From Mucilaginibacter rubeus (GTDB lineage Bacteria; Bacteroidota; Bacteroidia; Sphingobacteriales; Sphingobacteriaceae): a stretch of DNA of 64,000 bases. Made by a program: the position numbers and the translations under genes. The stretch is from positions 1 through 64,000 of the forward strand of contig NZ_CP043450.1 in NCBI RefSeq assembly GCF_003286415.2, given 5' to 3'. Positions 1 through 64,000 of the stretch are shown piece after piece. Every line of letters begins with the position of its first letter. Within the stretch, counting starts at the first letter, position 1. The notes below the pieces were generated by a model. That model saw only the letters and a list, made by a program, of their open reading frames with translations, was not told where the DNA came from and did no database searches.

Positions 1-1317
1 ATGGAAGGAAGCGTATTAACCATACAAGTACCAAGTTTATTCTTTTACGAGTGGCTTGAAGAGCACTATGTAGGGTTGCTGCGCAAAACCATTAAGAAAC
101 AATTGGGCGATGAAGGACGTTTAGAGTATAATATAGTTGTTGAGCAATCATCAAGTAAACCATACACAACTAACATGCCTTCAAACGGAAATGGCGCTGA
201 TTCAAAACATCAGAGTATGCCGATACCTATTTCAATTAACAAGGACATCAAAAATCCTTTTGTTATACCCGGGCTTAAGAAGTTGAACGTAGATCCTCAG
301 CTTAACCGTAACTACACCTTCGAAAACTTTGTTGAAGGTGATTGCAACCGCTTGGCCCGTTCGGCAGGTTACGCGGTAGCTGCTAAACCCGGTGGTACCT
401 CATTTAACCCGTTGATGATTTATGGCGGTGTGGGTTTAGGTAAAACCCACCTGGCACAAGCCATCGGTAACGAAATCAAGCGCACCCTGCCCGATAAACT
501 GGTACTGTATGTATCATGCGAAAAATTTACACAACAGTTTGTTGATGCTTTAAAGCATAACAACATCAACGACTTTGTGAACTTTTACCAGGCCATTGAC
601 GTGTTGATCATGGACGATGTGCACAACTTTGCCGGTAAAGAAAAAACACAGGATTTCTTCTTCCATATATTTAACCACCTGCACCAGTCTGGCAAGCAGC
701 TGATCATTACATCAGATAAAGCGCCTAAGGATTTGGCCGGTTTGGAAGAACGCCTGCTTTCGAGGTTTAAATGGGGCCTGTCTGCCGATTTGCAGATCCC
801 TGATCTGGAAACCCGTATGGCTATCCTGAAAAATAAGATCTATCAGGACGGTATCGATCTGTCAAACGATGTGATTGAGTATGTTGCCCATAACATCGAC
901 AATAACGTACGTGAACTGGAAGGAGCCATGGTATCATTGCTGGCACAATCAACCCTTAACCGCAAGGAAATTGACCTGAACCTGGCTAAACAAATGTTGA
1001 AAAACTTTGTGAAGAACTCATCTAAAGAAATTTCGATGGAGTACATTCAAAGCCTGGTGTGCGAGTATTTTGAAGTGCCTATTGAAATGGTGAAATCACA
1101 AACACGCAAACGTGAAATTGTACAGGCACGTCAAATTTCAATGTACCTGGCAAAAGCCCATACCAAAAGCTCTCTTAAATCAATTGGTCATTTCTTTGGC
1201 GGTCGCGACCACTCAACCGTGATTTACGCCTGCCAAACTGTTGAGGACTTAATTGATACCGATAAGAAATTTAAAGGCTACGTAGCCGATATTCAGAAGA
1301 AATTAAAAATGAGCTAA
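1..1317 (+). CDS. dnaA: Chromosomal replication initiator DnaA (5' end cut by window)
   Basis: DnaA binds DnaA boxes at oriC, melts the origin and loads the replicative helicase. The visible 438 residues start inside domain I: the opening resembles the part of Bacteroidota DnaA lying about 40 residues after the true start, so the ATG at base 1 is probably internal and the gene begins outside the window. The AAA+ Walker A (GGVGLGKTH, about residue 141), Walker B (LIMDDVH, about 203) and the C-terminal DnaA signature (GGRDHSTVIYACQ, about 399) that contacts the DnaA box are all present. A perfect palindromic terminator follows. No oriC-like cluster of DnaA boxes was noticed downstream; oriC may lie upstream of the window. 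Confidence 0.97.
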   Translation: MEGSVLTIQVPSLFFYEWLEEHYVGLLRKTIKKQLGDEGRLEYNIVVEQSSSKPYTTNMPSNGNGADSKHQSMPIPISINKDIKNPFVIPGLKKLNVDPQLNRNYTFENFVEGDCNRLARSAGYAVAAKPGGTSFNPLMIYGGVGLGKTHLAQAIGNEIKRTLPDKLVLYVSCEKFTQQFVDALKHNNINDFVNFYQAIDVLIMDDVHNFAGKEKTQDFFFHIFNHLHQSGKQLIITSDKAPKDLAGLEERLLSRFKWGLSADLQIPDLETRMAILKNKIYQDGIDLSNDVIEYVAHNIDNNVRELEGAMVSLLAQSTLNRKEIDLNLAKQMLKNFVKNSSKEISMEYIQSLVCEYFEVPIEMVKSQTRKREIVQARQISMYLAKAHTKSSLKSIGHFFGGRDHSTVIYACQTVEDLIDTDKKFKGYVADIQKKLKMS

Positions 1318-1340
1318 TATTTGCGCTGTTTTAAGATATA

Positions 1341-1368
1341 CAAAGGCCGGTTAATTAACCGGCCTTTG
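1341..1368 (+). terminator. Palindromic terminator after dnaA
   Basis: A perfect 28-bp palindrome (arms CAAAGGCCGGTTAA) lies 23 bp after the dnaA stop and is followed by TTGTT. It reads as a strong hairpin on either strand. Confidence 0.8.
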
Positions 1369-1422
1369 TTGTTTATCAGGTTTAAACTGTAACTTTAAGA
1401 GATTACATCGTCTAAACCTTAT

Positions 1423-3816
1423 ATGAAAAAGCTAAACCTACTCCTTATCCTGCTGTTCGCAGGCTTTTCCAATATTTTTGCCCAATCTGTTACCCTTGAA
1501 AAAGGCAAGGAGTTTGAGATCGAGGCTCATACCGTGACCAACACGGCCGACAATCAAAACGACTATAAATATACCTTTTGGTTTAAAGCAGGAGATCGGA
1601 ATGGGGTCAACACCATATTCGATTGTAAATTGGTTAAAGTAATTTATGCCGAAAAATTTACCAAATACAGTTTTGCTAACAGTATTTTAAACACCGATAC
1701 GGTTCGTGGTTTCAGGCTTAATACAACAACTTCACTGTTGCCCCTGGCACTGTTACATCAACCCTTAAAGGTAACAATAGGTCCGCATGGCGAGTTTTTG
1801 AGCGTCACCGGTTTTGATGAAGCAATACAGGATGCTATAACTCGCTGGGTATTAAAAGATGATATAGCTAATCAGCTCAAAGATAACTCGAAATATTTTC
1901 CTAAAGATGTAATAGGAAGCTTGTTCCTGCCTTTGCCGCAACAACGTATAGCTTATAAAAGCGAATGGTCGAGCCCTAATACGAGGTATAAGGTTACTGC
2001 CATCAACGGGGCTTTGCTTTATATCACTACCACTGGTATTAAAGTTCCGGACAGCCAGGGCGAGGATGTTAGTGGTAATATAGTTTTCAATGAAGTAACA
2101 GGTTTAACTGAGCAATTACAAAATAGTAGCCCGTCTAAAATTGAAATCGCCATTGATGGCAAAAAGCAGCTCCTGCCGGTATTTTATCGTAGACAAACTG
2201 TTCGTTATGGCGCGGAGAAACATTTGCCTGATACCGCCTGGATTAATATGGTTGTAAAAACCCATACCGCATTTGGTAAGGCATTTAAATCAGGTACCGA
2301 GATGGACTCTGTAAAAGTACAACGCTATTTAAAAGCGCATGATGATGCATTTGCCAATGATGAATATTATGCGGTAATAAAGCTTCGCCTGCTGCAGGGC
2401 TCAGGCGATTATATAAAATACAGCCATCAGTTAATAAAAACACCTACTCGTTTTATAAAAGATGAAGAATCTCATTTATTTAACAAATTTAACAGCATAC
2501 TTGACAGCTCTGCCCAATCGGCCTACGAGGTTGCGCGGTATATGTATAAACTGCCAGGATTTAACGGACTGATTCAACAATCATACGCGCAAAGTTTCCT
2601 GACTTTTGATATAGATGACATGCTGAAGGACGATGGCTTCAGGAAAAACATGCAGGAAAAGAACATGAGCGATGAAGACGCGAGGAAGATGATAGCTGAA
2701 GAAAATAAAAAGCGACTTGCAGGAAACAGCAACGCCAGGCAGTTACTGGAGTTGTTGCATAATGATAAAGATCCCTTGATGCAGCAAAAGATCAACGCTT
2801 TATATCTTTGGGAGAAGGCGAAAAGTGCTGATGATGCAGGCGTTTTAAATAAAACAGCGAGTGCATTCATGAATATGGATGATGCCTATATGAAACAGGG
2901 AAACGGTGGTAGGTATGCGTTGCTGATATATAAGCTGCTTATTAATGCTAAAAAGGAGGCTGCAGCTAAAGCATTACTTGTAAAAACCATCCAAAATCTT
3001 GAAAGATATACAGCGGATACCCTTAATACTAATCGCTTTGCCGATCAGAATATATTGGCTTATGCTTGCTATTTGCAATACACCAGGGCTAGACTAACCG
3101 ATTCCGTTAAGGCGCTTCAATATCTCTCTAAAGCGGCACAGTATTCACCACATAACAGCAAAGAAAAAGCCTATGCCAGTTTTTACGACAGGGTGTTTCT
3201 CCATTCCAAAGAAGGATATAGGGACGAGTTTATCGAACGCCTTTTTAATAACGGCGATGAGCAACAAGCCCTTGCCATTTTTGCAGATCACATTAATGCT
3301 GAACCTGTAAGTCTTGATGAGATGCAAAAGATTTATCAGCAGCACATACCTGGAAAAAGCTTCGCCGATTTTTTTAAAGCTAAAGTACTTGATTCCTGGC
3401 AAACAGCGCCTGTGTTCACGCTGAAAGGGCTTGATGGCAAAGATCACGCTTTGGCCGATTTTAAAAACAAGTGGCTGGTTCTTGATTTTTGGGGAACGTG
3501 GTGCGCGCCCTGTCGGGGTGAAATGCCCGATATAAATACCTTTAACCAGGAAATTAAAGATGGGAAGCACAACGGCATCACTTTTATGAGTATTGCCTGC
3601 CGCGACAATGAAACTAATGTTAAGGCTTATTTTGAAGCGAGTAAGTTTAATTTGCCTGCTGCGATGGCCGACGCGAACATTGAGAAGCAGTATGGTATTT
3701 CAAGTTATCCTTCAAAAGTGATTATATCACCGGATGGTAAAATGCTGCCCCTGAAATTTGGTGATGACTGGAGAGCGATTGTTCAGCGATTTAACGAAGT
3801 AGTACCGGCAAATTGA
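1423..3816 (+). CDS. Secreted TlpA-like thioredoxin-domain protein
   Basis: A 797-residue exported protein. It has a classical signal peptide (MKKLNLLLILLFAGFSNIFAQ), a long N-terminal region of about 640 residues that I do not recognise, then a thioredoxin fold of the TlpA/ResA/AhpC-TSA type from about residue 655. The redox motif WGTWCAPC is complete and a cis-Pro loop is suggested by ISSYPSKVI. TlpA-like proteins reduce or shuffle disulfides in the periplasm; large Bacteroidota versions with an unknown N-terminal half are common and their clients are not known. It starts 106 bp after dnaA beyond a terminator, so it is probably its own transcript. The start is fixed by the signal peptide. 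Confidence 0.85.
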   Translation: MKKLNLLLILLFAGFSNIFAQSVTLEKGKEFEIEAHTVTNTADNQNDYKYTFWFKAGDRNGVNTIFDCKLVKVIYAEKFTKYSFANSILNTDTVRGFRLNTTTSLLPLALLHQPLKVTIGPHGEFLSVTGFDEAIQDAITRWVLKDDIANQLKDNSKYFPKDVIGSLFLPLPQQRIAYKSEWSSPNTRYKVTAINGALLYITTTGIKVPDSQGEDVSGNIVFNEVTGLTEQLQNSSPSKIEIAIDGKKQLLPVFYRRQTVRYGAEKHLPDTAWINMVVKTHTAFGKAFKSGTEMDSVKVQRYLKAHDDAFANDEYYAVIKLRLLQGSGDYIKYSHQLIKTPTRFIKDEESHLFNKFNSILDSSAQSAYEVARYMYKLPGFNGLIQQSYAQSFLTFDIDDMLKDDGFRKNMQEKNMSDEDARKMIAEENKKRLAGNSNARQLLELLHNDKDPLMQQKINALYLWEKAKSADDAGVLNKTASAFMNMDDAYMKQGNGGRYALLIYKLLINAKKEAAAKALLVKTIQNLERYTADTLNTNRFADQNILAYACYLQYTRARLTDSVKALQYLSKAAQYSPHNSKEKAYASFYDRVFLHSKEGYRDEFIERLFNNGDEQQALAIFADHINAEPVSLDEMQKIYQQHIPGKSFADFFKAKVLDSWQTAPVFTLKGLDGKDHALADFKNKWLVLDFWGTWCAPCRGEMPDINTFNQEIKDGKHNGITFMSIACRDNETNVKAYFEASKFNLPAAMADANIEKQYGISSYPSKVIISPDGKMLPLKFGDDWRAIVQRFNEVVPAN

Positions 3817-3854
3817 TAGCTATGGTTTGTCGTTAGGTATAGCTATCTTTAATT

Positions 3855-4316
3855 ATGGAAAAAATATTACTGGTTTTAATCGCCTGTTTCGGAATGGCTT
3901 TATCATGCTTTGCTCAGCAAACCGAGCAGGATGCTATTAAACAAACTATCAATACCATGTTTAATGCCATGCGCAAAGGCGATAGCACCATGCTCAGATC
4001 AACCTTTGCCAAAGGAATAGCATTTCATAGTGTAGCCAACAAAAAAGACGGTTCGGTAGCCCTGGAGATTGAAAATCCTGACGATTTTATAAAATTGGTT
4101 GGCACCCCGCATAAGGGTGTTTATGACGAGCGTGTAACCTTTGCCGATATTAAGATCGATGGCGCCCTGGCCAGCGTTTGGGCGCCATATAAGTTTTATT
4201 TAGGTGATAAATACAGCCATTGTGGTGTAGATGTTTTTCAACTGATGAAAACCGCAAATGGCTGGAAAATCATTTATATAGTTGATACCCGCCGGAAAGA
4301 TAATTGCCCGGAATGA
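3855..4316 (+). CDS. Secreted NTF2-like/SnoaL-type protein
   Basis: A 153-residue protein with a signal peptide ending near CFAQQ, followed by a short alpha+beta domain with the NTF2-like/putative lumazine-binding pattern: an early helix with INTMFNAMRKGD, a central GVYDERVTFADIKIDG strand pair and a late GWKIIYIVDTRR strand. This fold is used by small secreted enzymes and binding proteins, and the ligand cannot be read from sequence. It lies 38 bp after the thioredoxin gene on the same strand and could be co-transcribed. Its last codons overlap the left copy of the 74-bp repeat described separately. Confidence 0.7.
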   Translation: MEKILLVLIACFGMALSCFAQQTEQDAIKQTINTMFNAMRKGDSTMLRSTFAKGIAFHSVANKKDGSVALEIENPDDFIKLVGTPHKGVYDERVTFADIKIDGALASVWAPYKFYLGDKYSHCGVDVFQLMKTANGWKIIYIVDTRRKDNCPE

Positions 4317-4381
4317 TTCTACATCACTCCCAGCTTCATCATACCGTAAAACAAACCGGCACAATGCATGGCCTGCTTTAT
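4308..4381. repeat. 74-bp direct repeat, left copy (ectopic NUDIX 3' end)
   Basis: This copy matches 5007-5080 with five differences, all transitions. Read on the minus strand it encodes the same C-terminal 19 residues (KQAMHCAGLF...GVM) as the NUDIX protein, with two silent codon changes and TAG instead of TAA. It also covers the last codons of the upstream plus-strand gene. It directly abuts the stop codon of the DUF5615 gene. Confidence 0.9.
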
Positions 4382-4738
4382 TTACAAATACAACTCGAAT
4401 ACCCCCAATGAATAGTCTTGAATAAACTGTACAATTGAGTTTCTGGATCGCGATAATAAGTCGGAGATCGCTTTGGTATTCACGTTACCAGTCCTTAGCC
4501 ATATTATTTTAGGAGGAAAGGAGTAAAGATTTTGCAACTCCCGAAAATCTTCATCAAAAGTCAAGATAGAATAACCATTAGCTTTTGCGAATTGCCATAT
4601 ACGGATATCGCTCAAACGTTCGTGAGGCGCAATTTCATTTACAGGTAAAATGTCCCATGATGGGAGCAGTTTTTTTAAACGCCACGAGATATTCTCATCA
4701 GTAATGATACGGATCTCGTAAGAAGCAATTATAGCCAT
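4382..4738 (-). CDS. DUF5615 PIN-like toxin
   Basis: A 118-residue protein matching the DUF5615 (Mut7-C/PIN-like) pattern: an early acidic motif ITDENISWRLKKLL and a central SILTFDEDFREL, the clustered acidic residues expected of a PIN-type metal-dependent nuclease site. DUF5615 proteins are predicted toxins paired with DUF433 antitoxins; RNase activity is inferred from the fold. Its ATG overlaps the stop of the upstream DUF433 gene (TAATG), so the two are translationally coupled. Its stop codon abuts an ectopic copy of the NUDIX 3' end, marking the edge of the inserted module. Confidence 0.8.
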   Translation of the reverse strand: MAIIASYEIRIITDENISWRLKKLLPSWDILPVNEIAPHERLSDIRIWQFAKANGYSILTFDEDFRELQNLYSFPPKIIWLRTGNVNTKAISDLLSRSRNSIVQFIQDYSLGVFELYL

Positions 4739-4971
4739 TATGCAACTCTTATTGTCCGCTCTTTATTCGCAGCATATGCAAGGCAGGCAAAGATGTGATC
4801 TTCATTTAGCTGAGGAAAGTCCTCGAGAATCTCTTCATGAGTGGAACCGGAAGCAAGCCACTGTAAAACATCATATACGGTAATGCGTGTACCTATAATT
4901 ACAGGCTTCCCAAATCTTATTTCCGGGTTTACTTCAATAAATTGCTTGTAATCAATCTGCCGCATATTCAA
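4738..4971 (-). CDS. DUF433 antitoxin
   Basis: A 77-residue DUF433 protein. It has the family pattern IRFGKPVIIGTRITVYDVLQ followed by WLASGSTHEEILEDFPQL, a short winged-helix-like DNA-binding domain. DUF433 proteins are the predicted antitoxin and autorepressor partners of PIN-like toxins, which matches the overlapping DUF5615 gene downstream. The gene lies 46 bp after the NUDIX gene on the same strand. No clear promoter could be assigned in that gap, so it may be read from the NUDIX transcript. Confidence 0.8.
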   Translation of the reverse strand: MNMRQIDYKQFIEVNPEIRFGKPVIIGTRITVYDVLQWLASGSTHEEILEDFPQLNEDHIFACLAYAANKERTIRVA

Positions 4972-5006
4972 ATTTAACTAAAATGCTTTCAAATCTGAAA
5001 TATTTA

Positions 5007-5080
5007 CCGGAGTGATCTTACATCACTCCCAGCTTCATCATACCGTAAAACAAACCGGCACAATGCATGGCTTGTTTTAT
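5007..5080. repeat. 74-bp direct repeat, right copy (genuine NUDIX 3' end)
   Basis: This is the right-hand copy of the repeat flanking the toxin-antitoxin pair, offset 699 bp from the left copy. It contains the functional C-terminal codons of the NUDIX gene plus about 11 bp beyond. Those outer bases (CCGGAGTGA) look like a silent variant of the last codons (CCGGAATGA) of the gene at 3855-4316. Confidence 0.9.
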
Positions 5081-5569
5081 CTCATTATTAAGTAGCAATT
5101 GTTTTACCTCATCAATGGTATATTCTTCAACTATCAGGTCTTCCAGTTCGTCGAGGTGCTGGCCTTGTACTTTTTTGCCGCCTTTGGTAAAGTAAGTAAA
5201 AGTTTGATTGTTGGCTGTTGATGGGTTGCCATAAACTGTACAGATCAATTCAAATTCATCAAACTGATAGCCTGTTTCTTCCAATAACTCACGGCGGATA
5301 GCATGTACCGGATCTTCGCCGGCGTCAATTACACCGCCCGGAATTTCGAGCGAAATAATGCCTGCCGCATGACGGTACTGTTTTACCATCAATACCTTGT
5401 TATCGTCTGTTATTGCTACCGCGTTAACCCAGTTTGAATATTCAAGTACATAGTAGTCTTCAACAATTTTGCCATTTGGCATTTCGCATTTATCAATGCG
5501 GAGTGTAGCCCAGGGGCCTTTATGGATGTATGATGATGAAAGTAGTTTCCAGGTGAGATCTTTACTCAT
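5018..5569 (-). CDS. NUDIX hydrolase (ADP-ribose pyrophosphatase-like)
   Basis: A 183-residue NUDIX protein that cleaves a nucleoside diphosphate linked to another moiety. The Nudix box is complete: the G of EIPGGVIDAGEDP, then AIRRELLEETGY with the REx2EE metal-binding helix, around residues 75-105. Together with the upstream NAVAITDDNKVLMVKQYRHAAG strand, it resembles ADP-ribose pyrophosphatase (NudF-like) proteins. The substrate is not provable from sequence. Its 3' 63 bp are duplicated on the other side of the toxin-antitoxin pair. Confidence 0.85.
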   Translation of the reverse strand: MSKDLTWKLLSSSYIHKGPWATLRIDKCEMPNGKIVEDYYVLEYSNWVNAVAITDDNKVLMVKQYRHAAGIISLEIPGGVIDAGEDPVHAIRRELLEETGYQFDEFELICTVYGNPSTANNQTFTYFTKGGKKVQGQHLDELEDLIVEEYTIDEVKQLLLNNEIKQAMHCAGLFYGMMKLGVM

Positions 5570-5583
5570 TAATGTTTATAGAT

Positions 5584-5750
5584 TTGAACCCTGATTTTAG
5601 GATTTAGGATTACAATGAGGGTAAGCCTATTCTAATATACAAGGGTCCGTTAATAATTTTATTTGATAGTAAATGTTGATATTCTTAGGGTTGAAAGGGA
5701 GTTGTAATAATCATATCCTTTAATCCTTAAATCGGGCCAATCATGGTTCT
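5584..5750. repeat. Degenerate palindromic intergenic repeat
   Basis: The left part (TTTGAACCCTGATT...GGATT) and right part (ATCCTTTAATCC...AATCATGGTTC) are imperfect inverted copies of each other. They resemble the outer arms of the well-preserved element at 22781-22956. The space between is AT-rich and holds no gene. Confidence 0.5.
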
Positions 5751-5754
5751 GCGT

Positions 5755-6543
5755 TTACCAGCTGCCGCTTGAGCCGCCGCCACCGCCACTGCCACCGCCG
5801 AAGCCTCCAAATCCACCTCCGCCGCCACCGCCGGAAAAGCCTCCCCAATCGCCTCCGTTGCTGCGACCGCCGCCGCCAAGCATATTGCCTGCCAGGAACC
5901 ACCAGAAAGGGCTTGCACCACCCCGGCGACCGATGATCTGCCTGCCACCGCCTCCACCACGGTTGCGGAAGATTATAATCAGGATCACTACTACAATTAT
6001 AATAATGATAAAACCGGCAGGGCCACCATCATTGCCTTTTTTGCTTGATTTTCTATCGGCTTTATATTCGCCTTTCATGGCTTTAATAATGCTGTTGGTA
6101 CCGGCGTCAAGCCCACCGTAATAATCGCCTTGTTTAAAATGTGGTTTAAGGTCGTTTTGAATAATATCCTGTGTAACAATATCAGGTAGGGCACCTTCTG
6201 CACCATAACCGGTTTGGATACTCATTTTACGGTCGCCTATTGCAACAAGTACCAATACGCCATTATTCTTGTCTTTTTGACCAATGCCCCATTTGCGTAA
6301 CAACTGAACGCCATAATCATTGATATCATAGTTACCGACAGATTTCAGTATCACCACCGCTATTTGCGTTGAGGTAGAATCATTAAAGGCAACCAGTTTA
6401 GTTTCCAGCTGTTGTTTATCAGCCGGGCTTAAGGTATTGGTATAGTCGGTAACAAGGGTATTGGAGCGTTCCGGAAAATCCTGCGCAATTGCAACAATTG
6501 TGCAAAGTATAAATCCGAAGAACAGTATAAACTTTTTGAACAT
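5755..6543 (-). CDS. TPM-domain membrane protein with glycine-rich tail (YgcG family)
   Basis: A 262-residue protein: signal peptide (to about IAIAQ), a TPM domain at about residues 25-150 (VTDYTNTLSPADKQQLE, VAIGDRKMSIQTGYGAEG), one transmembrane helix (GFIIIIIVVVILIIIF, about 183) and a C-terminal tail of almost pure Gly, Ser, Phe and Trp. TPM domains act in photosystem repair in plants; bacterial YgcG-type proteins are membrane-associated and of uncertain role. It is the last gene of a lemA-TPM-TPM operon. The high GC of the tail comes from glycine codons, not from foreign DNA. Confidence 0.85.
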   Translation of the reverse strand: MFKKFILFFGFILCTIVAIAQDFPERSNTLVTDYTNTLSPADKQQLETKLVAFNDSTSTQIAVVILKSVGNYDINDYGVQLLRKWGIGQKDKNNGVLVLVAIGDRKMSIQTGYGAEGALPDIVTQDIIQNDLKPHFKQGDYYGGLDAGTNSIIKAMKGEYKADRKSSKKGNDGGPAGFIIIIIVVVILIIIFRNRGGGGGRQIIGRRGGASPFWWFLAGNMLGGGGRSNGGDWGGFSGGGGGGGFGGFGGGSGGGGGSSGSW

Positions 6544-6555
6544 GTTTTTTAGTTT

Positions 6556-6990
6556 TTAATCGCCATCCATAAAGGCAATATCATCCGGAAGTTCGTTTTG
6601 ATCGCCATCCTGATGAGGGAAGTATTTTTGAAGTTGTTCGCCGGCAATTTTCAAGCCTGTAACAATTCCTTCAACAATATCGCCATATTTAAAATGCTGC
6701 AGCATATCATCGCGTGTGGTATCCCAAAAATCGGGGGGAACTACCTGGTTGATCCCTGCATCGCCTATAATCGCAAACTTACGATCGACAGTGGCAACGT
6801 ATACCAGCACGCCATGCCTTAGCTTGGTTTTGTGCATATTAAGCTGCACGAAATATTTTGCCGCACGGTCAAGCACATTCTCGCTGCATCTTTTTTCAAT
6901 GCAGACCCTGATCTCGCCCGATGAGCGCTGCTCGGCTTCTTCAATAGCCTTACGGATGCGCTGCTGTTCTTCTTCGTTAAATACAGCCAT
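6556..6990 (-). CDS. TPM-domain protein, soluble
   Basis: A 144-residue protein that is essentially a single TPM domain: IRKAIEEAEQRSSGEIRVCIE at the start, then VLVYVATVDRKFAIIGDAGINQVVP. There is no signal peptide or membrane helix, so it is probably cytoplasmic or peripherally attached. It lies 12 bp upstream of the membrane-bound TPM gene and downstream of lemA; the three genes form a recurrent Bacteroidota unit. The biochemical function is unknown. Confidence 0.82.
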   Translation of the reverse strand: MAVFNEEEQQRIRKAIEEAEQRSSGEIRVCIEKRCSENVLDRAAKYFVQLNMHKTKLRHGVLVYVATVDRKFAIIGDAGINQVVPPDFWDTTRDDMLQHFKYGDIVEGIVTGLKIAGEQLQKYFPHQDGDQNELPDDIAFMDGD

Positions 6991-6995
6991 GTTTT

Positions 6996-7096
6996 TTAAT
7001 TATTGAATTATTGATCTGGTAAATTATTGAATGTAGAGTTATTGAAATAGCAAGTTGCAATTCAATAACTCAATACCTCATTAATTCAATAATTAA
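6996..7096. repeat. Nested AT-rich palindrome between lemA and the TPM gene
   Basis: Perfect 15-bp outer arms (TTAATTATTGAATTA at 6996-7010 and its complement at 7082-7096) enclose perfect 11-bp inner arms (GAGTTATTGAA at 7036 and its complement at 7061). The right arm covers the lemA stop codon. In the operon mRNA this would fold as a long hairpin between cistrons. Confidence 0.75.
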
Positions 7097-7674
7097 TTAA
7101 ACTCTACTTTAGGGGCTTTGTCGGCACCTGGCTCTGCAGTGAAATAACCTTTTGCAGAAAAACCAAACATTTTGGCAGTTATATTGGCCGGGAATGAGCG
7201 GATTTTGCTGTTGTACTCCTGAACTGCATCATTAAAATCCTTACGGGATACGTTAATCCTGTTCTCGGTACCTTCCAGCTGAATTTGCAGATCGTGGAAG
7301 TTTGAGTTTGATTTCAGGTCGGGATAGTTTTCGGTAATAGAAAGCAATTTACCAAGGGCTGCACTCAATTCGCCTTGTGAGGCCTGGAACGCTTTAATAG
7401 ATTCTGGCGTAAGTTTGTTTGGGTCAACCTGTACCGATGTTGCTTTTGAACGAGCCTCAACAACTGCTGTTAAGGTGCTTTTTTCAAAATTGGCCGCGCC
7501 TTTTACAGTATTAACTAAATTAGGGATCAGGTCGCTACGGCGCTGGTAATCGCTTTGTACGGCTCCCCATTTTGCTTTAACAGACTCGTCTAATTTAACC
7601 ATGCTGTTATAGCTGCATGAGCTTAAGGACATGGCTGTCACTATAACTAATATAGCAGAGAATAATCTTTTCAT
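7093..7674 (-). CDS. lemA: LemA family lipoprotein
   Basis: A 193-residue LemA protein. The N-terminus has a signal with the lipobox LSSC, predicting lipid attachment at Cys20. The LemA core follows: YNSMVKLDESVKAKWGAVQSDYQRRSDLIPNLVNTVKG, then the long helical region ending FPANITAKMFGF. LemA proteins are membrane-anchored helical proteins of unresolved function, commonly encoded with TPM-domain proteins as here. It is the first gene of the operon; 245 bp separate it from the sigma-factor gene upstream. Confidence 0.9.
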   Translation of the reverse strand: MKRLFSAILVIVTAMSLSSCSYNSMVKLDESVKAKWGAVQSDYQRRSDLIPNLVNTVKGAANFEKSTLTAVVEARSKATSVQVDPNKLTPESIKAFQASQGELSAALGKLLSITENYPDLKSNSNFHDLQIQLEGTENRINVSRKDFNDAVQEYNSKIRSFPANITAKMFGFSAKGYFTAEPGADKAPKVEFN

Positions 7675-7859
7675 TTGTTTTTCGTGTATTTATGTGATGT
7701 TTCGGGTTAGAGTGCAAATCACGTACCGTTGTTACAAACAAGGCATATGCTGACAAGGTGTCAAGATACGGCTTTTCGGTAAGTTAAAAAAGGGTGTGAG
7801 GTATGCAACGTACGATATGAGAAAATTTGCACAGTATCTGAATGCTTATAAAAGCAGAA

Positions 7860-7875
7860 AGCCCCATCAGGGGCT
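7860..7875 (-). terminator. Terminator of the ECF sigma gene
   Basis: The 6-bp arms AGCCCC/GGGGCT with a 4-nt loop are followed on the minus strand by TTCTGCTTTT. The hairpin lies 45 bp downstream of the minus-strand sigma-factor stop codon. Confidence 0.65.
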
Positions 7876-7919
7876 GCAGCTTTGTAAATGATTTGTGTAA
7901 GGTTAATGGCAGGGCCGGC

Positions 7920-8495
7920 TTATCCTGCCAGGCAATGTTCTTCGCGCATGGTTAGTTTGGCTACCATTTCTTTTAAAAGTGTACGGGCACGGTGTAAGGT
8001 AGTGCGTGATAGCAATTCGCTCATACCCAATGATGAGCCGATTTCCTGGTGCGAGTAACCTTCAATAGCGTACATGTTAAAAACAGAGCGATATGTTTTT
8101 GGTAATTTTTGTACCAGTTTCATCAGGTCTTTAGCCTCAAGGCCGTTATCGTTGTATGAACTGCTGATAGGCACAGCCGAAGCCTCTTCTGCTGCAAAAT
8201 CATCAACCAAAACCATTGGTTTTAATTTGCGGTAGCGTGATATGGCGCAATGTACCATGATGCGGCGGATCCATCCTTCCAAACTCCCTTCGCCACGGTA
8301 GTTTTTCATGTTGCGGAACATTTTGATAAAACCTTCCTGTAATATATCTTGTGCCTCGTCTTTATCGGTTGCATAACGCATGCAAACTGCAAGCATGCGG
8401 GGAGCTAATAACCTGTATAATTGTTCCTGGCTTTTTCTGTCGTTACTCAGGCAGCCATTCCATATTGTGTGTAAGCGTTCGTCGGCGGTAGTCAT
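7920..8495 (-). CDS. ECF-type RNA polymerase sigma factor
   Basis: A 191-residue sigma-70 family protein. Region 2 is present (SQEQLYRLLAPRMLAVCMRY..DEAQDILQEGFIKMF, with GSLEGWIRRIMVHCAI), as is region 4 (LPKTYRSVFNMYAIEGYSHQEIGSSLGMS...RARTLLKEM). The ATG at 8495 was preferred to one ten codons upstream because the extra residues (HLMYLNNKK) match no sigma region and an A-rich tract sits just before it. The region 4.2 helix reads SELLSRTTLHRAR, slightly unlike the usual EGTSKSQLSRA. No anti-sigma gene is adjacent, so its signal is unknown. Confidence 0.88.
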   Translation of the reverse strand: MTTADERLHTIWNGCLSNDRKSQEQLYRLLAPRMLAVCMRYATDKDEAQDILQEGFIKMFRNMKNYRGEGSLEGWIRRIMVHCAISRYRKLKPMVLVDDFAAEEASAVPISSSYNDNGLEAKDLMKLVQKLPKTYRSVFNMYAIEGYSHQEIGSSLGMSELLSRTTLHRARTLLKEMVAKLTMREEHCLAG

Positions 8496-8703
8496 TTTTT
8501 TATTATTTAAATACATGAGGTGCATGCCAATCTGAGTGCCATTTTGTAATTATTTGATTTTCAGATATTTATTTTTTATTGGATTTTAAAACTGTTCGAT
8601 AGCGTACGGTCATTGTGCAAACCCGAACGGTTTTAGACGTTTTTCTATCTTTATTAGGATTTTAAAAGTCTCCCCTTTAGGGAAAGATTTAGAGGGGGTT
8701 TCT

Positions 8704-8711
8704 TAACTTTG
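8704..8711 (+). promoter_or_regulatory. Candidate -7 box for the FAD oxidoreductase operon
   Basis: TAACTTTG matches the Bacteroidota -7 consensus TAnnTTTG, 31 bp before the ATG. No good -33 TTTG was seen at the usual spacing. A small hairpin (CCGGG/CCCGG, 8718-8734) lies between it and the start codon. Confidence 0.5.
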
Positions 8712-8742
8712 CATAATCCGGGATAAAAACCCGGCATCAGTC

Positions 8743-10293
8743 ATGACAAAAGAAACAGAGATAGTTTGTCCTCCCGGGCAGCAGGAAGATGAGGCGGTTT
8801 TAAAGCAACTAGCGTCAGCAGCCCTGAAAATTCCACTGAAAAATATTTCGGCATTAAAAATCCTAAAGCGTTCTATTGATGCGCGTGGCCGCCGTGTGGT
8901 TTATCGCATGCAGGTAAGGGTTTTTATGCAGGAGGCTTATCAGCCCGAAGTTTTTGCCATCAATTACCCCAACGTGCAATTTGGCCGACCGGTAATCATC
9001 GTAGGCGCAGGCCCTGCCGGGTTATTCGCCGCTTTGCAATGTATCGAATTGGGTTTGAAACCGATTGTTATTGAAAGGGGCAAGGATGTAAAACAACGCC
9101 GCCGCGATTTGGCTAATATCAATAAACAAGGCCTTGTAAACCCCGAATCAAACTATTGTTTTGGCGAGGGTGGTGCAGGCACTTATTCCGATGGTAAACT
9201 ATATACCCGCTCAACCAAGCGAGGTGACGTGAACCATGTATTAAAAATGTTTGTATCCCATGGCGCAGCAGAAGATATCCTGATTGACGCGCGGCCACAT
9301 ATCGGCACCAATAAATTGCCTCAAATTATCACCGCAATGCGTGAAACCGTGTTGAATGCTGGTGGTGAAATTATGTTTGATACCAAAGTAACTCAATTGC
9401 TGGTTGATTTTGGAAAGATTAAAGGAGTAAAAACCTCGGCTGGTGAAAAGATCACTTCCGATGCCGTGATCCTGGCTACGGGCCACTCGGCAAGGGATGT
9501 GTTTGAGATGTTGCACAGTCAAAGTATTTTGATCGAGGCCAAGCCTTTTGCCCTGGGTGTAAGGATTGAGCATCCGCAGGAAATAATTGACCGTGCCCAA
9601 TATCATTGCGAATACCGCGGGCCGGATCTGCCGCCTTCATACTATAGCCTGGTTGAGCAGGTTGATGATCGTGGTGTGTTCTCTTTTTGCATGTGCCCCG
9701 GTGGTATCATAGCGCCGTGTTCAACCGAAGCTGGCGAAATTGTGGTGAACGGATGGAGTCCTTCAAAACGAAACAATCCTTTCGCAAATTCAGGAACAGT
9801 GGTACAAATTAACCTGGAAGATGTTGCCGGCGACGATAACGATCCGTTTAAAATGCTCAACTTTCAGAAACAGGTAGAGCAGGCTGCTTTTGCAGCTGGC
9901 GGCGGTAACCTGGTTGCCCCCGGTCAGCGTATGGTTGATTTTGTGCAGAACCGTTTATCGACCGATTTGCCGGTTAACTCATATCTGCCGGGGACTAAAA
10001 GCGTGGAGCTAAAAGAGGTTTTACCAGGCTGGATCAACGAGCGTTTGCGCAAAGCACTGCCGGTATTTGGTAAAAAAATGAAAGGTTATTTTACCAACGA
10101 GGCTATTTTGGTAGGCGTTGAATCGCGTACGTCATCGCCGGTAAAAATACCGCGCGACAGGGAAACATTGCAGCATCCGCAGATTGCCGGGCTTTTTCCT
10201 TGTGGCGAGGGTGCGGGTTATGCCGGTGGTATAATTTCTGCTGCAATTGATGGCATTAACTGTGTAAATGCCGCTTTAAAAATATTATCATGA
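8743..10293 (+). CDS. FAD-dependent dehydrogenase (COG2509-type)
   Basis: A 516-residue flavoprotein. After about 80 N-terminal residues comes a Rossmann FAD-binding motif (IIVGAGPAGLFAALQ). A conserved CFGEGGAGTYSDGKLYTRS segment and a second nucleotide motif near VILATGHSARDVF follow, and the C-terminal CGEGAGYAGGIISAAIDG closes the FAD site. This matches a family of uncharacterised FAD dehydrogenases widespread in bacteria, whose substrate is unknown. It is the first gene of a tight operon; the DinB gene starts inside its stop codon (ATGA). Confidence 0.88.
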   Translation: MTKETEIVCPPGQQEDEAVLKQLASAALKIPLKNISALKILKRSIDARGRRVVYRMQVRVFMQEAYQPEVFAINYPNVQFGRPVIIVGAGPAGLFAALQCIELGLKPIVIERGKDVKQRRRDLANINKQGLVNPESNYCFGEGGAGTYSDGKLYTRSTKRGDVNHVLKMFVSHGAAEDILIDARPHIGTNKLPQIITAMRETVLNAGGEIMFDTKVTQLLVDFGKIKGVKTSAGEKITSDAVILATGHSARDVFEMLHSQSILIEAKPFALGVRIEHPQEIIDRAQYHCEYRGPDLPPSYYSLVEQVDDRGVFSFCMCPGGIIAPCSTEAGEIVVNGWSPSKRNNPFANSGTVVQINLEDVAGDDNDPFKMLNFQKQVEQAAFAAGGGNLVAPGQRMVDFVQNRLSTDLPVNSYLPGTKSVELKEVLPGWINERLRKALPVFGKKMKGYFTNEAILVGVESRTSSPVKIPRDRETLQHPQIAGLFPCGEGAGYAGGIISAAIDGINCVNAALKILS

Positions 10294-10772
10294 CAACATC
10301 TCAGAAATTAGCCACCGAGCTTGAAAATGTATTGTCGGGCAACCCATGGTACGGCCCCTCTGTTTATAGTATTGTTGAAAGCATCAGTTTTGAGGCCGCT
10401 TATGAAAAACCTGTGGGCTCGGTACATAATATTGCCGCCATTATTTTACACATGACCGGTTGGACCGAGGAGGTAATGGACCGTATGAACGGTATGGATG
10501 CCCAGCTGCCGGTGCGTGGTGATTGGCCTGAGCCCGGCCTGCCCGAAGAACAAAAGTGGAAATGGATTGTTGAAGATTTAAAGCTGGTGAATGTAAACCT
10601 GGCAGGCTTTATTCAGAATTTTCCGGAGGAGAGGTGGAGTGAACCTGTTGCCGGTAAGTCGGGAGCTGACGAAACGGGCGAAACTTACGAGTATCAGGTG
10701 GCGGGTTTGATACAGCATCATATTTATCACTCTGCGCAAATTGCTTTATTAAACAGGATGATCAATGGCTGA
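10290..10772 (+). CDS. DinB family protein
   Basis: A 160-residue DinB-like four-helix bundle. Conserved histidines of the putative metal site are visible in VHNIAAIILHMTGW and in LIQHHIYHSAQIALL. Members are presumed metal-dependent enzymes, including thiol transferases, but activity cannot be assigned. The start overlaps the stop of the FAD protein by 4 bp and its end overlaps the next gene by 8 bp, so the three are translationally coupled. Confidence 0.85.
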   Translation: MTTSQKLATELENVLSGNPWYGPSVYSIVESISFEAAYEKPVGSVHNIAAIILHMTGWTEEVMDRMNGMDAQLPVRGDWPEPGLPEEQKWKWIVEDLKLVNVNLAGFIQNFPEERWSEPVAGKSGADETGETYEYQVAGLIQHHIYHSAQIALLNRMING

Positions 10773-11130
10773 TAAGAAAACATTAATATTAGGGGCAACA
10801 CCCGATACCAGCAGGTATGCCAATTTTGCGGCTACCCGTTTGGTTGAACGGGGGCATACCATTGTTAACGTCGGCATAAAAACGGGAGAGGTAGCAGGTG
10901 TGCCTATTGAAAGGCCTGAAACTATACATCATGATATTGATACCATAACGCTGTATGTTGGCCCGCAAAATCAGCCACCGCTCTATGACTACATCCTGAA
11001 CACCAATCCCAAACGGATCATATTTAACCCCGGTACCGAAAATACCGAACTGCGGCGCAAAGCCAACGAAAAGGGCATCGAAACAGCTTACGCCTGTACG
11101 CTGGTAATGCTATCAATAGGAGAGTATTAG
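10765..11130 (+). CDS. CoA-binding domain protein (YccU-like)
   Basis: A 121-residue single-domain CoA-binding Rossmann fold: TLILGATPDTSRYANFAATRL at the start, GIKTGEVAGVPIERP in the middle and RIIFNPGTENTELRRKANEKG late. It resembles stand-alone CoA-binding proteins of the YccU type, which lack the ligase part of succinyl-CoA-synthetase-like proteins. It is the last gene of the three-gene operon. A short remnant of a GTCATTGCGAG-type repeat follows the stop at about 11140-11165. Confidence 0.88.
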   Translation: MADKKTLILGATPDTSRYANFAATRLVERGHTIVNVGIKTGEVAGVPIERPETIHHDIDTITLYVGPQNQPPLYDYILNTNPKRIIFNPGTENTELRRKANEKGIETAYACTLVMLSIGEY

Positions 11131-11185
11131 TAAAACGAGTTGTTATTGCGATGAGTGAAGCAATGTAGTGAATCTACTAATCGCC

Positions 11186-13285
11186 TTATGATATCTTATC
11201 CCAACTTAACCCGGCGTTTTTTACTTCAAAAGCGTGGTGCAATATCTGGTTTTCGGGATGCGCCAGCTGTGGGTCTTTCTCAAATATGGTTTCAACACAT
11301 TTGCGTACTTTAAAAAGTAGTTCCTGATCAGTGGCCAGGTTGGCCAGCTTTAAATCAACTACGCCACTTTGCTGGGTGCCTTCAATATTGCCGGGGCCAC
11401 GCAATTGCAGGTCAATCTCTGAAATCTCGAAGCCGTTGTTGGTTTTTACCATCGTATCCAACCTGATTTTGCCATCGTTACTCAGTTTATGGCTGCTCAT
11501 CAAAATACAATAGGATTGCTCGGCACCACGCCCAACACGGCCCCTTAGCTGGTGTAGTTGCGATAGGCCAAAACGTTCGGCATTTTCAATGATCATCACC
11601 GAGGCATTAGGTACATTCACACCAACCTCAATAACCGTAGTGGCTACCATGATCTGCGTTTCGTGCTTAATAAAACGCTGCATTTCAAAATCTTTATCGG
11701 CAGGCTTCATTTTACCGTGAACAATACTTAAGCGGTAGTTGGGCAATGGGAACTCGCGCGACATGGCCTCGATACCATCTTCCAGATTCTTCAGGTCGAG
11801 TTTTTCACTCTCCTGTATCAGCGGATATACTACGTAGATCTGCCTGCCCAATGCTATCTCCTGTTTCATAAAACCAAACATGCGCAGTCGCTGGTTTTCA
11901 AAAAAATGGACGGTTTTTATTGGCTTACGCCCTGCCGGCAACTGGTCAATTACCGAAACATCCAGATCGCCATATAAAGTCATTGCCAGCGTACGTGGGA
12001 TGGGGGTGGCCGTCATTACAAGGATGTGCGGTGGAATTATATTTTTACGCCAAAGCTTTGAGCGTTGCTCAACACCAAAACGGTGCTGCTCATCAATTAC
12101 CACAAAGCCAAGGTTTTTAAACTGAACCTTATCCTCAATAAGCGCATGTGTACCAACCAGTATTTTCAGGTCGCCGTCTTCAAGCTTCTGATGCAGTACT
12201 TTGCGGTCTTTTTGTTTGGTAGAACCGGTTAGCAATGCCACTTCAATAAAATCATCACCCACCAGACTTTTAATGGTTTGATAATGCTGAGTGGCCAGGA
12301 TCTCGGTAGGTGCCATGATACAGGTTTGGAAACCATTATCAATAGCAATCAGCATGCTCATCAACGCTACTACGGTTTTACCACTGCCTACATCACCCTG
12401 TAAAAGGCGGTTCATTTGTATACCGCGCTGGGTATCCTGCCGTATCTCTTTCAATACCCTCTTTTGCGGATCAGTCAGCGTAAAAGGTAGTTTGTTGTGG
12501 TAAAACTCATTAAAATAATGGCCTACTTTATCAAATACATTGCCTTTAAACTTTTGGGTATGCAGCAGTTTATTCTTAAGTAATTTGAGCTGAAGGAAAA
12601 ACAACTCTTCAAACTTCAAACGAATCAACGCCTCGTTAAGCAAAGTAGCATCACCCGGAAAATGGATATTGCGGTAAGCATCGGCCCGGTTGAGCAGCTT
12701 AAACTGGTTGATAATATATAACGGAAGGTTTTCGCGGATGTCCTTAGCGTGCTGGTCAAGCATTGCCGCTGTAAGCTTCTGGATTCCTTTGGTATCCAGC
12801 GAAAATTGCTTGAGCTTTTCTGTTGAATTGTATACAGGTTGTAAAGAAAGATTGCCTTGTTTCTGGGCCCCTGGCACATATAACTCCATTTCGGGATGCG
12901 CCATCTGGGGCATCATGTTAAAAAATCCCGGCTTGCCAAACAGTATATAAACCTTACCGGGAATAATGGTTTTCTCAATCCAGTTAATGCCCTTAAACCA
13001 TACAAGTTCTATAATACCGGTATCGTCTTTGGCTTTTACCACCAGGCGGCGGCTTTGCTTTTCGCCTATAACTTCTTTGCTTACTATCCGGGCCAGCACC
13101 TGCACATAAGGTAATTCCTCCCTGATTTCCCTTACTTTATAAAAGCGGGTACGGTCAATATACCTGAACGGAAAATGACGCAGTAAGTCTTCAAAGGTAT
13201 GTAGCTCAAGCTCCTTTTTCAAAACTTCGGCTCTTGACTGGCCTACACCTTTTAAATAAACAAGTGGCGTTTGAAAAGGATTCAT
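11186..13285 (-). CDS. recG: ATP-dependent DNA helicase RecG
   Basis: A 699-residue RecG, the monomeric branch-migrating helicase that remodels stalled forks and Holliday junctions. It has an N-terminal wedge/OB region (PLVYLKGVGQSRAEVLKKEL; RIVSKEVIGEKQSRRLVV), helicase motif I GDVGSGKTVVA (about residue 296), motif II DEQH (about 397), motif III TATPIPRTLA and motif VI QLRGRVGRG. The length is normal for Bacteroidota RecG. A dispersed palindromic repeat lies directly upstream. Confidence 0.97.
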   Translation of the reverse strand: MNPFQTPLVYLKGVGQSRAEVLKKELELHTFEDLLRHFPFRYIDRTRFYKVREIREELPYVQVLARIVSKEVIGEKQSRRLVVKAKDDTGIIELVWFKGINWIEKTIIPGKVYILFGKPGFFNMMPQMAHPEMELYVPGAQKQGNLSLQPVYNSTEKLKQFSLDTKGIQKLTAAMLDQHAKDIRENLPLYIINQFKLLNRADAYRNIHFPGDATLLNEALIRLKFEELFFLQLKLLKNKLLHTQKFKGNVFDKVGHYFNEFYHNKLPFTLTDPQKRVLKEIRQDTQRGIQMNRLLQGDVGSGKTVVALMSMLIAIDNGFQTCIMAPTEILATQHYQTIKSLVGDDFIEVALLTGSTKQKDRKVLHQKLEDGDLKILVGTHALIEDKVQFKNLGFVVIDEQHRFGVEQRSKLWRKNIIPPHILVMTATPIPRTLAMTLYGDLDVSVIDQLPAGRKPIKTVHFFENQRLRMFGFMKQEIALGRQIYVVYPLIQESEKLDLKNLEDGIEAMSREFPLPNYRLSIVHGKMKPADKDFEMQRFIKHETQIMVATTVIEVGVNVPNASVMIIENAERFGLSQLHQLRGRVGRGAEQSYCILMSSHKLSNDGKIRLDTMVKTNNGFEISEIDLQLRGPGNIEGTQQSGVVDLKLANLATDQELLFKVRKCVETIFEKDPQLAHPENQILHHAFEVKNAGLSWDKIS

Positions 13286-13316
13286 TGATGAGTTTTTGTC
13301 CGAATCAGAATTTACA

Positions 13317-13421
13317 GGATATTGTCTGAACTCGAATTAAACGAATTAAGAGAATTTATTGAATTTGCTGAGCATGCTGCTCATTCAATAAATTCTCTTA
13401 ATTCCGGTTCAGGCAATATCC
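13317..13421. repeat. Dispersed palindromic repeat, copy 1
   Basis: The left arm (13317-13363) starts GGATATTGTCTGAACTCG and runs to AATTTATTGAAT. The right arm (13383-13421) is its near-perfect complement, lacking a 9-bp duplication of AATTAAACG present on the left. The core TGTCTGAACTCGAATTAAAC recurs at 22821 and 39214. Confidence 0.85.
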
Positions 13422-13454
13422 GAAATCGAAACCCCGAATTCTGAAATCAAAATA

Positions 13455-13832
13455 TTATTTAATAGCGATAACCGAGATCTCAACATTTACCCCTTTAGGT
13501 AAAGCAGATACCTGGATAGTTTCGCGGGCTGGGAAATCGGTAGTAAAATAGGTGCCGTATACTTCATTAACCTGTACAAAGTTTTGCAGATCGGTTAAGA
13601 AGATACTGGTTTTTACAATGTTATCGAAGCCTAAACCTGCTTCGGTTAAAATGGCTTTAATGTTTTCCATTACTTGGGTTGCTTCGGCCTTGATGTCGCT
13701 GCTGATAAGCTCGCCGCTCAAAGGATCGATAGGGATCTGGCCCGAAACAAATAAAAAACCACCGGCTAAAGTAGCCTGGCTATATGGCCCTATAGGGGCA
13801 GGTGCATTGTTGGTATTGATGATTGTTTTCAT
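13455..13832 (-). CDS. ridA: RidA family enamine/imine deaminase
   Basis: A 125-residue RidA (YjgF/YER057c/UK114) protein. RidA hydrolyses reactive enamine and imine intermediates released by PLP enzymes. Family features include NNAPAPIGPYSQAT at the N-terminus, FVSGQIPIDP, and the C-terminal FPARETIQVSALPKGVNVEISVIA, which contains the conserved active-site Arg. The length is typical. Its start overlaps the stop of a 47-codon upstream gene by 4 bp, so it is probably the second cistron. Confidence 0.95.
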   Translation of the reverse strand: MKTIINTNNAPAPIGPYSQATLAGGFLFVSGQIPIDPLSGELISSDIKAEATQVMENIKAILTEAGLGFDNIVKTSIFLTDLQNFVQVNEVYGTYFTTDFPARETIQVSALPKGVNVEISVIAIK

Positions 13833-13972
13833 TTTTTAAGTATAAATACCTGTACCAGTTTCCAGATGATCCCGGCCAGGAACATAATAATAGCCAGTGC
13901 ATTTATAAAATGCATCACCCGCAAATTGAAATTGTCGGGACGGTTTGGATCTTTTTTCCTGAAGAAATACAT
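13829..13972 (-). CDS. Small membrane protein, DUF6728-like
   Basis: A 47-codon ORF. It starts MYFFRKKDPNRPDNFNLR with a basic N-terminus, followed by one hydrophobic helix of about 20 residues (HFINALAIIMFLAGIIW) and ends LKK. This matches, from memory, the DUF6728 pattern (short protein with KKxPxRPxxFNLRxMH then one TM helix) found across Bacteroidota. Its TGA overlaps the ridA ATG (ATGA), supporting a real, translationally coupled gene. The function is unknown; topology suggests an N-in inner-membrane protein. Confidence 0.75.
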   Translation of the reverse strand: MYFFRKKDPNRPDNFNLRVMHFINALAIIMFLAGIIWKLVQVFILKK

Positions 13973-14060
13973 TACACAAACTTACGCAAAATTTTGCCGC
14001 TGTAAACCTGTACCTATTATATAAGGTATAACTATTAAGTACAAAACGGTATAAAACAAA

Positions 14061-14087
14061 GAAGGCTCCGGGTTATCCGGAGCCTTC
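14061..14087 (-). terminator. Terminator of the OmpA-type gene
   Basis: Arms GAAGGCTCCGG/CCGGAGCCTTC form a stable hairpin 24 bp beyond the stop, followed on the minus strand by TTTGTTTT. Confidence 0.85.
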
Positions 14088-14110
14088 GCAAATAATATTT
14101 TAATTAGATA

Positions 14111-15475
14111 TTATTTCTTTTTGAATTGAACACGACGGTTAAGTACGCGACCTTCTTCAGTTGAGTTGTCAGCAATTGGGTTAGTTTCACCGTAACCTTT
14201 TACTTTCACTTTCTTAGCATCAACACCAGAGTTAACTAAGTAAGTTTTTACTGAGTTAGCACGGTCTTTAGATAATGACAAGTTGTGAGCAGCAGTACCT
14301 TCAGATGAAGCGAAACCATCAACTTCAACAGCAGCACCAGATGAACGTAAGTCAGCTGAAGTAGCATCTAACACTGGGTAAGATGAAGTACGTAATACTG
14401 AGCTATCAAATTCAAACTGGATGTTTGAGTAAGCTGTAGCAATCGGAGCAGCAACAGTATCTTTAGGGAATACGATAACGCAACCAGAACCATCAACTAC
14501 GCTACCTGCAGCAGTACCTGGGCATTTGTCAAACTGATCAGCAACACCGTCACCGTCAGAATCTTTTTTCAGGTCATTAACAGCAGTTTCAACGTTAGCA
14601 ACACGGCCTTTTAACGCTTCAACTTCCTGACGTAAAGCTGCATCATACAGTTCGTCATACATCATAGCTACTGGGTTAACCCACTCTAATACTGGTTTTG
14701 ATTTTGAACCTAAAGTGAAGTCTAAACCAGCGTAAGCGTATGAGTAGTGGTCTTTAGTAGGGTAAGCCCTTTTGAAACCATCTAAGTTGTCACCGTCAAC
14801 ATAGTTTTGAGTATAACCCAAATCTAAAGCAACAACATCACTTAAGCGGAATTTAACACCTGCACCTACAGGGATAACTAATTCTTTCACGTAGTGAGTA
14901 CCATCGGTACCGTTGTTTTTAAAGTGACCAGTGAAAGTAGAAGTACCGTCATTACGAGTGATTGTTGGATCGTAGATAGCTAAACCACCACCTGCTTTGA
15001 AATAGAAGTTAACAGCATTTTTACGACGGATGAAGTCGATAGTTGCAACGTTAACAACTGCGCTTAAGCTTGCTTGCCAAAATTTGGTATCGTAGCTAAC
15101 ATAAGTATCGCGGTAAGTACCAGCAGCTGAAACTGGGTTTTCACCTTTAATTTTACCACCGTTCAGGTCTAATTGTAAAGCAAATGAATGTGCCAATTGC
15201 TCTTTGAATGAGATACCGTAACCAAGGCTGATTTTTTTGTTTTGGAAATCGGTTGAACCACCGGTTGCCAGTGACTGTGAAGTTGCGCCACCGTTTATAC
15301 CGATGCTAAATTTCCTGTACTGACCCAAACCACCAAATACCTTGGCTGTTGTGGTTTCAGATGACGTTGTAGTTGCCGTTGTTTTGGTTGAATCGGACTG
15401 GGCGTTAGCCAAACCCGCAACCATCAAAGAAGCAAAAGACAATGCGACTGTTTTCTTTAATGTAGAATAATTCAT
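14111..15475 (-). CDS. OmpA family outer-membrane protein
   Basis: A 454-residue outer-membrane protein. It has a signal peptide (ending about LANAQ), an N-terminal beta-barrel of about 250 residues, a coiled segment (LRQEVEALKGRVANVETAVNDL) and a thrombospondin type-3 calcium-binding repeat (DSDGDGVADQFDKCPG). The C-terminal OmpA peptidoglycan-binding domain (FEFDSSVLRTSSYPVLDATSA ... NLSLSKDRANSVKTYL ... NRRVQFKK) ends the protein. It would tether the outer membrane to peptidoglycan. Codon usage looks highly biased, consistent with strong expression, and it has its own promoter and terminator. Confidence 0.93.
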   Translation of the reverse strand: MNYSTLKKTVALSFASLMVAGLANAQSDSTKTTATTTSSETTTAKVFGGLGQYRKFSIGINGGATSQSLATGGSTDFQNKKISLGYGISFKEQLAHSFALQLDLNGGKIKGENPVSAAGTYRDTYVSYDTKFWQASLSAVVNVATIDFIRRKNAVNFYFKAGGGLAIYDPTITRNDGTSTFTGHFKNNGTDGTHYVKELVIPVGAGVKFRLSDVVALDLGYTQNYVDGDNLDGFKRAYPTKDHYSYAYAGLDFTLGSKSKPVLEWVNPVAMMYDELYDAALRQEVEALKGRVANVETAVNDLKKDSDGDGVADQFDKCPGTAAGSVVDGSGCVIVFPKDTVAAPIATAYSNIQFEFDSSVLRTSSYPVLDATSADLRSSGAAVEVDGFASSEGTAAHNLSLSKDRANSVKTYLVNSGVDAKKVKVKGYGETNPIADNSTEEGRVLNRRVQFKKK

Positions 15476-15513
15476 AGTTTTTAAGATTAAACGATTTTAA
15501 TTGTGATTTTTTT

Positions 15514-15548
15514 CAAATTTAGTAATTATGTTTGAATCCATGACCAAA
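15514..15548 (-). promoter_or_regulatory. Promoter of the OmpA-type gene
   Basis: On the minus strand TAAATTTG (15514-15521) matches the -7 consensus TAnnTTTG. TTTG (15545-15548) lies 23 bp upstream as a -33 box. The start codon is about 39 bp downstream of the -7 box. Confidence 0.6.
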
Positions 15549-15623
15549 CATTGTTCCAAAAATTGTAATAGTTACACAAATAACTAAAAAAAAATGATTT
15601 AATAAAATATTCAACCGATAAAT

Positions 15624-16913
15624 ATGAAATATCTGCCGATAAAGAATAGCTTATTTACGAATAATAGAAAAAATTTCGTTTCGCGAACAAAACCCAACTC
15701 CATCGCTATTTTTCATGCCAATGACGAATTTCCGCGTAGTGGCGATCAGGCATTTATGTTCAAACAAAACCCTGACTTTTTTTACCTGACAGGCATAGAT
15801 CAGGAACAGAGCATCCTGGTTTTATATCCGGATTGTCCTAATAAAGCATACAGGGAAGTACTTTTTTTAAGACAAACCAACGAACATATTGCCATTTGGG
15901 AAGGCCACAAGTACACCAAAGAAGAAGCACGTGAGGCATCAGGGATTGAAAGCATTTTTTGGCTGCAGGAGTATGATACAATACTGCATAGCATTATTAA
16001 CTATGCCGAAAATATATACATTAATACTAACGAAAATGACAGGTATGCGCACACGGTGCCTTACCGTGATTATCGTATGTACGAGGCACTTAAATTAAAA
16101 TATCCGCTTCATAACTACACCCGCTCGGCACCAATTTTACGCGATCTGAGAGTTATCAAATCCGACATTGAAATTGAGCTCACTCAAAAGGCCTGCAACA
16201 TCACCCGTGATGCTTTTGTTCGTGTTTTAAAATACACTAAACCTGGTGTAACTGAATATGAAATAGAGGCGGAAATTATTCACGAATTTATCCGCCGGCG
16301 TGCTACTGGCCACGCCTATAATCCTATTATTGCATCAGGGCCAAATGCCATTGTATTGCACTATAACGATAATAATCAGGTATGTAAGGATGGTGATGTG
16401 ATACTGCTTGATTTCGGTGCCGAATACGGTAATTACAACGCTGATATGACCCGTTCAATACCGGTTAACGGCCGTTTTAACCCACGCCAGCGCAAGGTTT
16501 ACAATGCCGTTTTAAATGTAATGCGTGAAGCCACGAAGCTCATTGTAGCAGGTACAGTATGGAACGACTACCAGGATGAGGTTGGTAAAATCATGACCAG
16601 CGAACTCATTGGCCTTGGTTTACTTGACCGCCATGATGTTGAAAAGCAGGATAAAAACGCGCCGTTATATAAGAAGTATTTTATGCATGGTACATCGCAC
16701 CATTTGGGGCTTGATGTACATGATTACGCAAGCAGATATAAACCTTTTGAAGTTGGAAACATATTAACTTGCGAACCTGGGATTTATATTGCGGAAGAGG
16801 GATTAGGCATCCGCCTCGAAAACAATATCCTGATAACTGGCAATGGCAATACCGACTTAATGGGTGACATTCCCGTTGAGGCAGATCATATTGAAGAGAT
16901 CATGAATAGTTAG
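15624..16913 (+). CDS. pepP: Xaa-Pro aminopeptidase (M24B family)
   Basis: A 429-residue aminopeptidase P, which removes an N-terminal residue preceding proline. It has an N-terminal creatinase-like domain (residues about 1-170, starting with the AMP_N-like SRTKPNSIAIFHANDE), then the pita-bread catalytic domain. The dinuclear-metal ligands are visible: Asp in LLDFGAEYGNYNADMTRS, His in HGTSHHLGLDVHD, Glu in LTCEPGIYI and Glu in GIRLENNILI. The length matches family norms. A strong terminator follows. Confidence 0.93.
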   Translation: MKYLPIKNSLFTNNRKNFVSRTKPNSIAIFHANDEFPRSGDQAFMFKQNPDFFYLTGIDQEQSILVLYPDCPNKAYREVLFLRQTNEHIAIWEGHKYTKEEAREASGIESIFWLQEYDTILHSIINYAENIYINTNENDRYAHTVPYRDYRMYEALKLKYPLHNYTRSAPILRDLRVIKSDIEIELTQKACNITRDAFVRVLKYTKPGVTEYEIEAEIIHEFIRRRATGHAYNPIIASGPNAIVLHYNDNNQVCKDGDVILLDFGAEYGNYNADMTRSIPVNGRFNPRQRKVYNAVLNVMREATKLIVAGTVWNDYQDEVGKIMTSELIGLGLLDRHDVEKQDKNAPLYKKYFMHGTSHHLGLDVHDYASRYKPFEVGNILTCEPGIYIAEEGLGIRLENNILITGNGNTDLMGDIPVEADHIEEIMNS

Positions 16914-17034
16914 TGTTTGTGGTTAATAAAATATAAACAAATCTGCAAAGGATTATCTTTTGTTTACATTAAACTAAACAAATACTATACAATAGGTATC
17001 CACAAAACTATACAGATTAAAGCTTATTTCATCT

Positions 17035-17068
17035 AAAGCTTCAGCCATATCGGGCTGAAGCTTTTTTT
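17035..17068 (+). terminator. Terminator after pepP
   Basis: Perfect 12-bp arms AAAGCTTCAGCC/GGCTGAAGCTTT are followed by a run of T. It lies in the 339-bp gap between pepP and the glycosyltransferases. The rest of that gap is AT-rich with no further feature recognised. Confidence 0.9.
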
Positions 17069-17252
17069 ATGCATATTTCCATTATCCTGTATTCAATGCT
17101 TTGTATGCTTTTTCGGTCAGCCTCTATTTACATCAGTCCTGATTTAATATATCGCAGAATAGATGCCTTAAAAAACAATCGATAAAATTATCAATACATG
17201 AGTTAATATATCGTTATTATTGCAGTTTTACACAAATGTAACTGAAGCCGTA

Positions 17253-18266
17253 ATGCAGATTGACCACACTACAATTAAACATGTTTTAATAAGCAGAGTT
17301 GATGCTATTGGCGATGTGGTGCTTACCTTGCCAATGGCGGCATATATTAAGGAGCTTTTGCCGGGCAGTACCGTGTCATTTTTGGGCCGTACCTATACAA
17401 AGCCTGTAATAAACAGTTGTACCGCGGTTGATAACTTTATTAATTACGACGACCTTAAAAAGCTGCCGTCTGATGAGCAGATTACCTATTTAAAGGAGAA
17501 AAACATTGATGCGATAATCCACGTTTTTCCAAATAAACATGTAGCCACCTTATGCAGACAGGCAGGCATTAAATTACGCGTAGGAACAACCAACCGCGTT
17601 TTTCATTGGTATACTTGTAATAAGCTGGTAAGGCTAAGCCGCAAAAAATCCAACCTGCATGAAGCCCAGCTTAACCTCATTTTGCTGCAGCCTTTTGGCC
17701 TGAAGGAGGTGCAACCGCTTGCTGCAGTAATTGAACATAACGAGTTTAAGAGCAGGACTGTATTACCGCAAGCGCTTAGCAATGTGTTTGATCAAAATAA
17801 ATTTAACCTGATCGTCCATCCAAAATCACACGGGAGTGGGATGGAGTGGGGGCTTGAGAATTACGGCAAGCTAATCGCCGGTTTGCCTGCTGATAAGTTT
17901 AATATTATCATTACCGGCTCAGACAAAGAGAAACAATTACTTGCCGACTGGATAGAAAGCCTCCCCGAAACTGTTACAGATATGACAGGCAAAATGTCGC
18001 TTGACGAGCTGATTGCTTTTATTGCAACCGCCGATGGACTTTTGGCATCCGGCACCGGCCCACTACATGTGGCGGCGGCATCTGGTATAAATACACTTGG
18101 ATTGTTCCCGTCTGTGCGGCCAATCCATCCCGAACGCTGGGCCCCGTTGGGTAAAAAAGCAAGCTACCTGGAAAGCCAAACAATTGATCTTAATGGCATA
18201 ACTACAGCTATGGTAAGCGAAAAAATTAATGCGTGGTATAATAATAAATTTATTATTAATGGATAA
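17253..18266 (+). CDS. Glycosyltransferase family 9 (heptosyltransferase-like)
   Basis: A 337-residue GT9 protein. The N-terminal Rossmann start (HVLISRVDAIGDVVLTLPMAAYIKE), the central LIVHPKSHGSGMEWGLENY and the C-terminal DGLLASGTGPLHVAAASG sugar-nucleotide motif match ADP-heptose:LPS heptosyltransferases. The acceptor is unknown and Bacteroidota homologues may use other sugars. The ATG at 17253 is preferred over an in-frame TTG at 17220. The next gene overlaps its end by 8 bp, so GT9 and GT2 are coupled and likely act on the same surface glycan. Confidence 0.88.
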   Translation: MQIDHTTIKHVLISRVDAIGDVVLTLPMAAYIKELLPGSTVSFLGRTYTKPVINSCTAVDNFINYDDLKKLPSDEQITYLKEKNIDAIIHVFPNKHVATLCRQAGIKLRVGTTNRVFHWYTCNKLVRLSRKKSNLHEAQLNLILLQPFGLKEVQPLAAVIEHNEFKSRTVLPQALSNVFDQNKFNLIVHPKSHGSGMEWGLENYGKLIAGLPADKFNIIITGSDKEKQLLADWIESLPETVTDMTGKMSLDELIAFIATADGLLASGTGPLHVAAASGINTLGLFPSVRPIHPERWAPLGKKASYLESQTIDLNGITTAMVSEKINAWYNNKFIING

Positions 18267-19245
18267 TACCAATATTAATGAAGGAATATCTGTTGTAATA
18301 CCTAATTATAATGGTGTTAAACTATTAAGCAAAAACCTTCCTTCTGTATACCAGGCCTTAAAAAACAGCGGGCTCCCTTATGAGGTTATAATAAGCGACG
18401 ATGCATCTACCGATGAGAGTGTTTCGTTTGTCAGAACCGACTACCCGGATGTCATCCTAATCGAAAACCGGGAAAACAGCGGTTTTTCTGTCAATATTAA
18501 CAAAGGCATAGCCGCTGCAAAACTTGAACTCATGTTGCTGCTTAACAGTGATATTAAACTTGATGAGCATTACTTTGAACAGCAATTAAAATATTTTGAT
18601 AAACCCGGCACCTTTGGCGTAATGGGTAAAATCATTGATGAAGGTACCGGCGATGTTGCCGAATCATGCAAGTATCCGTTGCCTTCCTATTTTAAGATCA
18701 ATCATTTCAAAAACATACCTGTTAATACTGATAGCCCGGTGTACTCTTTTTATTTAAGCGGTGCCAACGCATTGGTTAACCTGGAAAAGCTGAACGAGCT
18801 TGGCGGCTTTAACGAAATATTTTCGCCGTTTTACCATGAAGACCTTGACCTTTCATTGAGGGCCTGGGAAAATGGTTGGCAATGTTATTATGAACATAAT
18901 GCTATTTGCTTCCATGCGGTTTCGGCAACTATAAAATCACACAGCTCAAAAAAGAAGATCAAAACTATTAGTACCCGGAACAGGCTGTTGCTTCATTTTT
19001 TTCACCTGAATGGCATACGGCTGTACTTGTGGTCGTTAATTACCTTTCTGTCGCTATCGGTGAAATGGATGGGCGGTAAATTTTATTACTTTAATGCATA
19101 CCGCCAGTACTTAAAAAAGCTGCCCGCAATGAAAGCTTATAAACAGGCATTTAAACAAAACGCAGTTAATAAAGGCAGGTATGTGCCTTATGATCGGGTT
19201 AAAGAAAACATCAGGACAGCTATTGACCGGGTACTTTCCTCCTGA
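18259..19245 (+). CDS. Glycosyltransferase family 2
   Basis: A 328-residue GT-A fold transferase. VVIPNYNGVKLLSKNL begins the nucleotide-binding domain, YEVIISDDASTDES and the DxD-like LLLNSDIKLDE bind the nucleotide sugar and metal, and FYHEDLDLSLRAWENGW is the ED catalytic-base motif typical of rhamnosyl- or galactofuranosyl-type GT2. A short hydrophobic segment near the C-terminus (YLWSLITFLSLSVKWMGG) suggests membrane association. The ATG at 18259 overlaps the GT9 stop; an earlier GTG at 18229 would overlap further and was not chosen. Confidence 0.9.
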   Translation: MDNTNINEGISVVIPNYNGVKLLSKNLPSVYQALKNSGLPYEVIISDDASTDESVSFVRTDYPDVILIENRENSGFSVNINKGIAAAKLELMLLLNSDIKLDEHYFEQQLKYFDKPGTFGVMGKIIDEGTGDVAESCKYPLPSYFKINHFKNIPVNTDSPVYSFYLSGANALVNLEKLNELGGFNEIFSPFYHEDLDLSLRAWENGWQCYYEHNAICFHAVSATIKSHSSKKKIKTISTRNRLLLHFFHLNGIRLYLWSLITFLSLSVKWMGGKFYYFNAYRQYLKKLPAMKAYKQAFKQNAVNKGRYVPYDRVKENIRTAIDRVLSS

Positions 19246-19395
19246 TTGCAAATTAAATAGCCGGTTACGAATAGCATTCCCAGCAATTGTTTCGTTAGAT
19301 ATGGGATGCTAACACTTTAGTTGAAATGTCACAAGCTGGTGGCTGTTCACATTATTTATTAAATACTGTTAGCTTTGTACTTTTAAAATTATTTA

Positions 19396-21279
19396 ATGAA
19401 GATTTATTTCAGGCTTTTGTCGTTTGCCCGCCCACTTGGCAAATTCGCATTTCCTTACGCCGTTTGTACTATATTCACAGTAATATTCAGCACGCTAAAC
19501 CTTGCCTTACTGGCACCATTACTTACAACATTATTTGATGATAACAAGACAGCAATAGCTTCCATCGTAAAGCCAGAAAGCTGGTTGGATCTCAAAGGAA
19601 ACTTTGACTATTATGCAATGCTTGCCAACAATACTTACGGGCAAACCGGTGCATTAAAGTTTGTATGCCTTATCATTGTTGTTTCGGTGTTATTAAGTAA
19701 TATTTTCAGGTATTTATCGCAAAGGATCATGGAAAACTTACGCATCCATACCTTGCTAAACCTGCGTAAAACCGTATTTAATAATGTAATGGACCTGCAT
19801 ACTGGCTATTTTAACAATGAGCGCAAGGGCGATATCATTGCCAAAATATCTGCCGATGTACAGGTGGTGCAATTTTCGGTTACCGGAACTTTGCAGGTGC
19901 TGTTTAAAGAACCTCTCCAACTTATAGCTTACCTGGTAACGTTGTTTTGGATCTCATTCAAACTCACGCTGTTTTCTATGTTAGTTATCCCGGTTTCGGC
20001 CTTTGTTATATCAAGGATTGTAAAGAAATTGAAAGAACAGGCTATAGCTTCGCAAAAATCATACAGCAATATGATCAGCTATCTTGACGAGGCGCTATCC
20101 GGTATAAAAATTATCAAAGCGTTTAACGCAACTGCTTTTATCAAAAATCGCTTTAATGATGAAAATATAAGATATTCAAACATTACCAAAAGTATGGCCA
20201 GGCGTCAGCAACTGGCTTCGCCTGTATCCGAATTTATGGGCGTTTTGATGGTGGCCTGTATAGTTTTATACGGTGGTTCGCTGATTATCAGTCACCAAAG
20301 TTCACTTACCGCAGCCGGATTTGTGGCGTACATTGCGCTATTTTCACAAGTGATGCGCCCTGCTAAGGCTATTTCCGATTCATTTAGTAACATTCACTCG
20401 GGCATTGCCGCAGGTGAACGCGTGTTAAGCTTAATTGATGAGAAACCACAAATTGTAGATCAACCTAACGCCATCGAGCTTTCAGCTTTTGAAGATAAGA
20501 TCAAATTTGAAAATGTATCATTTGCTTATACCATTAAGCCCGATGTAAAAGAGGATGATCAAAATGACAAGCCGCTGGCTTCGATAGAAAAATACGTGTT
20601 ACATGATTTAAATCTTGAAATACCTAAGGGAAAAACGGTAGCACTGGTTGGCCCGTCGGGCGGAGGTAAATCAACCATGATGGACTTGCTACCACGTTTT
20701 ATCGAACCGCAATCGGGTATTATTTCTATCGATGGTCATGACATCAAGAGTGTTACTGCCAATTCATTAAGGTCATTAATGGGGGTAGTTAACCAGGAGT
20801 CGATATTGTTTAACGATACCATTTTTAATAATATAGCCTTTGGTAAAACCGGTGTAACGCAACAGGAGGTTGAAGCCGCCGCGCGGATAGCCAACGCCCA
20901 TAATTTTATTATGGAAACGCCAAACGGTTACCAAACTAACACCGGTGATCGTGGTACAAAACTATCCGGCGGACAACGTCAACGAATCTGTATAGCCCGT
21001 GCTGTACTCAACAATCCACCTATTATGCTACTGGATGAGGCGACTTCAGCGCTGGATACCGAATCAGAAAAACTGGTGCAAGAAGCTTTAAATAATCTGA
21101 TGAAGAACCGCACTTCACTTATCATAGCTCACCGCTTAAGCACAATCCAAAACGCCGATACCATTATCGTACTTGAAAACGGCAGAGTTGTTGAACGCGG
21201 TTCGCACCTGGAACTGTTACAAAACAATGGCCTTTATAAAAAGCTGATAGATATGCAGGCTTTTAACAGCGCGGAGTAG
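19396..21279 (+). CDS. ABC exporter, MsbA-like (fused TMD-NBD)
   Basis: A 627-residue half-transporter. About six transmembrane helices span residues 1-320, followed by an ATP-binding domain: Walker A GPSGGGKST (about 418), Q-loop VNQESILF, signature LSGGQRQR (about 528), Walker B IMLLDEATSALD and H-loop IIAHRLST. It resembles MsbA-type lipid flippases that move lipid A-core across the inner membrane. The two glycosyltransferases upstream support a role in envelope glycolipid export. Substrate assignment is inference. Confidence 0.92.
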   Translation: MKIYFRLLSFARPLGKFAFPYAVCTIFTVIFSTLNLALLAPLLTTLFDDNKTAIASIVKPESWLDLKGNFDYYAMLANNTYGQTGALKFVCLIIVVSVLLSNIFRYLSQRIMENLRIHTLLNLRKTVFNNVMDLHTGYFNNERKGDIIAKISADVQVVQFSVTGTLQVLFKEPLQLIAYLVTLFWISFKLTLFSMLVIPVSAFVISRIVKKLKEQAIASQKSYSNMISYLDEALSGIKIIKAFNATAFIKNRFNDENIRYSNITKSMARRQQLASPVSEFMGVLMVACIVLYGGSLIISHQSSLTAAGFVAYIALFSQVMRPAKAISDSFSNIHSGIAAGERVLSLIDEKPQIVDQPNAIELSAFEDKIKFENVSFAYTIKPDVKEDDQNDKPLASIEKYVLHDLNLEIPKGKTVALVGPSGGGKSTMMDLLPRFIEPQSGIISIDGHDIKSVTANSLRSLMGVVNQESILFNDTIFNNIAFGKTGVTQQEVEAAARIANAHNFIMETPNGYQTNTGDRGTKLSGGQRQRICIARAVLNNPPIMLLDEATSALDTESEKLVQEALNNLMKNRTSLIIAHRLSTIQNADTIIVLENGRVVERGSHLELLQNNGLYKKLIDMQAFNSAE

Positions 21280-21395
21280 ATTGGTAGTTTGCAAGTGAGG
21301 TAAGCGCACTTTTTATGGCGGTCAATTTCTTTTATTACAGGTTCGTCCTTTAGCGCTCAAATAATATATTTGTTGAAACTGATCCCGCTATTTAT

Positions 21396-22775
21396 ATGAA
21401 GAAATTTTCCTTTCTATTTTCTGCCGTGTTACTGTGCGCACAAGTAAAAGCACAGGATTCATTAGCTATTCGTAAAATGTATGACGAGGCACTGGTTAAT
21501 GGCCAGTGTTATGAAAACCTGCATTACCTGTGTAAAAATATTGGCCAGCGTATAAGTGGTTCGGACAATGCGCAGAAAGCTGTTGACTGGAGTAAAAAAC
21601 TAATGGATAGCTACGGCTTTGACAAAGTTTACCTGCAGGAAGTAATGGTGCCACACTGGGTACGCGGAGCAAAAGAGGAGGCCGCAATTATTGACGGTAA
21701 AACCCGCATCCCGGTTCCAATTGTTGCCTTGGGGATGAGCATTGCTACACCAAAAGCAGGTATCACTGCCAATGTTATAGAAGTTAAAAGTATCAAGGAG
21801 CTTGAAGCCCTTGGCGAAAATGTGGTAAAGGGAAAAATTGTTTTCTTCAACCGTGCCTTTGATCCCCGTTTTATTGAAACAGGTATGGCCTACGGCACAG
21901 CCGGCGATCAGCGCTTTATGGGGCCTGCTGTTGCTGCCAAACTTGGTGCGGCCGGTGTAATAGTACGCTCCCTTACCGAGATTATTGACGATTATCCGCA
22001 TACCGGCGCTACACTTGCTACCCCGGGCAGTAAAATAATTCCGGCGGCGGCTATTTCAACCAAGGCGGCGAATAAATTGAGCGCTATGCTTAAGCTGAGA
22101 AAATTCCCTGCGGCAAAATTTTACTTTAAACAAAACTGTGAGTTATTACCCGATGTAAAATCATACAATGTTATTGGCGAGATAACCGGTTCTGAAAACC
22201 CTAACAAGTTTATTACTGTCGGCGGTCACCTGGATTCATGGGATTTGGCCGAAGGAGCGCATGATGACGGTACCGGTGTAATGCAGTCTGTTGAAGTATT
22301 GAGGATTTTTAAAACCGTAGGATACAAACCTAAAAATTCGGTACGCGCTGTGCTTTTCATGAATGAAGAGAACGGCCATAAAGGCGGCTCCAAATACGCC
22401 GAACTGGCTGCCCAAAACAAGGAGCAGCATATAGCAGCTATTGAAACCGACGAAGGTGGTTTTACTCCCCGTGGTTTCAGCTTTGCCGATGTATCGAAAG
22501 ATTTTATCAAAAAGGTGAACGATAATTTCAAATCAATTCTGGAACCTTACGATGTTGATAAGTTAACCATCGGCGGTGCCGGTACCGATATTGAGCCTAT
22601 GAAGGAAACCTTGCCAGGCGTGGTGCTGATCGGATTCCGCCCGGATTCACAACGCTATTTTGACCTGCACCATACTGCCAAAGATGTTTTCGAAAACGTA
22701 AATAAACGCGAGCTCGAACTTGGTGCGGCTGGCATGGCAGCGTTAATTTACCTGATTGATCAGCACGGGTTGTAA
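21396..22775 (+). CDS. Secreted M28 family peptidase (carboxypeptidase Q-like)
   Basis: A 459-residue exported zinc peptidase with a signal peptide (to about KAQDS). A PA-like inserted domain (about residues 110-250) precedes the catalytic core. The co-catalytic zinc site is visible: TVGGHLDSWDLAEGAHDDGTG (His, Asp), FMNEENGHKGGSKYAE (Glu-Glu), IETDEGG and a late DLHHTAKD (His). The pattern matches plasma glutamate carboxypeptidase-like M28 dipeptidases. It stands alone, with a nested palindromic repeat downstream. Confidence 0.92.
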   Translation: MKKFSFLFSAVLLCAQVKAQDSLAIRKMYDEALVNGQCYENLHYLCKNIGQRISGSDNAQKAVDWSKKLMDSYGFDKVYLQEVMVPHWVRGAKEEAAIIDGKTRIPVPIVALGMSIATPKAGITANVIEVKSIKELEALGENVVKGKIVFFNRAFDPRFIETGMAYGTAGDQRFMGPAVAAKLGAAGVIVRSLTEIIDDYPHTGATLATPGSKIIPAAAISTKAANKLSAMLKLRKFPAAKFYFKQNCELLPDVKSYNVIGEITGSENPNKFITVGGHLDSWDLAEGAHDDGTGVMQSVEVLRIFKTVGYKPKNSVRAVLFMNEENGHKGGSKYAELAAQNKEQHIAAIETDEGGFTPRGFSFADVSKDFIKKVNDNFKSILEPYDVDKLTIGGAGTDIEPMKETLPGVVLIGFRPDSQRYFDLHHTAKDVFENVNKRELELGAAGMAALIYLIDQHGL

Positions 22776-22780
22776 ACACC

Positions 22781-22956
22781 TGAACCATGATTAGCAGGAT
22801 TAAAGGATGACCATGATGTTGTCTGAACTCGAATTAAACGAACTAAAGAATTTATTGAATCTGATTAGTTTTCTGTTCATTCCTTAATTCCCCCAAATTC
22901 AAGTTCAGACGGTCTTCATCTCAAGGTCATCCTTTAATCCTGCTAATCAAGGTTCA
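22781..22956. repeat. Dispersed palindromic repeat, copy 2 (nested, best preserved)
   Basis: The outer arms 22781-22812 and 22925-22956 are 32-bp inverted copies with one mismatch (TGAACC[A/T]TGATTAGCAGG...). Inside them are the inner arms 22821 onward (GTCTGAACTCGAATT) and 22896-22910 (AATTCAAGTTCAGAC). The whole unit could extrude or be transcribed as a long stem-loop just ahead of the MFS promoter. Confidence 0.9.
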
Positions 22957-22966
22957 AAAAAATATC

Positions 22967-22974
22967 TACCTTTG
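22967..22974 (+). promoter_or_regulatory. -7 box of the MFS transporter gene
   Basis: TACCTTTG fits TAnnTTTG and lies 25 bp before the GTG start codon, supporting that start. It lies 10 bp downstream of the end of the palindromic repeat, so the repeat arm occupies the -33 region. Confidence 0.6.
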
Positions 22975-22999
22975 CGGCACATCATAAAAAACTATACAA

Positions 23000-24319
23000 G
23001 TGACCGAAGAAGGCGATAGTAAACCCCAGAAAGTAGACTCCTTTGCAGCATTGCGTTATAAAGATTTCAGATCTTACATAGGCATGCGTTTTTGTTTCAC
23101 CTTTGCATATTCTATGCAGGCCGTAGTCCTCGGCTTTTACATCTACAGCATTACTCATAGTAAAATAGCGCTTGGCTATATTGGCTTGTGCGAGGCTATT
23201 CCGGCTATTGGTATTGCCCTGTATGGCGGCTATATTGCCGATAAATCAGAAAAGCGAAAAATGCTTTTGCTGATCTTTAGCGGCGTATTGCTCACATCCC
23301 TGGTGATGTTTACCGTTACGCTAAAAAGCATGAGCAATATTATTCATGCAGCCTGGATAGTGCCCATCATGTATAGCATGATATTTTGCAATGGTGTGGC
23401 CCGCGCTTTTTATGGCCCGGCTACATTTACCATTTATGCTAACAGTATCCCTAAAGAATTATACCCTAATGGTAGTACCTGGAGCAGCAGCAGCTGGCAG
23501 GTGGCATCTATTTTGGGCCCGGCCGCGGGTGGTTTGATATATGGTTATGCCGATAAGATAGTACCTGGTTTAACGGGGATTACGGCTGTTTTTGGCTGTA
23601 TTTTGTTTTTGCTGCTGGTATCGTTGGTATTGGTTTTCATGCTCAGAAAGTATCCTGCACAATATGTTCCTAAAGAAAGTATCTGGAAAAGCCTTTCGGA
23701 GGGGATTCACTTTGTATTTAGTAATAAGATGATGATAGGCGCTATGAGTCTTGATTTATTTTCAGTGTTTTTTGGCGGCGCGGTTGCTTTGTTACCAGTT
23801 TTTGCCAACGAGATATTAAAGGTAGGTGCAGAGGGGTTGGGTGTCATGAGGGCCATGTCATCATTGGGTGCCGTACTTACCATGCTGGTTATGACACGTT
23901 TTTCGCCGATGGGTAAGCCGTGGCGTAACCTGCTTATTGCCGTAACCGGTTTCGGCCTGTCAATTTTATGTTTCGGCCTGTCAACTAATTTTTACTTGTC
24001 GCTGGTATTCATTTTTACCGAAGGTGCTTTTGATAGTATCAGCGTGATCATCCGAGGTACACTGATGCAGCTTTTAACTCCTGACCATATGCGTGGCAGG
24101 GTATCGGCAGTAAACCAAATGTTCATCGGGTCATCAAATGAAATTGGTGCTTTTGAATCGGGTACGGCGGCTCAATTACTGGGCACTGTTCCGTCGGTAA
24201 TTTTTGGTGGCAGTATGACCATGCTTATCGTTGGCATTACTTACCTTAAAACTAAAAAACTGATCCCATTATCCCTGCAGCAGATCCATGCGCCAGGCGA
24301 AGAGGGGATAAAAGCATAA
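23000..24319 (+). CDS. MFS transporter (EntS/MFS_3-like)
   Basis: A 439-residue protein with about 12 transmembrane helices in two six-helix bundles. The loop 2-3 motif reads GGYIADKSEKRKMLL, a form of the MFS motif A. The overall pattern is the MFS_3/enterobactin-exporter type (FRSYIGMRFCFTFAYSMQAVVLGFYIYSIT). The substrate is unknown. It starts with GTG at 23000; the first in-frame ATG would remove the beginning of helix 1, and a -7 box lies just upstream of the GTG. A long inverted repeat follows the stop. Confidence 0.88.
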   Translation: MTEEGDSKPQKVDSFAALRYKDFRSYIGMRFCFTFAYSMQAVVLGFYIYSITHSKIALGYIGLCEAIPAIGIALYGGYIADKSEKRKMLLLIFSGVLLTSLVMFTVTLKSMSNIIHAAWIVPIMYSMIFCNGVARAFYGPATFTIYANSIPKELYPNGSTWSSSSWQVASILGPAAGGLIYGYADKIVPGLTGITAVFGCILFLLLVSLVLVFMLRKYPAQYVPKESIWKSLSEGIHFVFSNKMMIGAMSLDLFSVFFGGAVALLPVFANEILKVGAEGLGVMRAMSSLGAVLTMLVMTRFSPMGKPWRNLLIAVTGFGLSILCFGLSTNFYLSLVFIFTEGAFDSISVIIRGTLMQLLTPDHMRGRVSAVNQMFIGSSNEIGAFESGTAAQLLGTVPSVIFGGSMTMLIVGITYLKTKKLIPLSLQQIHAPGEEGIKA

Positions 24320-24338
24320 GCTAAATATTTAACAGGTT

Positions 24339-24456
24339 GTCATTTCGATAGAGCTGAGGGTGATTGCGCGTTGGGGCGAAAGAGAAATCTTATACGCCCA
24401 GCCTGAGTTATGCTCGGCGTATAAGATTTCTCACTCGTTCCTCGTCTCGAAATGAC
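24339..24456. repeat. GTCATTTCGA long inverted repeat
   Basis: The termini GTCATTTCGA (24339) and TCGAAATGAC (24447) are inverted. Perfect 17-bp inner arms (GAGAAATCTTATACGCC at 24382 and its complement at 24416) form the central hairpin. It fills much of the 312-bp gap between the MFS and SDR genes; the remainder contains no gene. A relative lies at 45348-45485. Confidence 0.9.
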
Positions 24457-24631
24457 ATCGTTTTACGTTAATTTACCCCTCGACCCCTCCTCACAAATTT
24501 TTTATACAGGTAACATTAATTTTAATTTATCTGCTTGTTTTGCTGCATTATAAATTCACATCTTTACGCTGCCGGAAAACGGCATCAACAAACCAATAAA
24601 CAATCAAACAAACAACTCACCCTTACAAACA

Positions 24632-25441
24632 ATGAAAAAGGTAATATTAGTAACAGGAGCATCTTCTGGTATTGGCTTAGCTTGTGCTAATGCGCTTCAG
24701 GCGGCTGGCCATACGGTTTACGGCTCATCGCGTAATCTCGACCGTATGAAATCCGTATCATTTAAACCTGTTCAACTTGATGTTACCGACGATGCTTCGG
24801 TAAAGGCAGCTATTGATACCATTATTAAGGCAGAAGGTAAAATTGATGTATTGGTGAACAATGCCGGTAACGGCGTAACCGGTCCGGCTTATGCAATGCC
24901 GGTTGAAAGCGCCAAGCAACAGTTTGAGGTTAATTTTTTCGGCGTGATCCGTGTTAGCTCGGCTGTATTGCCGGGTATGATTGAAAAAGGCCAAGGCCTT
25001 ATCGTAAACATCAGCTCATTGGCCGGTTTATTTGGTTTGCCATACCAAGGCATGTATAGCGCTTCAAAGTATGCTATTGAAGGTTATTCACAAAGCTTAA
25101 GAATGGAGCTGCGTAATACCGGTGTTAAAGTAACCCTGCTTAACCCAGGCGACTTTAAATCGGACTTTAGCCAAAACCGCGCAAAAGTTAAATTCCCAAT
25201 CAAAAACGATAAACTGGAAACCGAATACAATGCTGCCGTTGCCGCCATGGAAAAAGACGAAAGCATTGCCCCAAGTCCGGAGTCGTTAGCCAAAAAGCTG
25301 GTTTCGATAGTAGCATCATCAAGCCCTAAACACCGTTACCTGGTTGGGCAGGTTGGTCAAACCATTGTGCCTACGCTTAAAGCGATATTACCTGGTGGTT
25401 TGTTCGAGAAATTGATGAATGATCATTACGGGATAAAGTAA
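24632..25441 (+). CDS. Short-chain dehydrogenase/reductase
   Basis: A 269-residue classical SDR: cofactor motif TGASSGIGLACA at residues 7-18, the NNAG motif (VLVNNAGNG), catalytic Ser in NISSLAG and the YSASKYAIEG active-site Tyr-x3-Lys. NADP preference is suggested by the basic residues after the second strand (SSRNLDRM). The substrate is unknown. A terminator shared with the convergent gene follows. Confidence 0.93.
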   Translation: MKKVILVTGASSGIGLACANALQAAGHTVYGSSRNLDRMKSVSFKPVQLDVTDDASVKAAIDTIIKAEGKIDVLVNNAGNGVTGPAYAMPVESAKQQFEVNFFGVIRVSSAVLPGMIEKGQGLIVNISSLAGLFGLPYQGMYSASKYAIEGYSQSLRMELRNTGVKVTLLNPGDFKSDFSQNRAKVKFPIKNDKLETEYNAAVAAMEKDESIAPSPESLAKKLVSIVASSSPKHRYLVGQVGQTIVPTLKAILPGGLFEKLMNDHYGIK

Positions 25442-25459
25442 GATCTACTTAATTGATAT

Positions 25460-25492
25460 AAGAAATGCCGCCCGGTTTGGGTGGCATTTCTT
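25460..25492. terminator. Bidirectional terminator between convergent genes
   Basis: 14-bp arms AAGAAATGCCGCCC/GGGTGGCATTTCTT with one G-U pair. It overlaps the stop codon of the minus-strand gene and sits 19 bp after the SDR stop. Confidence 0.75.
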
Positions 25493-26027
25493 ATTTGGAT
25501 AAAGTTTTGCTTTCTATAGTTTCGAAGCCGAATAAGCCTCTGCGTAGAGTTAGATCAACAGTGTTAAAACCATCTGTTGATGTTCCGCAAGGGAAAATAA
25601 TTTGCTTGTCAAACTTTTCATATTTGACAATAACGTAAGGCTCCCCGCATCCTGAACTACCTTTTGCTAACGTGCCTTTGTCGGTTATCTTTAAAGAAAT
25701 TGAAGTGCGGTTTGGAGTGCCCCAATAAAAATTTGGAGCCATAAATAAATAGATCACAATGCCACCCCATGTGAATATGTTAAAAAGAAACTGAAACACA
25801 AGAAGATTACTTTTTAAGTACCGTGGCAATCTTTTGAAAAATAAAGGTGTTATAATGACTCCTGAAAACATCCATAATAAAAAAGGGATTGCGAACGAAA
25901 TAAAGGTTAATCTGTAAATGCAGATTTCTAAGTAAGTGAGGGTAATTCCTGTAAAAAAGGCTATCGTAAAAAAGGTATTTTCGGCAGTTATATCAAGAAC
26001 CTTTAAGAATGATTTGATCTTGTTCAT
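25491..26027 (-). CDS. Hypothetical membrane protein (paralog of the adjacent frameshifted gene)
   Basis: A 178-residue protein with three to four hydrophobic helices in the first 105 residues (FFTIAFFTGITLTYLEICIY, LTFISFAIPFLLWMFSGVII, LVFQFLFNIFTWGGIVIYLF), then a soluble C-terminal beta-rich domain ending GLFGFETIESKTLSK. I do not recognise the family. The C-terminal domain aligns residue by residue with the restored frame of the neighbour at 26061-26605 (GLFGFE versus GLWGFD), so the two are tandem paralogs. Confidence 0.65.
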   Translation of the reverse strand: MNKIKSFLKVLDITAENTFFTIAFFTGITLTYLEICIYRLTFISFAIPFLLWMFSGVIITPLFFKRLPRYLKSNLLVFQFLFNIFTWGGIVIYLFMAPNFYWGTPNRTSISLKITDKGTLAKGSSGCGEPYVIVKYEKFDKQIIFPCGTSTDGFNTVDLTLRRGLFGFETIESKTLSK

Positions 26028-26060
26028 GGTTTAGGTTATCTGCTTATCAAGTGCTTTTGA

Positions 26061-26605
26061 TCATTGTGCGGGTAAGCCGACGTTAATATCTTCCTGATAA
26101 ACGACATCAAAGCCCCAAAGCCCCTCTTGAATTGGAAAGGTAACGGTTTTGTATTTATCAACCGGTGTGCCCCAGTCGTAAAATATTTCTTTGTTTAGCC
26201 CTTTGTATGCAACCACAACACTGGGGGATTTTTGAACTTCCCTACTTCGGCTGAGATCACTTTGAAAGTTTGCGGAGTGGTTTTATTATTGGCAAAATAG
26301 TAATTGGTTGCCATAAAAATATATAATGGCAACCCGGCCGAAGCGTATCCATAAAACAGGGACACTAAAATAGTGCTAAACGATTTTTTGTATTTCCAAT
26401 AAAAACGAATAAAGATTACAAAACTGATTATAGCAAATGCTGTCCATATTTCCATGGAAACAAGTAGCGGTATAAACGTAAGTTCAAACAAGCCGATTTC
26501 GGCAACTAATGAAAACGTGCCGACAAGTAGGGCAACGAGAGCGAGCGCCCCGGCTCTTCGTGAGGGTATTGGTGGAATCGGAGGCCCGTAGTAGTTTCTG
26601 ATCAT
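26061..26605 (-). pseudogene. Frameshifted paralog of the 25491-26027 membrane protein
   Basis: The open frame from 26605 stops at 26195 after 136 residues (ending FKNPPVLWLHTKG). A one-base insertion at the five-G run 26223-26227 would restore a frame that continues to a stop at 26061 (PSVVVAYKGLNKEIFYDWG ... EGLWGFDVVY). The restored protein would be 181 residues, against 178 for the intact paralog, and its C-terminus aligns with that paralog. It is a real homopolymer frameshift, a phase-variable tract or a sequencing error. The N-terminal part has three to four hydrophobic helices. Confidence 0.8.
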
Positions 26606-26618
26606 TACGTTATAAAAA

Positions 26619-26644
26619 AAATCTCCCCCATTCGGAGGAGATTT
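26619..26644 (-). terminator. Terminator of ettA
   Basis: 8-bp arms AAATCTCC/GGAGATTT are followed on the minus strand by a T7 run. It lies 9 bp beyond the ettA stop. Confidence 0.75.
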
Positions 26645-26652
26645 AGAGGCTT

Positions 26653-28335
26653 TTACGCCGTCAGCTTTTTATACTTGATCCTTTTCGGAGCAACATCACC
26701 TAAGCGTTTTTTACGGTTTTCTTCGTAATCAGAATAGTTGCCCTCGAAGAAGTAAACCTGTGAGTTGCCTTCAAAGGCCAGGATGTGCGTACAGATACGG
26801 TCAAGGAACCAGCGGTCGTGACTGATTACTACAGCACAGCCGCCAAAGTTTTCCAGGGCCTCTTCCAATGCGCGTAAAGTATTTACGTCGATGTCGTTGG
26901 TAGGCTCATCCAGCAGCAGCACGTTTGATCCTTTTTTAAGGGTGATGGATAAGTGAACGCGGTTACGCTCACCGCCTGATAGTACACCCACTTTTTTCTG
27001 CTGATCGGCACCGTTAAAGTTAAACTTAGATACATATGCCCTTGAATTTAAGGGACGGTTACCCACCATAATGGTTTCCAGGCCGCCGGTTACGTTTTCC
27101 CAAACAGATTTGTTGGGATCAAGGTCGTCGTGCATCTGGTCAACATAGCCTAAAGCAACAGTTTCACCTACGCGGAAAGTACCTGCATCTGGCTGGTCCT
27201 GCCCGGTGATTAAACGGAACAGCGTGGTTTTACCGGCACCGTTAGGGCCGATGATGCCAACAATACCGGCCGGAGGCAATGAAAAGCTCAGGTTATCGAA
27301 CAATAGTTTATCGCCGTATGATTTGCTTACGTTATTGGCTTCAATTACCACGTTACCCAAGCGCGGCCCCGGCGGAATAAACAGCTCCAGTTTTTCTTCG
27401 CGTTCTTTGGTTTCTTCGGAAGCCAGTTTTTCGTAATTGCCTAAACGGGCTTTTGATTTGGCATGACGGCCTTTCGGGCCCATGCGTACCCATTCCAGCT
27501 CGCGTTCAAGGGTTTTCTGGCGTTTGCTCTCGCTCTTTTCTTCCTGCGCCAAACGTTTGGCTTTCTGATCCAGCCATGAGGAATAATTTCCTTTCCATGG
27601 GATACCTTCTCCACGGTCAAGCTCCAGGATCCAGCCTGCAACATTGTCAAGGAAATACCTATCGTGGGTTACCGCGATAACTGTTCCTTTATATTGTTGT
27701 AAATGTTGCTCCAGCCAGTCAATAGATTCAGCATCTAAGTGGTTGGTAGGCTCATCAAGCAATAAAACATCCGGTTCTTTTAATAACAAACGGCACAAAG
27801 CCACACGACGGCGCTCGCCACCTGATAATACCGAAATTTTGGTATCCGGCTCAGGGCAACGAAGGGCATCCATTGCGCGCTCCAGTTTGCTGTCCAGTTC
27901 CCAGGCATTTACAGCATCAATTTTATCCTGTAATTCGCCCTGGCGGTTCATGAGTTTTTCCATGGCGTCGGCATCCTCGTAATACTCCGGAAGACCGAAT
28001 TTTTCGTTGATCTCTTCGTACTCTTTCAGTAAGGCGGTCGTTTCGGCAACGCCTTCTTCAACTATCTCACGCACAGTTTTTTCGGGATCGAGCTCTGGTT
28101 CCTGGCTCAGGTAGCCAACGGTGTAGCCCGGAGAAAAAACAACCTCGCCTATATTGGTTTTATCAATGCCTGCAATAATTTTAAGCAGTGACGATTTACC
28201 GGAACCGTTTAAGCCGATAACGCCAATTTTTGCGCCGTAAAAAAACGACAGGTATATGTTTTTTAATACTGTTTTTTGCGGGGGATAAACTTTGCTAACC
28301 CCGGCCATTGAAAAAATTATCTTTTCGTCTGCCAT
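26653..28335 (-). CDS. ettA: Energy-dependent translational throttle protein EttA (ABC-F ATPase)
   Basis: A 560-residue ABC-F protein that binds the ribosomal E site and gates entry into elongation according to the ATP/ADP ratio. There are two ATPase domains: Walker A GLNGSGKSS (about residue 40) with signature LSGGERRR (about 170), and Walker A GPNGAGKTT (about 362) with signature LSGGERNR (about 455). Between them lies the P-site tRNA interaction segment (SWLDQKAKRLAQEEKSES). The arm and length fit EttA rather than Uup or resistance ABC-F proteins. No membrane segments are present. Confidence 0.96.
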   Translation of the reverse strand: MADEKIIFSMAGVSKVYPPQKTVLKNIYLSFFYGAKIGVIGLNGSGKSSLLKIIAGIDKTNIGEVVFSPGYTVGYLSQEPELDPEKTVREIVEEGVAETTALLKEYEEINEKFGLPEYYEDADAMEKLMNRQGELQDKIDAVNAWELDSKLERAMDALRCPEPDTKISVLSGGERRRVALCRLLLKEPDVLLLDEPTNHLDAESIDWLEQHLQQYKGTVIAVTHDRYFLDNVAGWILELDRGEGIPWKGNYSSWLDQKAKRLAQEEKSESKRQKTLERELEWVRMGPKGRHAKSKARLGNYEKLASEETKEREEKLELFIPPGPRLGNVVIEANNVSKSYGDKLLFDNLSFSLPPAGIVGIIGPNGAGKTTLFRLITGQDQPDAGTFRVGETVALGYVDQMHDDLDPNKSVWENVTGGLETIMVGNRPLNSRAYVSKFNFNGADQQKKVGVLSGGERNRVHLSITLKKGSNVLLLDEPTNDIDVNTLRALEEALENFGGCAVVISHDRWFLDRICTHILAFEGNSQVYFFEGNYSDYEENRKKRLGDVAPKRIKYKKLTA

Positions 28336-28860
28336 TATAATTGATCAATAAATAGAAATTCAAATATGGATAAAATAGATGAAACGGCAGTCGCAGATTA
28401 ATGTTTAGGAGTAGTAATTTTAGGCTGATTTTTGAGTTATAATGTTAATTTAAATTTAATTGAACCTTAAACGAAGTTACACAACCCTCGCCGGGCATTC
28501 ACCGTATATAGTATATATGACGATAATTACAAGGCTAATGCCTAATTGTCATGTTTATGACGAAATGCCGTAATTGGTGGAAATGTTATTAAATATTTGA
28601 AATTTGTTTAAACTTTTTTAGGATATTTATATCAAACAGGTAAGTTTCGTTCGTATATTGTAAAAAAAACACTTAGCAGTGGGCTTTTGAGGTAAAAACT
28701 GTTGATTGGCACTAATCTTTGATACATTGCGTATCATAACAATGTCTGTTTCTGCAAAGCTTTAAATGTTGGCAATATTGTTGATGAAAGTAAAACAGGC
28801 GTCGTAATTTATAAAGACATAATTTATACATTAGGGCGTTCAATAATTAGAAAGGTATAT
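28336..28860. other. 525-bp gap between divergent ettA and clpC
   Basis: No ORF or RNA gene is convincing here. An imperfect hairpin lies at 28518-28551 (arms TGAC/GTCA, AATT/AATT, AGGC/GCCT), and a 17-bp palindrome at 28720-28736 is listed separately. The region should hold the promoters of both divergent genes and a long clpC leader, but no exact TAnnTTTG box was found. Confidence 0.5.
28720..28736. promoter_or_regulatory. Palindrome upstream of clpC, possible operator
   Basis: TGATACATTGCGTATCA is a perfect inverted repeat (TGATAC-N5-GTATCA) 125 bp before clpC. The sequence resembles a regulator site, but no CtsR-type repressor gene is nearby. Confidence 0.4.
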
Positions 28861-31395
28861 ATGGAAGCTAAATTTTCGCCGAGGGTAAAAGATGTTATTC
28901 AATATAGCAGGGAAGAGGCATTACGTCTTGGGCATGACTATATAGGTACTGAACATCTTTTGCTGGGGCTTATCCGCGATGGGGATGGTGTAGCAATTAA
29001 ATTGCTGAAAGGATTGAACGTTGATACCGCAAAACTTCGCCGCGCCGTTGAGGATGCAGTAAAGGGAACTATTGGAACAAACGTACATATCGGCAGCATC
29101 CCGTTAACAAAACAGGCCGAGAAAGTATTGAAGATAACTTATCTGGAAGCCAAAATATTTAAAAGCGATGTGATTGGTACAGAGCACCTGTTGCTGTCTA
29201 TTCTTCGCGATGAAGACAACATTGCCTCTCAAATACTGGTACAGTTCAACGTGAACTACGAAGTATTTAAAGGCGAAGTTGAATCACATAAAAACGATGT
29301 TACTGACGAAATGCCGGGATCACCTACAGGTGGCGACGATGACTTTAAAGAAGAAGAGTCATTTAGTCAGCCTAAAAAAGTATCTGACATTAAATCAAAA
29401 ACACCGGTACTTGACAACTTTGGCCGCGATTTAACCCGCGCCGCCGAAGATGGTAAGCTTGACCCGATTGTTGGTCGTGAAAAAGAGATCGAAAGGGTAT
29501 CACAAATTCTATCGCGCCGTAAAAAGAACAATCCTATATTAATAGGTGAGCCGGGTGTAGGTAAATCGGCCATTGCCGAAGGTCTTGCATTGCGCATTGT
29601 TCAGCGCAAAGTATCACGTGTATTGTTCAATAAGCGTGTAGTTACACTTGATTTAGCCTCATTGGTTGCAGGTACCAAATACCGTGGCCAGTTTGAAGAG
29701 CGTATGAAGGCGGTAATGAACGAACTGGAAAAATCACCTGATGTAATTTTATTTATTGACGAGATCCATACTATAGTAGGTGCTGGTGGTGCTTCAGGTT
29801 CGCTTGATGCGTCAAATATGTTTAAACCAGCTTTGGCGAGGGGAGAGATACAATGCATTGGCGCAACCACTTTAGATGAATACCGCCAGTACATTGAAAA
29901 AGATGGCGCTTTGGACCGTCGTTTCCAAAAAGTAATGGTTGAGCCGGCTACCCCGACTGAAACCATTGAGATACTGAACCGCATTAAGGATAAATATGAA
30001 GAACACCACGGTGTTACTTATACTCCTGAAGCAATCAACGCTTGCGTTAACTTAACAACCCGGTACATCACCGACAGGTTTTTGCCAGATAAAGCTATTG
30101 ACGCGCTTGATGAAGCAGGTTCACGTGTTCACTTAACCAATATCCACGTGCCTCAAAACATCCTGGATATTGAGCAAAAGATTGAGCAGATCAAGATTGA
30201 GAAAAACAAAGTTGTTCGCAGCCAGAAATATGAAGAAGCTGCGCAACTGCGCGATACCGAAAAAAACCTTTTGGTTGAGCTTGACCAGGCAAAAGCTGTT
30301 TGGGAAGCCGAAACAAAATCTAAACGTTACACTGTAACCGAAGATAATGTTGCCGAAGTGGTTTCAATGATGACAGGTATTCCGGTACAACGTGTTGGTC
30401 AGGCCGACAGCCAAAAACTGTTGCACATGAGCGATACTGTTGCCAGCAAGATCATTGGTCAGGATGAAGCTATCAAAAAATTGACCCGTGCTATACAACG
30501 TACACGCGCAGGTTTGAAAGATCCTAAAAAACCAATTGGTTCATTCATATTCTTAGGCCCTACAGGTGTTGGTAAAACTGAGCTTGCCAAAGAGCTTGCC
30601 CGCTTTATGTTTGACACTGAAGACGCTCTGATCCAGATTGACATGAGCGAGTACATGGAGAAATTCGCGGTATCTCGTTTAGTAGGTGCGCCTCCGGGCT
30701 ACGTAGGTTATGAAGAAGGTGGTCAGTTAACTGAGAAAGTTCGTCGTAAACCATATGCGGTAGTTTTATTGGATGAAATCGAAAAAGCTCACCCTGATGT
30801 ATTCAATATCCTGTTACAGGTATTGGATGAAGGTCAGCTTACCGATTCATTGGGCCGTAAGGTTGATTTCAGGAATACTATCATTATCATGACATCAAAC
30901 ATTGGTGCCCGCCAGTTGAAAGACTTTGGCCAGGGTGTAGGTTTCAGCACCAACGCTAAAACTTTACAGGCCGAAAGCCACTCACGCGGTGTTATCGAGA
31001 ATGCTTTGAAACGTGCTTTTGCACCTGAGTTCCTGAACCGTATTGATGATGTTATCGTATTTAACTCTTTAGGTAAAGAAGAGATCTTCAAGATCATCGA
31101 TATCGAGCTTGCTTACCTGTTTAGCCGTGTAAATGGCTTAGGTTTCAAAATTGAGCTTACCGAAGCAGCCAAAGATTTCATTGCCGATAAAGGTTACGAT
31201 TCGCAATTTGGTGCAAGGCCGCTTAAACGCGCCATCCAGAAATACCTGGAAGATCCAATTGCCGAAGAGATCCTTAAAGGTGAATTAGCCGAAGGTGATG
31301 TAATGGTAGTTGATTTTGATACCGAAACCAAGGAAATCAAAATCTCCGACAGGAAAGGCGAAAGCAAAAAGCCAGAACAGGAAGAACAAAAGTAA
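28861..31395 (+). CDS. clpC: ATP-dependent Clp protease ATP-binding subunit ClpC
   Basis: An 844-residue Hsp100 unfoldase that feeds ClpP. Two N-terminal Clp repeats ([26 protein letters not shown]; ...[13 protein letters not shown]) are followed by AAA-1 with Walker [10 protein letters not shown] (about residue 227), a UVR-type middle domain ([20 protein letters not shown], about 455) and AAA-2 with Walker [10 protein letters not shown] (about 565). The C-terminal D2 small domain ([18 protein letters not shown]) completes it. The UVR domain marks it as ClpC rather than ClpA or ClpB. A terminator follows. Confidence 0.97.
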
Positions 31396-31419
31396 TTTTG
31401 TAATCCTATAAATAATATC

Positions 31420-31454
31420 AAAGCCTCGTTTCGAAAGAAACGGGGCTTTTTTTT
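31420..31454 (+). terminator. Terminator of clpC
   Basis: Arms AAAGCCTCGTTTC/GAAACGGGGCTTT with one G-U-type mismatch and a run of T. It lies 24 bp after the clpC stop. Confidence 0.88.
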
Positions 31455-31461
31455 AACCAAT

Positions 31462-31549
31462 ATGTCATTGCGAGCGAAGCGTGGCAACCGCACGGAAACA
31501 TATCCGCCCTGTATAGCATGCGATTGCCACGCTTCGCTCGCAATGACAT
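31462..31549. repeat. GTCATTGCGAG long inverted repeat, copy 1
   Basis: 29-bp arms (31462-31490 and 31521-31549) beginning ATGTCATTGCGAGCGAAG are inverted copies with one mismatch, around a 30-bp centre. The centre shares CCGCCCTGTATAGCATGCG with the repeat at 41308-41393 in opposite orientation. It lies between convergent genes. Confidence 0.9.
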
Positions 31550-31555
31550 GTTTTT

Positions 31556-32665
31556 TTATTTCTTCTCCACCACTGGCTCATAATCAACCGGCAGCATTTC
31601 GGCAACGCGGCGGATGCCCCAATCACCTTCGTACACAATTGAATGGGGATTGGCTACTATACCGTTGTTGTCGAAAAAAGCATGTGGTTCATCGAAGGAA
31701 ATAATGGTTGTAGCGTTGTTAGGCATATTGAACGCCTGGACAGTCCCGGCAGATGGATCCTGCCCTTTTTTAGTATACATTACATACAGGCAATCGGTAA
31801 ATCCTATGGCAAATAAGCCCTCCTGATCTGTCGTATAGAAAAAATCGGGCCTGTCTAAAGGCTTGTTGACAAGACTTTGCTGGTATTTATTATTTGGTCC
31901 GCCATGATAATTGGGATTAGGTTTACGGATCAGGCGCATGACAACAAAATTTTCTTTGCTGAGGCTATCCTTAATTGCTGCCCGGTAGAAATGCATGCTT
32001 GAACCCAGATAGGCTATTTGCCGTTGTTTGTGCCATCTGCGTTTCTGTTTTTCGCTGCCTTTAAGATCTTCAAAGTTGGAGATTCCCTCGTAATATAGCA
32101 TGGCTTTGCCCGGATTATAATTAAAGTTAGTTAGTTTATACCTGATCCGGTAACCTAAGGCTTTATTCTCGATCTCCAGAAAATCATGTGAAGATGCTTT
32201 TAATACATAGGTAACATCGTCGTAATCAAAATCGAGTACATCAGAGTTTAGAATCTTGCATTGGGCTGTATTATCGGATGTTCCCAAAAATTGCTGCCTG
32301 AATATGTTGTAATATTTCTCGCGGTTAGGATCGGGCCTGATTTTAACCTCATTAAGCTGAAAAGTTTTAGGAATAATGCTGATCGTACCCAGATCAATAT
32401 TGGAGCTGCCCGCCTGCAGGCTGTAAGTATAGGTTTCGTAGCCTACTATGGATATGATGAAATCATACTTACCGGGTTTTACATTGCTTAGCGTGAATGT
32501 ACCATCCTCGGTTGTTTTATTACCTACCTGGGCATTATTTAAAAATACGCTGGCATTGGGTACCGGTTTGGTATCTGTCATGTTGATCACTTTCCCGGTA
32601 ATTTTTACCTGAGCTAAACAGCATGCAGGTATCAATAACAATAAAATCAGGAGGGACTTACGCAT
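31556..32665 (-). CDS. Secreted carboxypeptidase-like regulatory-domain protein
   Basis: A 369-residue exported protein with a signal peptide ending near CCLAQ. A CarboxypepD_reg beta-sandwich covers about residues 21-105 (VKITGKVINMTDTKPVPNASVFLN ... GKYDFIISIVGYETY). The remaining 260 residues are unassigned, with a conserved-looking VLDFDYDDVTYVLKA segment. Such domains usually sit at the N-terminus of outer-membrane transporters; here there is no plug or barrel, so it is probably a periplasmic or surface protein of unknown role. Confidence 0.75.
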   Translation of the reverse strand: MRKSLLILLLLIPACCLAQVKITGKVINMTDTKPVPNASVFLNNAQVGNKTTEDGTFTLSNVKPGKYDFIISIVGYETYTYSLQAGSSNIDLGTISIIPKTFQLNEVKIRPDPNREKYYNIFRQQFLGTSDNTAQCKILNSDVLDFDYDDVTYVLKASSHDFLEIENKALGYRIRYKLTNFNYNPGKAMLYYEGISNFEDLKGSEKQKRRWHKQRQIAYLGSSMHFYRAAIKDSLSKENFVVMRLIRKPNPNYHGGPNNKYQQSLVNKPLDRPDFFYTTDQEGLFAIGFTDCLYVMYTKKGQDPSAGTVQAFNMPNNATTIISFDEPHAFFDNNGIVANPHSIVYEGDWGIRRVAEMLPVDYEPVVEKK

Positions 32666-32765
32666 AGTTAAAGTTAAACTAAAATTTTAGTTATTTAATA
32701 TGGCTACGAAAAATGACAGGAAATAATATCTGAAATAAAATAATTAAAAAAACGTTTAAACCTTT

Positions 32766-32781
32766 GAACAAATTTTTGTTC
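32766..32781. promoter_or_regulatory. Palindrome upstream of the small lipoprotein gene
   Basis: GAACAAATTTTTGTTC has perfect 7-bp arms (GAACAAA/TTTGTTC). It lies 31 bp before the start codon in the divergent promoter region and may be an operator. Confidence 0.35.
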
Positions 32782-32811
32782 ATACAGTTATAATAACTAA
32801 CGCAATACTTT

Positions 32812-33198
32812 ATGAAAAAAATCTTGACTTTAATTTGCTGCACTATTGTACTTGCAGCTACATCGTGTAAAAAGGAGTATGTAACTACGAGCCCAAGCGC
32901 TACAACTATTTTTGATACCACTCCAAATTTTGTGCTCGATAATAGTATTAATGGTTATACCACTACTTTAGCCGTGCCTGAAATTACTGATTATTATAAT
33001 AATCATGGTGCTGTATTAGTATACATAGAAGATAATGGTACTTATGAGCAATTACCTGACGTATACGGCGGGATAAGCTATCGGTTTGTATATACTAAGG
33101 GAACGCTCTATATAGACGCCCAAAATGCAGATGGAAGTGTGCCTACAGGACCTGGTATTCCTGGCCCTCTGAAACTTAAAATAGTTTTGGTGCCGTAA
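32812..33198 (+). CDS. Small hypothetical lipoprotein
   Basis: A 128-residue protein. The N-terminus is a lipoprotein signal with the lipobox AATSC, so lipidation at about Cys19 is expected. The mature part is a single small beta-rich domain (HGAVLVYIEDNGTYEQLPDV, ISYRFVYTKGTLYIDAQ) of no family I can name. It faces the fabI gene across a bidirectional terminator and diverges from the regulatory-domain protein upstream. Confidence 0.7.
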   Translation: MKKILTLICCTIVLAATSCKKEYVTTSPSATTIFDTTPNFVLDNSINGYTTTLAVPEITDYYNNHGAVLVYIEDNGTYEQLPDVYGGISYRFVYTKGTLYIDAQNADGSVPTGPGIPGPLKLKIVLVP

Positions 33199-33214
33199 GT
33201 TACCTTAACTCAAT

Positions 33215-33253
33215 AAAAAAGGAGCTTTTGCATTTGCAAAAGCTCCTTTTTTA
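33215..33253. terminator. Bidirectional terminator between lipoprotein gene and fabI
   Basis: Long perfect arms (AAAAAAGGAGCTTTTGCA and its complement) with A and T runs on both sides serve both convergent genes. Confidence 0.9.
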
Positions 33254-33271
33254 TTTAAATATATTTTAAGA

Positions 33272-34084
33272 TTACTTAGCCATCTGGTCGATAACAGCCT
33301 GGGTTACGCCGGTGAACGAGAAGCCACCATCGTGATAAAGGTTTTGCATGGTAACCATTTTAGTCAAATCGCTAAACAGGGTTACGCAGTAATCAGCACA
33401 CTGATCGGCATCAGCATTACCAAGCGGACTCATTTTTTCGGCAAATTCGATAAAGCCGTCAAAGCCTTTAACGCCTGAACCTGCAGTAGTGCGGGTTGGC
33501 GACTGAGAAATGGTGTTAACACGCACTTTTTTAGCCATACCATACTCATAACCAAAGTTACGGGCAATGCTTTCTAATACCGCTTTGTTATCGGCCATGT
33601 CATTGTAGCCAGGGAAATAACGCTGAGCGGCGATGTAGCTTAATGCCAGTACAGAACCCCATTCGTTAATGGCGTCATGTTTCATGGCAGCCTGCAAAAT
33701 GCGGTGAAGACTTAATGCAGATATATCGAAACCTTTGTGGGTAAATTCGTAGTTGTTTTCAAAGTATGGGATGTTTTTGCGCACGTTAACGCTCATACCT
33801 ATCGAGTGCAGGATGAAATCAACCTTGCCGCCAAAATGCTCAAGTGTTTTGGTAAACAGGTTGTTGATATCATCGTTATTGGTAACATCGGCACCAATAA
33901 CAGGCGCGTTGCATTCTTCGGCCAGTTTATTGAGTTCGCCCATGCGTAAAGCAATAGGGGCATTTGATAATACAATTTCAGCACCTTCCTGTACAGCGCG
34001 TTGTGCCACTTTCCAGGCTATTGATTGCTCATTTAGCGCACCGAAAATGATGCCTTTTTTACCTTTTAATAAATTATAAGCCAT
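33272..34084 (-). CDS. fabI: Enoyl-[acyl-carrier-protein] reductase FabI
   Basis: A 270-residue FabI, which reduces trans-2-enoyl-ACP with NADH in the last step of each fatty acid elongation cycle. The atypical SDR features are present: GALNEQSIAWKVAQRAV nucleotide motif near the N-terminus, catalytic Tyr-x6-Lys in PGYNDMADNKAVLE, and the C-terminal LYHDGGFSFTG. The triclosan-target type of enoyl reductase is therefore encoded. The length is normal. TonB-like and recN genes lie upstream on the same strand. Confidence 0.96.
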   Translation of the reverse strand: MAYNLLKGKKGIIFGALNEQSIAWKVAQRAVQEGAEIVLSNAPIALRMGELNKLAEECNAPVIGADVTNNDDINNLFTKTLEHFGGKVDFILHSIGMSVNVRKNIPYFENNYEFTHKGFDISALSLHRILQAAMKHDAINEWGSVLALSYIAAQRYFPGYNDMADNKAVLESIARNFGYEYGMAKKVRVNTISQSPTRTTAGSGVKGFDGFIEFAEKMSPLGNADADQCADYCVTLFSDLTKMVTMQNLYHDGGFSFTGVTQAVIDQMAK

Positions 34085-34118
34085 TTGTTAAGTTTTTATA
34101 ATTGAAGCAAAGTTATAA

Positions 34119-34886
34119 TTATTTATCAGTTAGTTTAAATTCAACGGAAACAGTTTGTGTCATCAATATAGGCCTGCCATTGTCAATGCCAGGAATCCAT
34201 CCACCTAAACGTTTTATAGCATTTATAAGCTCTTCTTCACAACCATAGCCTATGCCTTTTAAAACTTTAAACCCGGTAAGTGTTCCATCCTTTTCCACTT
34301 TAAATGCAATTTGTACGGTACCTTCAATATTGTTTTCGATGGCTTTAGCAGGGTAGAGTACTTGTTGATTTACCAATTGTATAAAGCGTTCATTGCCACT
34401 TTTATAACGGGGAGCCAGATGCAGGCCGATAAATGGGCAATAAGGGTCATCGCTACTTTTACGAATAAAGGAAGGGACGGTTTTAGCCCGTGTGCGTTTC
34501 GCACTTATAATCATTTGTCCTTTCTGGTTGACATCTTTTAGCGCTGCAAACGGTAGGTGAATAATCAAGAAACGACTCCCCTCATTATAAATAGGCGTGG
34601 AAGCATACAGTATGTTTTCTTCAACAGTTAATGTATCATTGAATTTTACGCCTTCAAGTGTAAAGTGTCCTGATGTATCAGTCCGCGTTGTAATGTTAAC
34701 TCGATCGAAATCTATATATTTTTGAGATGAACGTAGCTCAATGTATTTTACAGGTTTACCTGCTTCGTCGTAAACATAACCGTGTATATTGATGGTATCA
34801 CGTTTAACGATTGAATCTTTTTTAGTTTGTTGCGCAAATAACCTTGATGCCGCTAATATTAGCAACAGGCTAAAAAATGATCTCAT
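34119..34886 (-). CDS. Secreted TonB C-terminal domain protein
   Basis: A 255-residue protein with a signal peptide (ending about LFAQ), a carboxypeptidase-like regulatory beta-sandwich (about residues 30-100, INIHGYVYDEAGKPVKYIEL) and a C-terminal TonB domain (about 165-252; YPAKAIENNIEGTVQIAFKVEKDGTLTGFKVLKGIGYGCEEELINAIKRL). Canonical TonB has an N-terminal membrane anchor coupling to ExbBD. Here the anchor is replaced by a cleavable signal, so energy transduction is doubtful and a periplasmic interaction role is more likely. Confidence 0.78.
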   Translation of the reverse strand: MRSFFSLLLILAASRLFAQQTKKDSIVKRDTINIHGYVYDEAGKPVKYIELRSSQKYIDFDRVNITTRTDTSGHFTLEGVKFNDTLTVEENILYASTPIYNEGSRFLIIHLPFAALKDVNQKGQMIISAKRTRAKTVPSFIRKSSDDPYCPFIGLHLAPRYKSGNERFIQLVNQQVLYPAKAIENNIEGTVQIAFKVEKDGTLTGFKVLKGIGYGCEEELINAIKRLGGWIPGIDNGRPILMTQTVSVEFKLTDK

Positions 34887-34917
34887 ATTGGTTTAGGTTA
34901 TATATATAATAAGCAAT

Positions 34918-36606
34918 TTATACGCTCAACAGTTCCCTCGCGTTTTGCAACGCGCTTTCGCCGGGTTTATCGCCGCTTAACATTTTAGCAATTTCTAATA
35001 CACGTTCGTCATTGTTTAGCTGTTTAATACGGGTAAAGGTGGCGGCTTCGCTATCATCCTTATAAACAAAATAATGGCTTTGGCCTTTGCTGGCAATTTG
35101 CGGCAGGTGGGTGATGGTAATAACCTGCAGGTTTTGGGCTAATCGCTCCATGATCACCCCAACCTTGTTAGCCACCTCGCCCGATACACCTGTATCAATC
35201 TCGTCAAAAATAATGGTGGGTAGGGCTGTGTACTGCGCTACGATAGATTTAATGCTCAGCATCAACCGCGAAAGCTCACCGCCCGAAGCTACCTTGCTCA
35301 TCTCCGCCAAAGCATGACCCTTATTAGCCGAAAATAAAAACTTAATGTTATCAATCCCGGTAGCCGTAAGTATGGCTTTAGGACTATCAGCACCCTCTTT
35401 AGGGGTTGGCGTCGTGTGTTGCCCAATCTTCAAACTCGAATTACCCATGCCCATCTCGGCCAGTGTGGCCAATACCTGTTTTTCGATATCAGGAATAGCT
35501 TTTTGGCGATTAGCCGATAATTGCGCCGCTAATTTTTCCAGTTCGGCTTTATCGGCAGCTATTTGTTTTTGCAGCTTTTCAATGGCTTCATCACCAAAAA
35601 GGGCTTGCTGTACTTTGTCTGATAATTCTTCCTGTATCTGTAATAGCTCGGTAATTGTACTTACCCTGTGCTTTTTTTGCAGATTGTAGATCATGCTCAG
35701 GCGATTGTTCACCTCTTCGGCACGGGCTTCATCAACAAAGGTATGCTGTTCAACGGCGTCTATTTCGGCAGCTACATCTTTGAGCTCGATAATGGTACTG
35801 CTGATGCGCTGGTGAAGTTCGGCAAGTGCCGGATTGTATTTTTCTATTGAGCCTAAAGCCTGTCCTGCTTCTTTTAACTGAAGCAACGCGGCGGCTTCGC
35901 CATCCTGTAACAGGTAGTTGGCGTTTAGCAGGGCTCGTTTTATTTCTTCGGCGTTGTTGAGTGTGTTTAACTCCTGCTCAAGCAATTCCTGTTCATCGGC
36001 CACCAATGCGCCTTTTTCCAATTCATCAAACTGAAACTGGAAATAGTCAAGGTCAGCTTTGGCTTTGTCATTTTCGGCTGTGAGCTGGTTGAGTTTGCTT
36101 AACGACTTTTTATATGCTTTGAATTTGGTTTGATAATCAAAAAGCAAATCTGAATGGCGTGCAACCGAATCAACCACTAACAACTGAAAATCCGGATCAT
36201 TGATCTCCAGCGTAGCGTGCTGCGAATGGATATCGATCAGCTTTTCGCCCAGTTGTTTCAACGCGGTAAGGTTAACCGGGGTATCGTTCACAAAAGCACG
36301 GGATTTCCCATCAGCGGAGATCTCACGGCGAAGTACGGTTTCGCTCTCGTAATCCAGATCATTCTCCTCAAAAAAATCAGCCAAATGAAAGCCACTTATT
36401 TTAAAAGTACCTTCAATAACGCATTTTTTTTGCTGGTTGAAAAAATATTTGCTTTCGGCCCGCTGGCCTAAAATGAGTGACAAGGCACCCAATATGATCG
36501 ACTTTCCGGCACCGGTTTCGCCGGTTAATATGTTCAGACCGCTATCAAAACCTATCTCCAGGTTGTCGATAAGCGCATAGTTATTAATGGTTAGCTTTTG
36601 AAGCAT
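34918..36606 (-). CDS. recN: DNA repair protein RecN
   Basis: A 562-residue SMC-like ATPase acting in double-strand-break repair. It has an N-terminal half-ATPase with Walker A TGETGAGKSI (about residue 30), a central coiled coil (about 150-370), and a C-terminal half with signature VASGGELSRLMLSIK, Walker B TIIFDEIDTGVSG and the D-loop/switch ITHLPQIASKG. The start MLQKLTINNYALIDNLEI is the canonical RecN N-terminus. Unusually, the ATG follows directly on the U-tract of an intrinsic terminator belonging to the gene upstream. Confidence 0.96.
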   Translation of the reverse strand: MLQKLTINNYALIDNLEIGFDSGLNILTGETGAGKSIILGALSLILGQRAESKYFFNQQKKCVIEGTFKISGFHLADFFEENDLDYESETVLRREISADGKSRAFVNDTPVNLTALKQLGEKLIDIHSQHATLEINDPDFQLLVVDSVARHSDLLFDYQTKFKAYKKSLSKLNQLTAENDKAKADLDYFQFQFDELEKGALVADEQELLEQELNTLNNAEEIKRALLNANYLLQDGEAAALLQLKEAGQALGSIEKYNPALAELHQRISSTIIELKDVAAEIDAVEQHTFVDEARAEEVNNRLSMIYNLQKKHRVSTITELLQIQEELSDKVQQALFGDEAIEKLQKQIAADKAELEKLAAQLSANRQKAIPDIEKQVLATLAEMGMGNSSLKIGQHTTPTPKEGADSPKAILTATGIDNIKFLFSANKGHALAEMSKVASGGELSRLMLSIKSIVAQYTALPTIIFDEIDTGVSGEVANKVGVIMERLAQNLQVITITHLPQIASKGQSHYFVYKDDSEAATFTRIKQLNNDERVLEIAKMLSGDKPGESALQNARELLSV

Positions 36607-36612
36607 AAAAAA

Positions 36613-36638
36613 AGTGTCCTCATTTTATTGAGGACACT
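36613..36638 (-). terminator. Terminator of M56 module A, abutting the recN start codon
   Basis: The perfect 10-bp arms AGTGTCCTCA/TGAGGACACT with a 6-nt loop are followed on the minus strand by T7 (36607-36613). The recN ATG starts at 36606, with no gap. Confidence 0.85.
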
Positions 36639-36693
36639 AAATTACAAATTAAGGCTCTTTAAAAAATATTTTTAATGCTTTTTGCTAATTTAT

Positions 36694-38685
36694 TTAGTCA
36701 GCTGTGTCGGGTTTTATATCCTCCAGCTTGTCGTTGTCAAACTTATAATCAAAGTCTTTATCCATTTTATCGCGATACAGTTTCATTTTTTGTTTAAAGG
36801 CCGGGCTTTTCATATACTCCTGCAATTTTTTGCTGGCTTCTTTAAGGCGTTCTTGTGCAGCTCTGATCTCCGGGCTATCCTGGAAACCACGCATTTGCCT
36901 GCCAATATTTTTCATGTCTTCCTGTAATTTTTTAATATCAGGATTATCATAAGCCAACCTCAGGCTATCGCCCATAGCCTGCATGCGGTTTCTTTTGGAA
37001 ATAAACTCCGGCGAATCATAACGGTTGCGCATTTTCTGGCCCAGGGTTTTCAGTAGCTCTGTTTGTTCCTTTACTTCAGCAGGAATTTTGCTTTGCAGCT
37101 CGTCCTGATATTTTTTGTAGTTAGGGTCTCTGTCGTCATTATAACCGTTATAGCCATGATTGTGCGGAATGCCGTATTTTTTCTCCAGGCCCTCGTTCAT
37201 TTTTTTAAACTCGGCGCTGCTGTAATATTTACCGATGTTGTTGCCAATTTCGCCCATCTGTTCGCCAAGTTTTTTAGATTCGGATGTTTCGCCATATTCT
37301 TTCTGAAAATCCTGGCCCATTTTTTCCATTTCGAGCTTCATTTTCTCCATGCCATCGGAGTTATAATAAGCCTGCAGGGCTTTGCTTTTTGCTTCAAGCA
37401 TTTCCTGTTGCTTTTTAAAAGTATTGCTGCTGTAGTATTTGCCAATCAGCTCGCCTTGTTTGCTTACTTCGGCGCTTAGCCTTTCAAGCTGGGCATCATT
37501 AAAGCCGCTGTAGTCAAAATCTTCATGGCGTTGTTTGGCTTTTACAATTTCGGCCTGGGTTTTCTTTTTATAGGTTACAGCCTTTTTTGCTTTCACCTTA
37601 TGGGTGGTGTCATCAACAAATATGGCATGTAAGGCAGCAGGGGTAGCAACCTTTTTAACGGTTAACTTACCATCTTTTATAGTGGGGTTTAGCCAGGCAA
37701 TGCTGCTAACGCCGGCAGCCATTATAGCAATAGCCACAAGCAGGTGGCGGATATTGCCTATAGGTTTCTTCGTTTTCATGATGCGTTCAATTCTGTTTAA
37801 TAAATGATATTTTTTGCCGTTAGCAGCCAGGGCCAGCTGTAAATGCTGTTGCCTGGTTTGCTCCAGTTTAAGGAGGGCGTGCGCGTAGATTAAAGGTTGT
37901 TGCGTTGTTTGCACAACCAGATCATCGCAGCTGTTTTCACGCTCCTGGTTAATAATGCGGTTAATTAATTGGGCAAAGGGATTAAAGAATAACAGTATGG
38001 AAATAAATTGCTGCATCAGGTTCAGCAGGTAGTCGTTGCGTTTAATGTGTGAGAGCTCGTGCAATAAAATGGCTTCAACCTCGGTGGCCGATAAGTATGT
38101 AGTAAGGGTTATCGGCAACAAAATAATGGGGCTTAAAAAGCCAATCATGCAAGGGGCATCAACCATACGGCTAAAGTTTACCCACACATTTTTAGTAATA
38201 CCCAGCTTTTGGCAAAGCTCATCGGCAAAGTCCTGCAGCCTGTCTGCAGGTACCATGGTACGTTTTATCAGGCTGATCCTTTGCCAGCTTAAGCTCACTT
38301 TGAGCAGGTTGAATACCAAGCCAACAAAATAAAGGGCAGATATATAAGGGAGATAACCTTTTATAACGTATTCGTAATAGTTGTTTTGTGGTCTGGCGGC
38401 TACTTCATGCAACGGCAGGTAGAAACGTGGTAATAAAGATGGCGCGTTTGCGGATGTATAATTAACCCACTCGTGCAGCCTGAACTGATGGATAAACGTG
38501 TATATAAACCAGGCGCTGATGGTGAGCATGGCACCCATGGCCCAATTGTGCTTTTTAATAGCCGATAATTGCGGCCTGCAAATAAACACTAACCTTAAGG
38601 CAAACCAAACTAACAAACCCTGCCATACCGATTGCAGAATAGTTACGCCCAACACCTGGCTTATATTATAGAATAAATTTTCCAT
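36694..38685 (-). CDS. M56 family metallopeptidase (BlaR1-type), module A
   Basis: A 663-residue BlaR1-like membrane protease. Transmembrane helices precede and follow the zinc site HELSH (about residue 210), with the later ligand region NQERENSCDDLV; a last helix (about 295-310) precedes a periplasmic tail. The tail (about 385-650) is a charged helical region built of roughly 23-residue repeats of the type YYSSxxFKK or YDSPEF, each followed by a heptad-like stretch, and no penicillin-binding sensor domain is present. The start is ATG 38685, with a GTG one codon upstream. Its blaI lies 5 bp upstream. It is predicted to cleave that repressor on an envelope signal. Confidence 0.88.
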   Translation of the reverse strand: MENLFYNISQVLGVTILQSVWQGLLVWFALRLVFICRPQLSAIKKHNWAMGAMLTISAWFIYTFIHQFRLHEWVNYTSANAPSLLPRFYLPLHEVAARPQNNYYEYVIKGYLPYISALYFVGLVFNLLKVSLSWQRISLIKRTMVPADRLQDFADELCQKLGITKNVWVNFSRMVDAPCMIGFLSPIILLPITLTTYLSATEVEAILLHELSHIKRNDYLLNLMQQFISILLFFNPFAQLINRIINQERENSCDDLVVQTTQQPLIYAHALLKLEQTRQQHLQLALAANGKKYHLLNRIERIMKTKKPIGNIRHLLVAIAIMAAGVSSIAWLNPTIKDGKLTVKKVATPAALHAIFVDDTTHKVKAKKAVTYKKKTQAEIVKAKQRHEDFDYSGFNDAQLERLSAEVSKQGELIGKYYSSNTFKKQQEMLEAKSKALQAYYNSDGMEKMKLEMEKMGQDFQKEYGETSESKKLGEQMGEIGNNIGKYYSSAEFKKMNEGLEKKYGIPHNHGYNGYNDDRDPNYKKYQDELQSKIPAEVKEQTELLKTLGQKMRNRYDSPEFISKRNRMQAMGDSLRLAYDNPDIKKLQEDMKNIGRQMRGFQDSPEIRAAQERLKEASKKLQEYMKSPAFKQKMKLYRDKMDKDFDYKFDNDKLEDIKPDTAD

Positions 38686-38690
38686 CACGT

Positions 38691-39068
38691 TTATTTTTTG
38701 TCCTGATCAAATTGATTCAAAAAGTTTTTAATAGCGTCAATCTCGTCTTTTGATGCGCGGTGCTGGCCAAGCGCCTGAATCACCAAGTCGGAAGTAGAGC
38801 CTTTAAATACAGTAGACAAGATTTTATCCAGAGCGTTGCTTTGCGCCTGCTCCATTGTGAATAAAGCTTTGTATAAATGTGTTTTTGAAGTGGTGTCGCG
38901 CTCAACCATTCCCTTATCATGCATAATCTGCATGAGTTTTAAGGTGGTGGTGTAACCGGCATCCTTGTTTTTAGCAAGCTCCTCGTGAACTTCACGTACG
39001 GTGCACTGGCCCTTTTTCCAGATTACCTGTAAAATTTCAAGTTCGCTTTCTGTTGGTTTAATTTCCAT
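38691..39068 (-). CDS. BlaI/MecI/CopY family repressor, module A
   Basis: A 125-residue winged-helix repressor (KPTESELEILQVIWKKGQCTVREVHEELAK), with recognition helix TTTLKLMQIMHDKGMVERD and a C-terminal dimerisation helix pair. The ATG at 39068 is chosen because homologues start MxIKPTESELEIL; an upstream in-frame start adds 28 residues across the operator. Cleavage by the M56 partner is expected in the C-terminal part. Two palindromes TACGAA-N4-TTCGTA lie just upstream of the start (39083-39122), consistent with autorepression. Confidence 0.92.
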   Translation of the reverse strand: MEIKPTESELEILQVIWKKGQCTVREVHEELAKNKDAGYTTTLKLMQIMHDKGMVERDTTSKTHLYKALFTMEQAQSNALDKILSTVFKGSTSDLVIQALGQHRASKDEIDAIKNFLNQFDQDKK

Positions 39069-39082
39069 CTGTCTCTCTTTAT

Positions 39083-39122
39083 TACGAATTTCTTCGTACA
39101 AATATCTACGATGGATTTCGTA
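39083..39122. promoter_or_regulatory. Tandem operator palindromes upstream of blaI A
   Basis: TACGAATTTCTTCGTA (39083-39098, perfect 6-4-6) and TACGATGGATTTCGTA (39107-39122, one mismatch) have centres 24 bp apart. The same TACGAA half-site class occurs upstream of blaI C. No exact -7 box was found on the minus strand here. Confidence 0.65.
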
Positions 39123-39210
39123 TTTGCAAGCGATTAAGAAAATATTTAACAAATTTTAACGGTTGGGGGAGAAGTGAGTGGTTGATTGGGTTGATTAGGT
39201 GAGTGGTTAT

Positions 39211-39299
39211 TTTTGTCTGAACTCGAATTAAACGAATTTTGAGAATTTGCTCAGTATTCTGTTAATCCCTTAATTCTATAAATTCGAGTTCAGACAAAA
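39211..39299. repeat. Dispersed palindromic repeat, copy 3
   Basis: Perfect 19-bp termini TTTTGTCTGAACTCGAATT (39211-39229) and complement (39281-39299) belong to the same family as 13317 and 22781. It lies in the 337-bp divergent gap between blaI A and murB. Confidence 0.9.
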
Positions 39300-39330
39300 T
39301 TCCTAAATCCAACAATCACCATCTTTTAAT

Positions 39331-39338
39331 TACTTTTG
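39331..39338 (+). promoter_or_regulatory. -7 box of murB
   Basis: TACTTTTG fits TAnnTTTG, 67 bp before the murB ATG. No -33 match was found at the usual distance. Confidence 0.5.
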
Positions 39339-39405
39339 CGCCAGGTAGATTCAAAAAAATAAGAAATTCCGAAATCGAACCTCCGAAATCCGAAATAAAG
39401 AAACC

Positions 39406-40425
39406 ATGCTGCAAATACAGGAAAACGTATCCCTCAAAAACTTTAACACCTTTGGTATTGATACCCGCGCCCGTTATTTTGTAGAAATAGCCCACGAAAC
39501 CGAATTAACAGAACTGTTTGCCGACCCGCAATGGCAGCAAACACAATTGCTGGTGCTTGGTGGTGGCAGCAATATGCTGATGGTTAATGATTTTGACGGA
39601 TTGGTTGTACGGATGAATATCCGCGGTATTGAGCATCGCATTAGTCATAACGATGTTTATGTTGAAGCCGGTTGTGGCGAAGTATGGAACGACCTGGTGA
39701 ACTACTGCGTTTCTCATGATTATGCCGGGGTCGAGAACCTGAGCCTGATCCCCGGTTCGGTAGGGGCGTCGCCTATTCAAAATATAGGTGCTTATGGTGT
39801 CGAACTTAAAGATGTGTTTAATAGCTGCCGCGCTTTTGAAATAGCTACCGGTACTTTCAGGGAGTTTAATAAAGAAGATTGTAAGTTCGGTTACCGTGAA
39901 AGCGTTTTTAAGGCCGAGCTAAAAGGACTATACATTATAGTATCTGTAAAATTTCATCTTTCAATGGTGCCCAACATTAACACCCGATATGGGGCCATTG
40001 AACAGGAGCTGCAAAATAGGGGGATCTCAAACCCTACCATAAAAGATGTATCGCAGGTGGTGGCGCACATCCGGGTTTCTAAGCTGCCCGATCCGTCAAC
40101 CATAGGTAATGCCGGTAGTTTCTTTAAAAATCCGGTGATCAGCGCTGAAGAATTTGCAGTGGTTCAGGCTAAATTTCCGGAAGTGGTGAACTATCCCGCT
40201 GCAGATGGCGGTGTAAAACTGGCTGCCGGATGGCTCATTGAACAGTGCGGATGGAAGGGAAAAACAGTTGGCCACACAGGAACATGGAAGAACCAGGCGC
40301 TTGTTTTAGTGAACCACGGCGGGGCCACAGGGCAAGAAGTGTATAGTTTTTCGTCGCAAATCATAGACAGTGTGTACACTAAATTTGGCGTTACACTACA
40401 ACGTGAGGTTAATATTATTAGTTAA
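39406..40425 (+). CDS. murB: UDP-N-acetylenolpyruvoylglucosamine reductase MurB
   Basis: A 339-residue FAD enzyme that reduces enolpyruvyl-UDP-GlcNAc to UDP-MurNAc, the second committed step of peptidoglycan synthesis. The FAD-binding segment LLVLGGGSNMLMVNDFDG and NLSLIPGSVGASPIQNIGAYGVELKD are present, as are the Tyr-containing KFGYRESVFK and the catalytic region PSTIGNAGSFFKNPV, with the proton-donor Ser. The length and the Tyr loop fit type I MurB. It stands alone, with its own promoter. Confidence 0.96.
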   Translation: MLQIQENVSLKNFNTFGIDTRARYFVEIAHETELTELFADPQWQQTQLLVLGGGSNMLMVNDFDGLVVRMNIRGIEHRISHNDVYVEAGCGEVWNDLVNYCVSHDYAGVENLSLIPGSVGASPIQNIGAYGVELKDVFNSCRAFEIATGTFREFNKEDCKFGYRESVFKAELKGLYIIVSVKFHLSMVPNINTRYGAIEQELQNRGISNPTIKDVSQVVAHIRVSKLPDPSTIGNAGSFFKNPVISAEEFAVVQAKFPEVVNYPAADGGVKLAAGWLIEQCGWKGKTVGHTGTWKNQALVLVNHGGATGQEVYSFSSQIIDSVYTKFGVTLQREVNIIS

Positions 40426-40688
40426 ATAAGTTTATTTAAAGTGAATTCTTGTTTTAAATAAAATTTGTTCTAAATAACATTCCTGTTACAAAATGCCGTT
40501 TCAAAAAGCTTGTTTTTACTTGAATTGTCATTTAAGTGTCTGTTTTTCAGTGATGTAGTTGTTATTAATGTGTTAGATGTACACATTGATAGCCAATAGG
40601 TGCTGAAATTAAAATGTAGAGTTTTTACCACACATTTTGGGTTAGTGGCATCATGCTTGTCTAATTGTTAACACAAAACTTTAACAAA

Positions 40689-41225
40689 ATGACAAAGATT
40701 GAGTTTAACACCCTTGTACTACGTCAGGCGACTTCTTTAAGATCATACGCTTTACACTTCACGCACGACGCAGACGATGCTAACGACCTTGTCCAGGATA
40801 CAATGTTGAAGGCCATAACTTATTACAACAAGTTTAAGGAAGGCACCAATTTAAAAGGATGGTTATATACCATCATGAAAAATACGTTCATCAACAACTA
40901 TCGCCGTTTTGTTAAAATGAGCACCTTCGTTACTAAAAGTGATGAAATTTCATCACCTAACCTGGTATTTAGTTCAACCAAAAACCAGGGCGAAGCCAAA
41001 TTTGTAATGGATGATATTAAAAAAGCTTTAGACAGGCTGCCTGAAGATTATTATGTACCCTTCACCATGTATTTTGAAGGCCATAAATACCATGAAATTG
41101 CCGATCACCTGGATATTCCTATCGGTACAGTAAAAACACGTATTCACGTAGCACGTAAACTGCTTAAGAAAAATCTTAAAGCATATGATAACGGAATCGC
41201 CAAACCCGTTTACGCAGAGAATTAA
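40689..41225 (+). CDS. ECF-type RNA polymerase sigma factor
   Basis: A 178-residue sigma factor: region 2 (SYALHFTHDADDANDLVQDTMLKAITYYNKFKEGTNLKGWLYTIMKNTFINNYRR) and region 4 (LPEDYYVPFTMYFEGHKYHEIADHLDIPIGTVKTRIHVARKLLKKNL). The GTVKTRIHxARK helix is the canonical promoter-contacting helix. ATG 40689 was chosen over an upstream non-ATG start because homologues begin MTKxEF. No anti-sigma gene is adjacent. The 263-bp gap upstream shows no recognisable element. Confidence 0.92.
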   Translation: MTKIEFNTLVLRQATSLRSYALHFTHDADDANDLVQDTMLKAITYYNKFKEGTNLKGWLYTIMKNTFINNYRRFVKMSTFVTKSDEISSPNLVFSSTKNQGEAKFVMDDIKKALDRLPEDYYVPFTMYFEGHKYHEIADHLDIPIGTVKTRIHVARKLLKKNLKAYDNGIAKPVYAEN

Positions 41226-41253
41226 TTCAATTAAACTCCATCATATATTATAG

Positions 41254-41280
41254 AAAACCCGCCCAATGAGGCGGGTTTTT
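41254..41280 (+). terminator. Terminator of the ECF sigma gene
   Basis: Arms AAAACCCGCC/GGCGGGTTTT with loop CAATGA, followed by TTTG. Confidence 0.88.
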
Positions 41281-41307
41281 GTTTGTAAAGAGGAGTGGTA
41301 TAAAAAA

Positions 41308-41393
41308 ATGTCATTGCGAGGCACGAAGCAATCGCATGCTATACAGGGCGGCCATGCTTCCGTGCGATTGCCGCGCTGCGCTCGCAATGACAT
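41308..41393. repeat. GTCATTGCGAG long inverted repeat, copy 2
   Basis: It begins ATGTCATTGCGAGGCACG and ends GCTCGCAATGACAT. The inner part CGCATGCTATACAGGGCGG is the reverse complement of the centre of copy 1 (31462-31549), so the two copies are in opposite orientation. It lies between convergent genes. Confidence 0.88.
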
Positions 41394-41421
41394 GGTTTTA
41401 TGCTTTTTAAAACAATAGTCG

Positions 41422-42903
41422 CTAATCCACTAATATTTTCATTGCCTCCCCAGCCACCACCTGACCCGAAATAATAGCAGGCGGTACACCAGGACCCGGT
41501 ACCGTAAGTTGCCCGGTATACAGTAAATTGTTAATGTGTTTTGCCCGCATGGCTGGTTTAAAAAAAGCCGTTTGCGCAAGTGTATTGGCCAAACCGTAAG
41601 CGTTGCCCTTAAATGAGTGATAATCGCTCTTAAAATCATTAAGCGCGTAACTCCGTTTCACTACAATTGAGCTGCGTATGTCATGCCCGGTAATACGGGC
41701 AAATCTGTCCATCATCAGGTTAAAGTATTTTGCGCGCGTGCTTTCATCGTCATTTAGTCCCGGAGCTATGGGCATCAGGAAAAACAGGTTCTCGCCGTCT
41801 TCAGGAGCCACGGTGTTATCTGTTTTTGAACTGCAGCATACATAAAACAAGGGGTTGGTTGGCCACTGTGGCGAAGTGTAAATTTCTTTGGCGTGCAGTT
41901 CAAAATCTTCATCAAAAAATAAATTATGATGCTGTATGCCGGGTACTTTTTTATTGGTGCCGATATAAAAAAGCAAGCTGGATGGCGACATAGTGCGGCT
42001 GTTCCAGTATTTAGGCGTGTAATTGCGATGGGGGTCATCAAGCAGATGCTGGTCAACATGCTCATAATCGGCTCCGGCAATTACCATATCGGCGTTAAAT
42101 ACGCCTTTGTTGGTTTGTATGGTGTCAACCCGTTTATCTTTTACGTTGATCTTTGTAACCTCTGTGTTTAGTTCAATTTCAACACCAAGTTCGGTAGCCA
42201 GGCTTACCATCGCTTTTACTATTTCGTTCATACCACCCATGGGGTACCATGTTCCAAGCGACAGGTCGGCATAATTCATCATGCTGTACATGGCAGGTGT
42301 GTTTTGCGGGGTAGCACCTAAAAACAACACCGGGAACTCCAGAAGCTTAACCAGTTTGGGATTTTTAAAATACTTGCGCACATGACTGCTCATGCTGGTC
42401 AACAACTGAATGCTGAAGCTTTTTTTGATGAGGTTAAAGTCGATAAATTCGGTAATAGAGTGGGAGGGGCGGAAAACATATTCGCCCATGCCTACTTTAT
42501 ATTTATACTCTGCCTGGTTCAAAAATTGGCGTAAAGCGGTGCTGCTGCCAGGCTCTATTTGTTCAAATAAAGCTTCAAGCTCGGTCATGGATGCCGGTAC
42601 ATCAAGTATCTCATTTTGACCGTAATAAACGCGATAGCCGGGATCAAGTCTTTTGAGCTGATAATAGTCGGTAGTTTTTTTACCAAACAGCGCGAAGAAG
42701 TTTTCAAACACATCGGGCATCCAGTACCAGCTTGGCCCCATATCAAACCTAAAGCCGCTCTGTTCCCAAACCCGGGCACGACCGCCGGGCTGATCATTCT
42801 TTTCCAATATGGTAACCTTATAACCTTCTTTAGCTAAAACACAGGCTGCTGATAACCCTGCAAAGCCCGATCCAATAACAATAATATGCTTGCTGCTGCT
42901 CAT
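41422..42903 (-). CDS. crtI: Phytoene desaturase CrtI
   Basis: A 493-residue FAD-dependent desaturase that converts phytoene to lycopene. The N-terminal dinucleotide fold IIVIGSGFAGLSAACVLAKEG and EKNDQPGGRARVWEQSGFRFDMGPS are classical, as is the C-terminal LLYTGQLTVPGPGVPPAIISGQVVAGE. The start is ATG 42903; an upstream TTG would add nine residues. It is transcribed divergently from crtB with a gap of about 100 bp, so the two promoters are close together. A repeat and terminator lie beyond its 3' end. Confidence 0.95.
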   Translation of the reverse strand: MSSSKHIIVIGSGFAGLSAACVLAKEGYKVTILEKNDQPGGRARVWEQSGFRFDMGPSWYWMPDVFENFFALFGKKTTDYYQLKRLDPGYRVYYGQNEILDVPASMTELEALFEQIEPGSSTALRQFLNQAEYKYKVGMGEYVFRPSHSITEFIDFNLIKKSFSIQLLTSMSSHVRKYFKNPKLVKLLEFPVLFLGATPQNTPAMYSMMNYADLSLGTWYPMGGMNEIVKAMVSLATELGVEIELNTEVTKINVKDKRVDTIQTNKGVFNADMVIAGADYEHVDQHLLDDPHRNYTPKYWNSRTMSPSSLLFYIGTNKKVPGIQHHNLFFDEDFELHAKEIYTSPQWPTNPLFYVCCSSKTDNTVAPEDGENLFFLMPIAPGLNDDESTRAKYFNLMMDRFARITGHDIRSSIVVKRSYALNDFKSDYHSFKGNAYGLANTLAQTAFFKPAMRAKHINNLLYTGQLTVPGPGVPPAIISGQVVAGEAMKILVD

Positions 42904-42972
42904 GTTTAATGTGAAGCCCAAGGTAAGCAAATTGTTTTAGGCCCATTAAAAAACAATACGGCTTTGAATTTG

Positions 42973-42980
42973 TACTTTTG
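42973..42980 (+). promoter_or_regulatory. -7 box of the crtB operon
   Basis: TACTTTTG matches TAnnTTTG. Its position places the transcript start near 42987, which favours the crtB start at 43002 or 43005 over the earlier ATG at 42984. Confidence 0.5.
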
Positions 42981-43001
42981 AAAATGACCACGCGAAGGCC
43001 A

Positions 43002-43835
43002 ATGATGAACCTGTACGATGAAGCCTGTTTTGAATGCAGTAAACTGATAACTAAAAAGTACAGCACTTCATTTAGTCTCGGCATTAAAACTTTCGATAAA
43101 AGTTTCCGGTATCCCATCTATGCCATTTATGGTTTTGTACGTTATGCCGATGAAATTGTGGATACCTTTCATGATTACGATCAGCAGCAACTGATAGACA
43201 GGTTTAGCGACGAAACATTTCGCGCAATCAAAGAGGGCATCAGCACTAACCCGGTTATTCATTCCTTTCAGCAAATTGTTAATCAGTATCATATTGATCA
43301 TGAATTGATCAGGGCTTTTCTGCGATCGATGGCGATGGACCTGGATAATAAGGCCTATGATAAAGAAAGTTATCAGACTTATATCTACGGTTCGGCAGAG
43401 GTTATTGGTTTGATGTGCCTGAGGGTGTTTACAAGCGATGATGTTTTATATCAGTCATTAATTCCCAAAGCCCGAAGCCTGGGGGCGGCATTCCAGAAGG
43501 TTAATTTTTTGCGTGATGTGAAGGCCGATTATACCGAACGCGGTCGTACCTATTTTCCGGGGATTGACTTTAATAATTTTACCGAGCAGGACAAACTTAC
43601 CATTGAAGCCGAAATTAAGCACGACTTTGATGAGGCTTTTGAAGGAATAAAACGCCTGCCCGTTGGCACGCGGCTTGGGGTTTATATTGCTTATATTTAC
43701 TACCTGCAGTTGTTTAAAAAAATAAGTTATACACCTGCTAACGTCATACTACAAAAACGCATCAGGGTATCGGATGCGCGCAAAATGAGTTTATATATCA
43801 AGGCTGTGCTGCAGCAAAAGTTAAATGTTATTTAA
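43002..43835 (+). CDS. crtB: Phytoene synthase CrtB (squalene/phytoene synthase family)
   Basis: A 277-residue trans-isoprenyl diphosphate synthase that condenses two geranylgeranyl diphosphates to phytoene. The family's Asp-rich motifs are visible: YADEIVD (about residue 46) and FLRDVKADYTERGRTYFP (about 166), with KYSTSFSLGI near the start. The desaturase and cyclase neighbours support phytoene rather than squalene. The next gene overlaps its stop codon (TAATG), so it heads a four-gene operon. Confidence 0.93.
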   Translation: MMNLYDEACFECSKLITKKYSTSFSLGIKTFDKSFRYPIYAIYGFVRYADEIVDTFHDYDQQQLIDRFSDETFRAIKEGISTNPVIHSFQQIVNQYHIDHELIRAFLRSMAMDLDNKAYDKESYQTYIYGSAEVIGLMCLRVFTSDDVLYQSLIPKARSLGAAFQKVNFLRDVKADYTERGRTYFPGIDFNNFTEQDKLTIEAEIKHDFDEAFEGIKRLPVGTRLGVYIAYIYYLQLFKKISYTPANVILQKRIRVSDARKMSLYIKAVLQQKLNVI

Positions 43836-44380
43836 TGTTCAGGAAGATTTTTTTTATCGTCAATATTTTGGCGCTGGTGTTCATTTTTCAATCAGTTAAG
43901 GCAGAAGAACCTAATCTTAAAGTACTGCGCAAACAAATGGTTATCGCCATTGATAAAAGCCAACTAACCGACTCGTTGTTTAATAGTCTTAATAACATCA
44001 AAGAAAAAAGCGGTATAGTAAATGGTTTCATAGGTGCTTTACTGGCGCTGAAAGCCAAACATGCCTGGAACCCATATTCGAAAGTAAAATACCTGAACAG
44101 ATCAGAAAAGGTATTTAAGCAGGCTGTAACCGCCGATCCGCATAATATCGAGATCAGGTTCATGCGTTTCTCCATTGAACACAATGTGCCTTCAATTTTA
44201 GGGTTTAATAAAGATCTTGCTGTAGATAGTGAGGATATCATAGCCCAGCTTGATAGAAAGAACTATGGTTCGGCCGATAAGGAATTGACAATAGCTATTA
44301 TCAAATTCCTGATCCATTCCAAAAGATGCACACCTGCGCAAAATCAGGTACTAAATAAACATTTAACCGAACTTACGTGA
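43835..44380 (+). CDS. Hypothetical secreted protein within the carotenoid operon
   Basis: A 181-residue protein with a signal peptide (FRKIFFIVNILALVFIFQSVKA). The mature part is mostly helical (EKSGIVNGFIGALLALKAKHAWNPYSKVKYLNRSEKVFKQAVTADPHNIEIRFMRFSIEHNVPSILGF) with a TPR-like feel, but no recognised repeat or catalytic motif. It overlaps crtB by 1 bp and the cyclase gene by 4 bp, so it is firmly part of the carotenoid operon. Its role is unknown; a periplasmic factor for pigment assembly is only a guess. Confidence 0.75.
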   Translation: MFRKIFFIVNILALVFIFQSVKAEEPNLKVLRKQMVIAIDKSQLTDSLFNSLNNIKEKSGIVNGFIGALLALKAKHAWNPYSKVKYLNRSEKVFKQAVTADPHNIEIRFMRFSIEHNVPSILGFNKDLAVDSEDIIAQLDRKNYGSADKELTIAIIKFLIHSKRCTPAQNQVLNKHLTELT

Positions 44381-45057
44381 GATACGCCTATTTATTGATC
44401 AATTTGCTCACGGTATTTTTCCCTGTGGTGCTTTCGTTTGATAAAAGGGTAGCTTTTTACAAAAGCTGGAAGTTTATATGGCCCGGCATGGGCATAACCG
44501 GTTTGTTTTTTTTGTTTTGGGACGTGCTTTTTACCATCCATGGCGTTTGGTCGTTTAACCCGGCGTACATAGTTGGCGTTAAGTTTTTTGGTTTGCCCTT
44601 AGAGGAAATGCTGTTTTTTTTAACCGTGCCCTTTGCCTGCATATTCATTTACGCCTGCCTTAATTACTACGTTAAATGGCTGATGCCATACAGGCTTACA
44701 GGTATTATAAGCAGCATGATGATATTGCTGAGTATAATGATGCTTATATTTTATCATGACCGGCTTTATACCACGGTTACTTTCAGTTTGTTGCCGGTAT
44801 TGGTTTTACTGATTCAGTATATTTTTAAGGCCGATTGGCTTAACCGGTATTACCTGGCGTACTTTGTAGCTCTTTTGCCGTTTTACATTGTGAATGGCAT
44901 ATTAACTTCGATACCCATTGTGCTGTATAACAATGCCGAGAATATCGGGAAACGCGTAGGTACTATCCCTTTTGAAGATCATTTTTACCTGATGGCGTTA
45001 TTGCTCATGAATATTGGTTTCTTTGAATACTTTAAACAACGGAAATTAAGCCGATGA
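44377..45057 (+). CDS. Lycopene cyclase, fused CrtYc-CrtYd type
   Basis: A 226-residue integral membrane protein with about six to seven helices. Two lycopene-cyclase domains are fused: the first has FGLPLEEMLFFLTVPFACIFIY (PxEE motif), the second contains PFEDHFYLMALLLMNIGFFEYF. The heterodimeric type in Gram-positives is split into CrtYc and CrtYd; here both are in one chain, as in many Bacteroidota. It would make cyclic end groups on lycopene. It starts with GTG, overlapping the preceding stop codon (GTGA). Confidence 0.88.
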   Translation: MRYAYLLINLLTVFFPVVLSFDKRVAFYKSWKFIWPGMGITGLFFLFWDVLFTIHGVWSFNPAYIVGVKFFGLPLEEMLFFLTVPFACIFIYACLNYYVKWLMPYRLTGIISSMMILLSIMMLIFYHDRLYTTVTFSLLPVLVLLIQYIFKADWLNRYYLAYFVALLPFYIVNGILTSIPIVLYNNAENIGKRVGTIPFEDHFYLMALLLMNIGFFEYFKQRKLSR

Positions 45058-45296
45058 TTGAGCTGCCGATATATACTAAATCGCAATTGGCTTTGCGTAA
45101 CGGGCAGGATAAGCCTCAGATATGGGTGGCTTATAAAGGTGATATTTATGATGTTACCGAAAGTCGCTTATGGCGTAATGGAAAACATTATGAACACTGG
45201 GCAGGTCAGGATCTGACAGATGAACTTCCCGATGCTCCACATACCGAAACTGTATTTGAGAAGTTTGTAAAGGTTGGAAGACTAAGCCCTGCATAA
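45054..45296 (+). CDS. Cytochrome b5-like heme/steroid-binding protein
   Basis: An 80-residue domain with the short cytochrome b5-like pattern: LPIYTKSQLALRNGQDKPQIWVAYKGDIYDVTES, then WRNGKHYEHWAGQDLTDEL and TVFEKFVKVGRL. Of the two heme histidines expected in cytochrome b5, the HPGG motif is replaced by GKHYEHWAGQD. It overlaps the cyclase stop by 4 bp and is the last gene of the carotenoid operon. An electron-donor role for a carotenoid oxygenase encoded elsewhere is possible but unproven; no crtZ or crtW lies in the window. Confidence 0.82.
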   Translation: MIELPIYTKSQLALRNGQDKPQIWVAYKGDIYDVTESRLWRNGKHYEHWAGQDLTDELPDAPHTETVFEKFVKVGRLSPA

Positions 45297-45347
45297 ACTT
45301 ATGCATATGGGGCTTGGTTTTGAGTCTTTCCTAAGTAAATAAAAAAT

Positions 45348-45485
45348 GTCATTTCGAACGAACCAAGGGTAGGGGTGTGCATCGGAGGTGAGGAGAAATC
45401 TTCTACACCCTGCTTGTACTGGCATAGTTGTATAAGATTTCTCTTTCGCTCCCTCTCTCAGCCCCCGCCGCTCTATCGAAATGAC
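45348..45485. repeat. GTCATTTCGA long inverted repeat, second copy
   Basis: The termini GTCATTTCGA (45348) and TCGAAATGAC (45476), with inner GAGAAATCTT and AAGATTTCTC arms, match the family at 24339-24456. It lies between the convergent cytochrome b5-like and PfkB genes. Confidence 0.88.
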
Positions 45486-45515
45486 ACTTTCTATATATAA
45501 TAGAGGAAAGGGGTA

Positions 45516-46430
45516 TTACAATTCAAATTTAGCAAGGCCAACAAACTCCTGGATGCGATTGGCAATTTCCTCTTCGCTCAGGTTTCTTAACCTCTCAGAT
45601 CCAAACTTTTCAACGCAGAATGATGCTAAGGCCGAACCGAAAATGATAGCGTTTTTCATGTTATTGAAGTTAACGGTACCCACTTTGGCCATATAGCCAA
45701 TAAAACCACCTGCAAAGGTATCGCCGGCACCTGTAGGGTCAAATACTTCGGCCAATGGAAGGGCCGGGGCACTGAAGATCTGATTTTCATGGAACAATAA
45801 TGCACCATGCTCGCCTTTTTTAATGATGAGGTATTTAGGACCCATGGTTAATATTTTACGGGCAGCCTTAACCAGTGAAAACTCGCCCGATAATTGGCGT
45901 GCCTCGGCATCATTGATGGTTAAAACATCAACCATTTGAATGGTTTTTAACAACTCATCAAGGGCAATGTCCATCCAAAAGTTCATGGTGTCCATTACAA
46001 TAAGCTTAGGACGGTTTTTAAGACGGTTGATCACCGTTTGCTGTACCTGTGGTGACAGGTTGCCGAGCATCAGGTATTCGCAATCCTGGTAGCTATCCGG
46101 AATAATAGGGTCAAAAGCTTCCAGTACATTAAGTTCGGTTACCAGGGTGTCGCGGCTGTTCATGTCGTTATGGTAACGGCCGCTCCAGAAAAATGATTTT
46201 TCGCCCTGTTTTATTTGCAGGCCTTCGGTATTAACGTTGTGATTTTGCAGGTCCTCAATTTCGTGCTGAGGGAAATCATCGCCAACAACAGCAACAATTT
46301 TTATTTTATCATAAAAGTAAGAAGCGCCCAAACTTGCAAAAGTTGCAGAGCCACCTACTATTTTATCGGTTTTACCAAAAGGGGTTTCAATGGCATCAAA
46401 CGCCACAGTGCCAATAACTAACAAACTCAT
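45516..46430 (-). CDS. PfkB family carbohydrate kinase
   Basis: A 304-residue ribokinase-fold sugar kinase. The C-terminal PfkB signature FDPTGAGDTFAGGFIGYMA supplies the catalytic Asp and anion hole, and the N-terminal GGSATFASLGASYFYDK and VGDDFPQHEIEDL are typical. The substrate is unknown; adenosine, fructose and inosine kinases share this family. It stands alone on the minus strand. The 305 bp between it and the tRNA hold no other gene that I can see. Confidence 0.9.
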   Translation of the reverse strand: MSLLVIGTVAFDAIETPFGKTDKIVGGSATFASLGASYFYDKIKIVAVVGDDFPQHEIEDLQNHNVNTEGLQIKQGEKSFFWSGRYHNDMNSRDTLVTELNVLEAFDPIIPDSYQDCEYLMLGNLSPQVQQTVINRLKNRPKLIVMDTMNFWMDIALDELLKTIQMVDVLTINDAEARQLSGEFSLVKAARKILTMGPKYLIIKKGEHGALLFHENQIFSAPALPLAEVFDPTGAGDTFAGGFIGYMAKVGTVNFNNMKNAIIFGSALASFCVEKFGSERLRNLSEEEIANRIQEFVGLAKFEL

Positions 46431-46680
46431 GTAAAGATATTTATATTTTTCGGCGCAAATATTGCGAAAAATAAGGGATAATCATTCATCGATGCTGATT
46501 TGTGACACGGATTTTCATCAGGGAAAGCATAATTTGATAATTTAAACACTGGCAAAAAGGAAAAAGAAATGAAAAGTTAGGCAGACGATAAAAAATGATA
46601 ATACGTCTTAACCTATAAATAGCACATAATCAGCACGAAAAAAGCTTCGTGAAAAATATTTGAAATTTTTTTAAATAAAA

Positions 46681-46712
46681 ATTGTGAAATATCGGACGAG
46701 TTTTTACCTTTG
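46681..46712 (+). promoter_or_regulatory. Promoter of tRNA-Asn
   Basis: TACCTTTG (46705-46712) is an exact -7 box. ATTG (46681-46684), one base off TTTG, lies 20 bp upstream as a -33 box. The tRNA begins 24 bp downstream. Confidence 0.65.
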
Positions 46713-46735
46713 CCCCACTCCAAACCGGATTAGAT

Positions 46736-46809
46736 TCCTGAGTAGCTCAGCCGGTTAGAGCATCTGACTGTTAATCAGAGGGTCGCTGGTTCGAGCCCAG
46801 CCTCAGGAG
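46736..46809 (+). tRNA. tRNA-Asn (anticodon GTT)
   Basis: A 74-nt cloverleaf. The acceptor arms TCCTGAG/CTCAGGA pair perfectly. The D-arm is AGCTCAGCCGGTTAGAGC, and the anticodon stem TCTGA/TCAGA carries loop CTGTTAA (GTT at 46770-46772). The T-arm is GCTGGTTCGAGCCCAGC. CCA is not encoded; the gene ends at discriminator G. A 12-bp hairpin terminator with T-run starts 2 bp later. Confidence 0.97.
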
Positions 46810-46810
46810 C

Positions 46811-46841
46811 AAAAGCCTCACAGATATGTGAGGCTTTTTTT
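46811..46841 (+). terminator. Terminator of tRNA-Asn
   Basis: Perfect 12-bp arms AAAAGCCTCACA/TGTGAGGCTTTT around a GATA loop, followed by TTT. Confidence 0.92.
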
Positions 46842-46955
46842 ATGCCCCCAATTCTCTGAATAGCTCCCAAAACACCACCCTTCAGAAACCATAAAAATTT
46901 TCCAATTCGCTTAAATCGTGTATTACACCCACTTCGCGGGCCTTAACAAAGTATT

Positions 46956-46987
46956 CTTGAATTTGTATTAGCATTTTGGTAGGTTTG
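46956..46987 (+). promoter_or_regulatory. Promoter of the AraC-permease fusion gene
   Basis: TAGGTTTG (46980-46987) matches the -7 consensus. CTTG (46956-46959) lies 20 bp upstream as a weak -33 box. The predicted transcript start is about 20 bp before the TTG start codon at 47014. Confidence 0.5.
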
Positions 46988-47013
46988 GGAAAGACACAAG
47001 CGCCTAAACTTAT

Positions 47014-50000
47014 TTGATCCCATTTACACTCCATATTACCCTTTATGACATCGCGTTTTTTGGTGCTGTATTTATCAGCTTAACGCTATCGCTATTCCTA
47101 TGGATTGCCCCTAAGGAGAACCAGTCTGCAAACCGTTGGTTGGCGATCTTAATGGCCATTGTTGCTTTGTGGATGATCCGGATTTTATCGGCCGATATTG
47201 ATCTGGTAAAATACAATGCATTGTGGAGCCGTTTACCATTACGGTTTTCGCTGGCAATTGGTCCCTTGATCTATTTTTACTTGAGGCAGATAGCCCAGCC
47301 AAAGTATACCTTCCGTCGTAAGGACCTGCTGCACTTTATACCCGTACTGCCCGAAATAAGCTTTCAGGTATTTGCTGCAATACAAAACGTAAATACAGGC
47401 GATGCTATTTACAGCAAATATAACACCGCATTGCAGCTACTCGCATTCCTGTCAGTCGCCATTTATTTGTATTTATCCTATACACAGATTAACGAGTTTT
47501 ATCAGAATAAAAAATTTAACGGGGGCGACCGTTACCGGAACGAGTTGCTTTGGTTAGAACGCTCGGTTACCGTACTCGGCATGCTATGGTTATTATGGAT
47601 CCCGTTTACAGCTGTTGACTATTTTTACTACCACCACAAATTAAGCATACAGCTTTATTATCCCTTGTATCTTCTTTTGCTATCCACGATCATTTGGATC
47701 GCGGCGAAAAGCCATTTGGAAACAGAAATTGTCGTGACCGCTGATGTCGCTGTAAAATCATTATTGCCGGCAGATCTGAAGCAAAAAGGCTACTGGTTAA
47801 AAATGGAGATCAAAGAGAAAGGTTACTACCGGGATGCGGAATTAAGCCTAAACTCGCTTGCCGACAAACTCGGTTTACATACTCATGAATTATCCCGGAT
47901 TATTAATACGGTTCTCAAAAAAAGCTTCAACGATTTTATTAATGAATACCGTGTACGTGAGGTTGCACTCAAGATGCAAAACCCATCGTATGATCATATT
48001 ACCTTGCTTGGTCTTGCCTATGAATCGGGCTTTAATTCGCAAAGTAGCTTCCACCGTATTTTTAAACAATTTACCGGTAAAACCCCGCTGGAATATAAAA
48101 ATCATCTTCAAAAAGTTCTCCCATCTTATAACTTGAGAGGTTTTATCCAACCTATGCCGTTAATATTGAACCATGTAAACCCTGCGGGGTGGGCACATGG
48201 AAAATTAACCGGCAGTCATATGATAAAAAACTATTTTAAAATTGCATTCCGCGGATTTTGGAGGCATAAGCTATTTACACTGATAAACATTATCGGTTTA
48301 TCTATAGGTATAAGCGCTTTCCTTGCCATTTACTTTATTGTACATTACGATTTTACATTTGATAAATTCCACAAGGACAGCGACCGGATTTACCGCGTTG
48401 TTATGAACATGTCATTTCAGGGACATAAAAACTATTCAAGTGGCGTATTTGGCCCTCTGGCCGGGGCGATTAAAAGCCAAGCCACAGGAATAGAGGAGAT
48501 TACGCCGTTATATGCACTGTCATCTCATTTTGTCTATATCGACAAAGATAAAAATGCACAAAAGCGGTTTAAAGACGTAGACAAGATAGCACTTGTCGAT
48601 CAGCAATATTTTAAAATTTTTAATTATGTATGGCTTGCCGGCTCATCGCAACACGCGCTTGATGCGCCCGGCCACGTAGTATTAACATCCCAGCAAGCCA
48701 GACTTTACTTCCCCTTGTTGTCGTATCATGAAATGATTGGTAAAGTAGTTACCTATGATACCTTAAAGATAACCGTTAGCGGCATAGTTGAAACGTTTAC
48801 CCAAAATAGCGACTTTATCTTTCATGACTTTATTTCCTTTAGTACCGTCACGACTAATAAACAATTAGCTGATGACCTGCAGATAAACAATTGGGGCAGG
48901 ATCTCTTCGGCATCGGAGATTTTTATAAAGCTGGCGCCTGGCGCTCCTGCACCAGGGATTGTAAAACAGATCAATACCATTCTTAAAAAAAACAATCAGC
49001 CGCAGGGGGAACAAAAAATGCCTGTGCCTATTATAAACCTGGCCTTGCAGCCATTGAATGATATTCATTTCAATCCCGACTACAACATTTTTAATTTCTC
49101 ATCGCCAGCCAGCAAAACAACGCTTTACGGATTACTGGCCAGCGCTATCTTTTTGTTGTTGCTCGCATGTATCAATTATGTGAATTTAACTACGGCCCAG
49201 GCCGCACAAAGAGCAAAAGAAATCGGGATACTCAAAACTTTGGGCAGTAGCCGGATACAATTAGTAATTCAGTTTTTAGGCGAAACATTTTTTATGACAT
49301 CCGTTGCAGTTTGCATATCGATTTTGCTTGCGCCAGTTATTCTAAAAATGTTTGCGGACGTTATATCCCCGGATATTCATGCAAATATTCTGCAGCCGGA
49401 TATCATACTCTTCCTGCTGATTTTAACTATTGTGATAAGTGTTTTGTCGGGTTTTTATCCCGCAATGGTGTTATCAGGTTTCAAGCCGGTAACGGTGCTA
49501 AAAAACCAGGTTCGGGGTAATAGCAATAAAACACGGAACTCGCGGCTCCGTAAGTCGCTTACCGTTTCGCAGTTTGTTGTTGCCCAGTTTTTTATAATGG
49601 CTACAATTTTGGTAAACCAACAAATTTATTACGCATTACATAAAAATCTCGGGTTTAAAAAAGACGCCATCCTGATTATTAATACACCCTGGGAAACCAG
49701 TAAGACCAGCACCAACCAGGTACTGCTGAACGAATTCAGATCGATGCCGCAGGTTGCCCTTGTGGGTTTAGGTAATGACCCACCTTCTGCTGATGCATTT
49801 AACAGGACGCGCATGACTTATGACGATGGAAAAAAGCAAATTACAACAGAAGAAATAGTAGTTAAGTCGGGTGATGAAAACTACATCAACATATACCAGA
49901 TTAAGTTGCTTGCCGGCAGAAACATAACCGAAGCCGACACCGGAAAAGCCATCATCATTAACAATACCTACGCTAAATTATTAGGATTTACTAACCCCCA

Positions 50001-50694
50001 CGAAGCTGTCGGGAAGCAGTTGGATTGGTTTGGCGGCCGAAAAGTTAGTATTATTGGCGTAGTTGCTGATTTTAATCAACGGTCGCTGCATTCCACCATT
50101 TATCCGTCTATCATAACATCGGGCAGTCCAATCCCCCGGCCAATGATGACCTTACATGTTAGTTTGAAACCTGAAACCGCAGGCGGTCATGAGTGGAAAA
50201 CCGCCATTACAAATATGGGAAAGGCCTGGAAAAAGGCCTATCCCGATGATGACTTTGATTGCCATTTTTATGACGAAACGATAGCCTGGTTTTACGATAA
50301 AGAACAACACACTTCAACGCTGCTCACCTGGGCAACAGGTATCTCGATATTAATCAGTTGCCTCGGGCTATTAGGGCTTGCCGTTTACACCACCAACCAA
50401 CGGACAAAGGAAATTGGCATACGCAAGGTATTTGGTGCCAGTGTTGCGCAAATAGTGATCCTGCTATCAACCGAACTGATATCGCTTATTTTACTGGCTT
50501 TTGTTATAGTAACTCCAATAGCCTGGTACGCTGTAAATAAATGGATGGAAAGTTTTGCCGACCATGTAGCTATTAGCTGGTGGGTATTCGTTGTCAGCGG
50601 CGCGGGAATGCTGCTTACCGGACTATTTACTCTAAGTTTCCGAACCATTAAGGCAGGTATGGCAAACCCGGTGAAGAGTTTGCGCAACGAATAA
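47014..50694 (+). CDS. Fusion of membrane AraC-type regulator and FtsX/MacB-like ABC permease
   Basis: A 1226-residue polypeptide. Residues about 1-230 form roughly seven hydrophobic helices (7TM-type sensor). Residues about 275-375 are an AraC DNA-binding domain (LNSLADKLGLHTHELSRIINTVLKKSFNDFINEYRVREV; GLAYESGFNSQSSFHRIFKQFTGKTPLEY). From about 403 (MIKNYFKIAFRGFWRHK) it is a complete 824-residue MacB/FtsX-type permease: N-terminal helix, periplasmic domain, three-helix FtsX block, a second periplasmic domain and a last FtsX block. The start is TTG; stop codons directly upstream exclude a longer frame. No stop codon separates the two parts. Internal initiation at 48220 would give a free permease. 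No partner ATPase gene lies nearby. Confidence 0.85.
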   Translation: MIPFTLHITLYDIAFFGAVFISLTLSLFLWIAPKENQSANRWLAILMAIVALWMIRILSADIDLVKYNALWSRLPLRFSLAIGPLIYFYLRQIAQPKYTFRRKDLLHFIPVLPEISFQVFAAIQNVNTGDAIYSKYNTALQLLAFLSVAIYLYLSYTQINEFYQNKKFNGGDRYRNELLWLERSVTVLGMLWLLWIPFTAVDYFYYHHKLSIQLYYPLYLLLLSTIIWIAAKSHLETEIVVTADVAVKSLLPADLKQKGYWLKMEIKEKGYYRDAELSLNSLADKLGLHTHELSRIINTVLKKSFNDFINEYRVREVALKMQNPSYDHITLLGLAYESGFNSQSSFHRIFKQFTGKTPLEYKNHLQKVLPSYNLRGFIQPMPLILNHVNPAGWAHGKLTGSHMIKNYFKIAFRGFWRHKLFTLINIIGLSIGISAFLAIYFIVHYDFTFDKFHKDSDRIYRVVMNMSFQGHKNYSSGVFGPLAGAIKSQATGIEEITPLYALSSHFVYIDKDKNAQKRFKDVDKIALVDQQYFKIFNYVWLAGSSQHALDAPGHVVLTSQQARLYFPLLSYHEMIGKVVTYDTLKITVSGIVETFTQNSDFIFHDFISFSTVTTNKQLADDLQINNWGRISSASEIFIKLAPGAPAPGIVKQINTILKKNNQPQGEQKMPVPIINLALQPLNDIHFNPDYNIFNFSSPASKTTLYGLLASAIFLLLLACINYVNLTTAQAAQRAKEIGILKTLGSSRIQLVIQFLGETFFMTSVAVCISILLAPVILKMFADVISPDIHANILQPDIILFLLILTIVISVLSGFYPAMVLSGFKPVTVLKNQVRGNSNKTRNSRLRKSLTVSQFVVAQFFIMATILVNQQIYYALHKNLGFKKDAILIINTPWETSKTSTNQVLLNEFRSMPQVALVGLGNDPPSADAFNRTRMTYDDGKKQITTEEIVVKSGDENYINIYQIKLLAGRNITEADTGKAIIINNTYAKLLGFTNPHEAVGKQLDWFGGRKVSIIGVVADFNQRSLHSTIYPSIITSGSPIPRPMMTLHVSLKPETAGGHEWKTAITNMGKAWKKAYPDDDFDCHFYDETIAWFYDKEQHTSTLLTWATGISILISCLGLLGLAVYTTNQRTKEIGIRKVFGASVAQIVILLSTELISLILLAFVIVTPIAWYAVNKWMESFADHVAISWWVFVVSGAGMLLTGLFTLSFRTIKAGMANPVKSLRNE

Positions 50695-50766
50695 ATTGAT
50701 ATGGCAAACAAATCCTTTGAAAGGCATCTGCTAAGGGTTCATTAAAAACATATTAATCCGTTTAAA

Positions 50767-50794
50767 GGAAGCATTTTCTCCGGGAAATGCTTCC
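50767..50794 (+). terminator. Hairpin after the fusion gene
   Basis: Perfect 10-bp arms GGAAGCATTT/AAATGCTTCC with an 8-nt loop. No T-run follows, so a Rho-type or processing role is possible. Confidence 0.5.
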
Positions 50795-50870
50795 AATTCC
50801 AACCTGTTAAGGATCTCTACTTAACTAAAATTCCCGCTCAAACACCCCTTATGTTTTTTTTATTAAAAAT

Positions 50871-50906
50871 AACTATGAAAATAGTTTTGAAACTATGAAA
50901 ATAGTT
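50871..50906. promoter_or_regulatory. Tandem operator palindromes upstream of blaI B
   Basis: AACTATGAAAATAGTT occurs twice, identically, at 50871-50886 and 50891-50906. Each has AACTAT-N4-ATAGTT symmetry and the centres are 20 bp apart. The pair overlaps the promoter of the blaI B gene. Confidence 0.75.
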
Positions 50907-50915
50907 GTAAGTTTG
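50886..50915 (+). promoter_or_regulatory. Promoter of the blaI-M56 module B
   Basis: The -33 TTTG (50886-50889) lies between the two operator copies. The -7 TAAGTTTG (50908-50915) lies 18 bp downstream, and the ATG is 23 bp after the -7 box. Repressor bound at both operators would cover the -33 region and spacer. Confidence 0.65.
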
Positions 50916-50938
50916 TTTAACTAAATTATTAGTTTGAT

Positions 50939-51316
50939 ATGGTGGCTAAAGAACTTACAAGAGCGGAAGAACAGGTAATGCAAATATTGTGGCAATTGAA
51001 CGAGGCAATGGTAAAGGAAATAATTGAGCAAATGCCCGATCCTAAACCTGCGTATAATACAGTATCAACTGTTGTGCGGGTAATGGAGGGCAAAGGTTTC
51101 GTTAACCATAAAGCATATGGAAATACCCATGTTTATTTTCCGCTGGTTAGTGAAGCGCAATACAAGAAATTTACCTTCGATAAGATGATGAATAACTACT
51201 TCAGCAATTCTTATAAAAGCCTGGTTTCTTTTATTGCCAATGAAAAAAAGCTGGATCTCCGGCAGCTGGATGAACTAAGTGACTTATTGGAAGACCTTAA
51301 AAACAAAAAGAAATGA
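50939..51316 (+). CDS. BlaI/MecI/CopY family repressor, module B
   Basis: A 125-residue winged-helix repressor: LTRAEEQVMQILWQLNEAMVKEIIEQM, then recognition helix AYNTVSTVVRVMEGKGFVNHK and a C-terminal dimerisation segment. It differs from modules A and C in the recognition helix (TVSTVVRVM versus TTTLKLMQIM), in line with its different operator sequence. The partner M56 gene overlaps its stop codon by 4 bp (ATGA). It is expected to repress its own operon. Confidence 0.93.
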   Translation: MVAKELTRAEEQVMQILWQLNEAMVKEIIEQMPDPKPAYNTVSTVVRVMEGKGFVNHKAYGNTHVYFPLVSEAQYKKFTFDKMMNNYFSNSYKSLVSFIANEKKLDLRQLDELSDLLEDLKNKKK

Positions 51317-53514
51317 ACTGGCTACACTACCTTGCGGAAGCTAATATTTATCTCTCAATTTTCTACCTGGTTCAATGGTTGTTAATGAGGGGGGATACGC
51401 ATTACCAGTTAAAGCGATTTTATATACTGTTTGGCTGTATAGTAGCATACATACTACCGGTTTTGCAAGTTGGTGCACTAAAGCCGGCTAAGGAAGTTCC
51501 GGTTACTAATTATATGGTTTATACCATACCAACTGAACCCGCAAAAATTCAACAGCAGCCAGCCTCAGTTTCATTCAAGGAGATCGCGATTCCTTCCAAA
51601 ATCGCGCCCATAATCGAAGAGCCATTTACTTTTGAAGATGGAATTTGGTACGCCTATTTGGCTGGTGTGGGCATTACACTCATTTTATTCCTGTTAAAAA
51701 TGTTTACGTTGTTCAGGTTGGCCCGGAACAAACCGTACTCAAAAAACAGAAAATATAAAATAGTTTATTTGCCTGGCAGCGATGAAGCTTTTTCTTTCTT
51801 TAACTATCTTTTTATCGGAACCACTGCATCAGCATCGCAAATAATCATCAGGCATGAACTGGTACATATCAGGCAAAAACATTCGGCCGATATTATGTTG
51901 CTGGAGTTTTTTAAAATAATTAATTGGTTCAACCCCTTTTTGTACCTGCTGCAAAGCAGCCTGCGAACTTTACATGAGTATATAGCCGATGAACAAACCG
52001 CGTCTGAAACAACAGATAGGTTTGCGTACGCCACTTTTTTGCTAAATAATGCCTACGGCACCGGCGGACCGTCCATCACGCAATCGTTTTTTACCAATAA
52101 CCTATTAAAAAAGAGGCTCATTATGCTAAACAAACAACGTTCAGGTAAATTAGCAAGGCTGAAATACCTGGTCACTATCCCGGTGTGTTCATTGTTACTA
52201 TGCTCATCAACACTTGTCTTTAGTAAAAACTATGGCTGGTTTGATCTTGATCCGGCAAAGAAAAAAATGGAGGGGAGATATAATTCCAATCATCTTAACC
52301 ATGGTAAACAAAAATTGCTGAAAGTAACACAAAATGGCGTAACTACCATAACTAATCAGCTTACTGTGAACCAGGCAAATGGGCAAGTGCTTTATACGGC
52401 CAACTCAATTACCGAAGAAGAGAAATTATCGCTATCTAAAAAACAGCACATGAAAGTAGAGGTTGTTGAAGATAGCACAGTATTTACAACAACTGATGGT
52501 AGGCTGATGCTCCCGGTAGTAGGGGTAGACGGATACTATCAGATGGATCACTTTTTACACAAGCATATTAACTTCAATGCATCAAAAGACGAAAGGGGAG
52601 GCTTGGTTGAAGTTGGATTTGGACTTGATAATAACCGACATATAACCGACGCAAAAATTGTTAAAAGTGGCGGCGCTAAATTGGATGCACTTGCTTTAGA
52701 TGGATTTAGGTCATATAAAGGAATTGTGAATGATGACCCGGGGCGTAACTATAAAATAGTCGTTTATTTTTTTACGCATGATTATTCAATTTTTCAAACA
52801 GACTCGCTGAGTAATGATCCTGAATTTGCCGGAGAACTGATTATAACAAACTATAAATATCCTATTAGTACAACCAGCAAAGGATATGAATACGATGAAA
52901 GCCCCGCCGGGCCTGGATATATTGTAAACGGTAAACCGCAGGGGAGGGTGATCATTTATGATAAAAATGACGAGGGGCAATGGTATTATCAGAACAAATG
53001 TACTGCTGATGATTTCAGCCTGCTAAAAAATAAATATGGCTATACTTTTCCTTCGGCATCAACTTCTGTTATTCAATTTATGCATCCGGAAAATGTAAAG
53101 AAGAACAGGCTTGCCTATATTTATGATGCTACCTCTTATTTAGCAACGCCCTATTCCGGTCAATTTTATAATCATGTGATTGATAGTGTCGTTTATCCGG
53201 AGCAAGCTAAAAAAGCACTTAAAGGCGGCGTGGTTATTTTAGGTTTTAACTTAAATGGCAGCGGGATGATCAGCGATATTAAAGTTGAACAAGGTGGGGG
53301 CAATGGCTTTGACGAAGCGGCCGTAAATGCCCTCCAATCTTATAAATTGCCGGTTGCCGATGAGGCAGGCAGGCACAGCATAGCCATAGTATTTTGTGTA
53401 GCCGAGAAGAAATATCGCCCATCGCTCAATAGATACCTGATGGCCGGAAAGTATGTTGGCGAACTGGCTGTACCCGATATGAAGCCGATGTTCAAGTTTG
53501 GGCGGAGTAATTAA
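51313..53514 (+). CDS. M56 metallopeptidase with two TonB C-terminal domains, module B
   Basis: A 733-residue membrane protease. N-terminal hydrophobic helices are followed by the zinc motif HELVH (about residue 184) with later ligand HEYIADEQT, and a further helix at about 293. The periplasmic tail contains two TonB C-terminal domains: about 380-490 (GLVEVGFGLDNNRHITDAKIVKSGGAKLDALALDGFRSY) and about 610-700 (GGVVILGFNLNGSGMISDIKVEQGGGNGFDEAAVNALQSY). Classical BlaR1 has a beta-lactam-binding domain here instead. The TonB domains could sense or engage outer-membrane receptors; this is inference. It is coupled to blaI B. Confidence 0.88.
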   Translation: MNWLHYLAEANIYLSIFYLVQWLLMRGDTHYQLKRFYILFGCIVAYILPVLQVGALKPAKEVPVTNYMVYTIPTEPAKIQQQPASVSFKEIAIPSKIAPIIEEPFTFEDGIWYAYLAGVGITLILFLLKMFTLFRLARNKPYSKNRKYKIVYLPGSDEAFSFFNYLFIGTTASASQIIIRHELVHIRQKHSADIMLLEFFKIINWFNPFLYLLQSSLRTLHEYIADEQTASETTDRFAYATFLLNNAYGTGGPSITQSFFTNNLLKKRLIMLNKQRSGKLARLKYLVTIPVCSLLLCSSTLVFSKNYGWFDLDPAKKKMEGRYNSNHLNHGKQKLLKVTQNGVTTITNQLTVNQANGQVLYTANSITEEEKLSLSKKQHMKVEVVEDSTVFTTTDGRLMLPVVGVDGYYQMDHFLHKHINFNASKDERGGLVEVGFGLDNNRHITDAKIVKSGGAKLDALALDGFRSYKGIVNDDPGRNYKIVVYFFTHDYSIFQTDSLSNDPEFAGELIITNYKYPISTTSKGYEYDESPAGPGYIVNGKPQGRVIIYDKNDEGQWYYQNKCTADDFSLLKNKYGYTFPSASTSVIQFMHPENVKKNRLAYIYDATSYLATPYSGQFYNHVIDSVVYPEQAKKALKGGVVILGFNLNGSGMISDIKVEQGGGNGFDEAAVNALQSYKLPVADEAGRHSIAIVFCVAEKKYRPSLNRYLMAGKYVGELAVPDMKPMFKFGRSN

Positions 53515-53533
53515 GCACCACAGCCTCAGGCAC

Positions 53534-53570
53534 AAAAAGGAAACGTTAATTGCAAGCGTTTCCTTTTTTT
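53534..53570 (+). terminator. Terminator of module B
   Basis: Arms AAAAAGGAAACG/CGTTTCCTTTTT with a long T-run, 20 bp after the M56 stop. Confidence 0.88.
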
Positions 53571-53650
53571 TATGCCTGTAATTTTGGGGCGATAGCATGG
53601 TTATATCGATACTGTAAACGGCTCGATATTGTTCCCTATATTGCATAATC

Positions 53651-53929
53651 ATGGCAAATAACACTATCATGCTGACACTTCATTACCTGGATGAAAATCA
53701 AATGGTTCAGGTTGCTCCCGGACAATATCACAGCCTGATGTCGTTGATAGCGGATCAGCTGGCAATTCCGGGGTTTGGGTTATGTTGTGGGATGGGAAGT
53801 TGCGGTACCTGCCTGGTGCAAATTACCTCAGCCGGTTCAAACCTTAAAAACAATGTTTTGGCCTGCGGCATACTGGTGAACGATGAATTGGCAAATAAGA
53901 TAGTTTTGATACCCGATAAAATTTATTGA
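53651..53929 (+). CDS. 2Fe-2S ferredoxin-like protein
   Basis: A 92-residue plant-type ferredoxin fold. The cluster ligands are visible as C-x4-C-x2-C in LCCGMGSCGTCLVQI, with the fourth Cys in NVLACGI. It has no extra domains, so it is a free electron carrier; partner enzymes are not in the window. It lies between two BlaI/M56 modules but with its own spacing on both sides, so the proximity may be incidental. Confidence 0.87.
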   Translation: MANNTIMLTLHYLDENQMVQVAPGQYHSLMSLIADQLAIPGFGLCCGMGSCGTCLVQITSAGSNLKNNVLACGILVNDELANKIVLIPDKIY

Positions 53930-53999
53930 AATGCGATTCAATATTAAAGTTGCCTCAACCTCCCTGGTTTCAAACACATCACGCCTTAAATTAAAAACC

Positions 54000-54047
54000 T
54001 ACGAAAAATTTCCTAACTAATATTTGTTTCGTACGAAAAGTTTTCTA
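54000..54047. promoter_or_regulatory. Operator region upstream of blaI C
   Basis: TACGAAAAATTTCCTA (54000-54015, 6-4-6 with one mismatch), a perfect TTTCGTACGAAA (54027-54038) and a degenerate TACGAA-N4-TTTCTA (54032-54047). The TACGAA half-sites match those at blaI A. Confidence 0.6.
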
Positions 54048-54053
54048 CCTTTG
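54023..54053 (+). promoter_or_regulatory. Promoter of the blaI-M56 module C
   Basis: The -33 TTTG (54023-54026) and -7 TACCTTTG (54046-54053) are spaced by 19 bp, an ideal fit. The palindrome TTTCGTACGAAA lies within the spacer. The ATG is 14 bp after the -7 box. Confidence 0.75.
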
Positions 54054-54067
54054 TTTGGGAGATAGAT

Positions 54068-54451
54068 ATGAACGCACCAAACAAACCGATAGAACCTACT
54101 AAATCTGAGCTCGAAATACTGCAGGTGTTATGGGAAAAAGGCCCCTTAACTGTACGTTCGGTAAATGATGAGTTGTTGAAGCAAAGGGATGTAAACTATA
54201 CCACAACCTTAAAGCTCATGCAGATCATGGCCGATAAAGGGATCCTGAAACGCGACGAAAGCCAGATGAAACACATATACAGTGTAGTAGAGGAGGAGCA
54301 ACAAACCAAGGCGCACCTGCTGGATAAGTTTGTGGATACCATGTACAAAGGCTCGGCCGGTAAATTGGTGATGCAGTTATTGGGGAACAAAAAAACTTCG
54401 CAGGAGGAATTACAGGAGATCAAAGACCTGCTCAAGAAACTGGAAGAATAG
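54068..54451 (+). CDS. BlaI/MecI/CopY family repressor, module C
   Basis: A 127-residue repressor very similar to module A: PTKSELEILQVLWEKGPLTVRSVNDELLK, recognition helix TTTLKLMQIMADKGILKRDE and C-terminal HLLDKFVDTMYKGSAGKLVMQLLG. The identical recognition helix in modules A and C agrees with their shared TACGAA operator class. The M56 gene follows 24 bp later. Autorepression is expected from the operator inside its promoter. Confidence 0.94.
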   Translation: MNAPNKPIEPTKSELEILQVLWEKGPLTVRSVNDELLKQRDVNYTTTLKLMQIMADKGILKRDESQMKHIYSVVEEEQQTKAHLLDKFVDTMYKGSAGKLVMQLLGNKKTSQEELQEIKDLLKKLEE

Positions 54452-54475
54452 TTAAATTCAATAAACCAAACCGTT

Positions 54476-56407
54476 ATGGATGTTACCATTGTAAAAGCAT
54501 TACCCGATTACCTGGTTAAAGCACTTTGCAGTACGCTGATCCAATCCTTGTGGCAGGGCGTGTTACTTGCCGCATTGGCAGGTATCATTATAGTTTGTAC
54601 CCGCCGCTCGAGCCCGGCCAGCAGGTATAATTTATTAATGGCAGGGCTGGCAGTTTTTGCCTGCACGGTTGTAGTTACTTTTATATACGAGGTAAACCAG
54701 GAAAAGGCGGTTCAAACAGTGGTGACCGGTCAGCAGCTTATCATTCATTCAAATGTTGTTGCGCAACCTCAGGCCAGTCCAAAAGTAAGCGATTACAAAG
54801 CAGTCTCCAGCTTTTTAAATGGGCATTCCAATAGCATTGTTTTTATCTGGCTTTTGGTGGTGATGGCGCGCACCTTGCAGTTAATGACGGGTTTACAAAG
54901 CCTTTATTATCTGCGTCGCCGTCAGATCCTGGCTGTAAGCAGGGATTGGGAAAGCCGCGTAAAACAGCTGGCCTTACAATTAGGTATTAAACGGCTGGTT
55001 GGCATTGCCGAGTCCGGCATGGCTAAAGTGCCGATGGTGATAGGCCATTTAAAGCCGCTGATCCTGATCCCGGCAGGGCTGATGACTGCCATGCCCCCGG
55101 CAGAGATCGAAGCCATACTTGTACACGAGTTGGCGCATATTCGCCGGCGCGATTATATCATGAACCTGTTGGTAAGCATGATGGAGGTTATTTTCTTTTT
55201 TAACCCCGCTGTACTTTGGATAGCATCGCTCATCCGTGCCGAACGCGAAAATTGCTGCGACGATATGGTGGTTAGCCACACCGGTAATAAGGTCAATTAT
55301 ATTAAAGCGCTGGTAGCTTGCCAGGAATATCAGTTGGCAACGCCGGCTTATGCAATGGCGCTTAGTGGTGGCAAAAATCAACTGATGGGTCGGGTAAAGC
55401 GGATGCTTTCTGATAATAATCAATCGTTAAACGTAATGGAGCGGTCAATGCTGGCTGTTGCCCTGGTTGCGACAATCCTGCTCACTACTGCTTTTTCACA
55501 TAAAGAAAACATAGATCAGCTGGTTAACAAGATGGTACATGCCGGTAAAACGGCGCTGGTGCCTCATAAGCAAACCAAACCGCCGGCTAATCCTGCAAAA
55601 CCCAAATCCATTGAAAAAAATGCGCATGCAGCTTCACCGGTAACCAAGGATACTTCCTATAAAACACAACTGGATACCTCGCTGTTCAGGATCTACCGCC
55701 CCGATGAAGTTGGCGACCACACCTCCTTAACATTTCCTAATGACGGTGTGCAAACCCGATTGCTCAAGGTGGATGGTGTATTGTATCAGGTGAACACATT
55801 GAACGGTCGCGTTACATCCATGCAGGTTAATGGCAAAACAATACGGCCAAATGAATATGCACCTTATTTGCTTGTTGTTGATAAGGAAACGCAACGCAAA
55901 CCGGTAGTTGCACCAGTGGCGCAAGCAGCACAGGCCGCGCAGGTAGCACGACAGCCTGACCCTATAACCCCGATCAATACTACTGCGGCCGGCAATGTAA
56001 ACGGTCAGGTGGGCTTAAGAAGACTGAATGGAAACCTTGGCAGTCTTAAATCAACATTGAATGCCTATGACGCGAGCAGTAAGGCTTATAATGGCACTGC
56101 AGTAAATTATAGTGCTGTTAATCCTTATCCGGCCAATTATAAAGCTTATCATGATGATTCCAACCGGGCAAAGCTGACCGATGATCTCATTACCGAAGGT
56201 ATTATTCATAGCAGCGATGAACTGACTTCATTTAAATTAAGTGATACGGAGTTTATTGTTAACGGTAAAAGAATACCCGACAACATTTACCAGAAATTTA
56301 AGAAAGCATACGTAAAACAACCCGAAAAAGGTAAGCAGGGAAGCTGGAGCTGGATGTACAATTATACTGAACAAACAGAACCAGCAACCGGCGATCATTC
56401 GCAATAA
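54476..56407 (+). CDS. M56 family metallopeptidase (BlaR1-type), module C
   Basis: A 643-residue membrane protease. Helices at about 17-35, 55-75 and 115-135 precede the zinc motif HELAH (about residue 216) with downstream RAERENCCDDMV; another helix sits at about 330. The periplasmic tail of about 300 residues is Pro-, Ala- and Gln-rich at first (VAPVAQAAQAAQVARQ) and ends with a short ordered DELTSFKLSDTEFIVNGKRIPDNIYQKFKKAY segment. No beta-lactam-sensor or TonB domain is seen. Together with blaI C it forms a two-gene unit; the outer-membrane protein follows 108 bp later. Confidence 0.87.
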   Translation: MDVTIVKALPDYLVKALCSTLIQSLWQGVLLAALAGIIIVCTRRSSPASRYNLLMAGLAVFACTVVVTFIYEVNQEKAVQTVVTGQQLIIHSNVVAQPQASPKVSDYKAVSSFLNGHSNSIVFIWLLVVMARTLQLMTGLQSLYYLRRRQILAVSRDWESRVKQLALQLGIKRLVGIAESGMAKVPMVIGHLKPLILIPAGLMTAMPPAEIEAILVHELAHIRRRDYIMNLLVSMMEVIFFFNPAVLWIASLIRAERENCCDDMVVSHTGNKVNYIKALVACQEYQLATPAYAMALSGGKNQLMGRVKRMLSDNNQSLNVMERSMLAVALVATILLTTAFSHKENIDQLVNKMVHAGKTALVPHKQTKPPANPAKPKSIEKNAHAASPVTKDTSYKTQLDTSLFRIYRPDEVGDHTSLTFPNDGVQTRLLKVDGVLYQVNTLNGRVTSMQVNGKTIRPNEYAPYLLVVDKETQRKPVVAPVAQAAQAAQVARQPDPITPINTTAAGNVNGQVGLRRLNGNLGSLKSTLNAYDASSKAYNGTAVNYSAVNPYPANYKAYHDDSNRAKLTDDLITEGIIHSSDELTSFKLSDTEFIVNGKRIPDNIYQKFKKAYVKQPEKGKQGSWSWMYNYTEQTEPATGDHSQ

Positions 56408-56515
56408 TCAACAAATTTAATATCGACTTAATTGATTGTGTTTCAAAGCATGAACAGGATAGCTATTGCCATAAATGAACAAATGATCAGCATTTAAAAC
56501 TTAACCATACACCTT

Positions 56516-58957
56516 ATGATGAAAATAAAAATTGCGGCTTTTTTAGTCGCCTGGATAACTATTGCTCCAACTTTTGCATCGGCTCAAAACATTGCCGTTA
56601 ACCTTAGCGGTAAAGTGGCGGGCGCGGATAATAAACCTTTGGATGGTGCGGCGGTTTACCTGCTCAACGGCCGGGATTCGGCATTGGTTAAAACCGCCCT
56701 TGCCGATGCTTCAGGAGCTTACAGTTTTAAGGTGAAACCTGGCAGTTATAAGTTATCGGTCTCCATGATGGGGTATAAACAATATCAATCGGGCATATTA
56801 CAATTGGAACAGGATAAGGCGATGGAGCCAATAATTTTGCAGATGGCTGGTACAACGCTTAAAGAGGTGAGTGTAAGCGCGCAAAGGCCTTTTGTACAAC
56901 AAAAGATAGACAGGACAATCATCAGCCCGGAAGCATTGATCAGTAACAGCGGCAGCACCGCGCTCGAGGTATTGGAAAAAGCGCCCGGCGTTATCGTTGA
57001 TCAAAATGCCGCCATAAGTTTACAAGGAAAGGGCGTGACCATTTTTATAGATGATAAGCCCACCTATCTGTCAGGGCAAGACCTGGAAAATTACCTCAGA
57101 TCGTTAACTGCTGCTGCCATCGACCAGATTGAGCTTATGCCTAATCCGCCGGCAAAATATGACGCCTCCGGTAATGGCGGGGTGATTAACATCCGCACCA
57201 GGAAAAATAAGGTTAAAGGCTTTAATGGCAGTTTAAACCTCAATTATACGCAGGGGCGCTACGCTAAAACCAACAACAGTCTTAATTTTAATTACCGTAA
57301 TAACCGGGTAAACATATTCGGTAATTTGAGCTACAATAAAGGCAACGGTTTCAGCGACCTGAATATCAACCGCCACTTTGAAAATGCACAGGGGGATATT
57401 ACTTCTAACTTTCTTCAAAACTCCTTCATCAGACGTAAGAGCGATAACTATTTTGCTAAGATAGGCGTGGATTATTATATCTCGGATAAAAGCACATTCG
57501 GTATTAACCTTACCGGAATTTACAATCCATACAATACTAAAACCCCGGTAACCAGTCAGTTTTCAAATGCGGCTAACCAGCCCGACTCTACCATTATCGC
57601 CCATAACCAGGAACACGGTACCTTTAGAAATGGAGGTGCTAATCTAAACTACCGCCACCAGTTTGATAAAAACGGGCACGAGTTTTCTGCAGATCTTGAT
57701 TATCTCGATTACTACACCAACAATAACCAATTATTCAACAACAGCAGCTTCCTGCCCGATGGCACGCTTGTTGGCAACGAGATACTGACAGGGATGCTGC
57801 CTGCGCATATCCACATCTATTCGGCCAAGACTGATTACGATCATCCATTGAAAAATGGCCTAAAGCTTTCAAGCGGCTTAAAATCAAGCTATACCCATAC
57901 CAATAACATTGCCGATTACTTTTATTCTACAGAGGGCGCCATGATGCCGGATTACGGTAAAACCAATCATTTTATCTACAAAGAAAATATCAACGCGGCT
58001 TATATCAATGCAACCAAGGATTATAAGCAACTGTCGGTACAGGCAGGCCTCCGTTTAGAAAATACCATATCAAACGGGCATCAATTAGGCAATGCGCAAA
58101 AGCCGGATTCGGCCTTTAAACGTAATTATACGAACCTGTTCCCCACTATTTATCTGCAATACAAGCTGGATACTGCTAACCGGAATCAGTTGAGCCTGAA
58201 CTATGGCCGCCGTATAGATCGTCCTTACTACCAGGATCTCAATCCATTTCTTTCACCGCTTGATAAGTTTACCTACTATACAGGCAACCCTTTTTTAAGG
58301 CCCACATTTACCGATAATTTTGAGTTATCGCATACCTATAAAAGCAAGTTCACTACCACGTTAAGCTATAGCCGATCAAGGGACGATGTAGAAGAAACCA
58401 TTGAAATTGTTGATGGCATTTACTACAGTCGCCCCGGCAATATTGGCACCTATACGGTTAAAACACTTTCTTTTGATGGCACATTTGATCCTGCCAAATG
58501 GTTTAACTTCCACATTAGCGGAAGGGTATCTCAAATTCATTCGGTAAGTAATTTTTATACCGGTTTGCTGGATAGCAAGGGCACTTATTTCTTTGTCAGG
58601 CCCATTCTTACCTTTAAGCTGCCTAATGATTGGACTGCTCAGCTTGATGGCGGTTATCAGAGCAAGGTTACCAGCGCCCAGTTTGTAAGTGGCAGCAGGG
58701 GTAAGGTGAATACTGCTGTTTCTAAAAAGCTTTCGGCTAAAACTACACTTAAGCTGGTGGTAAATGATATTTTTTACACCTTTAAAAACACCGGCGTAAT
58801 CAATAACTTAAATCAAACCCAGGCCAACTGGCGTAACCTGAATGACACCCGCACCGGGGTACTATCACTTAGTTACCGTTTTGGGAAAGCTATATCCGGC
58901 CAGCGGCAGCATGACGCCAACGGGGCGGAAAGTGAGCAGAACAGGGTGAAGAATTAG
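56516..58957 (+). CDS. Outer-membrane beta-barrel receptor (CarboxypepD_reg, plug, OMP_b-brl_3)
   Basis: An 813-residue outer-membrane protein. It has a signal peptide (to about ASAQN), a carboxypeptidase-like regulatory domain (about 30-110), a plug-like domain (about 125-225; LEVLEKAPGVIVDQ, IFIDDKPTYLSGQDLENYLRSL, GGVINIRTRK) and a large C-terminal beta-barrel of the OMP_b-brl_3 type (about 380-800). It is related to TonB-dependent receptors. The ligand is unknown and no SusD-like partner is adjacent. It follows M56 module C on the same strand and may be part of its regulon. Confidence 0.88.
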   Translation: MMKIKIAAFLVAWITIAPTFASAQNIAVNLSGKVAGADNKPLDGAAVYLLNGRDSALVKTALADASGAYSFKVKPGSYKLSVSMMGYKQYQSGILQLEQDKAMEPIILQMAGTTLKEVSVSAQRPFVQQKIDRTIISPEALISNSGSTALEVLEKAPGVIVDQNAAISLQGKGVTIFIDDKPTYLSGQDLENYLRSLTAAAIDQIELMPNPPAKYDASGNGGVINIRTRKNKVKGFNGSLNLNYTQGRYAKTNNSLNFNYRNNRVNIFGNLSYNKGNGFSDLNINRHFENAQGDITSNFLQNSFIRRKSDNYFAKIGVDYYISDKSTFGINLTGIYNPYNTKTPVTSQFSNAANQPDSTIIAHNQEHGTFRNGGANLNYRHQFDKNGHEFSADLDYLDYYTNNNQLFNNSSFLPDGTLVGNEILTGMLPAHIHIYSAKTDYDHPLKNGLKLSSGLKSSYTHTNNIADYFYSTEGAMMPDYGKTNHFIYKENINAAYINATKDYKQLSVQAGLRLENTISNGHQLGNAQKPDSAFKRNYTNLFPTIYLQYKLDTANRNQLSLNYGRRIDRPYYQDLNPFLSPLDKFTYYTGNPFLRPTFTDNFELSHTYKSKFTTTLSYSRSRDDVEETIEIVDGIYYSRPGNIGTYTVKTLSFDGTFDPAKWFNFHISGRVSQIHSVSNFYTGLLDSKGTYFFVRPILTFKLPNDWTAQLDGGYQSKVTSAQFVSGSRGKVNTAVSKKLSAKTTLKLVVNDIFYTFKNTGVINNLNQTQANWRNLNDTRTGVLSLSYRFGKAISGQRQHDANGAESEQNRVKN

Positions 58958-59143
58958 TTTCTTATAGCTAACAAGGGAATTGAACCTGTTTTTACTCAAT
59001 AACATTAGTATCATCGATGCTTTAAACTGTTCGAGGTTCTGCAGCTTTTTTTGCGATTTGATTTTTCTTTAATGTTTATATTACTTTTGGAACTGTTTGA
59101 GTAGTTCAGGGTTGAGCGGAACATTATTAAAAGGATTTTCATT

Positions 59144-59833
59144 ATGTATAACATTTTGCTCATAGAAGATGATGACCGGTTAGCTACTGTGATTAAGCGC
59201 GGATTGGAAGAAACCGGCTGTCAGATCACCGTAGCTTATGACGGGCTGCTGGGGCAAAAACTGGCGTTACAGGAAAAGTATGATGTTATCATAACTGATA
59301 TTATTCTCCCTAAAATCAATGGGCTCGACCTATGTAAATACGTAAAATCGCAAAAGCCGGAAGCAGCTATATTGATGCTCACGGCCCTGGGCACTACTGA
59401 TGATAAGGTAGAAGGATTTGATGCCGGAGCAGATGATTACCTGGTGAAGCCCTTTGAATTCCGCGAACTTGAAGTACGTGTGCGGGCACTGGCCAAGAGG
59501 CAGCAGTTTGTTGGTAAACCTAAGCTTGGTGAATCTCTGGTTATTGCCGATCTGCAGATGAATACGTATACCAAAACTGTTTATCGGAGCGGTACAGAGA
59601 TTAATTTGACCCCCAAGGAGTTTAAGTTGCTGGAGTACATGATGCGCAATCGTGATCGTGTGCTTTCCCGGTCGGAGATTGGCGAAAAGGTATGGGAAAC
59701 AACCTTTGATACAGGTACCAACTTCATCGATGTTTACATCAACTACCTGCGCAAAAAAATAGACCGCGATTACCCCGTTAAGCTCATTCATACCAAGCCT
59801 GGCATGGGCTTTATATTCAGAGAAGAGAAATGA
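59144..59833 (+). CDS. OmpR-family response regulator
   Basis: A 229-residue two-component regulator. The receiver has the acidic pair IEDDDR, phospho-acceptor Asp in VIITDIILPKINGLDL (about residue 51), Thr in MLTALG and Lys in DDYLVKPF (about 101). The C-terminal winged helix (INLTPKEFKLLEYMMRNRDRVLSRSEIGEKVW ... VDVYINYLRKKID-like) binds DNA. The next gene, its histidine kinase, overlaps the stop by 4 bp. The pattern is close to CusR/MprA-type regulators. Confidence 0.94.
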   Translation: MYNILLIEDDDRLATVIKRGLEETGCQITVAYDGLLGQKLALQEKYDVIITDIILPKINGLDLCKYVKSQKPEAAILMLTALGTTDDKVEGFDAGADDYLVKPFEFRELEVRVRALAKRQQFVGKPKLGESLVIADLQMNTYTKTVYRSGTEINLTPKEFKLLEYMMRNRDRVLSRSEIGEKVWETTFDTGTNFIDVYINYLRKKIDRDYPVKLIHTKPGMGFIFREEK

Positions 59834-61197
59834 CTATCCGTAAACAACTTACCGTTTTGTTTACCGCCGGTATTGCGGGGTTGTTGTTATTGTTCTCATT
59901 GATCATCTATTGGTCGTTGGCTAACGACCGGGAAGACGACTATTATGGCCTTTTACGCCATACGGCCATAACCAAGGCCAATCTGCTGCTTGATGCCAAA
60001 GTCAATCCCTCGGTTTTGCAATTGATTTACCGCAATGCAGAAAATACATTGTTTGAAGAAGAAGTGGCAATTTATGACACCTCTTTTCACCTGCTGTACC
60101 ATGATGCGGTAGAGATTGACAAAGTGAAAGAAACGCGCGGGATGATTGACAATATTGTTGCCCGGAAGGAGATCCGTTTTTATCAGGGCAGTTTACAGGT
60201 TGTGGGGATCTTGTACATGCATCGCGGCCATCAGTATGTAATTACTGCGGCTGCTAATGATAAACAGGGATATGCCAGATTGCGTAACCTGGAGTATACC
60301 TTATGCCTTACTTTTCTGGTCGGCGTTATCCTGATTTATTTTGCAAGCCAGTTTTTTGCCCGCAAGGCCTTGCAACCGGTGGCTGATATGGTAGATAAGG
60401 TTGAAGAAATTACTGCTACTAATCTTGATTTGAGGTTGAACGAGGGTAATGGTAAGGATGAGATAGCAGAGCTGGCCGTAACTTTTAATGCCATGCTCGA
60501 TAGGCTTGAACGATCTTTTGATGCGCAAAAGGAATTTGTTTCCAATATATCGCACGAACTGCGTACACCCTTAACCGCCATGTTAACCGAGTTGCAGGTA
60601 ACCATGGAAAAAGAACGTGATAACCTGTTTTATAAAGAATCAATTGTTCATGCCATCAGTGACGCAAAGAAACTGGTGCGACTATCTAATAGCCTGCTCG
60701 ATTTGGCCAAGGCCAACTATGATCATACCGAAATATCATTTAAACAGGTAAGGCTTGATGAATTATTGCTTGACGCGCATAGCGATGTGTTACACAATCA
60801 TCCCTCGTTCAAAGTGAATATGGTATTTGAGAAAGATATTGAGGATGAAAAGCAGATAACAGTGAAGGGAAATGCCTACTTGCTAAAGGTAGCTATGATG
60901 AACCTGGTGGAGAACGGTTGCAAGTTTTCACCAGATCATGAATGCACGGTTTCCATCAGTTATAACGAAACTACAGGTATCATCCGCATCCAGGATAATG
61001 GTGTGGGCATTTCCGAAGCCGATCAGCAAAATATCTTTAATGCCTTTTACCGGGGGCAAAATAGTCAATATTCCAGGGGCAATGGTATAGGTCTTTCGCT
61101 ATCAAAAAAAATCGTTGAATTGCATCACGGCACTGTAACGGTGTATTCAGTTCCCGGAAAAGGCACCACATTTACAGTTCACCTGCCCCATCAGTAA
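59830..61197 (+). CDS. Sensor histidine kinase
   Basis: A 455-residue inner-membrane kinase. TM1 (about 10-30) and TM2 (about 160-178) flank a periplasmic sensor of about 125 residues with no recognised fold. A HAMP domain (about 180-232) is followed by HisKA with phospho-His in FVSNISHELRTPLTAM (about 245), and an ATPase with N-box MNLVENGCKFSP, G1 DNGVGIS and G2 GNGIGLSLSKKI. It pairs with the overlapping response regulator. The stimulus is unknown; mgtA lies 442 bp downstream, so cation or envelope stress is conceivable. Confidence 0.94.
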   Translation: MTIRKQLTVLFTAGIAGLLLLFSLIIYWSLANDREDDYYGLLRHTAITKANLLLDAKVNPSVLQLIYRNAENTLFEEEVAIYDTSFHLLYHDAVEIDKVKETRGMIDNIVARKEIRFYQGSLQVVGILYMHRGHQYVITAAANDKQGYARLRNLEYTLCLTFLVGVILIYFASQFFARKALQPVADMVDKVEEITATNLDLRLNEGNGKDEIAELAVTFNAMLDRLERSFDAQKEFVSNISHELRTPLTAMLTELQVTMEKERDNLFYKESIVHAISDAKKLVRLSNSLLDLAKANYDHTEISFKQVRLDELLLDAHSDVLHNHPSFKVNMVFEKDIEDEKQITVKGNAYLLKVAMMNLVENGCKFSPDHECTVSISYNETTGIIRIQDNGVGISEADQQNIFNAFYRGQNSQYSRGNGIGLSLSKKIVELHHGTVTVYSVPGKGTTFTVHLPHQ

Positions 61198-61244
61198 CCA
61201 CTGATTTTTCTAATAAAATTCTAATTTTTTTATAAAAGGTTTCT

Positions 61245-61260
61245 AACGGGCTTTCCCGTT
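61245..61260. promoter_or_regulatory. Palindrome upstream of the mgtA leader
   Basis: AACGGGCTTTCCCGTT has perfect 6-4-6 symmetry and ends 9 bp before the -7 box at 61270. It could be an operator, or a weak terminator hairpin after the kinase gene, though no T-run follows. Confidence 0.45.
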
Positions 61261-61269
61261 GGGGCACCT

Positions 61270-61277
61270 TACTTTTG
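61270..61277 (+). promoter_or_regulatory. -7 box of the mgtA leader transcript
   Basis: TACTTTTG matches TAnnTTTG. Transcription from it would begin about 20 bp before the short peptide ORF at 61304 and give mgtA a 5' leader of roughly 350 nt. Confidence 0.55.
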
Positions 61278-61303
61278 CCCGCGTTAAAACAATACAAACA
61301 ACC

Positions 61304-61354
61304 ATGGATACAGGTCCGAGTAGTCAACCTCAATTTTTAAAACTTCCCCGCTAA
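61304..61354 (+). CDS. Putative MgtL-like leader peptide
   Basis: A 16-codon ORF encoding MDTGPSSQPQFLKLPR, placed about 20 bp after the predicted transcript start and 285 bp before mgtA. From memory, the Salmonella mgtA leader peptide MgtL is [17 protein letters not shown]. The two share an acidic second residue, Pro5, Pro9 and a C-terminal LKLxR. In Salmonella, translation of this leader controls Rho-dependent entry into mgtA. The resemblance could be chance at this length, and no Bacteroidota precedent is known to me. Confidence 0.4.
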   Translation: MDTGPSSQPQFLKLPR

Positions 61355-61408
61355 GCAGGATCTGATCATTCTTTATGCAGTCCTGCCAGGCAGGACAATG
61401 CTATCGCT

Positions 61409-61579
61409 ATGCGTAAAGAAAAAAACGTGGGTAAAAATATCCATCCAAACATTCCAAAGTTTACCTGGCCTGTTGCTGGCCGCCCGGTAAAGAACAAATT
61501 GCGCCTTTTGCAGGGTGATACTTCCAGCTTTGCGCTGCCATTTCACTTGCACATCCCTACCGATGCAGAGGATTACTAA
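61409..61579 (+). CDS. Possible 56-codon ORF in the mgtA leader
   Basis: An ATG ORF ending DAEDY, with no recognised motif or signal. A second, overlapping 30-codon ORF begins at 61398 in another frame. Immediately upstream is the hairpin GTCCTGCCAGGCAGGAC (61380-61396). This 285-bp stretch may be structured leader RNA rather than coding; confidence that the ORF is a gene is low. Confidence 0.2.
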   Translation: MRKEKNVGKNIHPNIPKFTWPVAGRPVKNKLRLLQGDTSSFALPFHLHIPTDAEDY

Positions 61580-61638
61580 GTGCGCATGGTGCTCCCCATT
61601 TTATCGTCCTATTCCAAACTTTTAAATGAAAAACCAAA

Positions 61639-64000
61639 ATGACTATCAAAGAAATAAAGGCAAAAATCAATACCGTTGCTACCGGCCTTGATGAAAACGC
61701 GGCCAAAAAACTGCGCCAGGCAGCCGGCGATGAACAACATAACTTCCTTAATTTGCTGGAAAGCAATGAGCATGGTCTTGATACCCATAGCGTTGCCGAT
61801 AAACACCGCCAGTTTGGGGCTAACGAAATTGCACATGAAAAAGCACCCGCCTGGTATGTGCAGCTTTTTCAGGCTTTTCTTAATCCGTTTATTGCTGTAT
61901 TAATTGTACTGGCAAGTGTCTCTTTTATAACAGATGTACTTATGTCACCCCCTGCAGATCGCAGCTATAAAACCGTTATTGTGGTTGTGGTGATGGTATG
62001 CCTCAGTTCGCTGCTGCGTTTTTGGCAGGAGTTTACCAGTAACCGGGCCGCGGAAGCACTCAAAAGCATGGTTAAAACAACGGCGACAGTTTTGCGCCGG
62101 CCTCAAGGAAAAGCCGAAGTAGATATCAGACAGCTGGTATCAGGCGATATCGTTTACCTGAGCGCGGGTGATATGATTCCGGCAGATTGTCGCGTAATGC
62201 AGTCGAAAGATTTATTCATTAGCCAGGCCATGTTAACCGGTGAATCTTTACCGGTAGAGAAAAAGGAAGCGGCCGCATCAGATGCTGATACCGGTAACCT
62301 GCTTGATCTGGATAACATCTGTTTTATGGGCACCAACGTAATCAGCGGTGCCGCTACAGCCGTGGTGGTAAATACGGGCAGCCAAACCTATTTCGGCAGC
62401 ATCGGCAAAGCCATTTCGGGCAAACGTGCCGAAACAAGTTTCGACAAGGGCGTGAACAAGGTAAGCTGGCTGTTGATCCGTTTTATGTTAGTAATGGTGC
62501 CCCTGGTATTTGTTGTGAATGGCGTTACCAAGGGTGATTGGGTTGAAGCATTGATGTTTGGGATCTCAGTGGCGGTTGGTTTAACACCAGAGATGCTGCC
62601 CATGATTGTAACTGCCAACCTGGCCAAAGGCGCCCGTAATATGAGTAAACGTAAGGTGATTGTAAAGCGGTTGAATGCCATCCAAAACATCGGCGCGATG
62701 AACATTTTATGTACAGACAAAACCGGTACGCTCACTATGGACAAAATTGTGCTGGAACGCCACCTTAACGTTTTTGGTACCGAGGATAACGAGGTAATGA
62801 AATGGGCTTATCTGAATAGCTATCACCAAACCGGCCTGAAAAACCTGTTGGATATTGCCGTGCTGGAACATGCAGATGAGCATGCATGCCTTATTGAAGG
62901 AGAGCGATATCAGAAAGTAGATGAGATCCCGTTCGATTTTCAGCGCCGCCGCATGTCTGTGATCCTGGAGGAAAACGATGGCCGCCATTTGCTCATTTGC
63001 AAGGGTGCCGTAGAAGAAATGCTGGATTTGTGCAGTCATGCTTTTGACCCGGGAGAAAATCATCAGCTGCAGATTCACAGCGACGCCATCATTTTGATGG
63101 ATGAAAAGATGCGTAAAACCGTGTTGGACACTACACGGAAATTAAATGAAGAAGGTTTGCGTGTTTTATTGATCGCGATCAAAGAGACCGACAAACGGCC
63201 GCTTACTTATTCCGTTGCAGATGAAAGCAATTTGATCCTGACCGGGTTTATCGGTTTTCTTGATCCTGCTAAGCCATCTACAAAACCTGCTATTGAAAGC
63301 CTGCATGAGCTGGGAGTTGAGGTTAAAGTACTCACCGGCGATAACGAGATTGTTGCCAGGAAGATCTGTAAAGATGTAGGTATCCCTGTTCAAAACGTTT
63401 TGCTGGGTAGCGAAATAGAACACTTGAATGATGAAGCGTTAAAGATCAGGTTGAATGATACAAGCATACTTGCCAAACTGAGCCCGATACAAAAATCGCG
63501 TATTGTAAAGCTGTTACAGGAGCAAGGCAATACCGTAGGTTTTATGGGCGATGGCATCAATGACGCGGCCGCGCTGCGGGATGCGGATGTAGGCATTTCT
63601 GTTGATACTGCCGTTGATATAGCTAAGGAAAGCGCGGATATCATCCTGCTGGAAAAAGACCTGATGGTGTTGCGTAAAGGCGTTATTTACGGCCGTCGCA
63701 CTTTTGGCAATATCATTAAATACATCAAGATGACTGCCAGCAGCAATTACGGCAATATGTTCAGTATGCTGGGTGCAAGCGCGCTGTTGCCATTTCTGCC
63801 TATGCTGCCGATACAACTCCTGGTGCAAAACCTGTTGTATGATATTTCCCAGATCTCTATCCCCTGGGATAGCATGGACAGGGAGTTTATAGATCAGCCA
63901 CAGCGGTGGGATGCAAGGGGCATCAGCAAGTTTATGCTTTACATAGGGCCTATCAGTTCAATATTTGATTACGCTATGTTCGCGGTGATGTTTTTCCTGT
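61639..64000 (+). CDS. mgtA: Magnesium-translocating P-type ATPase MgtA (3' end cut by window)
   Basis: The first 787 codons of a P3B-type ATPase that imports Mg2+ at the inner membrane. It has an N-terminal cytosolic region, then a helix pair (LNPFIAVLIVLASVSFITDV) and the actuator motif MLTGESLPVEK. The P3B membrane motif GLTPEMLPMIVTANLAKGA comes next, followed by the phosphorylation site CTDKTGTLTMDK and the hinge FMGDGINDAAALRDADVGISVD. The later helices begin MLGASALLPFLPMLPIQLL. PEMLP is typical of MgtA/MgtB rather than calcium or sodium pumps. ATG 61639 was chosen; an ATG at 61625 is out of frame. The frame is open to the window end. Confidence 0.94.
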   Translation, partial: MTIKEIKAKINTVATGLDENAAKKLRQAAGDEQHNFLNLLESNEHGLDTHSVADKHRQFGANEIAHEKAPAWYVQLFQAFLNPFIAVLIVLASVSFITDVLMSPPADRSYKTVIVVVVMVCLSSLLRFWQEFTSNRAAEALKSMVKTTATVLRRPQGKAEVDIRQLVSGDIVYLSAGDMIPADCRVMQSKDLFISQAMLTGESLPVEKKEAAASDADTGNLLDLDNICFMGTNVISGAATAVVVNTGSQTYFGSIGKAISGKRAETSFDKGVNKVSWLLIRFMLVMVPLVFVVNGVTKGDWVEALMFGISVAVGLTPEMLPMIVTANLAKGARNMSKRKVIVKRLNAIQNIGAMNILCTDKTGTLTMDKIVLERHLNVFGTEDNEVMKWAYLNSYHQTGLKNLLDIAVLEHADEHACLIEGERYQKVDEIPFDFQRRRMSVILEENDGRHLLICKGAVEEMLDLCSHAFDPGENHQLQIHSDAIILMDEKMRKTVLDTTRKLNEEGLRVLLIAIKETDKRPLTYSVADESNLILTGFIGFLDPAKPSTKPAIESLHELGVEVKVLTGDNEIVARKICKDVGIPVQNVLLGSEIEHLNDEALKIRLNDTSILAKLSPIQKSRIVKLLQEQGNTVGFMGDGINDAAALRDADVGISVDTAVDIAKESADIILLEKDLMVLRKGVIYGRRTFGNIIKYIKMTASSNYGNMFSMLGASALLPFLPMLPIQLLVQNLLYDISQISIPWDSMDREFIDQPQRWDARGISKFMLYIGPISSIFDYAMFAVMFFL

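Follow-up and report, generated by a model that had tools for sequence, protein, structure and literature searches.

The DNA analysed here, hereafter the window, is a 64,000-nucleotide stretch of the Mucilaginibacter rubeus genome (contig NZ_CP043450.1, positions 1 to 64,000), and its positions 47014-50694 (+) hold one uninterrupted open frame of 1226 codons, with an in-frame stop as the third codon upstream of the TTG start. The encoded protein is composed, in order, of a seven-helix membrane (7TM) domain, an AraC/HTH_18 domain, a linker, and a duplicated MacB/FtsX permease (Table 1). An earlier sequence-only reading had described a single frame of 1226 residues joining a 7TM-AraC regulator to a complete permease, and both the open frame and the Pfam domains confirm this description. 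The boundaries given in that reading, at about residues 375 and 403, were likewise right, as the HTH ends at about residues 363-371 and the first permease methionine is residue 403.

Table 1. Features of the fusion gene and its upstream region (window coordinates).
Feature	Position	Strand	Basis or remark
Promoter-like box TTTGGGAAAGACACAAGCG	46984..47002	+	Fusion-family consensus TTTGGAACAGCGATTG[A/C]G
TTG start codon	47014..47016	+	Sole usable start following the in-frame stop upstream
Seven-transmembrane sensor-like domain	47041..47718	+	AlphaFold2 model, mean pLDDT 74.5
Approximate recombination breakpoint, residues 281-300 (near 290)	47854..47913	+	DNA identity step versus L081
AraC-type HTH_18 DNA-binding domain	47857..48102	+	Pfam HTH_18, residues 282-363, E 8e-14
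Linker, residues 372-402	48127..48219	+	Disordered in model; pLDDT <50 over 367-400
Small upstream linker hairpin	48133..48150	+	Frequent family form TTGGGA-N6-TCCCAA
Main linker hairpin	48153..48214	+	Ends five bases before permease ATG; synonymous-reshuffle folding, pair counts
Duplicated MacB/FtsX permease, residues 403-1226 plus stop	48220..50694	+	MacB_PCD and FtsX, two stretches each
Internal ATG, first permease codon, possible second start	48220..48222	+	ATG in 73/73 fusions

The direct neighbours of the fusion gene are a PfkB-like kinase gene, a tRNA-Asn gene (window 46736-46810, 203 bases upstream of the fusion start), and a BlaI/M56 pair; no partner histidine kinase and response regulator are found among them. 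Three pairs of a BlaI-like repressor and an M56 peptidase occur in the window (36694-39152, 50939-53514, and 54068-56407), with the domains shown for the genes at 50939 and 51313 and the other two pairs judged from sequence; the M56 peptidase beside the fusion also has a TonB_C domain. What look like carotenoid genes, encoding a phytoene desaturase-like protein, a phytoene synthase-like protein, and a membrane protein similar to lycopene cyclase, occupy 41422-45057, and a DnaA-like gene lies at the very start of the window (1-1317), which makes it probable that the origin is where the assembly starts.

The HTH_18 match of the window protein scores 52.1 bits against a cut-off of 33.6, which identifies a two-HTH AraC/XylS domain, and its structural matches in Foldseek are AraC domains of the YesN type. 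Since MacB_PCD (PF12704, E 3.4e-27, best stretch 422-655) and FtsX (PF02687, E 1.1e-23, best stretch 710-822) each match twice, the permease half is of the duplicated kind; its best Foldseek matches are MacB, LolCDE, BceAB, and YbbAP. An AlphaFold2 model covering residues 1-850 (that is, the 7TM domain, HTH, linker, and first permease half) places the seven helices at residues 10-31, 34-61, 79-94, 111-128, 133-165, 172-204, and 212-235 and the HTH at residues 253-364, with a pTM of only 0.45, at which the domain arrangement is not fixed by the model. Because positive and charged residues are concentrated in loops 1-2, 3-4, and 5-6, the 7TM domain is predicted to have its N-terminus outside and its C-terminus inside, with the HTH in the cytoplasm; on the same topology reading the permease half would also start on the cytoplasmic side.

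In its MacB_PCD and FtsX domains, its sequence and Foldseek matches, its N-terminal amphipathic helix, and a coupling-helix-like motif (R.KEIGI.K..G) that occurs twice, the fusion resembles the type VII ABC permeases MacB, LolCDE, and FtsEX, but it has neither a fused nor an adjacent ATPase and carries an N-terminal 7TM-AraC regulator. It shares internal duplication, large paralogous families, and the lack of an adjacent ATPase with the ADOP permeases (TIGR03434), which are not known to have ATPase neighbours; however, the window protein reaches 279 bits against the TIGR03434 cut-off of 622.3, and that model contains no AraC domain. Stand-alone 7TM-AraC regulators of Bacteroidota (L028 and L075) have the same 7TM and HTH_18 layout, but they end right after the HTH and lack the linker element. 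A literature search found no paper on this AraC-permease fusion.

The same 7.63-Mb genome carries the fusion at eight places, the window gene and seven paralogues, and 73 distinct fusion junctions were gathered from many species, so that the architecture is far beyond chance. A junction profile matched 61 of 400 sampled genomes of the host's taxonomic family, of which one (G007) proved to have an unfused AraC protein; the 60 carriers are mostly Mucilaginibacter, a group of soil bacteria (M. gossypii, M. aquaedulcis, M. phenanthrenivorans, and others), and Hufsiella is another named carrier. The copy numbers per genome in this survey are lower bounds (at least 8 for the highest), and a few copies have shortened frames. 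An intact fusion is also present in a Chitinophagaceae MAG (L102), and in Olivibacter domesticus the junction was matched over its whole length, although the frame is absent from the collected set. Among 395 genomes sampled across the phylum, the matches outside the family were limited to a frame-disrupted copy (L074, in G679) and unfused relatives. Tandem clusters of several fusion genes were seen at G292:C16:23862-58684 and G393:C18:63410-113663. The distance from the HTH to Met403 is constant in 67 of 73 members. The loss of a stop codon suspected in the sequence-only reading does not hold, because the fusion dates far back, is found in many genomes, and keeps a constant linker length; beyond that suspicion nothing speaks for a lost stop or a sequencing artefact in the M. 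rubeus genome, and the intact paralogues in the same genome together with the carriers across the family leave this explanation with practically no probability. The other option raised there, an integrated sensor-transporter, is favoured by the same age, spread, and constancy. Three of the paralogues lack part of the 7TM domain (L019, L020, and L021, at 6007690, 3954293, and 1162908), and one of these (L021, G000:C1:1162908-1166410) is split into two frames at 1162908 and 1164293, apparently by a frameshift, suggesting that the membrane sensor is partly dispensable or that some copies are decaying.

The two halves of the protein have had very different histories. In a tree of the AraC halves of 71 fused and 35 unfused proteins, the fused proteins form one clade (support 99) with no unfused protein inside it, whereas a tree built from 32 fused and 78 stand-alone permeases intersperses the fused halves with the stand-alone ones: the label "fused" switches 19 times, and well supported branches force at least 15 of these switches (both are quick trees with SH-aLRT support only). 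The median pairwise identity is 63% for the AraC halves and 31% for the permease halves; in one pair of loci (L066 and L084) the AraC parts share 79% and the permeases 25%, and among paralogues within the genome identity is 55-75% for the HTH domains but 29-48% for most permeases. The halves do occur as separate proteins, which the earlier reading had proposed to look for in relatives: stand-alone 7TM-AraC proteins are present there, outside the fused clade, and no permease frame was seen around the two closest of them (L028 and L075). Within the host genome, stand-alone permeases are up to 59% identical to the permease half. In all 73 fusions the join sits at the permease ATG. These trees indicate that the front end—7TM domain, HTH, and linker—arose once and was re-attached to many permeases at the permease ATG. 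A permease half swapped many times behind a constant regulator suggests, in turn, that the pump signals directly to the regulator.

Comparison with locus L081 reveals a further border inside the window gene, where DNA identity is 53-68% over residues 1-280, rises to 87-95% over residues 301-580, and is mostly 81-93% beyond residue 580, to residue 850. L081 and L061, for their part, are mostly 83-97% identical in the 7TM part and first permease half and 57-75% identical over residues 301-400. Judged by this step in identity, the window gene is itself a mosaic with a breakpoint near residue 290, and we infer that modules were exchanged by homologous recombination at conserved borders. A broader version of this idea, which we advance tentatively and consider doubtful as a whole, is that of a recombination-driven combinatorial family in which 7TM, HTH/linker, and permease modules would be swapped at about residues 290-300 and at the permease ATG, the chassis would sample the permeases of the genome, and the linker hairpin would either assist recombination or work as an RNA switch that decides between fusion and free permease. 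The dN/dS ratios relative to L081 (0.012 for the HTH, residues 300-370, and 0.163 for the permease) indicate that both halves are under purifying selection; such low values imply protein-level constraint on both domains.

The conserved cassette extends upstream of the gene. TTG, reported for the window gene by the sequence-only reading, is the aligned start codon in 63 of 71 members (ATG in 4, GTG in 3), and such conservation marks it as a family trait rather than a sign of decay. In 52 of the 71 members the promoter-like box precedes the start by 30-32 nt; its GG-N10-GC spacing fits a sigma54 -24/-12 element, with the -12 C usually replaced by A, and an rpoN gene is present in the M. rubeus genome. 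If it is a sigma54 element, the box would leave almost no leader before the TTG start. A palindrome, AAAACCGAAC-N8-GTTCGGTTTTGTTACA, was found by search pattern 96-98 bases before the start in 38 members and is not recognisable in the window copy; upstream conservation ends sharply about 24 bases above its centre-right half. The half-site GTYCGNTTTYRTTACA has 25 matches in 12 fusion-bearing genomes (reversed-pattern controls, 3), and an AraC-type front end follows 20 of the 25, a stand-alone permease one. In 20 genomes of the same genus that lack a junction match there are 3 matches (control, 1), all beside a divergent stand-alone permease. At loci L187 and L190, in two genomes, the half-site has near-identical flanks and precedes an unrelated gene resembling one for a secreted protein.

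An operator and promoter conserved with the cassette at fixed distance, a constant front end before variable permeases, and a linker that is disordered in the model are what would be expected of transcriptional capture only, in which a promoter and regulator cassette moved to control permeases and the covalent link has no signalling role. Under that explanation, however, the fixed linker length would be unaccounted for, an unfused protein might be expected within the fused AraC clade, and the frame would hardly have stayed open in nearly all members over a large divergence although a stop is easily acquired. We therefore consider capture without signalling unlikely, although promoter capture as such is compatible with direct signalling by the permease, our main explanation.

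Several synonymous sites of the linker are kept across members (P370 CCA in 63 of 64, V383 GTA in 51 of 51, S385 TCG in 42 of 43, L398 TTA in 52 of 56, and R400 CGC in 61 of 64), and relative to L081 its dS is 0.16 with a dN/dS of about 0.9, compared with a dS of 0.34 and a dN/dS of 0.16 in the permease. Compared with reshuffles of its synonymous codons, the main hairpin folds more stably (z averages -1.85 over 72 members and is -1.84 for the window gene, with control regions at -0.3 to -0.6). In the named linker structure 74% of cells are paired, against 33-42% in slid controls, and its covariation score is higher; the slid controls nevertheless reach similar counts of two-sided changes, so that covariation counts moderately support the main hairpin and the reshuffle test provides the stronger evidence. 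The small upstream hairpin has 65.9% of cells paired and two-sided changes in 5 of 6 pairs, and is poorly formed in the window copy. No consensus structure emerged from RNAalifold with the full set of 69 linkers, and comparison of the linker with Rfam gave no relevant match. A covariance model of the linker element matches only the eight fusion junctions in the host genome and, across 13 genomes, gives one marginal extra match (E 0.4, in another genome); because the element occurs in the host genome only at fusion junctions, an RPE-like dispersed palindromic element inserted in frame was ruled out. Synonymous-site conservation, hairpin folding, and the substitution rates together point to DNA- or RNA-level information in the linker.

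Such information could serve the production of two proteins from one gene, the full fusion from the TTG and a free permease from the ATG at 48220; in this case the linker hairpin would govern either RNA processing or initiation at the internal site. The invariant ATG at residue 403, the synonymous-site conservation, a hairpin exceeding codon and protein constraint, the low dS and near-neutral dN/dS of the linker, and the retention of a weak-type start codon in most members all accord with this arrangement. Yet the conserved ATG could be what repeated fusion with free permeases left behind, and a search of the linker for a second promoter was negative: the upstream motif does not recur in it (its median rank there is 102 of about 2000). 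Two products from the gene are thus a possibility, though not one that we expect to prove right; they would not conflict with signalling by the permease.

A MacB-type permease would require an ATPase. No ABC ATPase was found beside the fusions in 30 loci scanned for Walker A and signature motifs, mostly over several kb per side, and the adjacent MacB-type partner sought since the sequence-only reading is accordingly absent there, while likely candidates exist at a distance. An array at G000:C1:2155588-2222407 (L011-L014) contains about 22 duplicated FtsX/MacB permeases in tandem on one strand and has at its ends a histidine kinase, an NtrC-type regulator (2159292-2160650, carrying GAFTDA in place of GAFTGA), an adaptor-like gene, two MacB-type ATPases (at 2162511 and 2220391), and a TolC-like gene. 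The GG-N10 spacing of the upstream box, the fixed distance of the palindrome, and the rpoN gene would suit a sigma54-dependent NtrC-type regulon, whereas the usual A at -12 and the GAFTDA motif would not. In 10 of 12 genomes a half-site variant, GTACGCTTCTGTTACA (9 genomes) or GTTCGCTTCTGTTACA (1), separates the gene of an NtrC-type response regulator from a divergent adaptor-like (HlyD/MFP-like) gene; in the host genome it is at 2161009, and that regulator adjoins the permease array, which ties the fusions to the array system. Most array permeases lack an exact copy of the operator half-site. Going by shared promoter elements only, the fusion permease would most likely be energised in trans by the array ATPases.

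We consider it fairly probable that the fusion is a transcription factor, tethered to the membrane, that senses what state its own MacB-type permease is in, while ATPases such as the two at the array power the permease in trans. As a one-component regulator, the fusion would hold its HTH in the cytoplasm, flanked by two membrane bundles, the 7TM domain (N-out, C-in) and the first permease helix (N-in). The permease, the 7TM domain, or both would sense a periplasmic or membrane ligand; binding of that ligand, or the permease running through its cycle, would alter HTH arrangement or dimerisation and thereby transcription, and the energy would come from a MacB-type ATPase encoded elsewhere, most likely one of the array pair. 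Permease swaps behind a constant regulator would then wire one transcriptional output to many inputs. Counting against this reading are the missing palindrome of the window copy, the paralogues with a reduced 7TM domain or a split frame, the low pTM of the model, and the lack of an ATPase next to the fusions. The nearest working precedent is the bacitracin module BceAB-BceS, in which the MacB-like permease BceB is required for the kinase BceS to sense bacitracin (PMC5985334). In that module, too, a MacB-like permease passes a signal to a regulator, as proposed for the fusion; there, however, the role of regulator falls to a histidine kinase, a protein of its own, with a response regulator, whereas the fusion has its DNA-binding domain in the same chain.

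If this reading is correct, hardly any flux- or substrate-sensing circuit could be shorter than a transcription factor covalently linked to a type VII ABC permease. The repeated permease swaps behind one regulator would amount to a natural experiment in which signal specificity should follow the permease half, and promoter elements held in common would link large families of orphan duplicated permeases with candidate partners, namely ATPases, adaptors, and outer-membrane proteins. Another regulatory-looking domain is joined to the same permease type at L022 (G000:C1:228171-230954), the first of four tandem permeases, whose N-terminal extension resembles the N-terminal region of FecR/anti-sigma proteins.
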